Shown here piece after piece: positions 1 through 64,000 of a DNA stretch of 64,000 nucleotides; position 1 is the first letter of the stretch, and each line of letters starts with the position of its first letter. The stretch spans positions 5,797,001 through 5,861,000 of the forward strand of contig CM007989.1 of assembly GCA_002189035.1 (NCBI GenBank). Direction: 5' to 3'. Position numbers and translations under genes: made by a program. This DNA is from Utricularia gibba. Its lineage: Eukaryota; Streptophyta; Magnoliopsida; Lamiales; Lentibulariaceae. A model generated the notes under the pieces. The model was given only the letters and a program-made list of their open reading frames with translations, searched no databases and was not told the DNA's origin.

Positions 1-229
1 CCTACAAGAATTTTTCTAATCCAATCAGTTTTCAAAATTTACACACACATATGGATGCATTTTAATATAGGGGGACCTTGATTCAAAACCAATTTTCTAT
101 ATTGATCTAAAACCTGTCTTTTATGTTTTGATTTTGATTCTTTTCAAAACATCACTTTTTAAAAAAATTCAAATAATCAATTTTTTATGGATACAATCTC
201 TATATCAATAGTTTATGTACATTTGAAAA
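1..229. other. AT-rich intergenic sequence
   Basis: AT-rich DNA without a credible reading frame or recognisable structure. It leads directly into a diverged dispersed repeat that begins near 230. Confidence 0.5.
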
Positions 230-1010
230 ATTATTAATAAACGAAAATTTCTAATGTCGTTGCAAAAATAGAAAATTCGTTATCAAATAAATTTATAATC
301 CCTAATCTACACAAAATACAAATTTAGAAAACTTGTATAGTGGATATCAGGGTCAATCACAAAGAGCTTGTGCTTGCTAAGTGTTTTAGTAAATGCATAA
401 TTCGGGATAACAGTTAATTTTAGTCTATGCGCGGACTAACAGTGGTGAACAAGTTCAGTAAACAAGATCAGTAAATAATATCAGGTCTTAACGCTAAGGT
501 AACAGGTACTAGTTCTAACTCAAAATAACACACGAAGATGCCTTAAGGATCTGTAGGTGGTGTAATGCTAAGGTTCCTAACTTAATTTACAATCTTCCTA
601 CACTCACAACTTCAAATAACCTAAGTTTACCCAGGTCATTCATCATACTTTTAGCTAAGCTAGTCCCCAATATCATAACCAACATTGCAATTAGGTCTAC
701 CCGCATGCAAAGCATATATAACTAAGTCTACTCGGTTCTACTTGTTCTACCTTGGACTAACACCGACTGCTCCCGTCTTGGTTTGTTGGTCTACCTCTAA
801 ACCAAGCATCTAAGTTGTGAAACTACTTGTTTCCCTCCTTAGGTCTACCCATAGTTTGTTAGAAACAAGAGTTAAGGAACACACATAAATTTCATCATCA
901 ACCCTTAGCACACACCAATCCACTTCACCTTAAGGCATTCCTAAGACTCTAGCCACGCATGCTTTGAATGTAAAACATGATAACATTAACATAAAGCAAC
1001 GAAAATGTCA
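230..1010 (-). repeat. Diverged dispersed repeat, probable LTR-retrotransposon leader
   Basis: Read on the minus strand this segment resembles 30840-31420 read on the plus strand. Shared landmarks, in the same order, are a block with gggtagacctaa, a cttaaggcatc block, a block like agctc-ttgtg followed by gaccct-gt-ccacta, and an aacgac(a/g)ttgcaa block before an AT-rich end. Such segments are familiar from untranslated leaders of plant LTR retrotransposons, but I found no LTR ends, primer site or coding domain here, so the family is not assigned. The two copies lie in opposite orientation and are too diverged to be a recent duplication. Confidence 0.5.
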
Positions 1011-2600
1011 AGAACATCGTGAAAGAGTTGGTTGCAGAAATTGAAAAACATCATCAAACGAAAATAAAGCAGTAAGAGTTCTGGTTTCCGTCTACTTCTG
1101 CTCCCTAACCGAAACAGTAGCGTTGGACTGGGCTCTTATGCTCCTGGTTCAGTACTCGTCGTGTTGGGGGAGAAGCCCCCTCGTCGGGTCTGCCCGTCTT
1201 CTCTCCCCAAAAAAATATCTTCACATCTTTTTTCCATTTTTCAAAATCAGTCCACTGTTCCTGACATCTGTACTGTTCCTGGCCTGAACCTACAGACTGT
1301 AGGCGGCTGAATAGTGCATTATGTCTCCTCTTTTAATGCTGCCCATTCTTCCAAATCTCTACATGTACGAAATTCATGTATTCTCCCTGATTTTTGAACT
1401 TTGTTGCTGGACTAGAAAAAATGTTAATAACATGGGATGGGTTAAATCAAAGGATTTAACCCATTAACACATAAAATCACATTATGCCCTAAAATTTGGT
1501 AAAAATACTAAAAACTATAAGATAAACACTTAAAACATGATTCAAAAGTATAATTTTCTTATTCTAATAATAGGAAAATTCATGTGTTATCAATTATTAT
1601 CAAACACATTTTTCCAAAAGCCCTCCCACCCGATGTTATAATGTTTTTCATTATCCCATGCAATATGACATAGTAGGTTAATGACTTTTCCTTAATATAA
1701 AAGAATACATCAACCCAACTAGAAGATATGGTCAGCAAAAACATTAAAAATAGAATGTTCCATCTTGTCATCAACCTTTTGGAACTTGGAAGATACATAA
1801 ATCATCCCAAGAACATTAAAATCTTCCAAACCATGTAACAATGATGAATAAAGTGAATTTAATAAAGATAATGTATACTTAAAGTAAATTATTATAAAAT
1901 ATAATAAACATTAATTACAATGAATATTTCGTGTGACATGTTAATGTTTCACTAATTTGTCAATAAACTAAATAATTAAATTAATTGATAATTAAAAAAC
2001 GGTAACAAAGTTAAATCCAACAAAGGAATTTTAACAAGAGTACATTGCCAGATGAGTCGACTAGAATACGCATTATTTATTAAAGATAAAAATAAATAAT
2101 AGACAAGTTTCCAAAACGATAGAAATCGGCTGCGAATACTCTGAGACTCACGTGAAGGATAAGGAGGCCTAGGAGTATTTTGAGGATGCAGGGATCTTAT
2201 GGAAGGGAATGAAGCAGACTACTTACTGCACAGAGTTCAAATTGTTGTGCTGTTGATGAAAAGAAAAAGTATGATTTGGTGGCTTTGAAGAGAAACACTG
2301 CATCCCGGAAGGAGGGTCGACGATGGGTTTTGCATGCTGCTGGATCGTCATTCAACTTGCAATACTGAATGGAAATCTAGTTCAACAGGAGCTTCGAGCT
2401 ACCCAATTCTATTTTCAAATCGGCCAATAGCGAAGGCGAGAGAATGAGTCAAAAGTTGTTTGAAAGTAGTACATCAAATGCAACAACAACTTGCTTGAGG
2501 AACACACGCAACAACTATGTTGATTTCCCTGTATCCTCACTCACAATCATGGACAGAATTTTCAACAGAAACCCAACCAAATCCCAACTTGTGCTTACCA
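1011..2600. other. Intergenic, no gene recognised
   Basis: AT-rich sequence with only short chance reading frames. The part from about 2100 to 2600 is less AT-rich and lies downstream of the minus-strand gene ending at 2610; it could hold that gene's 3' untranslated region. Nothing else can be supported. Confidence 0.5.
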
Positions 2601-2609
2601 GATAGATAA

Positions 2610-3223
2610 TCAACGGTTCGCTCTGAGAAGTTCAAGCAAACCGCAGCAATTCGCCAATGGAGAGCGCCCTCCTGCTGCCGGGGGTGGATTTTCCTTGTTT
2701 CAAAATGAAAAAGTAAGTTACCATTTTCTTGGCTGTTGTCGGGGAAGTGAAAAAAATGAAGTCTAAATCATCGACATTTTTTTTTTTTTTCTCTTTGTAC
2801 CTCCGCATCCAGGCTTCTCTCTTTTTCAGTCTCCTCTGGGTCTGTAGTAGCCGGTTCCGTTGATTCCCCGACGACTTGGTGACTACCCTTGATGAGCGAT
2901 TCCACGTTTTGGATAGCGGATAACGCATCGAAGCCAACAACTGCATCTTTGACTTGAGTGAGAGACTCCTCCACCTCCTCGATCAATTTCTTCACAGTCT
3001 CCGTTACTTGCTCTGGCTTCACGGTGCCCTCCACCGTTTTCACTGCGTCCTCGATCTCAGCCTCAGCTGTGCCGACGGCATCATCCACGCTGGTCCTCAG
3101 AGTGTGGACAGCATCGTCTACCGCGCTCTCAGCCGTCTTGGCAGCATCGTCCACCGTGGTAACAGCAGGATCATCCGGCGTGGTAACAGCAGCAGGATCC
3201 GCCCCGTCTGCCTGTTCCGCCAT
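2610..3223 (-). CDS. Small acidic Ala/Val/Glu-rich protein of unknown function, two exons
   Basis: Predicted 168-residue protein; I do not recognise its function. Exon 1 (3223 down to 2801) encodes 141 residues beginning MAEQADGADP; the ATG followed by GCG gives a good plant start context. The body is a run of imperfect repeats of the type (V/A)DDAV-T-(V/A)E, rich in Ala, Val, Asp, Glu and Thr, predicted to form amphipathic helices or a coiled coil; there is no signal peptide or membrane segment. A donor gtacaaag at 2800 and an acceptor ending acaag before 2693 remove a 107-bp intron containing a long A run. Exon 2 (2693 down to 2610) adds a basic, Cys-containing tail (SPLANCCGLLELLRANR) and keeps the frame. 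Without splicing the frame would end in poly-lysine at 2768. The low-complexity composition makes homology hard to judge; the gene may be lineage-specific. Confidence 0.5.
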
Positions 3224-5630
3224 TCCGATGATGAATAATTGCAGCAGGGAAGAAGTGGCCCAAAAAAAGCAATGGAGGAGTTGGAGTCGTTGTATTTGGG
3301 CAGAAGGGGCCGCAAACGACAGAGGGGATGACCTGTTCACGTTGTTGCAAATTAAGTGCCACAACACTCAACCCACATTCTCACCTCACCCCACCTCCTC
3401 ATTAACTGTTTTCAGCTTCCAACACAGGGAAGGGAAGCCATAAAATTGACAGCGTGATACAAAAAGAATTGAAATCATAACGAACCTTGGCCTTCTCCTA
3501 TTTGGATGTATGTGTTTTTTATTTTTCAACAAAAAATGTATGCAGCAGCTCGTGTGCTGAATGTGGAAATCTTTCGTAGCTTCTTCTTCGTGTAAAATTC
3601 ATATTACGATTTACCGATACAAATCATTTTGGACAAATTATAGAGTTAATATCTACTATTTATACTTATTATTTTAAAATTAGAATTTATAATGCCCACA
3701 ATTTTATTATAATTTGTTCCTCATTATTTACAAATTGAAACATCATTGTCCCAATATGGACAGTCCCCACTCCCAGGGGCCCAACATGTGTTATTAATAT
3801 GATAGAAGGATGAAGCTCTTTCTTCCACTAAACACATTAAACCCCAATTTTCCCATCCCGCTGTCCATCTGCCAGCGCCGCACCCACTCACCAAAGATGT
3901 CGCCGCCACCGCACCCGTACCCTGCTGGCTGCTGCCCTCAGGCACTTGCGCCCATCCATCCTCATTTTCACATTCATTCTTCTCTGTCAACGAATATACA
4001 TGAGAAACGAGATATCAGTTGTAGCTCATAAAAAAAAATGATCTTCACATAATACAACAATATGATGCAAATGATTGTGATTCACAGTTTCCTGTAGAGA
4101 AGTGCATGACATGAGTGGTGAATATGAATAACAATCAGGATCATGCACTTCTCCAAGTAGCATATCTGACTTCCAAATTCTGAGGAAGCATCGTAGAGAG
4201 CACGCCCTCCCTCTTGTTGATTGGAATGTTTATAATGAGAGCTTGCGTTTCAGAGACATGGATTTGTGATTTTTTTTTAATTTTTCAGCTTCCATGTGTT
4301 AATTTATTTCATTTTGTGGCTTTATTGGATATCATTCTTTAACGGAAAGGTTTTAAGTTCACAATACGACGAAGCAAAGAAGGCCAAAACGGAGTTCGTG
4401 AGTCTTGTGCCGGGGAAAAATTACCTCGTGTAAACAACCAATTTTTAACATCATTTTCGTTGATGTTTTTATTTACATCGGGCAAAAAGATCTTCACTAA
4501 GAACGAAATTGATGAATGAAGACCTTTATAAAATGACTATAAAGTGTTGGGAGTTGCAATGAATTTAACATGTGAAAAGCTTCGGGGAAGTGCCCTCACT
4601 TTATTAAAAATCTACTTAATGTCAAGAATTACTTTTAGAAAAATAACCATTCTGTATATGTGTAACAACTCGTTTTTAGGGCCCCAAAATATGAGCTGAG
4701 ACCATCCAGTCTTAATTGTATGAGCCAAAACTCAAAATTCTTAACATTATAACGGTATACAAATGTAACATTTCAAACTTCAAATTAACCTATTTATTTT
4801 ATCAGCTGCAATGTAAGAAAAAAAATACTAGTAACGCGAAGTAAAATCAGGAGCAACATTATTCTGGCACTGTCACTACAACAATTACAACCTCAAAGGG
4901 AATTAGCTAAGGTACAAGCAGTTCAACAATTTTTCCATAGGCCTTATAGAGCATAAATAAGATCATCTGTCACTACAAAAAAATAAAACTTGAGTGAGGT
5001 ACAGACAATTAAAACAGAACAAGAAGCTTGACTATTACTTCAGTGACTTGGATACTAACTAGATTTTAGGAGACTTGGTTGATCACAAGCTCTACTCCTC
5101 ACCCCCTTCATCTAGAACAGATAAAATAAGTGGTGATGCTACTATAAAAATTTAAGGTAAATCAAGTAAAAAGTATTTTGGATTGTTCGTAATAAAATAA
5201 GCAAAATCATCAACAATATCATGTATAAGAACAAACATATAGTGACTGCTGTAAATCTAACTTTGTTAATCCCCCTACCAGCTTGAACTCAGTCATCATT
5301 CTTACTATATAAGCATGAGTAGAAATATTTATGCTCTCACTTATAGCAGTTCAAACAGAGTCACCCAAAAGTTAAACCACCATAAACTTAGGTCTATGTC
5401 ACCCTTGAGTGTGAAAACATTTGCATCAAATCAATTAAATACCAGGAAACGTTTGTTTTCAATGTGATTTTTACAAACATGTGTGTTCAAATGTGCGAAA
5501 TAGCTCTACTTTTGTATCAAAACTAAACGTAGCCCTTTTAATTTGTATGAACATTTTTCCTAGTGTTTGTCAGTTTTCTATGCCTTTTAATGCATTGTTT
5601 TTATATTGTTTGAAAACTTTCAAATTCAAT
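3224..5630. other. Intergenic region upstream of the small acidic gene
   Basis: About 3224-3450 is probably 5' untranslated and promoter sequence of the minus-strand gene, and is relatively GC-rich. The rest is mostly AT-rich; 3830-3980 is C-rich with only chance reading frames. One perfect inverted repeat at 4097-4153 is listed separately. No coding sequence is supported. Confidence 0.5.
4097..4153. repeat. Perfect 13-bp inverted repeat (hairpin)
   Basis: Arms GAGAAGTGCATGA (4097-4109) and its exact complement (4141-4153) enclose a 31-base loop. Pairing outside the 13 base pairs is weak on both sides. It could be a foldback remnant or a small-RNA-like hairpin, but it does not meet the extended-stem pattern of a plant microRNA precursor. 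Confidence 0.5.
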
Positions 5631-5635
5631 GTTTT

Positions 5636-5785
5636 TAGTAAAAGCCGGAACCAGAACCAACCTAGAACCGATAAAGAACCGTGGTTCTGGGTCTATCGGT
5701 TCTTAATCGGATCTGAGTCATTTCCGGGTGTTTGTTTTTATAGTTGGGTCGGTTCTATTTTAGAACCGACCCATGAACATCTCTA
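5636..5785. repeat. hAT-like terminal region relic
   Basis: The segment is packed with alternating agaaccg and cggttct motifs and ends with gaaccgacccatgaacat followed by ctcta. Read inwards, this matches the style of plant hAT ends, whose termini often read tag-g-tgttcatgggtcggtt. I see no matching opposite end or 8-bp target duplication, so it is probably a fragment. Confidence 0.4.
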
Positions 5786-6015
5786 CTTGTTGTGTGTTCC
5801 AAAAGCTTATGTCATTTGATTTTGGTCAATCCCATGTAGTCCAAGTTTTATTATTGATTAATGGTTTGTTATCGATCTAATCCTCTATCCCTGAATTGTT
5901 CCTTATCTTTTGATTTAATATTGTCTATAATATTATCTTACTAAGGTTTTCCCTGTTTTGTTCAATGTTTTATCTTGGTTCCAGTGTATTTTTTTTATTT
6001 CATTTTTTTAGGAGA

Positions 6016-6430
6016 TGACTACTAGAGGATTAACATCTCAAAGATAGGCCAAAGAAGATAATCTTATTCTTGTTTCAGCATGGTTAAATGTTAGTAAAGA
6101 TTCAGAGAAGGGAACATCACAAAAAGAAAACAATTTCTAGAAGAATATTTTTTATTATTATCATGAAGCAGTATCCCTAGTTCCTCATAGCATGGATACA
6201 ATAAGAAGAAAATGGAAAAATGAGTTCTGATGTCAGCAAATTTGGGGGCTGTATGAATAGGATAATTTCAAGAGGAGGCGGTGGTTATAACGAATTTGAT
6301 TTCAAGCAGCAAGCCATGGAGCTTTTTAAAGTTGAAGAGCAAAGGAATTTTGTTGATATCAAATCTTGGGAGATATTACGACATGAGCTAAAGTGGATGT
6401 TGGTACAAAAAATTTATACTATATTTTGAT
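6016..6430 (+). pseudogene. Trihelix/Myb-like transposon-associated protein fragment
   Basis: Conceptual translation in shifting frames gives a recognisable series: LILVSAWLNVSKDSEKG, then a segment like SMDTIRRKWKN, then VSKFGGCMNRI, then a Gly-rich stretch and KSWEILRHELKW. This order matches plant proteins often labelled glutathione S-transferase T3-like or L10-interacting-MYB-like, which have a trihelix DNA-binding fold and are associated with DNA transposons. The fragment has several in-frame stops and frame changes, so it is a relic. The adjacent hAT-like end could belong to the same dead element. Confidence 0.55.
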
Positions 6431-6436
6431 ACCATT

Positions 6437-8445
6437 GTTTGTAGGAGCTAAGACAATATGAGAACCAGCATTAGAATTTTTCAAGCGAGATTTGTACCTC
6501 CCTTGTTTATTCTTGAGGACATTCGCCTGGTATTCATGGTTGATAGGTTTTTTTCGCTGTTTTCCTCTGCCTCTGTTCAATGGCAATGTGATTGATCAAG
6601 TGATCCAAGGTCATCTTGCAATCAGATTGGCGAATCCTAGCCTTGTCATCATCCCAACCTCTTGGCAACTTGTGGATTAGCGAATCAATGATGAACTTTG
6701 GAGGTAACTTGATAATCTGAGCAGCCATGTTGTCCAAGAGGTGATGCAATTCGTTGATCTGGACTACCACCTCCTTGTCATTAAACATCTCCTACTGTTG
6801 GAAATTAGTGACTTCAAATCAAGATGTAATTGCTTCCTCTGCAGTGTACTTGGCAGTCATCGACTTCCATATGGAGGCATCATCTTTATAGACTACATAC
6901 ACATCGAAGAGACTATCAGCAAGGTGGTAATTATGGTTTGACGACATATTCGGTTTGCCCAATCCCAGTCCACAACAAGGATCTTAGAGTCAGCAGCTTC
7001 TTGCTTGGTGATGTTGTTGCGTATCGTTTCCTCAACAAATTTTAAATATGTAAAACGTAAAACATAAAAGATCATAGTACGAGTATCAATCTCAAGGAGT
7101 TGTTTTTTGCGAAAAGCATTTTGTAGGAAACATTCACAAACTATCACGGATTTGTAAAAGGGGGTTTTTGAAGTACAAAAATAAAAGACAGAACCTAAGT
7201 AATGGACCTTGACTATGGTACGCAGTTCTTGGGAATGAGATTCTACCTCCTTCCTTTACCTATCCTCGCCTCGGTTTTCACTGATTCCTTCCGAATAGCT
7301 GGTTATAGGAGCAAGGAATAGCCTATTCTTCTTTACACTTTGATTGACAAGGAGGCACGGGAATAGCCTCATATGATTCCCCCTTGGACAATTAAGAAGA
7401 CAAGAGGATTGCCTTCGATGACCTTCAAAACTGAATTGTGCGCGTATGCCCAGCTGTTGCCAATGACCAGTGGCAGGCACGAGGTCACTACCTATCCACT
7501 GTCGCGGTACCTCGCCTACAAACAATTCGCTACTTCCCTCGAACAGGTAGGGTTAGAGTTGGTGCTCTTCACCTTGCTCTTCATCAAGACCCGCAAGAAG
7601 TGGCCTGCTACTCATGGACCGTAACTAATAGTCGTTACAGAAAGACTGCGACAATACACATGGAAGTATGCAAAATCCGGAATGAATTCAATGAAGAACA
7701 AAGTTTAGTGCTCAATACTTGGAACGAAGCTTCATCTTCTCCCAAAAACTAAAAGAGTTTAGCTCAATAGGGTCATGAAAACAGAAACAAAAATGAAAAC
7801 TAAGTATTCTTCCTCCCTTGGAGGAGAGGAAGAATTCAAAAGTTCTAAGTACCAAGAGAAAATGTCAAAATTTCGAAAATAAGTGTTCCAAGTTGATTTT
7901 ATATCACTCCCCATGTGCATTAACTCCTTCTGGTCCTCTTCCCATCATTCCTTCTATCTTGCGTGCACCACCAACTTTCCTTTGCGTGCAAGTTAGTGTC
8001 AAATAATTGCTGCAGACTCTAACATGTTGTAAATCAGGAGCCTTGACCAGTGTCAATCTTCTTCCCACAATTGTTTCAAGTCGCATGCAAGGCACGAAAA
8101 GTCAGAGTCTGACCTCTTGCAATACTCATGCAACACTCCACGACTGCCTCCTGACATATCTCGGTCAAAGTGCTCAAAAAAGATAAAGAAAATATATACA
8201 AAATAGGAAAATAGGAAAATAGGATTTTGTCAAAGAGAATCAATTACTTATCAATATAATTTCTAATTGAGCGACTTAACACTAGATTAACACATAATAA
8301 TACCTAATAATTAACTAGAAAATGACACTTAACAGACATCAAGGCCCAAACAGCACTATGCATGTCCAGCAACTCAAAGATTCGATCTTTCCAGTGCCGA
8401 AAGTTCTTGCCATCAAAAGGTTCGATCTTTGTAGTGTCAGTGAAC
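6437..8445 (-). pseudogene. copia gag (UBN2-type) in two pieces
   Basis: The upstream piece (about 8445-8335) encodes DGKNFRHWKDRIFELLDMHS, typical of the start of a copia gag. Downstream of the inserted LTR the frame resumes at 7014 with NNITKQEAADSKILVVDW and then, after a frame change, YHLADSLFDVYVVYKDDAS and WKSMTAKYTAEEA. After a stop it continues with VVVQINELHHLLDNMA and a C-terminal portion IDSLIHKLPRGWDDDK (about 6790-6530). That is the usual order of a UBN2 gag domain. The zinc knuckle is not seen. Multiple stops and frame changes make it a pseudogene. Confidence 0.65.
7015..8334 (-). mobile_element. LTR sequence inserted in copia gag, longer copy of the 24183-25205 solo LTR
   Basis: Closely similar along its length to 24183-25205, in the same orientation. 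On the minus strand it begins TGTTAAGTGTCATTTTCTAG and ends GCGATACG-like sequence then CAACA, a TGTT...AACA terminal pair. It differs from the other copy chiefly by about 290 extra bases near 7752-8041. The flanks are gag coding sequence on both sides. The 5-bp flanks (gatgt and gacat) match at only three positions, so the target duplication has decayed or the boundary is a few bases off. No internal retrotransposon sequence is attached. Confidence 0.7.
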
Positions 8446-8692
8446 TAACAACCAACAACCGGATGATTTAGAGACAGATCGCGAACGCCAGAGATGACTC
8501 GCGGTAGATAGGTGGAGACGAGTAGATTTTGGACAGGATTTGTCTGCGACGGTGGCACAGCAACTAGATCTGCATCAGGGAGGACCATTGAGGTCGTTGT
8601 GGCATTGGTGAATAGTGCATGGGTCACCAGACAGCGGTGGAGTAGGGTCTTCCGAAGGGCAGAGGTCAAATCCATCGAGATATCCTTTAGAT

Positions 8693-9110
8693 TGTTGTAA
8701 ATCAAACACAAAGAAGAAGAAAAGATCAAAACCTTAAGCATGTAAAATACTGTCCTAAAGGATTTCACGATCCCCCAGGATTCAAGAGACTCTTCGAGAA
8801 CTGCTATCTTGGTCTCAAAAATCAGTCGAGACAAAACGGAGCAAAACATGGGCTTAGTTTGCACACACGCGAGAGACTTTTGGGATGGGTTTGCACCCCC
8901 CTCCCCCCTACATGTAGGCTTTTTGGGTTTTAGGGCACTCCGGAAGCCCAACTTGATCTAATACATTAGAATCCTATGTGAACGCGAGGTCCAACTCACT
9001 CTGAGCCCCATCAAAGTTAATGGGTTGGCTTCCTATATAAACTAGTTGAAATATCTTTCAACTAGCAATATGAGATTGCAACTCCCTTATCCAATATCTT
9101 TATTCCAACA
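8693..9110 (-). repeat. copia LTR (5' LTR of the minus-strand element)
   Basis: Starts on the minus strand with TGTTGGAATAAAG and is proposed to end with ATTTACAACA, giving TGTTG...CAACA ends. It contains a TATA-like tttatatagg and a 20-base near-palindrome made of AGTTGAAA and TTTCAACT. The position directly upstream of copia gag supports the call; the exact end is inferred. Confidence 0.5.
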
Positions 9111-11319
9111 AGTTGTAAATTCCTCCCACCAATATTATGGCTCTTCATCATCCCCTACCCTGATCTCTCTTTACATTTAGTTTGTTGCATTTTATGTTTC
9201 GGTTCTTGCTATTTTTTTGAGTAATTGGAGTATTAATGGATTTACAAGGATGTTCTTTTTTTGTTTTTGCTCAACTATTCAATCACTACCTGACTTGCAA
9301 TCTGCAACTTGGTTTTACATCAGCAATGCTACACCCAAGATCAATGTTAACAAGCTTCATCTTTTGGAAGAAGATGTTGGCCTTGGCTTCAATGGAACCC
9401 CTGAAGCCATGAGTCACAACCCATGTTGTTGCTTTGTGGCTTGTCCTTTTGTGAAGGAGCATGTTGTGCCCAAGGGTCATTCCTGTCACTCTGTGCTTCA
9501 TATTCGCAATGCTTCAGCAACAAAAAAAACTTCAAAACTCGCAACATTGAACATACTCTTGGTGGGGGACAAGTCATGTCCCACAGACGACAGGTGTTTG
9601 AAGAATTTTAGTGTTTTTTGGACAATTTTCATAAAAGTAAATGCTAAGAGGCAAATTTTGTTTTGAAAGCAAAAGAAAAATAGACAAATGGTGACCTGGA
9701 AAAAAAACGAGGAGTGTAGGAAGAAATTCACAATAATATGAAGAAAGTCACAAATAAAGTTTCAAGAACTCCAGAAAGTTACTCATCTTCTTGGGTGATA
9801 CTCTCCTTTACTAGAAAGCCGATCCTTGATCCATAACGATTACACTTTTGAGATTCGTGATTATATCACACATTTAAAAAAAGAAAATAAGATGAATTAA
9901 AGTATAAGAACTCGAATTAAATACTCAATAAAAAATACAGTATGCAATAACATATGTATGAAGTTGAAAAAGCATGGTTTCATGCAAGATTCCTTACCAA
10001 AGTGTGTTCATGAAGACATAGTTTGACTCAAAGATGCCGAAAACTAAAAGACTCGATAAAACAAGGTGCTTAGGACGTTGGTAAAGCTTGATGGTAGAGC
10101 GGTTTTTTATAGGATAAAGATCGAATCATCTTGGAGGCTTAGATTGTCATAAAAATCTGTTCCACAATTAGTCAAAAGAAGGAAGATTGGCGATTCAAAA
10201 AAACAAGCAAATTGAAGGTGCAAAAGTGAACCACCACACTAATGGTGAACAAGGTTTGAGAAAACTAGTTGGGCGGTGATTATAGCGGGAGTAATTTTAG
10301 ACGCTTTAGTAGTCTTGATGTGGATTCAAGATGCTCTTCCAGAGTAGAGTTGATGTCCTTTTAAAGATTAGTTTTGGGATCTTTTGAAAGTTTTAGATAT
10401 ATAAATTTCATATTTAATATAAAAGAGAATATTATGTGTATTAAGTTATGTTTCCCCATACACTCTGATTCGTATTTTCCATTCTCAAAATGATAAAATA
10501 ATATTTTTACACAGCACATCTATTTTTTATTTTTTAGAATGAGAATGTAAAATGCTCATTCTCAAGAAGTTAACACATTGCAAAATGAACCTTCTTGGCT
10601 ATTTTTACGTTTCATTCTCATTCGAGCAATTTTTTTTCGAATAATACCATTTTTTCTTATCTCCTTCAATTTGTTTCTTCGAATTCTTTCTACAATTTTT
10701 CATTTTAGGTTATCGAGGAATTAAAAATCAAATCTGTTGTATGAATTTTTATTTTTATATGCATTGTAAAGTAATTTCCCATTTTTCAATACAACATATT
10801 TTTTATTTGGAATCTCTTTTATTGTTACAAAACATCAACTCATTTTAGTAATCATTCTCATTCTACTTTGTATTATCATTTTTCTGTTTGAAATATAAGC
10901 GAAAAATGCCTTAAAAATAAAATATCCTTGCATGGACATTATTATTCCCTTCTTATTTTGTGGGATATTCTTGGACTTTCAAGGCTGTTTAATGATAATT
11001 GCATGCTTGTCGGACATTGCAAATACACATCAATTCTAGAGCCTCGCCCTCGGTGTTATCTGCAACATTTAAATGGGTCCGGGGTTGAATCATGTTAAGT
11101 GCAACACAGAAAGAAAATAACAGCAATTATATTCAAAAAAATTATATTTATTTTTTCATTGGGGCAATTCGGACGCTGCCATTAAAATAGCCCAGCCCAT
11201 GGGGTGCATAACGGGCTACCCAATAATAAAGTTTGATTTAAAATGATATCATAGTGTAATCAGTATTTCATTTATCAAATTAGTCAACGAACAAAAAATT
11301 GTAGCTAAAATAGATATGT
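9111..11319. other. Intergenic, AT-rich
   Basis: A 149-codon open frame on the plus strand at 9217-9666 has no recognisable domain and low-complexity translation; I do not call it a gene. From 9780 onward the sequence is AT-rich with no supported feature. The final few hundred bases must contain the promoter of the acyl-activating enzyme gene, but I could not fix a TATA box. Confidence 0.5.
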
Positions 11320-11535
11320 ATGCAAATTTATTTGGCATGTCATAAGCTATCATTTAGAGTTCTCCTGGCCCGGCAAACTTGTGTATGGTCCTGGTCTCTG
11401 CAGACCGCAGTGCAACCAAAACACTTGCTGTTGCTGTCATCCTCCATGTGCATTTGGTGGCGAACGGATTGGGACCTTTTCTTTATCCCTCAAGTTATCC
11501 GATCAAAATACAAGTTTGAGCTCGCTAATCCTGCA

Positions 11536-13363
11536 ATGGCGATCGCTTTTTGGCGGTGGGGCCGTCATGCACGCAGGCTGTTGCTCTACGACGCCAACGC
11601 CAGACTGACCACCAACTCACGCTTTTTCTGCAGTCAGTCTTCGCCGTGGAAATCTGTGGAAGGTTTTGTGCGATGCCCGGCGAACGATGTCCCGTTGACG
11701 CCGATAAGCTTCTTGGAGAGAGCTTCTCGTGTTTACAGAGACCGCACTTCTGTCGTCTACGGTTCCTTGAGATTCACATGGGAACAGACTCACCACAGAT
11801 GCCTCAAATTGGCTTCCGCTTTGACCCACTTGGGCATTTCCGCTGGGGATGTGGTAAATTTTGTCGATACTATGCCAATTTCGTGTTCAGTTTTCTCCTA
11901 ACCGTTTCAGTGAACAGGTTGCGATGTTGGCCCCAAATGTCCCAGCAATGCAGGAGTTGCATTTCGCGGTTCCCATGGCCGGAGGCATAATTTGTACCTT
12001 AAACACGCGCCAGGATTCCACGATGATCTCTGTCCTGTTGCATCATTCTGAAGCTAAGGTGATGTTCGTTGATTACGAGCTGTTGGATGTTGCGCGATGT
12101 GCTATCGATTTGCTGGTAGAGAAGACTGCAAAACCTCCAGCCCTCGTAGTCATCCCTGAGCTAAACCCGGACTGTTGTTCAACCTCAGGATCTGATCTGA
12201 ATGGATCTTATGACTACGAGTCTTTATTAGCGAAGGGAGATGATAGGTTTCTCATTCGCCGGCCGGCTTCTGAATGGGATCCGATCAGTATAAATTATAC
12301 CTCCGGCACCACTTCTCGGCCTAAGGGAGTGATTTATAATCATCGTGGAGCATATCTGAATGCCCTGGCCACAACAAATATACATGGGATGTGTTCGATG
12401 CCTGTTTACCTTTGGACAGTCCCTATGTTTCATTGCAATGGCTGGTGTCTCATTTGGGGCTTGGCTGCTTTAGGAGGAACCAACGTATGCCTCCGTCGTA
12501 TCTCGGGTGATCAGATAATCAAGGACATCATCCACAACAATGTGACTCATATGGGGGGAGCACCAACAGTTTTGAACATGATCATCAAGGGAGCAGCCAC
12601 TCAGAAGCCTCTACCACAACGAGTAGACATAATGACCGGTGGTTCACCACCTCCGCAGCCTGTGATTTCCAAGATGCAGGAACTTGGCTTCAGGGTGTCA
12701 CACTTGTATGGTCTCACAGAAACATATGGACCCGGAACATCATGCGTATGGAAGCCAGAATGGGATAGCTTCCCCTATGACGAACAGCTGAGGCTGAAAG
12801 CAAGACAAGGGGTTCAACATTTTGGCTTGGAGGAAGTAGATGTTAGGGACTCTGTGACAATGGAGAGTGTACCAAGTGATGGAGTGAGTATCGGGGAGAT
12901 CATGTTTCGAGGGAACACCGTGATGAGCGGATACTTGAAGGATTTGAAAGCAACCAAAGAAGCCATGGGTGATGGCTGGTTGAGAAGTGGTGATTTGGGA
13001 GTGAAACACAGTGATGGATACATAGAACTGAAGGATAGACTGAAGGACATAATTATTTCTGGTGGGGAGAACATCTGCACTGTGGAAGTTGAAACCGTTT
13101 TATATCGGCATCCCGCAGTTTTCGAAGCTGCTGTTGTAGCAAGACCAGATGAACACTGGGGTCAAACACCTTGTGCATTTGTGAAGCTCAAGGAAGGGCT
13201 TCAAGTTGATTCTCAGGAGTTGATAAACTTCTGTAGAGATCATTTGCCGCATTATATGGCCCCTAGAAGCGTTGTTTTTGGAGACTTGCCTAAAACAAGT
13301 ACGGGCAAGATCCAGAAATTCATTCTTAGGGAGAAAGCAAAAGCCATGGGGAGCCTTTTTTGA
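11536..13363 (+). CDS. AAE1-like: AAE1-like acyl-activating enzyme (AMP-dependent acyl-CoA synthetase)
   Basis: Expected to activate a short- or medium-chain or phenylpropanoid-type carboxylate to its CoA thioester through an acyl-adenylate. Two exons: 11536-11853 (106 codons) and 11918-13363. The 64-bp intron begins gtaaat and ends gaacag, and splicing joins GDV to VAMLAPN in frame, giving 587 residues. Visible ANL motifs: the phosphate loop [12 protein letters not shown] near residue 232, GLTETYG near 372, the adenosine/hinge stretch [11 protein letters not shown] followed by [19 protein letters not shown] from about 457, and the catalytic-lysine segment [11 protein letters not shown] near 563. 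The family usually starts near residue 40 here (SPWKSVEGF). The extra Arg/Ala-rich, acid-poor N-terminus ([11 protein letters not shown]) suggests a mitochondrial transit peptide. The C-terminus is SLF, not a standard peroxisomal SKL-type signal. Substrate cannot be told from sequence; AAE5/7/11 or a hop CCL-type enzyme are alternatives within the clade. Confidence 0.93.
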
Positions 13364-13422
13364 CACGCGTTTCTGAAACTTTGAATGTTGTTCCCGAAGC
13401 TTATAAATATACCATGAGCATG

Positions 13423-13428
13423 AATAAA
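13423..13428 (+). other. Candidate polyadenylation signal of the AAE1-like gene
   Basis: An exact AATAAA lies 60 bases after the stop codon, a usual spacing for plants. Support is positional only. Confidence 0.5.
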
Positions 13429-13429
13429 T

Positions 13430-14723
13430 AATTCTTTGACCCTGTTGCCCATCGATGAGAATCCTGAAGGCACTTGTAGATCGGTTTTGTCTTTTTAGAA
13501 GCATTGAATTTAGGGATATGATCGGAGAATACAAAATCCTAGACATCGTAGCATTAAAATAGAATGTAAATAGCAGTAGATAGAGACTAGACTGGTGAAA
13601 AATGACCATTCACAAACAAAGATCCATATAACCAGTGGAGGCAGACGGTCCACTTCAAATATCCCATGATTAGCCTTCAACTACATGGTCATACTATACC
13701 ATACTGCTAGGAGAGTAGGTTCACACCAATTATAATTTTTAAAGTTAATTGTGACAAAGTGCATAGAACAAGCAAACTTGATTGGTTGCTACACTTGGGT
13801 TACTGGAACTGTTGTCAACTTTACAAGCCAATTATACGTGACTCATACAGAAAAAACCAGTAGGGAGAGTTATTCTTTACATAAAAGGCAATCAGAACAT
13901 AGTTACAAGGCTATTGATGACTCAACCTATTTTATAAATCCAAAACAACAAAGTATATCTTATTGCAAAACATTAAACACCCTACCCTGTAAGGCTTTTC
14001 AAAACAATAAAAGTATGTTTTATAAAGAAGAAACTCATAAACTATAAACCAAAGAAAAGATCCTTCCAAGAAACCAAGGAGAACAAATCATATATGTTTC
14101 AAAAAAACGTTATGAGACTATTTCTTATTTTGAATAGTAGCATTCATCTCACTTTATTTTCTTAATACATATTACTTCTTACAATTTAAGATGTACAAGG
14201 TATTATTCCCCTAAAAACCTCATGGTTTTTTTTCTACTCCTTTGCTTCCGCTACATTATCCCCCAATATTTATCAACCTACCTGAGTCACCATTATCCTA
14301 TCCTAAAGTTGGCATATAATATTTTCTATAGATTGCAATTGCAACCCTTCTAATGTCTCTTATTACTTGTGTTGTCTTTTTTTTTACTCATATTGAGCAT
14401 AGAGCTTGATTATTGAGATAAACGAATCACTTAATTGCATATACAACACTCCTAATCTCTCAAGCAGGAAAATATATTCACAATTGGCTAACAATCGCAT
14501 TCATGTAATGATGAACATTATCTTTATATAATATTATTCATTTCAAACACTTAACTTTACAATTTCATATATTAGCTTCCTAGATAATTGATGAAAGTAA
14601 ATTTTCTATAGGTATCACAGGTCTACCTATTTTCCTCATCAAAACATTTATAAGCTGAATAATCAATTCAATAATATTCTATGAAAAAATAAATATAATA
14701 GCAGCAAGTCTTAGTGGATCCAC
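13430..14723. other. Intergenic, AT-rich
   Basis: No reading frame with recognisable content on either strand. The sequence runs up to the TAA target duplication of the Harbinger element at 14724-14726. Confidence 0.5.
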
Positions 14724-14726
14724 TAA

Positions 14727-14751
14727 GGCCTCGTTTGTTAGGTGGGTTTAA
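14727..14751 (+). repeat. Left terminal inverted repeat of the Harbinger element
   Basis: Begins GGCCTCGTTTGTTAGG right after the TAA target copy. It pairs with 22631-22655 with one mismatch. Further sub-terminal matches such as aacccttgggt and gggttta blocks follow. Confidence 0.9.
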
Positions 14752-14867
14752 CCCTCTAAACCCTTGGGTAAAAAGTGTTGTATATGTTTGTTGGGGTGGT
14801 TTAGTAAAACACAAGGGTTTGTATTATCCCGAATTAAACCTGCAGCTGCTTGTTTCACAAAACCCAC

Positions 14868-14901
14868 GTGTGAGGTGGGTTTTGAGAAACCCATCTCACA
14901 C
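14868..14901. repeat. Sub-terminal hairpin near the left Harbinger end
   Basis: A 15-base arm GTGTGAGGTGGGTTT is followed by a 4-base loop and its complement with a single G-T type mismatch. It lies 117 bp inside the left end and could be part of a transposase-binding or structural sub-terminal region; that role is inference. Confidence 0.6.
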
Positions 14902-15145
14902 AAATACAACTTGGTCGATAATACCCTTCTACTCCAAAAGCAAATTCGCAACAGTGAATCTGTGTATTTGTTCATCCTCTTCAAAAATAATCTGTTGGGT
15001 TTTTGCAGGTACATGGTGAGTGAATTCGAATTCTGATATTTTGACGAAAATCCATATTTCAATTTAAGCCAAGAGTACTTTTTTTTTGTTTCGCATATGA
15101 TGGAGTCGGTTTTTTTTTTTTCTGAAAACTGCAGTAGGTTGTGCA

Positions 15146-16495
15146 TTGCTTATTGAGGCTGTTGCAATGGTTTCAAAGAAGATTATTTTGGTTGCCCTTG
15201 CTGCGGCACATTGTGTTGGTCAGCATCTATGTATTATGCGAGTTATGATTGTTATAATGTTGCATTTCTGTTGTACACCAACCGATAGGAGAATTCGGTT
15301 CTCATACCGAGAAAAGATACTACGACAAATAGAGCATTTGACTGCCTTATTATCTGATTCAAGGAATGCTTGTCTTGAAAACTTACGATTAAGTGCAGAT
15401 GTCTTCAACAAGTTATGTTATGTTATTCGAAGTAATGGTAGACTAACCACTTCAAGGTATGTCGATGTTCCAGAGCAAGTTGCATTGTTTTTGGGTATTT
15501 TAGTTCATCACAGGAAAACAAGGCAATAGAAATTTGAATTCATGCGAAGCAGCTGGACAGTGTCCAAATATTTCAATGTGGTATTGTCGGCGGTGCTATC
15601 ATTGCACCAAAATTTACTTAAGACACCTATGCCAATTGATGTTTCTGATCTCAATTCTAGCTTCAGATTTTTCGAGGTATGCAAGAAGATTTTTCATCGT
15701 AGTTGTGGATGTGCAACGTGTATTCTGCATTCTGTAACTTTCTGCTCTATTTTTAAGAATTTCTTGGGTGCATTGGATGGTTCATATTTTCAGGTGAAAG
15801 ACAAGAATCAGGATAAATCAAAGTGGAGGAATCGTGTCCACTAATGTGTTAGGAGTGTGTGATGATAAGCTCATGTTCATCTATTTGTTGTTCGGTTGGG
15901 AGGGATCCGTTGTTGATAGCAGGGTGCTGCGAGATGCAGTTTGTCGACAGAAACGCAGAGGGATTTCTAGCACCCTACAGGGGTGCTGTTGATTAACTTT
16001 CATGTATTCCATTTTTTTGTAGGGCATTATTACTTATATGATAATGGCTACACAAACGCAGAGGGATTTCTAGCACCCTACAGGGGTGTTCGGTACCATC
16101 TGAAAGAGTGGGGTGCCGGGTCCATGGCTCCACAGAATGCGAAGGAATATTTCAACATACGGCATGCTTCTGCAAGGAATGTTATTGAGAGGGTATGGGG
16201 TCTAATGAAAATGAGGTGGAGTATTTTACGAAGTTATAGTTTTTATCCTATTAAAACACAAACACGTATCATACTCACATGTGCCCTGCTTCACAATTTT
16301 ATTCGGCGAGAAATGCCAACTGATCCATGGGAAGAGGTCATTCCGGAAGAGTACCAAAATTCGGATTCACAGGAATATGAAGATGATGAACATATTTCCT
16401 CCATAGGAAACTCAGAGGAGTGGACACATTGGCGGGATTCAATGGCTGAGATAATGTTTGCGCAATGGAGAGAGACCACACGAAGAAGGGTATAA
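15146..16495 (+). pseudogene. PIF/Harbinger transposase (DDE_Tnp_4), disrupted
   Basis: An N-terminal helical region (ILRQIEHLTALL, NLRLSADVFNKLC) precedes the DDE domain. The first Asp is in NFLGALDGSYF (15776-15778), the second in YYLYDNGYTNAEGF (16040-16042), and the Glu is in NVIERVWGLMKMRW (16187-16189); the usual HNFIRREM follows. The frame is broken by a TAG at 15527-15529, a one-base shift near 15825 (the motif TNVLGVCDDKLMFIYLLFG is in another frame) and an intron-like insertion at 15985-16022. All three catalytic residues survive. It would cut and paste the element with ORF1, but is not translatable as one protein here. Confidence 0.88.
15951..16088 (+). repeat. 35-bp direct duplication inside the transposase
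   Basis: The same 35 bases (starting aaacgcagagggatttc) occur at 15951-15985 and 16054-16088. The second copy encodes NAEGFLAPYRG in its proper place in the transposase; the first copy is out of place. Between them is a 37-base stretch that begins GT and ends TTTTTTGTAG, like a minimal intron. This looks like a local templated duplication that may have created, or been tolerated through, a small intron. Confidence 0.75.
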
Positions 16496-16830
16496 GGTGT
16501 ACTAATGAATCCTGATATTTTATTGGTTTGGCTTAAAGACATTTTATTTCATTTTCCAATAGTTGATAAGCATTGCGTTGTGTTGTATTCATATTATGCA
16601 AACACATCAGTTATTCCAGACATGATTTGCTTCTTACATTGGGTTATTTCCCACGGTGAACTGCCTTATTTATGCAGGACTGTTGTCACAGCAAATGTGA
16701 TACAGTCACTGGAAACTAGAATTTGCAGTGCCTGGAAATTTATGATAGGATTGAAGGATGCTTCAGGTTTCCATACACTGTTGACTCATACGTCTGGGTG
16801 CAACTATTGCATGCTCTACACTATCTACAT
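16496..16830 (+). other. Harbinger internal sequence downstream of the transposase
   Basis: Probably the transposase 3' untranslated region and spacer. No domain or repeat is recognised until the 46-bp array begins at 16831. Confidence 0.4.
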
Positions 16831-17077
16831 GTACATTGGAAGAATTGCATTCTAGGCACTGTAAATATCTAATCTCGGTGCCTAGATGAAATGTGTTCCT
16901 AGCACCGCAATACACCGTTATCGGTGCCTGGAAGACCAGTGTACCAGGCACCGCAAAAGTTTTGTCTCGGTGTCTACAAGACACCCCTTGTAGGCACTGC
17001 AAAACGCTGCTCTCAGTGTCTGGGTGACATGTGTCCCAGGCACTGCAGAATGCCGCTCTCGGTGTTTGGAAGACACG
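16831..17077 (+). repeat. 46-bp tandem array with a hairpin in each unit
   Basis: Units of exactly 46 bp run head to tail: 16831-16876 (weak), 16877-16922, 16923-16968, 16969-17014, 17015-17060, then a partial unit. Each unit has the plan GGTGCCTGG, a short loop, CCAGGCACC, then GCAAAA and a tail ending CTC. Unit 2 has a perfect 9-bp stem (GGTGCCTGG with CCAGGCACC) and a 12-base loop. Further copies at 17573-17670 stand in the same orientation. The unit is not coding. Confidence 0.85.
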
Positions 17078-17363
17078 TTATTTTAATATTTTTATTAGCG
17101 TTCGATCCTTAGTTATACTTTGGATCGAGCGTTAATATAAATTTAAAATAAACAAATATCCACTCGATTCGAATGAAACCAAAGGATCAAACGCTAATAA
17201 AAATATTAAAACAACGTGTCTTCCACACATCGACGTCCAAGAGCGGCATTCTGCAGTGCCTGGGACGCATGTCTCTCAGACACTGAGAGCAGCGTTTTGT
17301 AGTGCGTACAAGAGGTGTCTTGTAGACACCGAGACAAAACTTTTGCGGTGCTTGGTATACACC
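16933..17363. repeat. Long inverted repeat made from the 46-bp array
   Basis: The left arm (about 16933-17118) and right arm (about 17174-17363) are complementary with scattered mismatches. Each arm includes about three 46-bp units plus an AT-rich core ending in agcgtt(c/t)gatcctt. The spacer is only some 55 bases. If transcribed it would form a stem of about 185 bp, a possible source of small interfering RNAs; that is inference. Confidence 0.8.
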
Positions 17364-17572
17364 GAGACCAAAATTTAAAATTATAAATTACAGAATGTTT
17401 CCTTTATGGGTTTAAATTAGTTCGAGATTACATAACATTTTTTTAATTTTATATATATGAATTTATTTAAAATCACCTACTTTTTTACGTTAATTAAGTT
17501 TGATTTTAATTTTATTAACTATTTTAATACCTAATTAATTGATATATATCATATTCATTTAAATTCAAGTAA
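17364..17572. other. AT-rich spacer within the Harbinger element
   Basis: AT-rich sequence between the inverted repeat and a further run of 46-bp-type units. Nothing is recognised in it. Confidence 0.4.
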
Positions 17573-17690
17573 AAGGCTGCTCTCAAGGTCTGGGAGACAT
17601 GCATCCCAGGCACTCCAGAATGCCGCTCTCGGTGCCTGGAAGACACGCTGTAGACACTGCAACCTTTGAAATAGGTGCCTGGAGCAATCA
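17573..17690 (+). repeat. Additional 46-bp-type units
   Basis: One nearly full unit with the gctgggagacatgcatccca-type plan, then one starting ggtgcctggaagacacg, and a terminal ggtgcctgga. They are detached from the main array by about 200 bp of AT-rich DNA. Confidence 0.7.
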
Positions 17691-17869
17691 CGGGCCGGAA
17701 TGAATATTAGGCCTCGCGTATTTGGGCCTCATAACAAACCCTCCGGCCCAGTCCTCACCCTCCTTCACCACGCACCTAATCGCTGCACACTGGAAAGCAT
17801 GGCACACCGTCCCCACCTTAACTGCATGGTCCCTCCCCCATTTACTTTCCTCTGATCTGTCTATTTCAA

Positions 17870-18172
17870 GAAATGCTTACTTCCAAAAAACTCCAACTTC
17901 GGTTTGCCATCCCAGAGACGTATAATCTATGGGACAAGGCAAGCGATGAGACAATTGACGGTGTGGTTCCACCCAGGGTGGGAGTAATCGGGTTTTCGGT
18001 GTCCACCGAACACTTTCGGTGTGGACTTCGCTTGCCACCACCACCATTCATATGCGAGTTGCTGGCATGTTTGGAGGTCCCATTGTCCCACCTGACACCC
18101 CACTCAATCGCTCATGAGTGTGTGCATGGAGGAACAAATTACTTCGGCCCTACCAGTTTTTTTTTGCCGTAA
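17870..18172 (+). pseudogene. Fragment resembling plant transposon protein (gypsy-type, PF04195-like)
   Basis: A 99-codon open frame contains LRLPPPPFICELLACLEV and PLSHLTPHSIAH. The pattern is like the F-x-P-P-x-P-F-x-x-x-x-L---P-x-x-L-x-P-x-S signature of PF04195-type proteins found in plant retrotransposons; a related signature occurs at 39750-39850. No intact domain follows. The assignment rests on a short motif. Confidence 0.35.
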
Positions 18173-18465
18173 GTGTGTGCATTCGAAACTGAAAAACTAA
18201 TCATTTCTCGCTGAAAGGTAAGCCAGGTATTGCACTTGTGAATTCTATTCGGAGTGGATATGATGCATGGTGGACAAGCTTCATTTGGGTGTGTCCACCA
18301 GAAGACCTCTGAATTCCAACTACTCTCGGCTCCTCCAAGAAAATTGGAAAGGCAAAGGGTAATGTGTGATGTAGTATGGTTGCATGGATAGTGTACTGTG
18401 ATTTATGATATTCGATTATCCATGTTGTAGGATTTGATAAACTATCGAAGCAGGGGCTGGATGCC

Positions 18466-19680
18466 TTGTTGACTATGTTTAGTGAAAAGAGTAAGGCATT
18501 GAGTGACATAGTACCCCCTGTGGTGGACGCTGCCGGTACTCGCCACTTCTGCTGTGGTCAAGGAAGAGTGATACGCGAGCGATCAAAGCCTGACGACGTG
18601 ATCATTGAGGAAGAGATGTCACTAGCATTTGCATCTGATCGACAACAGGATGTAGGGAGCAATGTGGAGGAAGACAACTCGCAACCAACTGCTAGTGTGG
18701 ATGTGGACAGAATCCTGGAAGAGAATGCCCAACTACGTGCAAGGCTAAATTGGTATGAAAGTAGTTGGGCATACACTGGCCCCAGTTCATCGCCCAGGCA
18801 ACAAGTGTGCAAGCTCCTTGTGTTGGACGTCAACAGAGTGCTAGCAGACATTGTCTTCAAAGCCAAGTACCAAAGGTTGCATCGAAAACCAGATGCTGTG
18901 ATATATGGGAGAAATAGTAAGACACCGTAACATTGTCTCATGGCTGTGTCATGTTCAACCAATCCATTTTTTCTTGGTTTGGCAGTCTTCCTCAGGCCCT
19001 TTGCTCATGAGTTCATCGAATGGTGTCTTGCAAACTTTGATGTCGGTATATGGTCTTCAAGGGGCGCGTAAGTCCCACTCCATGAAATCTGCAGAGCATG
19101 TGCTGCTATCTAATACTATAACATCTGTCTATGTTCTATAGTACACAACTACATGACATCACCAAGTGGGTGTTTGGGCCAGATGCATACACCTTGCTGG
19201 CTTTCATATGGGATGCATCGAAGACCACTGAAACGCATGTACGTGTGCATGATAATGGGTCAAAAGCTGCTGTGTTGAAGGAGTTGTCGTGGATTTTGGG
19301 GGAAGATGAAGGCTTCTTGGGTTGGTATGATGCAACCAACACCTTACTTATTGACGACTCCCCGTTCAAGTCCATCAGAAACCCAGTTCAGTCTATCTGC
19401 GATCATATGGTCTGATACGCATGTTTCCTACTGACATTTAGGTCATGGTCTTATTGTGCCACAGCATGACAACGCTGTCTTCCCGACGCCATACCAGTAC
19501 ATGGATGCAAGAGATGCTGCATTAGCTGAGTTTGGAGAAATACGCATCTTCCTTCAAGGTCTACTAGAAGCAAATGATGTACCGAGTTTCGTGAAGCATG
19601 CACGAATTGGATAGCCTCCGTTAGATGCTACTCACCCACTGTGGGATTATTACAAAGTTCTTGCTTTAACATTCATAGCA
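18466..19680 (+). pseudogene. Captured fragment of a HAD/FCP1-homology (NIF-type) phosphatase gene with introns
   Basis: Translated in pieces it matches the plant HAD-superfamily proteins with an FCP1 homology domain. Motif I is VCKLLVLDVNRVLADIVF (about 18820), followed by FLRPFAHEFIEWCLANFDVG and IWSSRGA, then LLAFIWDASKTTETHV, KAAVLKELSWIL, NTLLIDDSPFKSIRNP, VFPTPYQYMDARD, EIRIFLQGLLEANDVPSF and, after a stop, PPLDATHPLWDYYKVL. Introns are still present: exon 1 ends at 18916, exon 2 is 18986-19067, exon 3 starts at 19142 and exon 4 near 19465, with GT-AG borders that keep the frame (the exon 3 donor is uncertain). A TAG at 19612-19614 sits where the family has Gln, a C-to-T change. Motif I has Asn in place of the second Asp and Arg where Gly is usual, so phosphatase activity is doubtful. 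The retained introns show capture of genomic DNA, not of a transcript. Confidence 0.8.
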
Positions 19681-20220
19681 TGTAACAGTAGTTTGAATTT
19701 CGGAACATTATGATGTTACTCACTCTATTTTAGTTATGGGTTTTTCAATATACACTTCATAAATTACAAAAAACTAAACATACGTTAAATATTCTTATAT
19801 GCATATTCATTTAAAATAATACATTAATTTAATATTTTTATTAACATTCGATCCTTAGGTATGATTCGGATCGAACCTTTTTTTATTTTAATATTTTTAT
19901 TATCATTCGATCCTTAGGTATACTTTGGATCGAATGGATATTTATTTATTTTAAATCTTAATTAACGTTCGACCCTTAGGAGCAATTTGGATCAACTATA
20001 CCAAACAAGGGAACACAGGTGTGGTTTATTCATAAACCGTGCCCGTGTACATACCTAGCAGCACCACAAGGGCACACGGGCGTGGTTTATGCAGAAACCA
20101 TTCCCGTGTGCTCTTGTTAGGTATACACGATCCAAATTGCTCCTGAGGGTCGAGCGTTAATATTTATTTAAAATAAATAAATATCCACTCGACTCGAATC
20201 ACACCTAAAGATCAAACGCG
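19681..20220. repeat. Nested palindromes within the Harbinger element
   Basis: From about 19826 there are repeated AT-rich units ending ttcgatccttaggtat followed by ggatcgaa. Next, GTTCGACCCTTAGGAGC (about 19973) is matched by its near complement at about 20126-20156. Inside that lies a second hairpin, acaagggcacacggg with cccgtgtgctcttgt, around a loop containing tggtttatgcagaaacca. It is a palindrome within a palindrome. No coding content. Confidence 0.65.
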
Positions 20221-20246
20221 ACTTACATGCACTCAGTTGGTGCATT

Positions 20247-20790
20247 GATGCTAGGCACCGTAAGAGCATATTTGTGGTGTTTGAAAAGATATAATGCATG
20301 TCTTCGAAGAGCAATCCAGTACAGTCAATACTTAACACCTAACACGCGAGAGGTTGGGCTGAGTGCCACACACATGCAGTTTACTAGCGCATCGATGCCA
20401 GGCACCGCAAGAGCATATTCGCGGTGCCTTAAAAGATATGATGCATGTCTTCGAAGGGCAATCTAGTGCAGTCAATACTTAACACCGAACACGCGAGAGG
20501 TTGGGCTGAGTGCCACACACATGCAGTTTACTAACGCATCGATGCCAGGCACCACAAGAGCATATTCACGGTGCCTGAAAAGATAGGATGCATGTCTTCG
20601 AAGGGCAATCTAGTGCAGTCAATACTTCACACCTAATACTTGAGAGGTCGGGCTGAGTGCCACACACATGCAGTTTACTAGCGTATCGATGCCAGGCACC
20701 GCAAGAGCATATTTGCGGTGCCTGAAAAGATAGGATGCATGATAGGCACTGCAACCTTTATTTGCGGTGCCTAGAAAGGGACGAGTCCTA
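20247..20790 (+). repeat. 147-bp tandem repeat array
   Basis: The landmark gatgc(c/t)aggcacc occurs at 20247, 20394, 20541 and 20688, an exact 147-bp period with three full units and a partial fourth. Each unit contains a hairpin whose arms are CAGGCACCGC and GCGGTGCCTG around a loop of about 12 bases, then a conserved non-hairpin part (atgcatgtcttcgaa, gagaggttgggctgagtgcc). The first unit is the most diverged. Open frames here arise from the repeat and are not genes. Confidence 0.88.
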
Positions 20791-20973
20791 CTGTTCTGCT
20801 TTCTATAGGTTACAGGGGCTTGATAAATATATTTGGTTACACAAACTAAAATCAGATAGCAGCTACTCATGGAAAACATGTACAGCGTAATATTGTCATG
20901 CAAAGCAAAATGATCGTCATGATACATGGACATCATAAATGGATATGATCAAAACAACAAAGGAAAAACAACA

Positions 20974-22055
20974 TCATAGACCTCTCACAATCCCATCCAC
21001 CATAACCTCACGTTCTGCACTATTGCTGTCCAGAAAAAGCTGTAGCTTTATGGGGTTACTCAAGATGACTTCAGTCACTCCTAGACGCTGCATTGTAGTT
21101 AATTGCAATGGCATCCCTCTGATGATGTCTGCAGCAGCATTTCGACGTTCCCGTAGGTCATTGTTTTCAGCAGTAAGTATTTCTCCCAGTTGTGCGATGG
21201 CATCATTTGTTCGCTTACTCATTTCTTTCAACTCCTCCACCAAGCTATCAAGTTCTGGACCTTGCCTCCTCTTCTTCTTCCTAGGTTCATCACCACTGGT
21301 TGGTGTAGTGTGATTACCTGTGCGACCTCCAGGAGTCCCTCCTAATGAGGGATACTCTTCATATGTAGAGGATGCATCATGTGATCTTTGTTCACCATTT
21401 TTTTCCGAGTCAACCTCCACTTCAGGATACTCAAGAAGATGCACTGGTTGTTCCACATCGGCCATAGAGTCATCAGTCTGCTGTGTTGCATCAGCAGCAT
21501 CAGGGACACATTCTGCAAATTCTCAAGTGGCTCTATCTTTTCCAAAGATGATGCACCAATCTGGATAGTAAGGCCAACGCCTAAACCACAACAAATTGTA
21601 CACCTTCTCATTGTGCTACACATGTAATCCATAAGTGTACATTAATAATCTCACAGGAACTACCTACTACATATACATTAGAACAACAATACCTGTTTGA
21701 ACTCCACCCACAAATCCTCACTAGCATCTACCATGTTTGTTGAGTTATCATACCCGGTACTTGACTTGTTGAGAAAGTCAGATAGGGCATTGTAATCTTT
21801 TTTCCAGCTATGAATCTTTGATTGCATGTGGGGAGTGCCTCTGATATCTGAACCGGGACACAATTTGAGGAACGCCTCCTCTAGTGCTTGAAGATAATTA
21901 CCTTTGAATCCATTCTCTGCTTTCCACCCACCTTGAATGATATCCTTTAGAGCGTGGATCAGAAAGCACTCTTCATCAGGTTTCCACTGTCTTTTGGTCT
22001 TAATGTTATCACCACTTCTCACACGTTTTGTTGTAGGCACGTTTGCTCCAACCAT
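20974..22055 (-). pseudogene. Harbinger ORF1 (Myb/SANT-like DNA-binding protein), one stop
   Basis: Exon 1 (22055 down to 21693) starts MVGANVPTTKRVRSG and encodes a Myb/SANT-like region: RQWKPDEECFLIHALKDII, GWKAENGFKGNYLQALEE, SKIHSWKKDYNALSDFL. A donor gtattg and an acceptor ending gagaag join it in frame to exon 2 (21603 down to 20974), which carries WPYYPDWCIIFGKDRAT and EFAECVPDAADA. A basic stretch RKKKRRQGPE and a C-terminal helical region (VEELKEMSKRTNDAIAQLGE) follow. Family members read GKDRATGEFAE; here Gly is replaced by TGA at 21523-21525. ORF1 helps the transposase bind the element ends. The pairing with the transposase on the other strand is normal for the superfamily. Confidence 0.85.
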
Positions 22056-22630
22056 TTCTGCAACTAACACATAAGTGCACAACCCATGACATAACCACAA
22101 TGCATGTGTAGCTCAATATAGCACAAGAAGTATAATAACATTATATGGGTTTCAGGGGCACAATTCACAGCCATATTACTCAAAAAACATCACACACACT
22201 AACACCCAGTCGCTCAATCCACGTGGTTAAGGTTATTCAACCGGCAAATGAAATAAACGCCTCAAATTCGAGAAAAAAATACCTGGTGCATCACCCAATA
22301 CCCAATTTTTCGGTAGATCAGACTTGCTCCCAGAGTTGCATGAGCCGAAGATCCATGCACATCGTAACTTGAGGGTTTCGAATTCCCCAATCTGAATCTC
22401 ACGTTTCTACATGTGGGGTCAAAATAGGATAATAAGATATTATATTATATATAAAGGGTATATTAGGAAATTCATATTTTCTAGTATTGAGAACCTATGC
22501 ATAAACCCTTCTAACAAACATACAAAATTGATAATCCCATATTATTGAACCCTATCTACCAAACACATACTTCATTCTAAACCATTATTTATGGAATACA
22601 ATAAACTAAAATAATCTAAACCCTTTTAAT
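22056..22630. other. Right sub-terminal region of the Harbinger element
   Basis: Holds the ORF1 upstream region and sub-terminal sequence rich in taaaccc and gggttta. No other coding content. Confidence 0.5.
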
Positions 22631-22655
22631 TTAAACCCACCTAACAAATGAGGCC
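22631..22655 (-). repeat. Right terminal inverted repeat of the Harbinger element
   Basis: The complement of the left end with one mismatch, followed directly by the second TAA target copy at 22656-22658. Confidence 0.9.
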
Positions 22656-22658
22656 TAA

Positions 22659-24177
22659 GAGTAATGAATTTTCAATTACATTTCTTTAAAATATTGTTAA
22701 ATTAAAAACACTTGAATGAATATTTTAAAACTGATATAAATAAATTATTTAATACTTTAATTTATATGTTTGGTATTTATAAACATTGAAAAATATTAAT
22801 TAAATATAATTCTCAAAAATATGTTTGTTATTTATTATTCAAATTCATTTCATTGAATTATTTTATTAAACCAATGAATATGTGATATTTTCTTCATAAA
22901 GTCGTTTGAACATTACATGTAATTTGCATCAAGTGAGTTTTTTTAAGAGCATATCTTTTTATTTTAAATTTGCATTATTCATAGTTTTATCCTTATGTGT
23001 TATTTAAATTAAATGCCTTTTTTATTTTAAATTTATATAAGTGTTATTTGGATCGAGTATCTATTTTTTTATTTTAAATTTATATTATGCATCATCCGAA
23101 AAAATGTTAGTTACATTGAGTATCTATTTTTTATTTTAAATTTATATTATGCATCACCCGATGTTATAGTATTATTTAGATCGAATGACTCTTTTATTTA
23201 TTTTAAATTTGTATTATATATCATTTGATCTTTAAATATTATTTAGATTGATTGCTTATTTTTTTATTTTAAATTTGTGTTATATGAGATTTTTTTCAAG
23301 TAGTATTGAAATTTTTTATCTCCCATGGAATGAATAAAATAAAAGAATAGTTTAAATTAAAAATATATATGATAAAAAATAATTCAAAAAATATATAGAT
23401 ATTGTGTTAGCTATTTTACTACAAAATTCATTTGAATTTGAATTTTACTATAGGCATTTAATGTTTTATTTTTTGAATGCTTTAACCTCAATTGACTTAT
23501 ACATTCATTAATATCATTTCTAATTTTCTTATATATATGTGCCCCATTTTTCAATCTTTTTTTGAATAATGAATCAGATTTTTTAGACAATATTTATCAC
23601 ATAGGATTCTCAAGTAATAAAAAATCATTCGTTTTCCTAAAAAATTGACTCAAATACATCATTTTTTATTTTTTCAATGCCGTAGCCTCAATTGGCTTAT
23701 ACATTGATAAATGCAATCATTTATTTCTTTTCCTAAAAAAATCATATTTGGTTATCATCCATAATAAAAAAAAAAGAAAGATTAAAATACTTTTACTAAG
23801 ATATGAAAAACCTCACATTGATAATTATAGAAAAAAAAAGCAAAAAGAAAAAAGTTGCTCATATGTGAATGGAAATATATTGCATAAAAAAATAATCTAA
23901 AATACATTGTAAATCAAATAAAAAGGATGAGTATCAATGTCAACATGTTCAATCAAAACTGAAAAAATAAGTATTTTTGTTTTCAAAATATCTTATATTT
24001 TCTCAAAATACCTTTTAAAGTGAAAAAATTTTACATAAATAAATAGAAAACATCAAAAATGAATTGGTGATACTATGAAAAGTGGGAATGATAGTGAACT
24101 ATAGGCATTTGTCCAAAAAAATGTCTATTATAGTAATCTTCAACGTCTTGCATCAATCATAACCTCTCAAATGTATT
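22659..24177. other. AT-rich intergenic with diverged tandem repeats
   Basis: Very AT-rich. Between about 22960 and 23290 a diverged unit of roughly 60-70 bp recurs five or six times: tttattttaaattt-(a/g)tatta, then a short variable part and tta-(g/t)atcga-t. The same ttattttaaat---ggatcga style occurs inside the neighbouring Harbinger element near 19850-20000. No gene is seen. Confidence 0.5.
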
Positions 24178-24182
24178 GTCAA

Positions 24183-25205
24183 TGTTGCGTGTCGTTTCCG
24201 CAACAAATTTTAAATATTTTAAACATAAAACACTATAAAGCGTAGTACGAATATCGATCTCAGGGAGTTGTTTTTCGTGAAAAGTGTTTGCAATCAACTT
24301 CTACAAAATGTCACGGTTTTGTAAAAGGGGGTTTTTAAGATGTAGAAATGAAAGATACAACCTAAGTAATGGGCCTTGACTACGGGACGCAGTTCCTGGG
24401 AATAAGACTCCATCTCCTTCCTTTGTCCGTCCTTGCCTTGGTTTTCACTGATTTCTTCTGAATAGCTGGTTATAGAAGCAAGGAATAGCCTACTCTCTCT
24501 TATACTCTGATTGACAAGGAGGCACGGGAATAGCCTCATGTGATTCCCCCTTGGACGATTAGGAAGACAAAAGGATTGCCTTCGATTGCCTTCAAAACCG
24601 AATTGTACGCATGTGCCCAGCTGTTGCCAATGGCCAGTGGCAGGTCCGAGGTCACAACATGTCCACTGTCGCGGTACCTAGGCCACAAACAATCTGCTAA
24701 TTCCCTCAAACCAGCAGGGTTGGAGTCGGTGCTCTTCACCTTGATCTTCACCAAAATCCGCGAGAAGTGGCCTGCTACTCATGGACCTTGACTAAGAGTC
24801 ATTACAGAAATACTGTAACAATACGCGTGGAAGTATGCGGAATCCGAATGGAATTCAGTGAAGAACTGAGTGTATTGCTCAGGACTTGAAAGGAAACTTC
24901 ATCTACTTCCCAGAAACTAAAGTGTGACCAGTGTCAGTCTTCCGCCCACAATCATTCCAACTTACGTACAAGGCACGAAAACTCAGAGTCTGACCACCTG
25001 CAATACTCATGCAACTCTCCTGACAGTCTCCTGACATGCCTCGGTCAAAGTGTGAGAAAAAATGCATAAAATATACACAAAATGGGAAAATAAGAATTTT
25101 CTAGTAAAAATCAAATACTTAATAATAAGACTCATAATTGGGCGACTTAGCACTTAATTAATACATAATAATACCTAAATAATAACTAGAAAATGACACT
25201 TAACA
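24183..25205 (-). mobile_element. Solo LTR with perfect 5-bp target duplication
   Basis: Exactly 1023 bp, flanked by GTCAA at 24178-24182 and 25206-25210. On the minus strand it begins TGTTAAGTGTCATTTTCTAG and ends CAACA, the expected TG...CA termini. It is closely similar to 7015-8334 but lacks about 290 bases in the middle. No primer site, polypurine tract or coding sequence adjoins it, so it is a solo LTR left by recombination between the two LTRs of a full element. The superfamily cannot be told from the LTR alone. Confidence 0.88.
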
Positions 25206-25210
25206 GTCAA

Positions 25211-28200
25211 TAAGGCATTGATGATAATTTCATATTTCACCACCTTTACCAAATGTATTATATTCAAATTTCTCATAAGTGTATGACTCAAGATGAATAC
25301 AAGTATGCATTTGTAAATATAAGTTAAATTTATGATGTTAAAATAGAAGGTAGTTTGCAAAATTTAAAGTGTAAAAGATAACACTACTACATTTCTAATA
25401 TACCTGTAAAGCGAATCATTGTCAATTATGTGTTATTAACATTGTAAGACACATCCCACTCAAATGCCAATGGCTTCATCTACTGTATTCGAAAATCCAT
25501 TTGAGTATTCCTATCAATTAAGCCCTAAAAAATGATTAATATAAGTAACATTAGTTTTTAAAAATATTGATAATATATACATTATATAACACCTTACGTA
25601 AATTGCAACATCAAAGTGTTCAATACACCAATTCAACAATTCAACAATTCTCTAGTAAAAAGTCCCAAATACATTCTATATTAAAAGAAATATGTAAGGA
25701 GCTAATTTTGATAGTTAATTTAAAAAATTTATCAAAATTAATTAATGTGATAAAATAATCAAGTTGTCATGGAGTCAAAAAATAATTTATTTTACCTTCT
25801 TGATGATATATTTTCATATTCGAACTATGAACACGATTGTCTATCAAAATAGTTTTATATAATGATAGATCACAAAAGATCTCATTTATATCAAAGATAC
25901 ATATTTCCTTTCAATTAGGAGATCATTGGGGATTACTTCAACTGGTATAACTTACTCATCAAACGTTGATGTCACTCCATGTTGTATGTTTATATTTTCT
26001 AGTTCTTGTTCTTCATCTTTTGTAACATATACATCATCTCTTGGCACATTATATCTTACCGTACGACATACAAATCGGGGCTCAATGTCTCAAAATGATA
26101 TTATTTTACAATTGAAAAATTCAAATAATGATTTTTTTCTACATTTAAAATGATAATAACTATATTAAATGAATAAAATATGAGTACAAATAATAAATGT
26201 AGTGCATTTAATAAAATGTAAATTAATTAAAAAATACAATTACTTAGCAAAACAATAAAGATATATAAAATCAATTATTTATAAATTAATAGGTTACTCT
26301 TAAAAAAACCAAACTAAGTTTCAATTCTAAAATGCATTTATAGAAAAATTAAATAATTTTTTATAATTTTTAGCTTGCCTGTCATCTTCTTCAACTACCA
26401 TTCATGGAAAATCAAATCAATAATTACAAGGTAGTGCAACTCATATGAAGTATGTTGTCCAATCATTATTCCCACTTTGTATACCCCTAATCAATGAAAT
26501 ACAAGTCTATAGTGAAGTGTATAACCATTAGTTTTTTTATTATAAGTACATACATTTATAGCAAAAGAAATATCAAGATCAAGGAATATGTTTTCTTCAT
26601 TACAAATCTCAAGAAAGTCTAGAACGTACCGTATTGATTTTGAGGTCAATTGGATTAACAAAACATCAATACAATGAAAATTGAAAAAAATAAATGGCAA
26701 GATTGGCAAGTGAAATCCACAACAAAAATATTCAGTAAAAATAGCTATATCATTAGTATCAACTCATTTCGGTAATAAATTGGTAATCTTCTCATAACTA
26801 ATTTTGTTGAATATTTTGTATTCATTTAAAACACCAAAATATACCTTGAAGTTAAAATAGTATCTATTTATTCTAGAAGACATAAGTGAAACTCATATTA
26901 AGTTAAATAGATCACCAAAATACACTTATATACTTATGAATAATATTTTTAAAAAAATATTTTAAAATAAGCTATTTTTTGGATTCATAAAGTCAATTTT
27001 GGAAAACCACAATTGTTAGTTCAATTTGTAAATTTGGATTCCCAATGACCATTGAAATGCTAACTTTGAAAAAGAATAAAAAAAAACTAGTAAAAGAAAT
27101 TGCATAAAAATATATTGTGCGGGTGTGTTTTGGGTGAGGAGTAGAAATGGTATATGAATTTCTATTTATAATTTATTACTCAATTGTAGTGTTAACGATC
27201 TCTAAAGAACCCTAATTCCTCAAAAATTATATATAACATAATCCTAATTTGTAGTTGTCTAATTAAATTATGATATTTTATATATAAAAAAGTATAGCTA
27301 GTAAATATTAATCAGAATTCATCTTAAATATCGAAAAAGAAATTTTAGGGGAAATATCATAAAATATCAAAATTAACATAATGAAATATCACATTTTAGG
27401 GGAAATATTCTAATATGCATTACTAAATATTACAAATAGCCAAAAAAAAAATATTTTTTAAATTTCTTTTTAATAAATACAACTTAAATATAATTTAGCA
27501 TGTTCATTGAATTTTTTACACCTTGTAAATGTTTTTTTTCATACAATTATATTTAATTAACATAATAAGATTCAATGTAATTACATTATTAAATTATAAT
27601 CGTATTGTTTTCTCTGATGCATAATTAACACAAGATGGAGTATGACTATGTCAAAATATTTATAAACTCAATAATGTTTTTGTTATTTTAAAGTTATTTA
27701 ATTCAAATTTAAAATTATAAACTTAATATAAGTTATTTAAAGTTATTTAAAATCAAATACTAATAATTTGGATTGAATAGTTATTACTTTTTATTATTAA
27801 GAATACCATTTTTTTCCGATTATGTATTTTATATTTTGTGTTCCATTTTATGAATAATTATGGGTTATTTTCAATAATTTTTTCTATATTTTTAAAAAAT
27901 AGATTTTGACTGATTCTTACAGATTTTACTTTATCAATTTTTTATTCATATCATATCATTTGTGAATGTTGAAAACAATTAACACAATAGTTATGTCCAC
28001 TATCAATTATTCTTCTTTATTACAAGAAAATTTGCAATTTTTTTATTTTCCAAGTCCATGGCTTTTGAGTTCATTATGTATAGAGTATTTTTTAGGGGTA
28101 ATATATTCAATTATAGAAGTTAAATTTCTTATGACAAACCCCCTATACAAATCATACATTTTTATATAGATATTATTGAATGATCTATAATTCGAATTAT

Positions 28201-28240
28201 ATGAATTAATTGAAGTTTAAGACTCTCTATATGAAATTTC
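25211..28240. other. Very AT-rich intergenic region
   Basis: About three kilobases of AT-rich sequence with short chance frames only. Position next to the MULE relic at 28249 suggests that some of it is decayed transposon, but I could not match any part to a domain. Confidence 0.45.
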
Positions 28241-28248
28241 AAACATGA

Positions 28249-28870
28249 GTGCATTCACAAAATTTTTCGAAAATATCATACGATGAGTTTCAAAGGTCTA
28301 TAACCATGATGACCAACCGAGTCGAAGGGATGAATGTAGTACTTCATGGAACTTGGCATCTTATCATTAGTGTACTTGTGCAGGTATACTCATCTAAATT
28401 GTTCATATTTATATTATTTTATACGCATCAACTTAATATCATTATGAATTTACATGCCAATTTCACAAGATGTAAGAAGTACATTTGTGAAGAATTGGAA
28501 GAAGTAACAAAAGCTCAATCCAATAATGAAACATTGACCAAACAAGCGTGTAAATTATTTGATCACTAGGATAAACCTATCTCATATGCATGGGTAGAAG
28601 TTTACAATTACATAAAAATGATCATCCATGTACAAACCCGTAGGCATCAAAGTAACCCAATGAATGATAATGTGTGTGTCATATGATTAAAAAACGACAA
28701 TTATAAATGTGAGAAGTGGCAAAATTATGGAGTACCATGTTCATATGTTAAATAGTTATTCATTAAAGAAAATATCTCTTCTTATTGAATAAATTTCCAT
28801 AATGTAGGTTTACAAATTGTTGAATATCGACCTGATAAAATGCGTTAATATGTTACTTTTGGTTCAACAA
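28249..28870 (+). pseudogene. Decayed Mutator-like transposase, C-terminal part
   Basis: In the plus frame, MTNRVEGMNVVLHGTWHL recalls the T-N-x-x-E-S-x-N segment that carries the last catalytic region of MULE transposases. Downstream, after several stops, LKNDNYKCEKWQNYGVPCSYV matches the SWIM zinc-finger pattern C-x-C-x(n)-C-x-H in degraded form. The sequence is heavily eroded. It is on the opposite strand from, and more decayed than, the MULE at 47751-52804. Confidence 0.5.
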
Positions 28871-29256
28871 TATATGATAATACATATTTTTGAGTGATAG
28901 AGTATATGGAAATTACTCATATTGGGGTACAAAAATCATGTTTTATTACCTAATTCTATATTTTTATGCATAGTATCGTAGTTATGTTACTTTAGTTTTA
29001 ATTGGGACTAAATCTGCGATGTCAACAACATGCATCACATGTCGACAACACAAATCCCAAGGAGCCGAATATGAACAGTGTAGTGGCAAAGAATGAGGCA
29101 GAAGTATGAAAAGGAATACATACAAAATCCAAGGAAGAAAAAAGTAGAATTTCGGACAAAAATGACAATAAGGAGGGAGAGAGAAAAAGATCTCCCACAT
29201 TGGAGACACACGAAAAAATTCTTTCTAGAGAAGGTTTTTTTTTGGGGGGGGGGGGG
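28871..29256. other. Intergenic with a T9G13 homopolymer junction
   Basis: No gene. A run of nine T followed by thirteen G occupies 29235-29256 and touches the target duplication of the next solo LTR. A cccacattgg motif common in plant LTRs lies near 29195, so this may be older retrotransposon debris. Confidence 0.5.
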
Positions 29257-29261
29257 GAGAA

Positions 29262-30628
29262 GTGTTGGGTTTCTCGTAGACATCGTATGTCTCAAAAGCA
29301 ACGGATAAGAATATTTTGAGAAACCCCCAATGCAGATCTTGGAATACCTTTCAGAGGACTCCGTTGTTCACCAACCGCCAGTAGCAGACGGCCTCTATGG
29401 TATCTACACGTGGAGCACTCCGTCGATAAACTTATCAAGGCTTTTGAATGCTGGTCGAATTTCTCAGGTGCTAGTAGAGAAAAACGCCTCATTGTGGATC
29501 AGTCTTAGAGAGCACGAAGACCTTGGAGCAGATCTCAAGATCTAAATCTTTTTTATAGATATATTGTGACATATCAAATCCTATCTCCATAAAGATCTTA
29601 TCTTGTGGAGACATGTATATGTGCCAAATCATATATATATGAGATCTTTTATTTTGAGTTTAATCAATATTAATCTCAAAATAGCTGTCTATTTAATTTA
29701 TCCACTTTACCAATTACATCTCATGTAATTGTGTCATTCTATTTTATATCGATGAGTGACTTCACTATTGTGTGTGACCCTATAGGCTTCTTCAATCAAG
29801 GCCGTAATAATGGATTTATTAATTAACTCTTAATTAATCAAATCCGTCATTATCGATCATGAGTGATGTCTAGCAACATATCATGATCCCCAAAATTAAA
29901 GAATAATCAAGTGAACTGATTGAGCCTTTTCATGACCAGCCACCATGCAATGAACAACTTTCATCATACTTATATCTCATTCGATACCAGAACATGGTTG
30001 TGTGTCTTTTTTATGTATCGAACTTATAATTGCATTCAAGCACTAATACTCAATGACCCACTCAAACAATTCGAGTGTCATTACCCTGGGCCCAGGACTT
30101 ACTTTTAGGCAATTATTTGAGATATGATCTCATCGCTAACATGAGTGATGAATCTTTTATTGATCAATCAACTATCTCCAACCTTAAGGAGTCACATCTC
30201 TACTCATCCATACTAGGCAAGCCATGGTTAGGCTCCCATTAGCAATGAGCCAAAATGTGAGCTTAAGATCAAGATAACTTTGTTGATCTCAAGTCCAAGT
30301 TTACTTGCACGGCTGTCATATTCGAGATCTTGCTACTGACACTTGGTTAGCTTCCCATAGTAGCATCTCGAAGATGAGTTATCTAGTGAATCGATTCTCT
30401 AATCAACACCCACACATAAGTTCTAGTAAACTAATTACATCAATTGTGAAAACCATTGCCTAAACTGTTTAGGGAACTCAATGTGTGCCAGCTTATCCGT
30501 ATTTGTGATAGCACATAGATCAAGTAGAGGATTTTATCAATGATGTAAACTTGATCACAATTCAAGGTAAACATCAAAGGATAAGATTTGCCAATGAATT
30601 GATTGTCTGTAGAACACATACACCAACA
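29262..30628 (-). mobile_element. Solo LTR, copia-like, with perfect 5-bp target duplication
   Basis: A 1367-bp block with TGTTGG at its left end and CCAACA at its right end, flanked by AGAAG at 29257-29261 and 30629-30633. Read on the minus strand it opens TGTTGGTGTATGTGTTCTAC and contains (a)cacattgagttccc-like and multiple catgagtgat motifs; the opening is like that of LTRs of plant copia elements. No internal domain is attached on either side, so it is a solo LTR. Short open frames inside are not genes. Confidence 0.82.
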
Positions 30629-30633
30629 AGAAG

Positions 30634-30839
30634 AAGGAAGACGAACAGGAATGAAGCTGATGTTTGAAGACCATTTTCTATTTCCAAAGAATATTAGTCT
30701 TAGCTAAGAGTAGCTAGCGACATTTCCAACTTTCTGTTGAACTTTTAAATTCCCTGCTTGTTTATTTTCAAGTAGTCGATTGTAAGATGAGTACAATATG
30801 AATGATGTGTTCTTTTCTATTTTCGTTTATTTTAAGCAT
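30634..30839. other. Short spacer between repeats
   Basis: Non-coding sequence between the solo LTR and a dispersed repeat. Nothing recognised. Confidence 0.4.
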
Positions 30840-31420
30840 GAGTTGTTAAGTACTTAGGGGTGTCTCGAGATGAAAAGAGGAGATTTGTGCTAGTTAATCT
30901 TTAGACCTAATTAACCATAAGTTACACTACTTCCTTAACAAACCAGGATATATCCAGGAGGGGGAAGTAGTGAAACCCATATTAACAACCCTAATTAGAG
31001 GTAGACTATAGATTAGGGGAAAAACAAGAGTCCGGGTAGACCTAAACCTTGTATGTTATGTGTATGATTTATTGTTTGTTTGAGCATGTTTAGTAATAAA
31101 CATACATCCTCTAGAAATCTTAAGGCATCACTCATTTCATTTCATAAACAACCGAGTTCCCAAAGATATTACTTTTCTTTACTGTATTTTGTTGTAGTTC
31201 TGCCTTAGTCCTAATTAAGACCAATTCTACCAACGTAACACTGATTTCTTGCATTGAGCTTCACATAACAAGCACCTAGCTCCTTGTGTTCGACCCTAGT
31301 CCACTATGCTCATATTTTTCATATGATTTAATGTGAATTAGGTTTATAAATTTTATTTGATAAGAGAAATTTGCAATTCTAACGACGTTGCAATATTTTT
31401 CGTTTATCAATGCATCACTA
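30840..31420 (+). repeat. Diverged dispersed repeat, partner of 230-1010
   Basis: Contains gggtagacctaa, cttaaggcatc, agctccttgtgttcgaccct and ctaacgacgttgcaa in that order, matching the minus strand of 230-1010. The motif set suggests the leader of an LTR retrotransposon, but LTR and primer site are missing. Confidence 0.5.
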
Positions 31421-33318
31421 CATTTTGCTCACAATTTCAGCCACTTCAACCCAAGATTCATTCGGCATGAGGGTCATTCACTCTAAAGTATGATTTGATA
31501 CATAGAAGAATTTTTAGTAAAAGTCGATATCATAGTAAATGATTTCAAATGTCAATGGATAGAGGTATTGGGTGAGACGCTAAAGACAAATTAATGAGAC
31601 ATACCAACCAACCTGATACTTAATCACCTTCACCTATACTAAATTATTAAAATGATTCAATAAAATGAATTTGAATAATACATAACAATGATTACATATT
31701 GTTTAGAATTATATTTAAGTAATATTTTTCAATGTTTATTATAATAATTTATATTTTATAAATTAAAATATTATATAATTTGTGTATACCAGTTTAAAAA
31801 TATTTATTCAAGTATTTTTTTAATTTAAAAATGTTTCAAATAAATGTAAAATAAAATCAATTGAATCTAATAATTGTGGTAACTTATCCAATCTAGTATA
31901 TTTGAAAATATGAATTTTTAAAATATCAATAAATAAAGATTTAATAATAAAATTTTGAAAATTGAATTAATGCTTTCAAATTAATATAATTGATTTGAAG
32001 GAATAGAGATTTATAATTCTAAAAAAACACAACGATTGTTATTTTTTTTTATTAAATTTCATCTAAATTAATTCAAATAACATAAATTCCTATTATATTT
32101 TATTCAATTATATGCTAATATTGTTAAATATTGATTATTAAATTATCATTAAAATAAATTACCGTTTAAAAAAATAAATTGTTGCAACAATTTTATAAAA
32201 AGCCTTTGAAATAATTATTTTAAATACGTAATATATTATTATTTTTTATTAATAATAATCAATCTGTTTTTTATAATGAATAATCTTTAGTTAATAATTT
32301 TGATATTACAAATACAGATTTCACAAAAAAAGAATTCTGTTAATATTATAATAATAATTATGAAGAATCCATTTTTCTCAAAATCATTATTCTATATTAT
32401 TAAAATACAAATTATGATATTTATAATATACTCAAAAATAAAAAGTTGGGTAGTATTCTATATTTAAATATACACAGTTCACACAATAAGTACTTTTATA
32501 AAAGATATTTTTTGCATAAATAGTTTTCAGAATGATCTCCCACACTTTTACTCATAAGTTTTAGGAAAATTATGTTCCCCTAAAAACTTTTCCCTGGCTG
32601 ATTGCCAGCGAGCCTCCCCCTACTCGTTTAACTCTCTCCCCTTTTCTCCTTTTTTTTTTTTTTTTTTTTTTGTTCCCTCTCCAATTTCAGTTTCTCGTGA
32701 GGATTCGCATTTGTTGTTTTGAAACTATTCTAAAAAATATCTCATGGATTAGATAAATTGCTTGGTCTAGCTCAAATGGACTAGTCCTGTAAGGACTTCA
32801 TAGAACAATATACCACTTCGGCATCACATTAGAGACATATTTGGTCCAATTAAGTTTTCCTTGTGCAAAATTGGTTACAACAATTTTTTATTTTTCAGAT
32901 AAGACTAAAAAAGTCTATTAAATGGTTATAGACTAAGTGTTGGATATAATGGAGTTGTTACAAAATAAGCTGTCATGACAACAATCCACATAAGTCTTTT
33001 GGAGTTGAATTTGCATCCATGTTGTACCATTTCTTATTTAAACTACCACTAAATATTGAAAATCACAATTATATATAAAGTACATAATTGAGGTTTGCAA
33101 ACGCAATGTGGAAATAAGTGACTCTCTCAAAAACAAATACTTTAATACTTTCATGACCATAGAAAACTGATAAATTGCTCCCAATCCGCACAAAGCACTT
33201 CCCAACTTAAGCGCCACAAATGAGTGGGAGGAGCCTTTAGAGCACAAATAAGATCCATGACACTCGGAGGGACAACTCACACAACTCAAATAGTATAACT
33301 GAAATGCGTAGAGCATGA
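31421..33318. other. AT-rich intergenic region
   Basis: Extremely AT-rich, without coding signals, from 31620 to 32560. A 22-base T run is at 32650-32671. The last few hundred bases lie downstream of the WLIM2-like gene and should hold its 3' untranslated region; no AATAAA was fixed. Confidence 0.5.
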
Positions 33319-34597
33319 TCAAGAATCTGGAACAGTGGCAGTGGCAGTGGCAGCTGCGGGGCGTTTCATTGAAGCAGACTTGATCAAATGGTTGTAGCTT
33401 CCTTTTTCTTTGAATAGCTGTGAGAAATGAGGTTTGCAGTACAAGACTCCATCAAGGGCTGCATAGTTGGATGGAGACAGAGAACATCCGCCATGAGAAC
33501 ACTTGAAACATGACTTGTGATAGCTTTGGTTTTCCACGGTTACCTGAAAAATGCTTTGAAACATGAGACCCCCGGAGTCTAAACAGTAAACTTTAGACAT
33601 TAGAATCTTGTCAACAGTTAGTCTATCTTCCGCAAACCATACCTTCTCCAGAGGATAAGCAGTTTTGCCACAAGTTGCACATTTGTCTTGTGTTCCAGAA
33701 AACATTCCAGCTGCTTTGCTGGGAGATTTTGTCTGAAATTGCATTCAGCCAGTAGAAGAGATGAGGTGGGTGCACCTTTTCTTGTTGCTATTATAAATCT
33801 ACAACATACCAGCTGGGGAGGTAACTTCTCAGCAGACTTTGCAGCTACGAGAAATTGCATGTGGAGAGTACACCAAGCAAAACGTGAAACAAGGAAAAAA
33901 ATTCATAGCTAAGTAGGGGTATACACATACGTGATTGAAAATTCTTGCTGAAACTTCCGGTCTCCTTGAAAAGCTGCTCATAATGAGGCTTACAATATAG
34001 CACTCCCTCCATTGAAGAGTAACTGCTCAGCTGGGAGAAAGTTTCTTAATAGAATGAGATCTTGGTTATGTAGCTACATCAAAAACCAAAACGTACTTTG
34101 AACCTCTGAGGAAAAAGGTTCACTTTTGATAGCATGCGAGAAATGAGTGTAGTGTGCGTGTGTGGGTTTACTTATCGTAAAAGAACGAGAACTGGGCCAA
34201 CCAAGTATAAACCACAATTCTAATCATCAGAAGATATTAGTAGACTCGGTCCCAAGAATGATGTTTTGGTTTAAGTTTTAAGAAGATGAAACCTTTCAAA
34301 TACAGAACACATTTAGGACCACAAAGTTCGCAACTTGAGCAATACTTCACAGAAAAAAAAAAAAGAAAAAATCCCATTATGAAGCAGACAACTGAAGGAT
34401 GTACAAAAGTGAAGCTTTTCCGGATCAGGAGGAAACACAGAAAATTGTGAATCGGCGCAAACCTTGAGGGTGCCTTTGCAATGGGAGCATTTGAAGCAAG
34501 ACTTGTGATAACTGACTCCATCGGCTGATAAAAGCTCCACAGGATACACTGTCCTGCCACATGCCTTGCATTTCTGCTGAGTCCCAATAAAAGACAT
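33319..34597 (-). CDS. WLIM2: WLIM2-like LIM-domain protein, five exons
   Basis: Plant two-LIM proteins bind and bundle actin filaments in the cytoplasm and can shuttle to the nucleus. Exons: 34597-34463, 34030-33931, 33844-33810, 33732-33643, 33543-33319; all GT-AG, phases close, giving 194 residues, the normal length. LIM1 starts at residue 9 (QKCKACGRTVYPVELL...YHKSCFKCSHCKGTL...YCKPHYEQLF). A linker with SPAKSAEKLPPQLTKSPSK follows, then LIM2 (DKCATCGKTAYPLEK...YHKSCFKCSHGGCSLSPSNY...YCKPHFSQLF) and a tail with Ala/Thr repeats ending PDS. All metal-ligand Cys/His residues are visible. The MSFIGTQQKC start, the ELLSADGV motif and the long Ala-rich tail fit WLIM2 better than WLIM1. The large intron 1 (about 430 bp) is typical. 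Minus-strand upstream sequence to about 34740 is likely 5' untranslated. Confidence 0.93.
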
Positions 34598-37500
34598 ATC
34601 GACTGAAAACAAAATGCTATAGATCTGAGCCTTCGCTCGTTCAAAAACCCGAAAAAGCAACAGCTCGATTATGGGTTCTGCAAAGGATTGCGGATCTATA
34701 ATTGAGAAGCCTGCTGGATCAAATACTAACCGCGGCTAGAGAGACGTGTTTTTTGGTGTCGAAGTGCAGAAGAAACAAGCGCGAAAAGCGGAGCAGCGAA
34801 GCATCAGCGAAGGAACCACCACTACAGCATGTGAAGAAAAGTCATCAGCACAGATAGCCCGGAACCCAAATGAGTAGTCATGATGATGTGGATTGTAGAT
34901 AGATGGAATGGAATGGAAAGCTCTAAACCTACGCCAAGAGCAATTGGATACGTGAAAGAGGGAATAATCATCTTCTTTGTAAAAACTGCGACACTCTTTT
35001 AAACTCGTGCTACCATTTATCATATATTTGAATTTAATGAATTCAATTTGATCTAATTTCTTATAAAAATAAGTATTAAATATAATATTTTTAAATTACA
35101 GATTTTTAATATTTTATAAAATTTCTTGAATTAAACCAAAAAAAAATTATGCATCAAGAGTTTGATGAAAATTTTCATATTTTTAATATTTATTTTGTAA
35201 CATTAAATTAACTTAATATGAAGATTATGTAAAGTGAGTAAAAAAAGTAAAAAATGTTAACCCGAAAAATAATACAATCGAAAATGCTTATGTATTAACA
35301 AAAAAGATTTCACTATAAACTTAAAAATGAAAATAAGAAATTTGTTCAAAAAGATAACTCTAGAAAAGATGGTTTCCCCTCTTTTGGGGTACTTTCCTTT
35401 ACCAAAAGTCAATATTCCTTACTTTCATATTTTGATTTTACTTATATAAAGTAAGATGATAAGATAATACTTTCTTTTTCTACAATATTTTATTGACATT
35501 ATTCTTTGAAGCACCTAGATTTTTTCCTTTGTTAGGGAATGGTTATTGCCTTCATCTCAGACATTATAGTCTTATCTTGGTGGATGATACACACACAATC
35601 AAGTCGTTAGCATGGCATGGACTTGGGAGGTCACCCCAAAGGGAGTATGACTCAATTTGGAGAGCTTCCAATGGCATCACATTTAAATAGTCTCTTGGAT
35701 TAGGATACCCTAGGGATGGTGCATCATAATTGCATCCAATTAATTTTTGCATAAGAATCTAGACATATTTGATCTCTAAACCATTTTGCCTTCTCATTTC
35801 AAAAAAAAAAGGGGCAACGTGGGAGGGGAGTTCTCTCACCTTATTTGAATTTCAACAAATTTCACCAAGAAATCACTATCTTTTGCCACTCCTCAGTCTC
35901 TTTTTGTGTCAAGGAACTTCCAAGGTATTTCACCATCTTTTTTGATAGTTCTCTCTTATAAAGATTGTCAGAATTTTGTGACACGAAGGAAAAAATGACT
36001 TTTAATTTTTTTTTAATTTACCTTCAAAGCTCACTTGTCAACTTGGAAGTTGAGTTAAACTCTACCCAACAAAACTTGGAGAAGGGACATCATCAAAAAC
36101 CAAATAAGCCATGTCAGAATCGGGTTATCACTCCCCATATTGCTCAATAAGCATATGTAGTATATTCTCCTAATGAAGAGATATGCCGCTTTTGATAGAA
36201 GATAATGTCAGAGGATATATATAGAAAGGATAAAATTCAGTTTTATCAATAATCCTTTTTACATGTATATATTGATGGAAGAGAAGAAAAAAAAGATTCT
36301 TTACTCCTTGGACAAACTTAACTTCTAGAAAAGGGAGGTAAAACTCCAAGAAAAAAGGAAGACTCTATAACTAGTGTTAGTAAAAATGAGTATATTTTTT
36401 TGTTTTTTTCTTAACGTTTTCATAGTAAAATCTTTTTTACTATGTATAGTACACTAGATTTTTTTTTGTTTTCCAAGGTTATCATTTGTTTTCTCCTTTT
36501 TTGCTTGCCATAAATCTTCATAAAGTCTAAATGTTTTGCAATTTAATATTTGTTTACTCCATAGTGGTGCTATCTATGGGATTCAACTTGTCCCCTATTA
36601 ATTCCCCTCCAATGCGTTAACATCTCAAGTTTGAGTTCAACATTTTGGTTGGATTGCTATTAAAAAAGTAGCGATGACTATAAGCCTCACAAGCACCAAA
36701 TATGAGAAAAAAAACCTCTAGAGGGAGACCATTCTGGCTAATATAGCAAGATTGCTCCTCCGACCAAGCTTCCCTGAAACGTATGTTGCCTTATGTTTTG
36801 AGCATAGTAAAATATTGGCAAAGCTTTTTCTGAATGTCACCAAGAAATATTTGAGAATTGATATCAATCAGTTGGAAATAGCTAGAAATATGTTAGCTTA
36901 ATCAGATGAACACAATAGAGACTCCCAAAACCCCATGATAGAGATGATGTGCATACATACTATTGGGTGAAATAGAAACAATTGTATAGTTCATGAATGC
37001 GTAGTCTATAATATAAAATTATTAATATTACTACATGTACACTATGTCGCAAGTTATCGCATCTCATGCCACCCAAGGGATTTAAAGGCTAACTTTTCCC
37101 TTGCAAAGTGAAAATTATATCCTTGTCATGAAGATTGACTCCATCTCTAGAGAAACCTTAATTATTATTGGGTTCTTAATGATAGTAAATTGGAAGTAGC
37201 TCTAGTTCAAACTAGTAGCTTAATAAAGACAAACTCCCCTCTTTATGAAACATTGGTTAATATAGTAATTTCCTTTGGAGTTAAACATTTAAGAGGTTCA
37301 TTAAGACCCAGATTATGATCCTTTAGTCACACCAAATATGCTAGGATGACCAAGATCAAGTAGTATTAGTTTATCAAGTTTTTACTATCTCATTATGGAT
37401 AAGGTCATGTAGCAACTTCTCATTTTGAGGAAGAAATCCTGCTCTTTAAGGCCAACTTGTCATTCTACAATTAACATGCAATCACCCCTATGGGAAGGTG

Positions 37501-38039
37501 CTACTAAACTTTACCTCAGGGCATGAGCATTTCCTCCATTCCTAAGATTGTGAATTCATTATGGTTCACTCTCGGATTGTTTATTAAATCATTTTTTGGA
37601 GAATATCAATCAATGCTTTTGACATGATGCCCTGAATGGTGCACATGAAGATCAAATGCTCCACATGAGTAGGAATGGTGACCCTCAATGTGTATTAGGC
37701 TTAAGCAAGAGCCTACTATGAGTTGTAATAATGTAAGTCAATAGCCCAATAAGGTCACCAAAGAAGGAAAACTCAATAAGAGACAGGCTAGAACCCATAA
37801 GATACAAGGATGGTGATCTGCATCATGTCCAATTTTTGGACAAATGCTTCATTACCTTATGAAACTCATTTATGAGAAATGATGTTTTGGAGTCAAAATC
37901 AGCAAATTTATGAGTCATTATGTTTCACATTGAGACATCAAGCCTAATCTACTTATAAGCAAGGCCTTGCTAGAGATGTGACCAGGATACAATGAAAAGT
38001 ACATGTCTCAAAAGATTTATCTCATGATCAATGGGAAAA
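34598..38039. other. WLIM2 upstream region and AT-rich intergenic DNA
   Basis: 34598-35000 probably holds the 5' untranslated region and promoter of the minus-strand LIM gene. From 35030 the sequence is AT-rich. Between about 36560 and 38040 scattered phrases suggest badly eroded retrotransposon sequence upstream of the RNase H relic that starts near 38040; no frame or domain there can be supported on its own. Confidence 0.45.
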
Positions 38040-38561
38040 AATCTTGCCTTTTTTCAAGGTTCTATGGAAGACCAATCTTCTAGAATGGATGAGAAGTGCA
38101 AGAAGTCATTACTCAAAGAGTACATATAGGCTTTATTTGGAAAACTTAAGAATCAACTTTAGTGTGGAAAAGATGGTTCTATCATTAAAAATAATTGCAA
38201 TTAAATTGAAACCATACTTCGAAGAATGGACTATAAATATACACACCCATCTTCTTCTAAAAAAAATCCTATCGAAATTGAAGTTGGCATGAAGGGCAAT
38301 AAAATGTTCCATAGGATTAAGCATCATCGATATTGAGTTGATTCTAAGGAAGATCATCAAAGATTAGGTGTTATCAAACTTACTAGTAGAAATGGCACTC
38401 CAAACTTCTATGGGGTATCCTATTCATGCGGCTCTTAAATTATAATACTACTTAACCAAGGTAAGCATGCTGACATCCATTATGAAGAAGGTAGTAAGGT
38501 TTTATGAGACAACTACATCTATAAGCTTCGAATTCTCAAACTTATAGATGAGAACAACTAC
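38040..38561 (+). pseudogene. Older Ty3/gypsy RNase H relic (5' side of nested insertion)
   Basis: In mixed plus-strand frames one reads YRLYLENLRINFSVEK, then LKIIAIKLKPYFEEWTINI, then IKCSIGLSIIDIEL. This is the order of the gypsy RNase H tail (Y-S-x-x-E-K---L-R-P-Y-F---H-T-I---W-A-I-E-L-S-E-F-D-I). Frame changes and stops are frequent. The relic stops at 38561, where the target duplication of the Tat element begins, and the integrase part continues on the far side at 45298. Confidence 0.6.
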
Positions 38562-38566
38562 ATCTA

Positions 38567-39089
38567 TGTTAAGGGTGAGAATCGGCACAAGAGTTGGAAC
38601 CGATTTTCAGGTTACGGAGTTCACCAGACGCGTCGAATCCAGGTGTGGGTTTTAAGCTTCGTTTGATGCGTTTAAAAAAAATAAGGAAGGACGAAGGTCT
38701 TTTACGTTGAAACCGTTGGAGGACGGGAAAACTACGGAGCTATCAGAGCTCGCCGGAGAATATCTTCACTAGATGGGAGTAAAAAAAAAAAATACAGGTT
38801 GAAGGGTTGAGAGCCGAACCCTTTTCTCTTTAGAACTTCTCCTATTTATAGAAGAGGTCGATCCGATCGAATCATGAATTCTGAAGCGGCCGGATGCTTT
38901 CCATGCCTGCTGTACCTGCTGCGAACCTACCCTTGGTAAATCGGCGACTGCTCTGCTATTGCTGTAATTTGTCCGAAACGGCCGCTTCTGACAAACCCTG
39001 ACAATTATCGGTCTGTCGGCCTGCACCAAGGTGTCAGTTTTGGCCACTTTTTAGTAATCGATTAGCCAGGCCCGAATTAGACCCGATCA
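38567..39089 (-). repeat. 3' LTR of the Tat element
   Basis: In plus coordinates it begins tgttaagggtgaga and ends agacccgatca. It aligns with 44749-45292, sharing the tttatagaagaggtcgat and gacaaaccctgaca blocks. It starts TG and ends CA on the minus strand. Confidence 0.85.
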
Positions 39090-39102
39090 TTCAGCCCCTC
39101 TG
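39090..39102 (-). other. Polypurine tract of the Tat element
   Basis: Immediately inside the 3' LTR the minus strand reads cagaggggctgaa, a purine-rich stretch in the position where plus-strand DNA synthesis is primed. Confidence 0.65.
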
Positions 39103-39596
39103 ATTCGCCGATATTGGCCTTTTTAAGGTAGATCGGTGAATTAGAATTACTACTACACCGCTTTCGAGCTTGTCGTTTTTCCATGGGTGGGTCTCAAACC
39201 GATTTAGACTAACTTCTATGCCACGCCTCACCTCCCGGGCGCTCCACACTTTTTCCCGCTCGTTTTGGGTATCTCAAACGACACGACGTTTCGACTTCCG
39301 AGTATCTCTCCTATAAATCCATGCTTCTTCAGTCATTTCTTCCCTTTATTCTTTCTTCTTGCTTGCGATATTTCTATGCTACTCGTGCTTTGCCGCGTTC
39401 GCCGCCGTGTTAACCACCGGAAACTGCAAATTCTTCAGGTATCCGCACCTTCTTCGTATCTTTTCTCTGCATTCCTGGGTTAGTTCTGCGCTCCGCTAAG
39501 TTTTTGAGATCCTGATTTCCGCTCCCTCCATGGGTTTCTGTTTTTTCTTCGCCCCCCCTTTGCAACTTCCTCTCCTCTTTGATTCTCAAAAACAAG

Positions 39597-41389
39597 ATGG
39601 GCAGAAAATCTAGCGCACTGAACATCTCTGCAGTTCGTTCCAAGTACTCGATTCCGGAGGAGTACATTTCTCAGGCCAGGGACGCCCAGATTCCCTAGGG
39701 GTCTGGAGAAAGGCCTCTTCCCTGTTTTAGTCTCCCCATCCCCATTGCCTATTTGGAAAGCGGCCTCCGATTTCCGCTCCATCCCCTACTCATTCAGTTT
39801 CTTCACATGTTTGCCATCCCCCTCTACTACCTGGCCCCAAATTCGATTTTCTGTTTTACTACCTTCTTATTCTACTCGGCAAGTATGGATCCAGCAATGA
39901 CCCTGGTGGATTTCTTCCAGCTCTTTAAAGTTGTAGTCCGAAAAGCTAAGCCACCGATGCATGGGCGTGCTCACTTTCAATTTCGTCGGTTCGAAGACAA
40001 TCTCGATTTCATCGTTAAACCTCCCGACACTCACCACGACTGGTGGTTTTCTTTCATTTGGGTTGCTCCTCCCATAGGAGCTAGATGGAACTTCTCGATT
40101 AAGCCTCCCAGTCCCTTTGAGATCAAACCATTCGGCCGCTTTCGTCCTTCTAATGATTTTCGAAGAGATGTGTATCGAAGGCTCAACAAATGCTCTGTGA
40201 AATACGAGTCCCAGTCCCAAATGCTCTCGCGAGATACATTGACTGCTTGTGGGATCCTTGGCCACACTCGGGGCAGGCCATGGTTCGATTTCATCATTCC
40301 CCCGGGTTCTGAGTTAGAGTTTCGTCATCTCTTTCAATCTCCACCCAATATAACTGTCATTTCTGGTACACCTCCCACTTCCAATCCGACAATTTCATTT
40401 CCCTCTGATCCGATTCTTGAATCTTTTGCTCGCCCTTCACCTCTAAAGAAAAGAAAAAGGGTTAAAGTTTGGATGCAGAAACCTTCTAAAAGGCACAGAG
40501 TAGTCAGGTTCTACCTCCCCGAATTGCGGTATTTTTATGACATTTCACCATCCTTTCAATTTTCGAATGTAGCTGAGGAAATAGCAGGAGAACCGCCTTA
40601 TAGGATTCGGTGATGGCCCGTTTCTCTACCGAGATGCAAAGGGCGCAAGAGTCTGATGCCGCCCCTTCCCTTCAGGTTCGTTTTATATGAACCGTTATGT
40701 TGGGTTCCCAATTTTATCTCGTTAACTCTCCTTCTAGGCCAGATCCCCGGAGGCTCAGTCGGATGCTGGCGATCACGTTTCAGAGGGGGATCAGATGATT
40801 GAGGTCTCCGAGACTCGGGAGTCCACTCCTCCTCCTCCAATGAGGAAGGGAAAAGAGAAACTCTTCGCTTCTACTGATCCTGCTGAACTCCTGATTCTTG
40901 GTACAGGACCCTTCTCGGCTGATGCCTCTACATCAACTCCTCCGAATGAAAGGAGGGATTCTCCCCTTGCTAATGAGGTAAGGGAAGATCCTGCTCTTTT
41001 GCCATCGTCGTTTCCCCCTGAGCTGCAAAGGGCCTTGGAAGAAGCGATCCCAAGTCTCTCAGGGGTCCAGCTGGAGGTCATACTCATGGGAATTTGACAA
41101 GTTTTCCTCTTCTTCTTTTTTGGAGTTGTGCATAGCTAGTTTCTAACTTAACGGTCTTTTTAGGCTCTTACTTTTGGATGGGGCGTGGCCAAGGAGATGG
41201 GGTCTCATTTGGAGGAAGGATGAGAATATGCTGGATGTTATCATGGATGATTATCTTGCTCCCGAACTCGGATTTGAGGCTGATCGGGAACGCCTAACTA
41301 CGATCATTCGGGCTAGGATCAGGCAGGAGAATGACGCCAAGCTAAGAGCTAGGATGGAGGCAGGGAATAAGAATCTCACTGTGATATAA
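39597..41389 (+). pseudogene. Antisense ORF of the Tat element (PF04195-type protein), disrupted
   Basis: Runs opposite to gag-pol. The first segment starts MGRKSSALNISAVRSKY at 39597, has a TAG at 39696-39698, and continues with GLRFPLHPLLIQFLHMF and PLYYLAPNS, the signature of the putative gypsy-type transposon family PF04195, to a TGA at 40611-40613. An overlapping ATG at 40613 opens a second frame (MARFSTEMQRAQESD). A donor gttcg after 40675 and an acceptor ttctag before 40739 join it to ARSPEAQSDAGDH, which runs to about 41080. A third piece (TFGWGVAKEMGSHLEE, then in another frame LDVIMDDYLAPELGFEADRERL) ends at 41389. The function of these antisense proteins is unknown. It is not a host gene: it sits inside the element between pol and LTR. 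Confidence 0.7.
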
Positions 41390-43193
41390 ATATGCTCCCA
41401 GTCCCGTTGTAAGGTGAACCGTCAACATACATGGCCCATCGGTCATTAGTTTCCACGAATCGGTCGATGGGCCTGGTCATCTCAACTACAAAATTGGCTA
41501 GAGCTGGGCTTTTATCGTCGTTTTCGACCTGAATTCGATATCCATTGTGGTTAACTCGACCGCTCATTTGATGACCCTGCTAGAAATTTCGGGTCGAGAC
41601 AGAATATTCTTCAATGGCTGATTGGTGAATACCACAATGTGCCGATCTTGGAAATACGATTTCAGCTTAGTGGCTGCCATTTTCAGAGCCAGGATGAATT
41701 TTTCGATCACTGTGTATCAGGTTTCAGCCAGTCACAAAACCTTGCTCACACAATGCACAGGCAGATGTGTTTCTCCTGAGATAGTTAAAACTGCGCTTAC
41801 TGCAACGGGCGATATTGATAAATAGAGCCCTAGGGGCTCCCCTTCCTTTGGAGCCACCAGAAGTGGTGGCGATGAGAGATATTTTTTGAGCTTCTCAAAG
41901 GCAATCCTACAATCCTTGTTCCATTCTAAAGTATTTCCCTTTCATAGAGCCTTGAACGAGATATGAAACGGCTGAGGGCAGCCAATTTACCCGTGAGACT
42001 CTGATACTCCTTGATTGTCCTTGGGGGTTACATTTCACATATTGCCTTAATCTTCTCGGGGTCCAACAATGACATCTACCCGTTTTTCTATCTTTGGTAA
42101 GGGGTAGGGGTCCCTCTCGCAACAGGCATTGAGGTTGGTGAAGTCCACACACATTCTCCATTTCCCCTCAGGCTTTAGGACTACGACCGGGTTGGCTACC
42201 CATTCGGAGTACTGAATCTCCTTCATGTAGTCGGTTTCCAGTAGCTCTCTCATTTTCTCTTTGATAATCCGACACTTTTCTTCGGAGAAATGCCGTTGTT
42301 TTTGCCGAATCGGCTTTGCCCCCGAGTAGGTATCAATGTGATGCTCAAAGTTGTGCTACAAAGTCTGCAGCAGTCCAGGAAAAAATATCGACATTCTTTC
42401 TTAGAAGTTGCGCTAACCGTTTCTCAAAGTTGGCGTTCAAGTTGATGCCAACGTGGGTCGTTTTCTGTGTATCTCCGAGTACTAACTGCAGTGACTTGTA
42501 TCCCACCGATTCCATTGCTTGCCTGAGAGGTTCCCGGGGTTCCTTTTCCACCATCATTATCCTGGGTTTCTTTGCACAAGAGTCTCGACAAGAGGACACA
42601 TAACAGGATCGGGCGGTCAGTTGGTCAATATCCAGCGTATAGATGCCCCCTTGTGTTGGGAGCTTAACTTTCAGATGCATAGTTGAGGGTAACATAGCAA
42701 ATTGGTTGATGCCGGGTCGGTCGAGAATGATTTTGTATGAAACCTCCGAATCCAGTATCAAGAATTCCAGCCTTTCCATCCAGTTTCGGCCTGCAGCACC
42801 AAATTTTACAGGTAATGTCATTTTTCTGACTGTCTGTACGGCCCATTGATCGAAGGCGTATAACTCCATGCGAATCGGGCGAATATCCCCCTCCTTAGAT
42901 GATGCGAGTAACTCGGCAACCTCTTTCTTCATAATGTTGCAGGAGCATCTCTAATCAATGAGAATCCTTCTTACCTTGGTGCTTTTGCATGTCCCAGCTA
43001 CCACCAAAGGTTCATTTCGTGTGGCTGGGCGACGGGAATGTCTCTTTCGGAGAAGTTGATATCTTCTTTTTTCCCAAGAAGCTCTTTCGGTTTGATTTTT
43101 CCCGATTTCGAACACTTCTCCCTTTCTTATTTCTTCCAAGTACCTTTTCCTTGCTTTTCCCAATTCGTTGACTTCGGTGCCTCTGGATACCAT
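41376..43193 (-). pseudogene. Tat pol: protease, truncated reverse transcriptase, RNase H
   Basis: On the minus strand a protease-like region (about 43190-42350) has KVRRILID followed by a TAG at 42951-42953 and CSCNIM, so the aspartate catalytic triplet is lost; EVSYKIILDRPGIN follows. Reverse transcriptase begins near 42253 (YMKEIQYSEWVANPVVVLKPEG and KWRMCVDFTNLNACCERDPYPLP). It then jumps within about 100 bp to the connection region LTGKLAALSRFISRS, so the palm with its Y-x-D-D motif is deleted. RNase H-like pieces follow in mixed frames, ending with RWAMYVDGSPYNGTGSIFIS near 41390. No integrase is present before the antisense ORF. Confidence 0.75.
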
Positions 43194-43243
43194 GTGGATT
43201 TCCCGAACATAGGGGGGACTACCTTGTGCCCGGTCGGCGTTTC

Positions 43244-44770
43244 TTAAACTTTCCGGTCTGTCCTGTTCCCTTTCGGAGTTCTGGCCTTTATTGGCGCATG
43301 GGGCCCCCCTGGTGGTTTTAGAGGGAATTTCTGATACCGGCTTCCTTCATTCCTTGAGTGTTCGTTACGTCCCCACTTTCGCGCTGTTCTTTGCATGAGG
43401 TCTTGGGTCACATCGTTCACCCCAATGTCGGCATGATATTGCTTGATCATCTTTTTCATCACCCGGCAGTAGGCAGTATCGTGCCCTGTCTTCTTGTGTA
43501 TCTCACAATATGTGTTCGTTTTGATCGGTCCCACCTGATACACTTCGCGGCATTTATTCGGTCGGGGGACCCCGTTGGGCTGTACTTCTTGCTGCAATAC
43601 CGGCCAGATTTCTACACGAATTTTCATTTCGGCTCTGAGGTTTTCATCGACTCGGATGTATTTCATGATCTTTCTCAGCAATTCCCCAAGGTTCTTTGGT
43701 GGGGATTTACACAGGCTCTACCCCAATTTGGACGTTCATAGGGCTCGCTTCATTATTTCAAATCTTTCCTTCAAATCCAGATGAACATCTTGTGCTAAGC
43801 AATTGAATCGGTCGATGGTTCTTCTCAAGCTCTCTTTTCGGTGGTCATACCGAATAGAATAAAGTGCTGCTTTTGAAGGTGGAGCTTCGATGTTGACAGC
43901 GTATCGGGTAGTGAAGAGCAACACCAACTCCCGATAAGATCCCACACTACATGGTTCTAACTTCTTGAACCGAGTCTTTGCTCCATTTTGGAGCGAGCAA
44001 GGGAACAACTTACATTTCATGGCCTCCGAATACCGGACCGTGGCCATCCTCATGTCGAAGTCAGTCACATGGGATATGGGGTCCCCTTTTCCGTCATACA
44101 TGGGTAATTCGTCGGGGACCCAAAATCCCCTCTCTGGTTCCTCCCTGATTAATTCATCCGAGAAGGGGTCAAAACATAGCGCTAGAGTACCAGCTGCTCC
44201 TTCAACACTGCTTCTCAAGGCTAGGTCGATATCGATCATAACGTCCCCTCTTCCAGTGCACACGTTCTAATCAAAGGCATCCCTGAAGCCCTTACTCTCT
44301 CTTCCTTTGGGCAGCATTTGTCTGCCAATAAGTTTTCTTCTCTCACGAATTTGGTCTAATTCTCTTTTTAGCTCCTGGCTCATAGATAAGTTGGTTGCAC
44401 CTCTACCTTCGCAACATCTCCTCCTCGGTTTCGGATTCAGTCTCCGTGTCAGGGGGTATTCCGGAACTAGAGGTTGTTTTTCAGTCCTTCGTGCGGTTTC
44501 GGGCGTTCCCTCCTGTTTGTTGGAGTTCAACCTCGAAGATGCCTTAAAGTCGGAGAAAATTTCCATCACAAGTATTTTCAGTTGTTCCCTACTGATGATC
44601 ATGAGGCCGGGGTCTTGTACGCCGGCACTTCCTTCGTTGTCGGACTTGGTGGCCATGTTATTTTCCGCCATGATGGATGTTTGATGAGCGGCTTCTGTGG
44701 ATTTCTCGAGTGGGACAATAGATCTTGCCCCATGGTAGGCGCCAAAAATGCGAAGGGTGAAAATTGGCAC
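43244..44770 (-). pseudogene. Tat gag
   Basis: The first frame (44770-44267) begins within the leader and has a hydrophilic N-terminal part. The second (44263-43736) contains the retrotransposon gag core: LPMYDGKGDPISHVTDFDMRM, MKCKLFPCSLQNGAKTRFKK and SYRELVLLFTTRY. The third (43681-43244) has the zinc-knuckle-like YCEIHKKTGHDTAYCRVM. Breaks between frames show it is not functional. Confidence 0.8.
44727..44744 (-). other. Primer binding site of the Tat element
   Basis: Just inside the 5' LTR the minus strand reads TGGCGCCTACCATGGGGC after a short T spacer. Tat- and Athila-type plant elements have primer sites beginning TGGCGCC. The matching tRNA was not verified. Confidence 0.65.
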
Positions 44771-45292
44771 TGGAGTCGGAACCGATTTTTAGGTTACGGA
44801 GTTTGCCAGAAGTGTCAAATCCGAATGTGGGTTTTAAGCTTTGTTTGATGTGTTTAATGAAAATAAGGAAGGACAAAGGTTTTTTACGTAGAAACCGTCG
44901 GAGGACGAGAAAATCACGGAGCTATTGGAGGTCATTGGAAAATATCTTCACTAGAAGGGAGTAAAAAAAAAAACACAGGTCGGAGGGCTGAGAGCTGAAC
45001 TCTTTTCTCTTTAGAACTTCCTCTATTTATAGAAGAGGTCGATCTGATTGAATCATGAATTCTGTAGCGGCCGGCTGCTTCCCGTGCCTGTTGTACACAC
45101 TACGATCCTGCCCTTGGATAACTGCCGATAGCTCTGCTATTTCCGTAATTTGGCTACTTTTCAATCTATTCGAAATGACCGCTTTTGACAAACCCTGACA
45201 GTTATCGGTCTATCAGCCTGCGCTAGGGTGTCAGAACATCTTTTGGCCACTTTTTAGTAACCGATTAGCTAGGCCCGATTTAGACCCCATCA
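44749..45292 (-). repeat. 5' LTR of the Tat element
   Basis: Starts TGATGGGGTCTAAATCGGG on the minus strand at 45292 and ends CCCTTCGCA at 44749. A TATA-like tatttatag is near 45025 in plus coordinates. Homologous to 38567-39089. Confidence 0.85.
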
Positions 45293-45297
45293 ATCTA

Positions 45298-45880
45298 TAA
45301 TGGCATGAATTGAATCCTTATGTGAATAAGTGCGTATCCACAATATACATTCTTTGATATCCCACCCACAATTAATGGACTAGTTGAGAATTCAAATAAG
45401 AATATTCTTGATGGTTTGAAGAAACAATTAGAAGCCTTAAAAAGCAAATGAGTGGATTTCCTACCAAATTTGCTATGATGATATTGCACAACTCTGAGGA
45501 AGGCTACCCGAGAAACTCCTTTTATGTTAACCTAAAGGATTAAAGCATTGTTATCTATTGAAGTGCAACCAAAAAGTAATCAGATAGAGACGTATGATGA
45601 AATAGGTATAGAAATATGACTGCTTACTATAAAAAAAAGAGTGAAAATATGATATACACTTGAATCCTAGTATAACAATAAGAGTTTGAAAATACAACCA
45701 CAAAATCCACTTGAGTTTAATAGATAAGTGAAACCTAATGTTGAAAATATTTTGGCTTCTAGGAAGCTTGACAAGTTTAAAAGATCTTGGGAAGGCCACC
45801 ATCAAGTAATGGACATTGTTGCACCTAGAATTTCACTTCGAACTATGGAAGGTGAAGTCCCTAACCTATGTCCTAAAATA
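45298..45880 (+). pseudogene. Older Ty3/gypsy integrase relic (3' side of nested insertion)
   Basis: Plus-strand frames give GLVENSNKNILDGLKKQLEALK, SKWVDFLPNL, then TTLRKATRETPFMLT, and after a gap ASRKLDKFKRSWEGHHQV and ISLRTMEGEVPN. This is the C-terminal integrase order (N-R-x-I-L-x-G-L-K-K---W---L-R-K-A-T-x-E-T-P-F-x-L-x-Y---G-K-L---W-E-G-P-Y). With the RNase H relic at 38040-38561 it shows one older plus-strand element cut by the Tat insertion. Confidence 0.65.
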
Positions 45881-47741
45881 TTGTGTACTTGAAAAGATTC
45901 TATACATGAATTTATTTGCTCCAATAAAGTTGAGAATAAGAATTTGAAAAAGCATAGCATAAAAGAGACAAGCCTACCTAAGAAGATATGAGAGATACTT
46001 TTAGATATTTTTATTATAAAGTAAGTATCATAGAATATAACCTTAAAAACACTAACAGTGATAAAGAAAGATGAAAAAACACTAAAATAATCAAAATTCC
46101 TTTTTAAGATTGGTTATAAGGTAAAAGAAGGAGATGGCACCATCGGCTATCATAGGGCTTGTAAAGTTAGAAGGGATGCAAATCGTTTAATAGTACAACC
46201 ATTTGCTTCTAGGAGATCACCATCTCTGTTTAACAATTTCTCACAATGATTCCATAGCCATCTTGTGGACCATCTCCACCACTCTAAGTAAAACCCAAGA
46301 TGTGTTCGGCAGCAAAATTATGAAAGGGTGTAGTCTATCGTTAGTACCCAAGATCAATTCTTCCCATTGCTCATTGAAAGGATCTAGTAAAAAGAGGTGA
46401 GTTATTTGTGCATTTGTAAGCTTAGTAGATGGCTCAGTGCCACAAAAAAAAAAAAAAAAAATCGCAATGTAGTGCCTATACTCTATTGTTTGAATAGTAG
46501 AGATCCACTCGGATTTGTTGGAGACAATTGAAGGGACTTTTAATTAATCCACCTTTTTTTCGAGATCCTCTTGTCTTCTCTAAGTGGGGGTGTGAGACTT
46601 TTATGGATGGAAAGCATTAATCACACCTCTTCATCAAGTGTGAACTCAAACACCTCATCAAGTGTGAAATTAATTTATAGATCAAAATCTGAGTGCCAAA
46701 CAGAGTCATCCAAGATTACCTACCATGCTACGTGTAGTTCAACATCTTTTGAGGCAAAGAAAGAACATTTTATGCCTATCTCTCCCTAATGAGAGAATAG
46801 TGAACTATGATTGGGCCACAAGCCATGGTAAGGCATCTATCTAATTCTTTCACATTAGAATAGTATCTAGAGTTCCATAAACATCTCGTAATGTTTTGAA
46901 AACCAAAGACTCGGACTTTGGATACCGAGGCACCATAAGATAAGTACCTTAGAAGGAACAGAGAATGCCATAAGGAAATGTGGGGATTAAAAAGCAAAGA
47001 ACGAAAATCCTCATAATTTAAAATTCAAATTTCTAGAAACCTAACAAGAGAGATATAGAGTTTGAAGAATTTGTGTGAAGGAGAATAGAGATGTTCTCAA
47101 TTTCCTCCATTTAAATGATGGGAAATAGAACGTGTCATAGTTTGGGAACCTGCAATTAGCCATAATCATAATGCCCCTGTTGCTCAAATAAAGATCTTAA
47201 AATATGTTATGAGTAAGAGACAAATATTTTAAAGTATATTTATTTTGAAAAAATTGATATATATGAGAAATATTTAGAATATAAATATTAAATAGAAAAA
47301 AGATATATTTAAATATATAGATATTTTAAATATCATATTTGGTTTGATATTTAAAAATAGTATACAAAATGTGTTAGATGATTATATCGTTTTAAATAAA
47401 TTATAATTGAAAATATACACTCTTTTTAAAATGCATATTGAATATAGGTTTACTCTAATAAATTGAGAGGAAGATTATGGGAGGAGAATTTTTTAAGAAT
47501 AAAAATGATCGAAAATAGAATATAAAAAATTATTATGATTAATCATCCTAATAATTATCTTATATTAATTGAAAGATTTAAATTTCAATTTTCCTTTCAT
47601 TTCCTTTCATTTTCCAAATTTTAACTATTTCGAATCTCAAATTTCTAATCTAGATTTTTTAAATTCATGAAGCGAACAGTGAAACATGATTTTATTAATA
47701 ATCATATTCCGCCAAATCCTATTTAACAAACACACGCCATA
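45881..47741. other. AT-rich intergenic region
   Basis: No supported gene. An A run is at about 46444-46461. From 47190 to 47740 the sequence is strongly AT-rich up to the MULE target duplication. Confidence 0.45.
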
Positions 47742-47750
47742 TTTTGTTAC

Positions 47751-48070
47751 GGGGAAAAATACGTTTTGATGCTAACATTTCAAAGATTGCTTATAATTAG
47801 ATGCACACATTTTTTAAAATAGTTTTGTGGTACAAACGTTTCAGTTTTTATTCAAATTTAATACAAACGTTTAAAAATATATCATTTTGGTACAAACATT
47901 AAATATTATATTATTTTTCAAATATCAACGTTTTTTAAAACATTGTTTAAATATATATGTTGTTTAAAAAAGTTAAAAAAACAATACAAATGTTTTTTCA
48001 CACATACTTTTTGATACATCCGTTTATTGTAAATTATGATTTTGAACAAAATATATTAAAAATAATTAAT
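47751..48070 (+). repeat. Left MULE terminal region
   Basis: Starts ggggaaaaatacgttttgat and contains repeated g(g/a)tacaaacgtt motifs. It is a diverged complement of the last 250-300 bp of the element. Confidence 0.6.
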
Positions 48071-48614
48071 ATATTATAATATATATTAAAAATTAATAAA
48101 AAAATATAATTTATGTGTATTTCAAATTTTCATGTTTTCTAACTCATTAATTTAATTTACTTCATTATGTGAATTTGATTATTATATTATATTCATATTT
48201 ATAAGTTTTTCAAAATTTACAACAATATTAGAAAACTTTTTCTAATAATTAAAAAATATCTAAATAATATATTAATATTATAAGTAATATAATTGTAAAT
48301 ATCTATTCCAACATTTAATAATTTAAATCCATCATAATAAACTTAGTGCATTTTAAGTTGATTAATCACTTTTTTATAAAATGAGACATGACATTAATTA
48401 AATATTCCTATTGATTTGGATAGAATGAAAACTAAATATTAGATAATTAAATATTTTTTGGAATCATCGAAATGTTTAAATATCATGTTATCCATCAAAG
48501 TAAACTAAATGATAAGCATGCCAATCAAAAGAAACAACGATATAGCTATTAAAGTTTGGGAATCACCTACATCAAACTAACCAGTTCATCCCTACATGCT
48601 ATACGTATTTGATT

Positions 48615-49646
48615 TCAGTGGAATCGCCGACGTCCACCCATCATCACATTTGGCAATCCACATGTTGGAGCAAAATGTAATACATCATAACTCGTATACC
48701 AACTTCTTGTAAGCTACAAAATGATCAAAGTTAATAGTATTCCACTTATTGTATTTAACAATTTTGAATGGTTAGAGACTTACAAATGATGGATACTCAG
48801 AAGGAAAGAAAACTGGTGGTGCATTCTGTATGAGGAGCCTCACCGAATATAAAGCATATAACCCACATTCAGTTGGTCCAGTTTGTAATGGAACCTATAA
48901 AAAGAATAACTTTAAAAATCAATTTGCTATATGTGTTTGTACTATGCTATTTATTGAGGTTGCATTGTATGTACCTCAGGAAAGCGAATAGGCACAGAAT
49001 CCAACTTATTAACATTGAAAGAAGGTGCCGCATACCCTAGCATGTATTTCAGACACCTACACAAGTAAAGTAGTGATTTAGTCATAGCTAATTTATTGAT
49101 TAATGTAGTATAATAATTTCTAGTACCTATACAAATCTTCTTCCGCTGGACATAATGCATCTCCTGCACCCAAAGAATCTAAGACAAGGATCATTCTATT
49201 GCGAGCATCTCCAAAGTTACAGCATACCGTCACCACCCAATGACCTCTAGTTATAGAACATAACAGGTTAAACACATTGTATATAATATTCAAATATTAA
49301 GCAAAGTGTAGCTTACCGATAAACAATAGGCCACACCACGTATGGGCAAGTAAGGAAGGCTGGTCGATGAAGAAATATTCTACGAACTCTCTCCTCATTA
49401 CCAATCCTCAAAGTCTTCTCTTGTTTCACTTGTGGACTCTGATTTCAACAAACTAAACACATGAGCTCAAGGATGAAACAATGATTAAAAAAATCATACC
49501 TTTTCGTCTTTGTTTGGCATGTCTGTGTTTACCTTGGAAGTAGCTGAATTTTGGGGTTGATCAGAGGTGACCTTTGGCTCTGTTCCTGTGGATGGTTCTT
49601 GTGTTCCTTGTTCATTTTCTTCATTTTTTCCATAATCTTCCTTTTC
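48615..49646 (-). CDS. ULP1-like cysteine protease of the MULE
   Basis: ULP1-family proteases cleave SUMO or related modifiers; transposon-borne versions have no proven role. Six exons (49646-49500, 49438-49317, 49246-49127, 49056-48975, 48894-48784, 48713-48615), all GT-AG, close in frame without a stop and end at TGA 48615-48617. The catalytic His is in GHWVVTVCCNFGD, the Asp in LVLDSLGAGDA, and the oxyanion Gln and nucleophile Cys in PLQTGPTECGLYALY, all in the right order; SWYTSYDVL ends the domain. A hydrophilic N-terminal exon (EPSTGTEPKVTS) precedes it. Whether it is fused to MURA or has its own start is unclear: splicing from the last MURA exon (ending in A9G) to 49646 would shift the frame by one. 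Confidence 0.75.
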
Positions 49647-49729
49647 CTATAATAAGGAAACAATAGATCTTGATAACAAATAATATCACACCATATGAAA
49701 CAAACCTATGATCCAATATAGCAGACTAC

Positions 49730-52153
49730 CTTTTTTTTTGGAGTTCAGCTCACATGTCCGTGCATTGTGCCCTATGTATTCACATGCACGAAAAAATTGT
49801 AATTGTCTTGTTTCAGCTTTCTTCTGTTTTTTATGAGGTGATTGTTTTTCATAAGGTGGCCTTTTTCAATGCTTCTTGGGTCTACCACGAGGTGTCGTAT
49901 GAAATATCGGAGGTAGTATGTTGCTCTTGTCCAACATTGGTCATTCCTTACTATCTGGCATACCTACCAAACAAAAGTTGAAAAAGTGAAGACAATAATT
50001 AACAACAAAAACTTTTTTCATGTTCATTACCATGAATTGAGTGAGCGTATGTTTCCCTAAAGTGCGTGTCGTTATACCAATCATGTATGTAATCCCTCGG
50101 ATTATCACGCTTGGTTCGTATAACTCGCACCGCATGTTTGCATGGTATACCTGCAGTTTATCAAGTAAGAAAGCAAACATAATTTGTGACTAAACATAAT
50201 CACTTACCAGTTAGTTGCCACATCCGACAAGAACACGTGGAGTCCCGGAGGTTAACACAGTAACAATGCAATCCCTTGACCCATTCCCAATGCCATTCAT
50301 CCGTAGATCTGATCTTCACACCAGCCTCTGGTGTGGAGTTGTTCTCTATAGTTTGCATGGATGATGGGGAGTACCTATATTTCCATTTGGATGCTTCTAC
50401 ACGTCGTTTGTTAAATCGGTCGGCAATGGTCCATCTGATCTCTTCTAGCATCCGTAGTATCGATAATCGCCGTGTATCAAGTAAGGAGGCATTCCAAGAC
50501 TCCGAAATGTTATTTGTTAAAGCTTCACATTTGGCATCCTCAGTGAAGTATGCATACGTCCACCTAGCTGGATTTATTTTACTCAGCCTACTGTATGCAT
50601 TGCTGTTCAACCGACCAAGAGCATCCATTTCCATTCTCCAAGTAGCTGGCGTGGATGATGTTGCACACTTCCAAACTTGAGTCTTGACAACATCTGAATG
50701 TGCACCTACATTCTCTTGTAGATGTCTAACACAATGCCACAACTACATAAATCACCATACACTTTAAATCAGTTAAATATCACATATGTTTAATTAACCA
50801 TACATAGAAAATAAAGTCTTACATGTATTAAAGGTAGTACAATATGCATGGAAGGCTTTAGCCCCGAGCCCCTATCTGCCATAAATGTGAACTTGTGCAT
50901 ATTATCCTCTGTAATACCCAAATCAACTTTAAGAAGGCTTAAAAACCACATCCATGTGTCCTCACTCTCAGTATCCACAACTGCGTATGCTAGTGGTAAA
51001 ATGTGTTGATCAGCATCAAATGTGCATGCACTCAAAATTTGACCACCCCCTCTACCTTTAACATGACAACCATCAACACCAACAAATGGTCGACAATACC
51101 TCCAACCCGTTTTACAGGCATCCAAACAAATGTAGAGTTTTTCAAAACGTCGATAAGTGTTGCTGATGTCTGGAGGTGAGAGGACTAGGTCAATAGTAGT
51201 TCCAGGATTGGATGAAACTAACTGTGCACAATACCGACCAATCATCGAATACTCCGTTGCTAGCTTTCCATCACTATCTCCCAATACCTTCTTCCGTGCC
51301 ACATGTGCTTGCATAGGATTCACCCACATGGATGTTGTTAAGTTGATGTGATGCCTAAAATCACGTGTGGTGATGTCTGGCTCACCTAATAACTTATCCT
51401 CAAAGTGTCTCACTAGATGCTTGGGTTTTAAAGACTTATTTTCAGTCAACTCACTGTCACATGAACTACAGTGCTCACTATGATACTTAGATACTTGCCA
51501 ATCTCGATCTGGACGAGGACCTGAGATGGTTACACCCCAACTACACCTTTCGTCCTGACCCCCTTCACACACAATACAGATGTATCTGTTGTCATTCCTC
51601 TTAAATTTCCACTGAATTCATTCCTGAATACAATAAGCAACGATGGCATCCCGTGCTGCTATTTTGCTATCAAATAATATTCCTTCCCTACATCGTAATA
51701 AAAAGACTTTTATGAATAATAAATAGAAACTTCAGATAAATACACATAGGAACCAACTCATACGCATTATAAGTAAAATTCATAATAATTATAAACATAA
51801 CATATACCAATCACATCTAGAAATTAGATGCAAAGAATTATTAATACTCAAAGAAATAATTAGAGATTAACCCCTAACTATTATTAATGTAAAAAATAGT
51901 ATAAGATTTACCTAAGATTTAATCCTTTCCATCCTTTTTTTGAGTTATAATATACCATTTCTTCATCTTCATGATCATATAACTCAATGTCTTGAGTGGT
52001 AGCCTCATGTGCTTGAAGCATGCATTCTTCCTTCCACTCAATTTTAGACATCGGTTCAACATTGAACGAGCACGGAGGTTGCAACCCACTAGATTCATAT
52101 TGAAACTCCTCCTCCGAATAAATGTATGATTCCGTAGTATCCGAATCACTCAT
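49730..52153 (-). pseudogene. MURA-type Mutator transposase, three TGA stops
   Basis: Exons 52153-51912, 51687-50823, 50742-50208, 50150-50031, 49963-49730 have GT-AG borders and matching phases. Order: acidic N-terminus (MSDSDTTESYIYSEEEF), a MuDR-type N-terminal domain (GILFDSKIAARDAIVAYC, IQWKFKRNDNRYICIVCEG), then the DDE region. The first Asp is in FVGVDGCHVKGRGGGQ, the second in FMADRGSGLK and the Glu in TNNISESWNA. A SWIM zinc finger CSCRMWQLTGIPCKHAV spans an intron, and a zinc knuckle CEYIGHNARTC is near the end. TGA stops are at 51618-51620, 49941-49943 and 49866-49868, so it is not functional as read. Catalytic residues are conserved. Confidence 0.85.
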
Positions 52154-52549
52154 GGTTAGAACCTGTGGCACCAAAACAATTGAAAAGCTATAACAAATTA
52201 AATCGATATGATTCTACATCTGTCTAATAAACTTACGATTAAAGAAGAATGATATAAGATGATGAATCTAAAATTACCATCAATAAAACCCAGAATCTGA
52301 GAACACCGACTCAAAGTCAAGAGAGCGATGGGCTACTAAATAAGGACGATCGTGATGGATCAAGAGGACGACGGGTCAACAATCAGGGTGGCTTGTGATG
52401 GATCGTGATGGCTAACAAAAATCAGAGGATTTCATCATGGTGACTAGCAATAACTGAACCCTAATTATATTACATTTCTCAATTTGGGAATGGGTCAGCT
52501 AAATATATGTATTGAAATAAAAGCCCATTAGTAAACATTTGTTCTCATA

Positions 52550-52804
52550 ATATAGGTGTTAAAAGGTGTGTTTTTATTTAAAAGATAAATTAAAAACATA
52601 TGTATCAAAAAAATTTCAAAAAAACGTTGGTATTGAAGATATATTATTTTTCAAAACATTAGTTTCAAAATAAAAATTTTAAAAACGTTTGTATGTAAAA
52701 TCTATAAAATTAGACAACGTATGTATCAAAAATCATATTATACAAACGTTAGTATAGAATTGTATGTTTTTTTCAAACATTTGTATTGAAATAAAACGTA
52801 GCCC
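52550..52804 (-). repeat. Right MULE terminal region
   Basis: Read inwards on the minus strand it starts GGGCTACGTTTTATTTC and carries tacaaacgtt-type motifs at short intervals, mirroring the left end. Confidence 0.6.
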
Positions 52805-53304
52805 TTTTGTCACTGTGAAACGTACAATTCAAATTGTTGCGTTTTTCCGCCGTTGAATTCCGGGTGCTCATATCTGCAGCGCTATTGAACCTTCGGTAAC
52901 TTTGCTCTTCTCATTTGCATCGTATCGGGTTGTAGACGCACTGTTCTACGCAACTTTTCGTAACCTAGATAGTTGAATCACCGTTTGATTTTCAATTCAT
53001 TTGGGATATTGGGATTTTGGTGAATGAGTGCAACGGAAATTCATTCATTGCGACAGACCTGAAGCTCAATGATGGCTGCCATTACTTTTGCTGACTGATT
53101 TTTCTTTATCAAAGGCGATTCTGTGGTCACCTCCATAGAATCTAGGCTATTTGCTTTCACGGGACAGAGTGGTTATAGAAACTGTATAACTCTGTTTTTC
53201 TGGTGATTTCTTGCAACAGTAGGGTTTTCTTAATGGGGATTGAATTTGATTCTAGTTAATGATATTGGATTTGATATAATGCGTGTGACTTATGTTTCAG
53301 GACG

Positions 53305-54677
53305 ATGTATGGGAGGAAAGCAAGCGAGCTTGTGAGAGACTTTTCCACTCGTGAACCTGGACAGATAAGCAGTTTCAATGTAAGCTAAACTTGGTTAGAT
53401 TCTGCTTTAGCTCAGGATCATGACAGTGTTTGTGAATCGGATGAGTTTGAATTGAGGTGAGGGGTGAGATTATGCTTGAAAGGCTGCTGGATACATTGAT
53501 TTGCATGACATGTGGTTATGAATGTTAATTTTTTGGAACAGTAAGTCAAGAATTCTTTTTTCAGGCCGTTTTTTATATGCTGGTATATTTAATTGAATAG
53601 TCTCTGGTTGGGAATCCTAAAAGTGAATTATTTGTTCTTATGGCTTCTTGGTTATTCTCTGATGTCCTTCGAACGTATACCAAGAATGACCTGTTCACTC
53701 AAGTTCTAGAAGAATGCGATGGGCATCTCCTTCACCTTCAGCCTCTAATAAGGTTTTTCTTTTTCCGTTCACATTCACCTTAATTACCTTTAACGTATTT
53801 GAATTCAAGTGATTAATTTTAATGGTCCTCCAGAAAAATCCAGGAGCAAGAAAACAAACTGAAAGATGTAATGAGTTCAGAAGATGGAAGTGAAATTTCA
53901 GAGGATGAAAGGTTGAAAACAGAGGAAGCGAAGGCAAGTTTGCGGACAGCTTTGAAATCTGACCAGTTTGGAGCACTTGTCCATCACCTGTCACTAGTTC
54001 GCAACAAGCGCAGCCTCATGGCTTATGTGTGCGTACTCTCGATATTTATTTTTTCATTTAATTTCTGCTCAATTTTCTACGGCAAACATATTCTCATTTT
54101 GTATTCTGAAATGTAGTTATAATAGAGCAGAGATGATCAGAACTTTGGGATGGATGGTTGATAGAGTCCTGCCAAGAGATATTCAAGACAAACTAAGTAC
54201 TGATGAGAAGGAATATTTCAAGAAGCATGTTGCAACTCTGCAGTCATATATGGCAGAGCTTGATCTACTTTTGACTGTGGTTTGTATGAAGCTACTACTA
54301 TCTTGGTTCATCTGAGGATAATGGGTTACATTTTTTTGCTTATTAAACGTGATTATATGAGTCATGTAGTTGATTACAAGTGAGTTTTTTTTTTTTTTTT
54401 TGTGTTGTTATTTAGGACATGATTCCACCAAAGGATCCTTTTGTAAAGGTTCGAGTAGTTGATGACATCGGGCAGGTTGCTCTGAGTGATCAGGTCGCCA
54501 ACTTATCCAAACATGCTATAATGTTCCTGAGGCGAATCGATGTAGAACAATACATCACTCTGGTATTTCTTCTTGGTCTACTCGATGAACGAACATCCAA
54601 TTTCTCTACACATTTCTTTCTCATTTCCTTTGTGTTCTTTTGATAATCAGGGCCAAATGGAAGAGCTCCCCAGCTGA
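53305..54677 (+). CDS. PSF1: GINS complex subunit PSF1
   Basis: PSF1 is one of four GINS subunits that join CDC45 and MCM2-7 to form the replicative helicase in the nucleus. Six exons: 53305-53379, 53685-53752, 53834-54028, 54117-54279, 54416-54562, 54651-54677; all GT-AG with phases that close, 224 residues. Family landmarks: the start MYGRKASELVRDF, EPGQISSFN, LFTQVLEECDGHL, LVHHLSLVRNKRSLMAYVYNRAEMI, EKEYFKKHVATLQSYM, DMIPPKDPFVKVRVVDDIG and the C-terminal GQMEELPS. It is about 20 residues longer than typical plant PSF1 as I recall it, because of an acidic insert at about residues 52-91 (SSEDGSEISEDERLK). An AG at 53299-53300 just before the start suggests an intron in the 5' untranslated region. 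The exon 2 acceptor (ataccaag) is weak but gives the right homology. Confidence 0.92.
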
Positions 54678-54689
54678 AGGATTGGCTGT

Positions 54690-55530
54690 CTCTTACTCTG
54701 TTGTGTTGTATATGCTTTCATGGTGATTGTAGAGACTACTCTGAAAAGTGCACATTTTATTATTTGACAAGTACCTCGAGTGACTCAAAATGCGATGGAT
54801 GTTTTTCCGTGGTGTTTGATTGGATCGGAATTTTATAAGTGCATAAAAAATAATCAAAGTAATAAAAAATAATGTTTTATAGAAAATTATTTATTTTATA
54901 CAAAAAATAAAATAAACCATCAAAAGAAAAAAAGTTTAAAAGTTAGATTGATGAGATGAAGATTAGGAGGTGCTTAGTGAAAAACAATGGTTTAGATCTA
55001 TATGTACAAGTAAAGTTCTAGGGATTTCCCCTTTCACTTCTTTTCAAATTCTGAGATTTTTTGGGAAAAACTCTTACACTTTTGTGTTCTCTTAACTCAT
55101 CCATCATCATCTCTCAGTATTCATTTAAGGTACTTTCCAGTTCTTCATTTTCTCAATGTCTCTTTCATGTAAAGACTATAAGAACATTAACCTAACCGAG
55201 CCCTTGAGACCTTCAAGAGGTCGGCTAGTATCGAATTATGAAAAGGTTGCATTGGGTGCCTGTCGAGCGACCATCTCTAAAAAGGTTGTGGTGTCCCCCA
55301 CAACTTTTTTATTGCTATCTATGGTCGCCACCCTCACATTTTCACGGTTTTGGAAGCCTATCTTATTCCAGCCATTGGCAGAACATTCCCCATTCCTTGG
55401 ATCATGTCTTAGGTCTCTATGACTCCATATAAGATGCATATCAAGGGGTTCAAACCGGTTTCTACCTATGTTGCCCGAAGCCGATAATGCTCCTTGACCA
55501 AACAAGCCAATACTTGGGGCTTATGGGAAA
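54690..55530. other. PSF1 downstream region and unassigned sequence
   Basis: The first 150 bases are likely PSF1 3' untranslated sequence. From about 55150 there is a more GC-rich stretch with open frames on both strands that match nothing I recognise; its position next to a copia LTR suggests transposon debris. Confidence 0.4.
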
Positions 55531-56119
55531 TGTTGGTTCTAGTGCTTCCTCAGCGAGGGCATTGTGCACCTTCCACATGCTCATCGGCAATTTATTTAAA
55601 AACTTGGGTGAACCATTTCGCTACCTTGTCACAGTAGCACATAGTTCTTAACTTGTAAAGGCTTTCCATTTTAAAATGACCACATTAATCAACTCATCTT
55701 TGGATATTTTTCACAATAAAAATGGTGATCTAGGTGGTGCCACTTGCCAATGAGATATCGTGGCAAGTGAAAGGGTTAAATCCATAAAATATTAGTTATC
55801 ATAATCAACATGGCACTAACGATCATCGCTATTGTGCCATGCCAATGAATGAACAAGTAAAATTTCTCTAACTGCACATAGAACCTTTAAGATTAGTGAT
55901 GTTCCATGAACTTGGAAACATTTCCCCCTTTAATGTCTAGAGTGATGGGATTGAAGGAGTCAAGCGTTAGTTTTCTGTTTTGTTTGAATCTTGCACCATC
56001 TCTTAGCATGAGTCATTTCTTTCAGTGAGTCAGTTGTAGTGTCTATTTAAACCCTTTGCATGGATCAATAAACATCCAAGTTTTTATTGTCTATTACTTT
56101 CTCTTGTTTGTTTCCAACA
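55531..56119 (+). repeat. copia 5' LTR (start tentative)
   Basis: The right end TTTCCAACA at 56119 is fixed by the primer site that follows. A candidate left end TGTTGGTTC is at 55531. The part near 56040-56100 has a TATA-like tatttaaacc and an aataaac signal. The left boundary is inferred from the TGTTGG...CCAACA pairing only. Confidence 0.45.
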
Positions 56120-56700
56120 ATTGGTATAAGAGTAGGTTCAATGATCAGGAAGTAACTAATGGTGACGGATAGCAATGGTGGATCATGCAGTTGGCAATTC
56201 CAAAATTTGATGGCTATTATGAGTATTGGGCAGACCTAATTGAAAATGAAGTTCTAGCTGTTCCAAGAGCAAGTTCGACAACAGAGCAGAAAAAGGAGTA
56301 TGAAGGAAAGAAATTGAAGGATCTAAAGGGGAAAGATTATCTCTTCCAAGCCATTGATAGGAGCTATATGGATACGATACTCAATAAAGCCACATTCAAA
56401 TACATTTGGGATACCATGATCAAATGGTTTGCAGGAAATGCTAGAGTCAAATGACCTCATCTTCAGATTCTTCATCAAGAATTTGAGACTCTTGAGATGC
56501 GTGATGATTAAGGCATCACTAAGCATTTTGGACGGATATTGACAATAGCTGGAAAGATGAGAGCCAATGGAAAAATAATGGAAGATACTAAAGTAGTAGA
56601 AAAGATCTTGAGATCATTAAGGGATGAATATAACTTTGTAGTTTGCTCCATTGAAGTCCAAAGATTTGGATTCCATGATTACAGATGAGTTCCCATTTTT
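56120..56700 (+). pseudogene. copia gag with initiator-tRNA primer site
   Basis: The primer site ttggtataagag (56121-56132) is like the usual copia tggtatcagagc, complementary to initiator tRNA-Met, with changes. A gag frame follows: QLAIPKFDGYYEYWADLIEN, LKDLKGKDYLFQAIDRSYM, ILNKATFKYIWDTMIKWF and GNARVK, then a TGA. After it come LQILHQEFETLEMRDD, TIAGKMRANGKIMEDTKV and VEKILRSLRDEYNFVVCSIE. That is the DUF4219/UBN2 gag order, with an apparent deletion after ADLIEN. The element is cut off near 56700. Confidence 0.7.
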
Positions 56701-57189
56701 AAGATATCTTATTCTCTCATGTTAGCATTCACATAATTCGCCTATTTCTTATTACTCCAATATAGACGATACTTATCATCTCACAGCCATTGGCACATAA
56801 TCTCATCCCCCAAGGAGTTTTCTAGTAATTAAAGGCATAACTTCGTTTGTAGTCACAACCCTTATATCCTCATCTCCTATAATTCAAATTAGGAGGTTCT
56901 CTTATGAGTGGGCTCATGCAAAATCCTTCAACTCATCCTCATGAAGCGGTCCTTAGAAGGGATTATAGCTTGTGTGCTCTCGAATGAGGTGATTCCCTTT
57001 ATTTGTAGTGCCCAACGGGGAGTTTTATATCCCTCTTCACCCAACAATGTCAAAGGATCATATTTATTCCTTTGTGTGTGCCTTCATGTGGTAGTGAGTC
57101 TATGATAGTTCTCAGATTTGCCATTAATTAATTTAACACCAAACATTAAATATTAGTGGAACATATGAATACATCATTACTTGGAGGTA
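56701..57189. other. Intergenic, no gene recognised
   Basis: No domain or repeat structure seen between the copia gag relic and the foldback element. Confidence 0.4.
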
Positions 57190-58115
57190 TAGGGCTTCTA
57201 GTCATTTTTTTGATGAGATAACTAGTGTTGGCCATTTTATCAAAATAACTGTCAGAATTTTTTTATCCAAATACCTGTTAATTCTTTTTGTTTACTAAAA
57301 TACCTGTATTTCCTTATATTCTTGTTAAAATACCTGTGGTTTGTTAAAATTTGTTTTTGATAAATTCATTGCTATTGAAAATGCATTTAGTTCTTTATTT
57401 TTATGTTTATATCACGGATGATTATAATATGCTCTCACTAGATATCAATATTTATAATAAATGTGTTTTCAATAAATAAAGTTTTATTTCAAAGATAAAT
57501 ATATTTAAATTTTATTAATCTCTACAACCACTTGCATATCATAAAAAAATGATTTTATGATTTTTGTATTATTGGATAATTAGATATTAGAAAATAGAAA
57601 ATAATCATGTAAAAATCGAGCAAATTTAGAAGGAAAAAGCAATGCGATTTTCTTAATTAAACGAATTAAGAAAAAAATGAAATAAAATTACATTAGATTT
57701 ATATAATAGTAGAAGATATTACATAAACTGATTTATTTTTTCCTTAATCTCACAATTAGGTAAACTTAAAAAAACGAAAGGTATTTTATAAACACAATCA
57801 TTTAAGGATTTGTTTGGTTTATTTAATTGATATATTTTCAAGTGAGATGGAATTAAAATATTTAATTAAAAATGTGAAACAAATATTAACAGTTATAAAA
57901 ACAATAACTTCAACAAAACACAAAAATAACGTAAATGCACCTCAACAAAATACAAATAAAACTGGTATTAAAACAATAGTTTTAAAATAACAGGTATTTT
58001 TAAAATAAAAATAGAAATCACAGGTATTTTGATAAAAGTAAGTAAAATACAGGTATTTTAAAGAAAGAAAAAAAGCTGACACAGGTATATCACTAAATTA
58101 CTGTGAAAAAAAATG
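57190..58115. repeat. Foldback element with repeated AAATACCTGT motif
   Basis: The left 170 bp contain (a/c)aaatacctgt or close variants four times at about 25-35 bp spacing. The right 200 bp contain the complement, acaggtatttt, four or five times, so the two halves are inverted repeats. The centre is AT-rich and non-coding. I could not fix the ends or a target duplication, so the superfamily (MITE or non-autonomous MULE) is open. Its right end lies just before the presumed core promoter of CLPX. Confidence 0.65.
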
Positions 58116-58139
58116 TATTTACGGTTGGAGTGAGAGCTG

Positions 58140-58146
58140 TATTTAA
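58140..58146 (+). promoter_or_regulatory. Candidate TATA-like box of CLPX
   Basis: TATTTAA lies 320 bp upstream of the CLPX start codon and directly downstream of the foldback element. There is no transcript evidence; the distance implies a long 5' untranslated region or an intron in it. Confidence 0.3.
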
Positions 58147-58465
58147 GGAACCGGCGCGTCGTGATTAGGTTGGCTAGCGAGGGGAATCTCGCTCCGTGTT
58201 TCCCTCGGAGCAAATTCCTCTTTCAACTCTCATCCTCAACCCTCTGATCTTGAATTGGATAAACCGTTTCCTCTTTGAATTTTTTCTTCAGGATCACTTA
58301 TTCTCAGAACATTGCCTGATGACCTCTCCTCAGCTTCCTAACTCCCGCTCTAACAGAGAACGGTGTCTATTGGCCTAGGTGCCATCTCTCAAACCTGTGA
58401 TGAAGCTCCCGGTTTGAACACAAATTTTCCGGCGTTTCCATTGGTATATTGATTGGCGTTATACT

Positions 58466-61400
58466 ATGATGGCTGTTGTTCTGAGGTCGAATTCTTCGAG
58501 GGATGTAGCATCGGGAGCTGTTTCAAAGTTGAGATTCTTTATGCAGAACAATAACCGCGTTGGGAGCATTAGAAGATGGAGATCCGTTCTTGATTATGGC
58601 ATTAACCACTTAAATCCTAGTTTCCCATCTCATTTGCGCTTCAATTTCAGCCCAATGAAGCCTCTTTCTGTTCGGGGGGAGCATACTGACAATGCTGCGA
58701 CCTTTTTGAAATTCGTTAGGAGCAAAACGAGAACTGTGAATGCTAACTCTAAGGGAGATCCTCCTGAAATTTGGCACCCTCCTGCCGCTGGAGCTGATGG
58801 AATTATTGTGAGACCAGGGGTCAAGTTTATTCAGGTTTCTGATAATGATGCGTCGATGGGAGGCCGAAAGGAAGGAGCTTGGGGTGGCTCCAATCTTGGG
58901 AATAACCTTCCAACTCCGAAGGAGTTATGCAAAAGACTTGATGAATACGTAATTGGGCAGGAGAGAGCTAAAAAGGTTTATAGTTATGCGTTTGATGAAT
59001 TTTGGATGATACGGGGTGGAATAAACTTGTTTTTTTAATGATCACAGGTTCTTTCTGTAGCTGTTTATAATCATTATAAAAGAATATATTGCGATTCTTT
59101 GAGGGGGTGAGCATTTTTTTTCACGTTTAGGCAAGCTTTTCTGAAATCTGTATGTCGATAATTGGCTATGCACATTTCACTTATTCAGTTTATAGACATC
59201 AGTGTGATTTGAGTTTCCTAGTTCTTTTCTCAAAAAAAAAAGTGAAAAATATAAAACCTTCTCTTTCTATCCTCTTCCCAATGGGTTGTCGAAGTGAATT
59301 TCACTGTCTTGTTTGTGTTTTATGACATTTGATGTTAGTTCTTTTGAAACTTGAAAGCTAGGTCTGTGGGTAGTACAGATTGCATGGAATATGAGCATGT
59401 CGAACTAGAGAAAAGTAACATTCTTTTGATGGGACCCACGGGTTCAGGTAACTACAGAAATTCTGACTTGTGTGTTTTCTGTATTTTTTTATATCTAAAT
59501 CGGGTTCATATCTAGAAAGCGGAAGGATGTGAGACGATTATGCCTTGACAGACGATCTGTTTCGTAGTTAACTGATGTTGTTTGTTCTTCCTTTTTCAAG
59601 AAAATCCATATCGCAACATTGTTGATCTCTTAATCTTTTTTCATGGACAGGAAAAACACTACTTGCTAAGACTTTGGCACGGCTGGTAAACGTACCATTT
59701 GTGATTACTGATGCAACTACGCTGACTCAGGCAAGTTGAACCTGTAATGATTGTGTTCTGATGTTTTTCTATTTCAACATTTTTTTTGATTGTTATGCTC
59801 TTCAAATGTGGCTTATTCTTTTACAGTCAGGGAAGTTTTGATGTTGTTAATGAACAATGTTATGCATCACTCGTTGAATTTAGATGCTAAAACACAGCCA
59901 AAGAATGGGTTTGATTGACTGTTGGATTTTCAGGCAGGTTATGTTGGGGAGGACGTTGAATCCATTTTACACAAGCTTCTCTCGGTAAAATATTTATACT
60001 AATTTGAAGATAAAAATTTTTTCAAATTCTTTTATGTAGGTAATCACAATGAAACGTTTGATTATTTCCTCCAACTGGCAAGTTTGTATATAATAAAATA
60101 ACATGTTTTTTTTTGTTTTACTTACAGGTTGCAGAATACAATGTTCAAGCAGCTCAGCAAGGAATAGTTTATATTGACGAAGTTGACAAGATCACTAGAA
60201 AGGTATCCGTAATGAGTTGCTGAAACATTGTTTTCATTACTAGTTTCTCATGAAACTTCATTTTTATACACAGGTGGAGAATATGAGCATTAGCAGAGAT
60301 GTCTCTGGAGAAGGTGTTCAACAAGCTCTACTAAAAATACTTGAGGGGACTGTAAGCTCTTCATTGATATTCATGGGATCGTTGTATTGTGATCATTCCT
60401 TTTTTTTAGATGACCAAGGAAATATTGTGAGTACCGGGTTTTAGACCCAAATGTTTCCATGACAATTAACAGCTTTATTGAGCTTATTCTTATTGTTATG
60501 AAGAAGCTTTAAAAAGTTAATTATTTAGGAGTTAGAGGTTTGTTTGCTGTTAATACCTTGCATCTGTAGTGGTTCCTATTGGAATTCAATCGTTCTTAGT
60601 TTACGTCATGATTCGATTTCATAAAAAAACTACATGACTTTACTCACCTAAAAACTGTTATTTGCACTTTTTTTGTTGGCACTACAGGTGGTTAATGTTC
60701 CAGAGAAGGGTACACGGAAGCATCCTCGAGGAGACAATATTCAGGTAATATTCTTTCAATTGTTGTGAAATAGCAGCTTCTTGCTCTCTTTGTTTCTTGT
60801 TATCTGGTGCAATCTTGGGCGTTGGTCATATGAGTCGATTAGTCGGCCAATATCATTTGTATATAAGGGCTGTTTAGTGATATGGTTCAATAGCTGTTTA
60901 GCTTTTATTTCAGCTTCCTTTGACTGTATAATTTGATCCATTTGACTGTCCACCTTTCATCAACTCCAATATTTGTGCCAATTTTTAATACTAGGGACCG
61001 TGGTAAACAAACTCTTTTGTGTTTTCATACCCGAGCAGTTTGACACAAAGGACATTCTATTCATCTGTGGGGGTGCCTTTATTGACCTGGAAAAGACCAT
61101 ATCCGAAAGGTCCTAAGTTAACCCAAATGAAGAATTATTGTATGGTGTTCATGCATTTACATACTTCTAAACTTCTGTAGTTGCTCCCAGACGCCATGAT
61201 TCGTCAATAGGCTTTGGTGCTCCAGTACGCGCAAAAATGAGAGCCGCAGGAATAGTTAATGCTGCAGTTACATCATCCTTGCTGGAAACTGTGAGTTTTT
61301 TATTTGTTTGCCTTCTACAGAAATTAATTGAATTCAATATTGAACAAAGCTGCCTGAGACATCCTTTTCAGGTTGAAAGCAGTGATCTAATCGCATATGG

Positions 61401-62267
61401 ACTGATTCCTGAGTTTGTTGGTCGATTTCCTGTTCTTGTTAACTTATTAGCACTAACCGAGGATCAGCTAGTTCAGGTTACATTTGTGATGTTCCTCAAT
61501 TCCCAAATCCAGTGGAGCTATTGACTTGAAACCCTATTTTCTTTATCCGATTTGGCTTAACAGTGGAGTTAATATATTGTTAGGTTCTTACCGAGCCCAA
61601 AAGTGCATTGGGGAAACAATACAAAAAATTGTTCCAAATGAATGAGGCAAGTTTCCATGTCTTCCAACTAGCTGATTAATATTTTTTAGGTGATGAATGA
61701 GGCAGGTTTTCATGTCTTCCCACTGGTTGATTAATATTTTGACTTGTTGACATTTTAGCCTCGTATCTCAGGTGAAGTTACATTTTACCAAAGAGGCACT
61801 GCAATTGATAGCTCGAAAAACAATAACAAAGAACACTGGTGCTCGTGGTCTACGGGCAATGTTGGAAAGCATCTTAATGGATGCTATGTATGAGGTATCT
61901 AATCAGTTCCTTCTCGACTGGAAGTTCCATTTTCTCTTCCTCGGATTCACGATTTCTTCCATCAGATTCCTGATATCAGAACCGGAGATAACATCATAGA
62001 TGCAGTTGTTGTCGATAAGGAGTCTGTCGTCTCAGATGAATGTGGATGCGGGGCAAAAATCCTCCATGGCAAGGGTGCTTTAAAACGCTACCTTGCACAG
62101 CAGAAACGGAAGGATGCGAAGGTATGTCTCTGGATACAATCTTATGCTGTTTTGATGTGTGTTCGTAGCTGTATTTGCAGCAAGCCTTGTTTCTCTAGGT
62201 ATCATCTGAAGGGTTCGATGGGGAACAAGATGTAGAACGTGAGCTCCCTTCGATTGTTGCATTGTGA
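58466..62267 (+). CDS. CLPX: ATP-dependent Clp protease ATP-binding subunit CLPX, mitochondrial type
   Basis: AAA+ unfoldase that feeds substrates to ClpP; plant CLPX acts in mitochondria. Fifteen exons: 58466-58975, 59048-59106, 59362-59447, 59651-59730, 59934-59984, 60128-60202, 60274-60351, 60688-60744, 61039-61109, 61191-61290, 61372-61476, 61584-61646, 61772-61894, 61966-62121, 62199-62267. All phases close; 560 residues, normal for the family. Motifs: Walker A GPTGSGKT (214-221), pore loop GYVGED (247-252), Walker [11 protein letters not shown] (Asp 279, Glu 280), RKH loop RKHPRGD (323-), ClpP-binding IGF loop in [11 protein letters not shown] (362-364), sensor-2 GARGLRA (468-). The Arg/Ser-rich N-terminus ([13 protein letters not shown]) suits a transit peptide. 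No Cys4 zinc-binding domain is visible. Introns 4 and 12 start with GC instead of GT (both gcaagt). The start Met-Met at 58466 is the first in frame with good homology downstream. Confidence 0.95.
61638..61747 (+). repeat. 55-bp tandem duplication across a CLPX exon-intron border
   Basis: The end of exon 12 and the start of intron 12 (atgaatgaggcaagttt, then catgtcttcc and gattaatatttt) are repeated 55 bp downstream (from 61693) with a few changes. The copy includes a second atgaatgag-gcaggt donor look-alike. Confidence 0.8.
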
Positions 62268-63169
62268 ACTCTGGACTGCTTTCCAAGTGTACAGAGGTAT
62301 GATAAAGATACGGACCTAATTATTGAACATGTGCTTTGCAAAGAAATGAAAAATCATTGTAGAGTTGCCATTACTCTACGATGGATGTGTTAAAGGTGCT
62401 GTGGAAGAGTCATTAACATATTTATCTTCTTGTGTCTCAATGTCTTTCTAGTGCCTCTGCACCCGTAAATGAACTCGTGGCACCGCATACTCATTTTTGC
62501 AGTTAATCTTTTTTAAGCAAAAACAATTTTCACCATCAAAATATAAATGTTCGGTTAATATAATTGAAGATGACATATGATACATATTGCTGCACTTAAA
62601 GATAGATATTAGCAATAGATTCCACAACCATTCGTGAATTGCTATTTTACACTAACCCATTCAATCCTATAGGTAATGCCGTTGTATTTGTTAGTTGATA
62701 TTGATGTATTTTGTCTCAATTTCTTATAGTATTCCTCTAAGTCTCGAGGAGACACTTCATGCCCCCAATGAGCAAGGTTTTGCTAGTAAAGTCGGAGGAA
62801 AGTGTCTACTGCAAGATGAGGCTGTATTCAATGAGTGAAAAGGAGATTAAGTGATAAGGTTTGTTTTACGTTGCCCAATGAGATGGATCTTCCAGTGTTC
62901 ACTATGCCATTGGGTTAGAAATCAACATTGGGCTATCTTCTATGTATAGTCTAATGGGAGTTAAATGGACCTTCCAGCAAATAGGGAAATGTATCACGAG
63001 GGATGCGATCAAAATAATACAACGAAAAGGGAAAGTTTCATCTTGTCACCTAAAAAACACGATCACCTAAAACCCATACCATTTGATGGCTTCGAGAAAT
63101 GCAACTTGTCCCTCCATTGAATTTCTCTTTAGGGAGCTAAGACTACAAACTCAACGGTTGAGTTCTTGA
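62268..63169. other. CLPX 3' region and intergenic sequence
   Basis: The first one or two hundred bases should be CLPX 3' untranslated sequence; no clear AATAAA. No other gene is seen. Confidence 0.45.
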
Positions 63170-63850
63170 TAATTTTTTATGTTGTTGGAGCATAGGAGCA
63201 TGGACTATTCAAGTAGAGTTGGGTACAAGCCAGAGTACGAGTCCGACTTGTCGAGTCAAAAATTAATTAGTTGACTCAGCGGGTCAAACCCGTGCAAGTT
63301 AAGTCCTTGACTTGCCTCGCACTCGGGTTGATATGTTGGATTGGACCCATGGGTTTAACTTTTTATTATTCTTTTAACATATTTTTTTTTCATTTTTGGT
63401 ATTTTATATATATAGATGATATCTGGATGAATAAATGGGATTAGAGCTCAAGCCACCCACTTAGATGTATGACCCTTCAAGAGAAAAAACTTGAAGGGGA
63501 TGATGGACTCATTAGTCAGGGACATGTTGTAAGGTTAGAGGTGTTATGATGGTTACATATCCCACATTGGTTATGAACGAGGGAGGGAATTTGATTTAAT
63601 GTAGAAACTCTTCTAATTTTATATGAGGCATTTTTCCTAGAAGTGGAGAACATAAAACCGTAAGAATTGGGTGTTCGAAGCAGATAATATCGTGCAAGAC
63701 GAGTATAGATCGTGACACATGTTATAGTGAGAGAAAAATCATGGTGTGCTATAGCTATGAGCTTAGGAGCTCGGTATCCAAGTGCTCTCATGTTCAGAAT
63801 CTGCTCACCAATGTCTGTTGGGGTCATCAGAGTTTGGTGTATGAAACTAA
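63170..63850. repeat. Probable decayed LTR or transposon debris
   Basis: 63215-63345 alternates gactcg-, gggtc- and complementary motifs in the manner of plant hAT-type or MITE ends. 63560-63840 has tatcccacattggtta, agcagataatatcgtgc and a segment like caatgtctgttggggtc, phrases common in plant LTRs and related non-autonomous elements. No boundaries could be set. A 103-codon open frame on the minus strand here is not a gene. Confidence 0.35.
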
Positions 63851-64000
63851 GAACAAGTGAGCTTCTCTAACAACATCATAAGAAACCTTACCGATATAAC
63901 TCAGTTATCCTTTGAGAGCAAACCAAAAGGATGAGTTCTCAATTCCTTATTTATTTTGACATGAGATCTCGGCTGATTTTTTTAGGTACATCAAACATGT
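63851..64000. other. Window end, nothing recognised
   Basis: Short non-coding stretch at the edge of the window. Confidence 0.4.

Follow-up and report, generated by a model that had tools for sequence, protein, structure and literature searches.

The window, the whole 64,000-nucleotide stretch of Utricularia gibba DNA that was analysed, contains a PIF/Harbinger element with three genes and a set of repeat arrays (Table 1). The terminal inverted repeats (TIRs) are 25 bp long and differ by one mismatch; about 2e-6 such pairs are expected by chance. The DDE transposase gene (+) and ORF1 (-) converge tail to tail. The former matches DDE_Tnp_4 (PF13359) at 15971-16495 on the + strand (E 3.6e-13, 49.9 bits, cut-off 24.8), and the latter matches Myb_DNA-bind_3 (PF12776) at 21678-22112 on the - strand (E 8.5e-11, 43.1 bits, cut-off 23.6). 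A DDE_Tnp_4-type transposase, a Myb/SANT ORF1, short TIRs and a 3-bp TAA/TTA duplication together place the element in PIF/Harbinger. The initial annotation had proposed this structure, with the two genes on opposite strands, and the TIR match, the target-site duplications (TSDs) and the Pfam scores confirm it.

A stop codon interrupts the DDE frame near 15527, where TPase1 ends, and the gene also has a 44-bp duplication (15942-15985/16045-16088). The third gene also contains stops and a break in its frame. Because of this damage the window copy is dead.

Table 1. Features of the Harbinger element, with positions in the window
Feature	Position	Strand	Remark
Left target-site duplication TAA	14724..14726	.	
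Left TIR, GGCCTCGTTTGTTAGGTGGGTTTAA	14727..14751	+	conserved in ~17 other copies
PIF/Harbinger DDE transposase gene, decayed	15149..16495	+	
Left hairpin array, GGCACCGCAA/TTGCGGTGCC half-sites, 46-bp spacing	16846..17080	.	units from 16863
CGATCCTTAGG-type fold-back repeat, unrelated dispersed repeat	17059..17233	.	
Inverted copy of left hairpin array	17237..17376	.	
Further hairpin-array unit	17571..17683	.	directly before third gene
Third gene exon 1: Transposase_28 (PF04195)	17873..18357	+	frame interrupted near 18115-18160
Third gene exon 2: coiled segment, HAD motif I (LDVNRVLAD)	18430..18912	+	
Third gene exon 3: HAD motif II region (IWSSRG)	18985..19065	+	
Third gene exon 4: HAD motif III/IV region (LKEL, LLIDDSPFKS)	19146..19388	+	
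Third gene exon 5: C-terminus of NIF-like domain, in-frame stop	19468..19665	+	
CGATCCTTAGG 59-bp array and inverted repeat	19824..20216	.	array 19824-19980; pair 19906-20048/20074-20216
Right hairpin array, 147-bp unit x 3.4	20242..20775	.	each unit AGGCACCGCAA..GCAT..TTGCGGTGCCT
Harbinger ORF1 (Myb/SANT DNA-binding protein)	20974..22112	-	open pieces 22112-21678 and 21522-20974
Right TIR	22631..22655	-	pairs with left TIR
Right target-site duplication TAA	22656..22658	.	

The third gene and the repeat arrays of the core

The third gene (T28-NIF) is intron-containing, with five exons that encode a Transposase_28 (T28) domain, a coiled segment and a NIF/FCP1-like HAD domain. The exon limits are taken from protein alignments, not from transcripts, and in those relatives that were examined the breaks between exons have corresponding positions. 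The Transposase_28 match of exon 1 scores 26.3 bits in the window (cut-off 26.2) and 33.0 bits in the relative L079, and the NIF (PF03031) match scores 42.5 bits (cut-off 21.8). Structure prediction for the T28 exon gave a mean pLDDT of 51.5, which is too low for a confident fold. Transposase_28 is a plant transposon-associated domain. The initial annotation had described a captured host gene; the Pfam matches instead describe a gene of two domains, with a transposon-associated first exon and a phosphatase-like C-terminus.

All HAD motifs from II to IV were found. Motif I has DxNG where the catalytic form would be DxDx; the nucleophile Asp is kept in nearly all copies and the second Asp is replaced by Asn. 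Phosphatase activity may be absent because of this DxN motif.

The structured arrays that had been noted in the core (16.85-20.79 kb) could be mapped as direct and inverted repeats. The left array and its inverted copy form a pair (16939-17062/17237-17360) that is 93% complementary. The right array was measured at 20242-20741 as 3.4 copies of a 147-bp unit. Period and copy number differ among copies of the element, in which the 147-bp unit occurs 3.4, 2.4 or 2.0 times or is undetected. A nested CACTA or Mutator element was considered for the core and rejected, the palindromic CTAGGCACYG ends (16.85 and 20.76 kb) being array units; when read, these ends showed no direct duplication. The CGATCCTTAGG-type fold-back repeat also flanks a diverged Harbinger, C505.

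Copies, distribution and selection

Genome-wide counts rest on best-scoring candidates, and the assembly may be incomplete. With this scope, a left-end query gave at least 28 matches in the source genome, of which about 19 are copies of the element end, and a query with the core gene gave at least 17, with flanking parts collinear with the gene. Eight of ten two-ended copies have TAA, TTA or TTAA duplications (TTAA in two of the eight) and unrelated flanks. Of the remaining two, copy F has TTA/TAA and copy I has no duplication. Copies A, E, H, N and O combine two ends and a duplication with the third gene; B and K derive from the element by internal deletion. The core is present in most copies of the window Harbinger. 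The initial annotation had asked for full-length copies with the same interior and different TAA targets, and such copies exist. Mobilisation of the core as part of the Harbinger is supported by these many copies, which share an interior and differ in their flanks, with TAA/TTA duplications.

The locus at C4:2327.6-2334 kb, in which T28-NIF is absent, was considered as an empty form that predates capture. It was rejected because 3.3 kb of other sequence remains there, as does the first hairpin-like unit, which points to loss or replacement and not to a clean empty site.

Genome-wide protein searches were made for DDE, ORF1, NIF and T28, and the matches were clustered by position. The order DDE(+) T28(+) NIF(+) ORF1(-) occurs in at least 22 simple clusters and in 4 more inside composite clusters. 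Among the matches listed, 12 of the 22 simple clusters belong to diverged lineages, with a protein likeness of only about 50-70%. Identity of the third gene falls to only about 47-50% in some Harbinger lineages that share its position. A DDE match lies within 2.5 kb of 41 of the 148 T28/NIF clusters among the matches listed, against 1.8 expected from shifted positions, and 40 of these 41 are upstream on the same strand. One diverged Harbinger, C505, was read whole. It is about 6.2 kb long, has the TIR GGGYGCGTTTGGTTRCTGGGTTTAG with TAA on both sides, and carries all three genes; hairpin arrays were not seen in it. At 27 loci among the matches listed DDE and ORF1 occur but the third gene does not, and the ORF1s of these two-gene loci are less like the window ORF1, as judged by eye from the identities. 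The predicted T28-NIF gene belongs as a regular third gene to at least three Harbinger lineages.

Purifying selection acts on the third gene as strongly as on DDE and ORF1. In the window lineage the median dN/dS (NG86) is 0.50 for the third gene, 0.50 for DDE and 0.45 for ORF1. Older third-gene pairs give 0.26-0.37, those of far Harbingers 0.34-0.67, and comparisons of L086 with the third genes of type-1 hAT elements 0.27-0.42. Among very young pairs the ratio approaches 1, which is what dead copies should show. The idea that a host gene was captured singly and unusually is not supported, given this selection, the recurrence of the gene in diverged Harbingers, and the hAT carriers described below.

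hAT carriers and exchange between superfamilies

One Harbinger copy, R (C451), is split by an insertion of 4,898 bp. The insertion has the TIR TAGAGCTGGGCACG and an 8-bp duplication, GTTACACC/GTTACATC, identical at 7 of 8 positions, and contains a T28-NIF gene, a hairpin array and fragments of a hAT transposase. A second element, from C402:1730681 onward, shares this left TIR; it has a 56-bp hairpin array besides T28-NIF, and its hAT transposase is on the opposite strand. Pfam matches to hAT-like_RNase-H (PF14372) and Dimer_Tnp_hAT (PF05699) were obtained in related carriers. Transposase, 8-bp TSD and TIRs were found together for type-2 hAT elements only, and this classification concerns the carriers, not the window element.

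Among the matches listed, a hAT transposase is found no more than 2.5 kb from 17 T28/NIF clusters, against 1.7 expected, and in 12 of the 17 it lies upstream on the same strand, against 0.4 expected. This upstream, same-strand arrangement is called type 1, and its association with hAT elements is one of position and spacing, not of TIR and TSD bounds. Hairpin arrays also stand beside type-2 hAT TIRs or transposases at C1:5611838, C510:266606, C3:5030796, C1:4750133 and C451:5068975, and at these five loci no T28-NIF match lies nearby.

A tree of 28 third-gene proteins was built from a query-anchored alignment and is not rooted. The window lineage and the type-2 hAT genes group together at a branch supported at 100/97, with type-1 hAT and the other Harbingers opposite. 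A tree that holds all hAT genes as one clade is rejected, though modestly (p-AU 0.03). The array core AGGCACCGCAANNGCATNTTTGCGGTGCCT is common to the window lineage and type-2 hAT. The gene and its GGCACCGCAA array appear to have crossed from one superfamily to another, probably out of hAT into Harbinger, the tree being unrooted and the direction inferred from where the arrays occur. This direction is suggested by the sister grouping with its shared array, by arrays at hAT ends that lack the gene, and by the array not being seen in C505. A module of gene plus hairpin array would have moved at the DNA level from a hAT into the ancestor of the window Harbinger lineage, perhaps by nesting together with recombination at the shared arrays. 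Copy R, in which an array-bearing hAT lies beside the Harbinger's own array, may illustrate such a route.

We regard it as likely that the element is a decayed three-gene PIF/Harbinger, with a third gene that is an old accessory gene carried and exchanged by DNA transposons of this genome. A different history would have the core arrive as an independent hAT that nested in a Harbinger ancestor and has since hitch-hiked. The related gene and array units inside hAT ends, and the nesting of one such hAT in copy R, fit that account. The initial annotation had held that a core standing alone elsewhere between its own ends would mark a nested element and not Harbinger cargo. Only a relative of the core is so found, a 60%-identical gene with the same array inside hAT ends; the window core lacks such ends. 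No hAT TIR was found in the window core and, as no hAT ends remain, a nested hAT is ruled out there. The cores of near copies give no hAT transposase match, and other Harbinger lineages have the gene without arrays, so that we consider an ancestral nested hAT unlikely.

Repeated capture from a multi-copy host family, taken up by several kinds of transposon through its abundance or at hot spots, would account for the at least 68 loci at which T28 and NIF occur together. Among the matches listed, 19 of these have no transposase detected nearby; they could be host genes or belong to other carriers. Order, orientation and spacing are however fixed within each transposon type, and the genes of each transposon lineage form one clade, which makes this origin quite unlikely. 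A Pack-type event, in which an autonomous Harbinger recently took a host NIF gene and satellite once and amplified them as passive baggage, agrees with the non-Harbinger content of the core and with a window lineage that resembles one expansion. Passive baggage is expected near a dN/dS of 1, whereas selection on the third gene equals that on DDE and ORF1, and the gene holds the same position in Harbingers whose third genes have diverged to the identities given above. Such a recent one-off capture is already largely refuted and we consider it very improbable.

Proposed function and known systems

By analogy, the protein of the old, exchanged third gene is most likely a VANC-like accessory factor. 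It would help the element as a trans-acting factor and, less certainly, would do so by lifting silencing or aiding expression. The T28/coiled part would give specificity, with the hairpin arrays as candidate sites. The HAD domain, with DxN for DxD, might act on a phosphoprotein, of the host or of the transposon, or serve as a binding module. Our tentative suggestion is that plant hAT and Harbinger elements trade a T28-NIF factor that may recognise GGCACCGCAA arrays and relieve silencing or promote transposition.

VANDAL elements encode VANC proteins, which remove methylation and which bind to rapidly changing tandem repeats within the non-coding DNA of the same elements (PMC5735166). The KIU forms are VANC-Ulp1 fusions with a captured Ulp1 domain (review PMC13317346). 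The window family resembles them as a plant DNA transposon with a non-transposase gene and with variable tandem repeats in its non-coding parts, and KIU likewise fuses a transposon protein to a captured host enzyme domain. VANDALs differ in belonging to the MULE superfamily and in their domains; anti-silencing and repeat binding are experimental results for VANC and an analogy from sequence here.

For an accessory gene common to several superfamilies, the nearest parallel comes from fungi, where TET/JBP dioxygenase genes ride in hAT, Harbinger and other DNA transposons (Kojima 2025, PMC12730594). There, as here, an accessory enzyme gene is passed among superfamilies that include hAT and Harbinger, and gene order is fixed in some lineages. 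The fungal enzyme acts in DNA demethylation, unlike the phosphatase-like protein of plant transposons described here, and the shared hairpin arrays have no counterpart in the parts of PMC12730594 that the analysis covered. HarbingerS, a clade from oomycetes cited there, likewise has an extra enzyme gene, which the citing passage gives as a SET methyltransferase.

No description of an NIF/FCP1-type gene in a plant Harbinger or hAT was found in a literature search that covered few subscription papers. If the proposed role is true, T28-NIF would be a plant counterpart of the fungal transposon-borne TET and of VANC, one that crosses superfamilies with a phosphatase-like domain. Accessory genes common to superfamilies suggest that the problem they solve in common is one of host defence and not of transposition chemistry. 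The third gene in plant Harbinger and hAT elements would give studies of counter-silencing a definite protein to work with and, in the hairpin arrays, a candidate DNA target. For annotators it is a warning: in such a genome, dozens of genes that look like NIF phosphatases are transposon genes.

Pack-TYPE elements (Pack-PIF, Pack-hAT; PMC8903248) are also Harbinger or hAT elements with gene-derived sequence between their TIRs. They are non-autonomous, carry fragments and have no transposase, whereas a whole gene under selection stands here beside both Harbinger genes; DDE and ORF1 are present in the family, and the window copy is decayed. With canonical plant PIF/Pong-like Harbingers the window family has in common the DDE gene, the Myb/SANT ORF1, the TAA/TTA duplications and the form of the TIRs, and to this set it adds the third gene.

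Derivatives and further copies of the Harbinger

The Harbinger of the window has a 1.9-kb internal deletion derivative with intact ends and a TAA duplication, which is a possible founder of a non-autonomous family. The 5' half of the element is present twice on one contig in opposite orientation, with approximately 95 kb between the copies and identical scores, and the pair possibly represents a segmental duplication. Another Harbinger copy, with a T28-NIF gene (Transposase_28 and NIF/FCP1-like domains) of its own, contains a nested T28-NIF-bearing hAT within approximately 100 bp of the host element's hairpin array.

Coordinates of the features (C numbers, contigs of the same genome)
Feature	Position
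Deletion derivative	C505:579010-580947
Harbinger 5' halves	C304:871530-872272; 965501-966757
Nested hAT	C451:4971184-4976081
Hairpin-array copies	C451:5844784; C413:3180420; C451:3400212; C402:1934626; C507:533379
T28 + NIF loci (examples)	C451:4021638-4023415; C142:568203-569920
Fold-back repeat	window 17075-17233; 19824-20216; C505:222750-222930
67-bp tandem array	window 23044-23285

Loci without a detected transposase

No transposase, T28-NIF or hAT end was found near the five tabulated hairpin-array copies. Among the matches listed, no DDE, ORF1 or hAT transposase was detected at 19 T28 + NIF loci from the genome-wide searches; each of these loci may belong to the host, be the remnant of a decayed element or represent a third type of carrier.

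Fold-back and tandem repeats

Copies of the CGATCCTTAGGTAT / ACACGGGCGTGGTTTATGCATAAACC fold-back repeat lie scattered through the genome, and the repeat's CCTAAGG is an available TAA target. One such repeat is directly adjoined by the diverged three-gene Harbinger of C505. Just beyond the right end of the window's Harbinger lies the tandem array (3.7 copies), which includes GATCGAATGC and is similar to the CGATCC repeats within the element.
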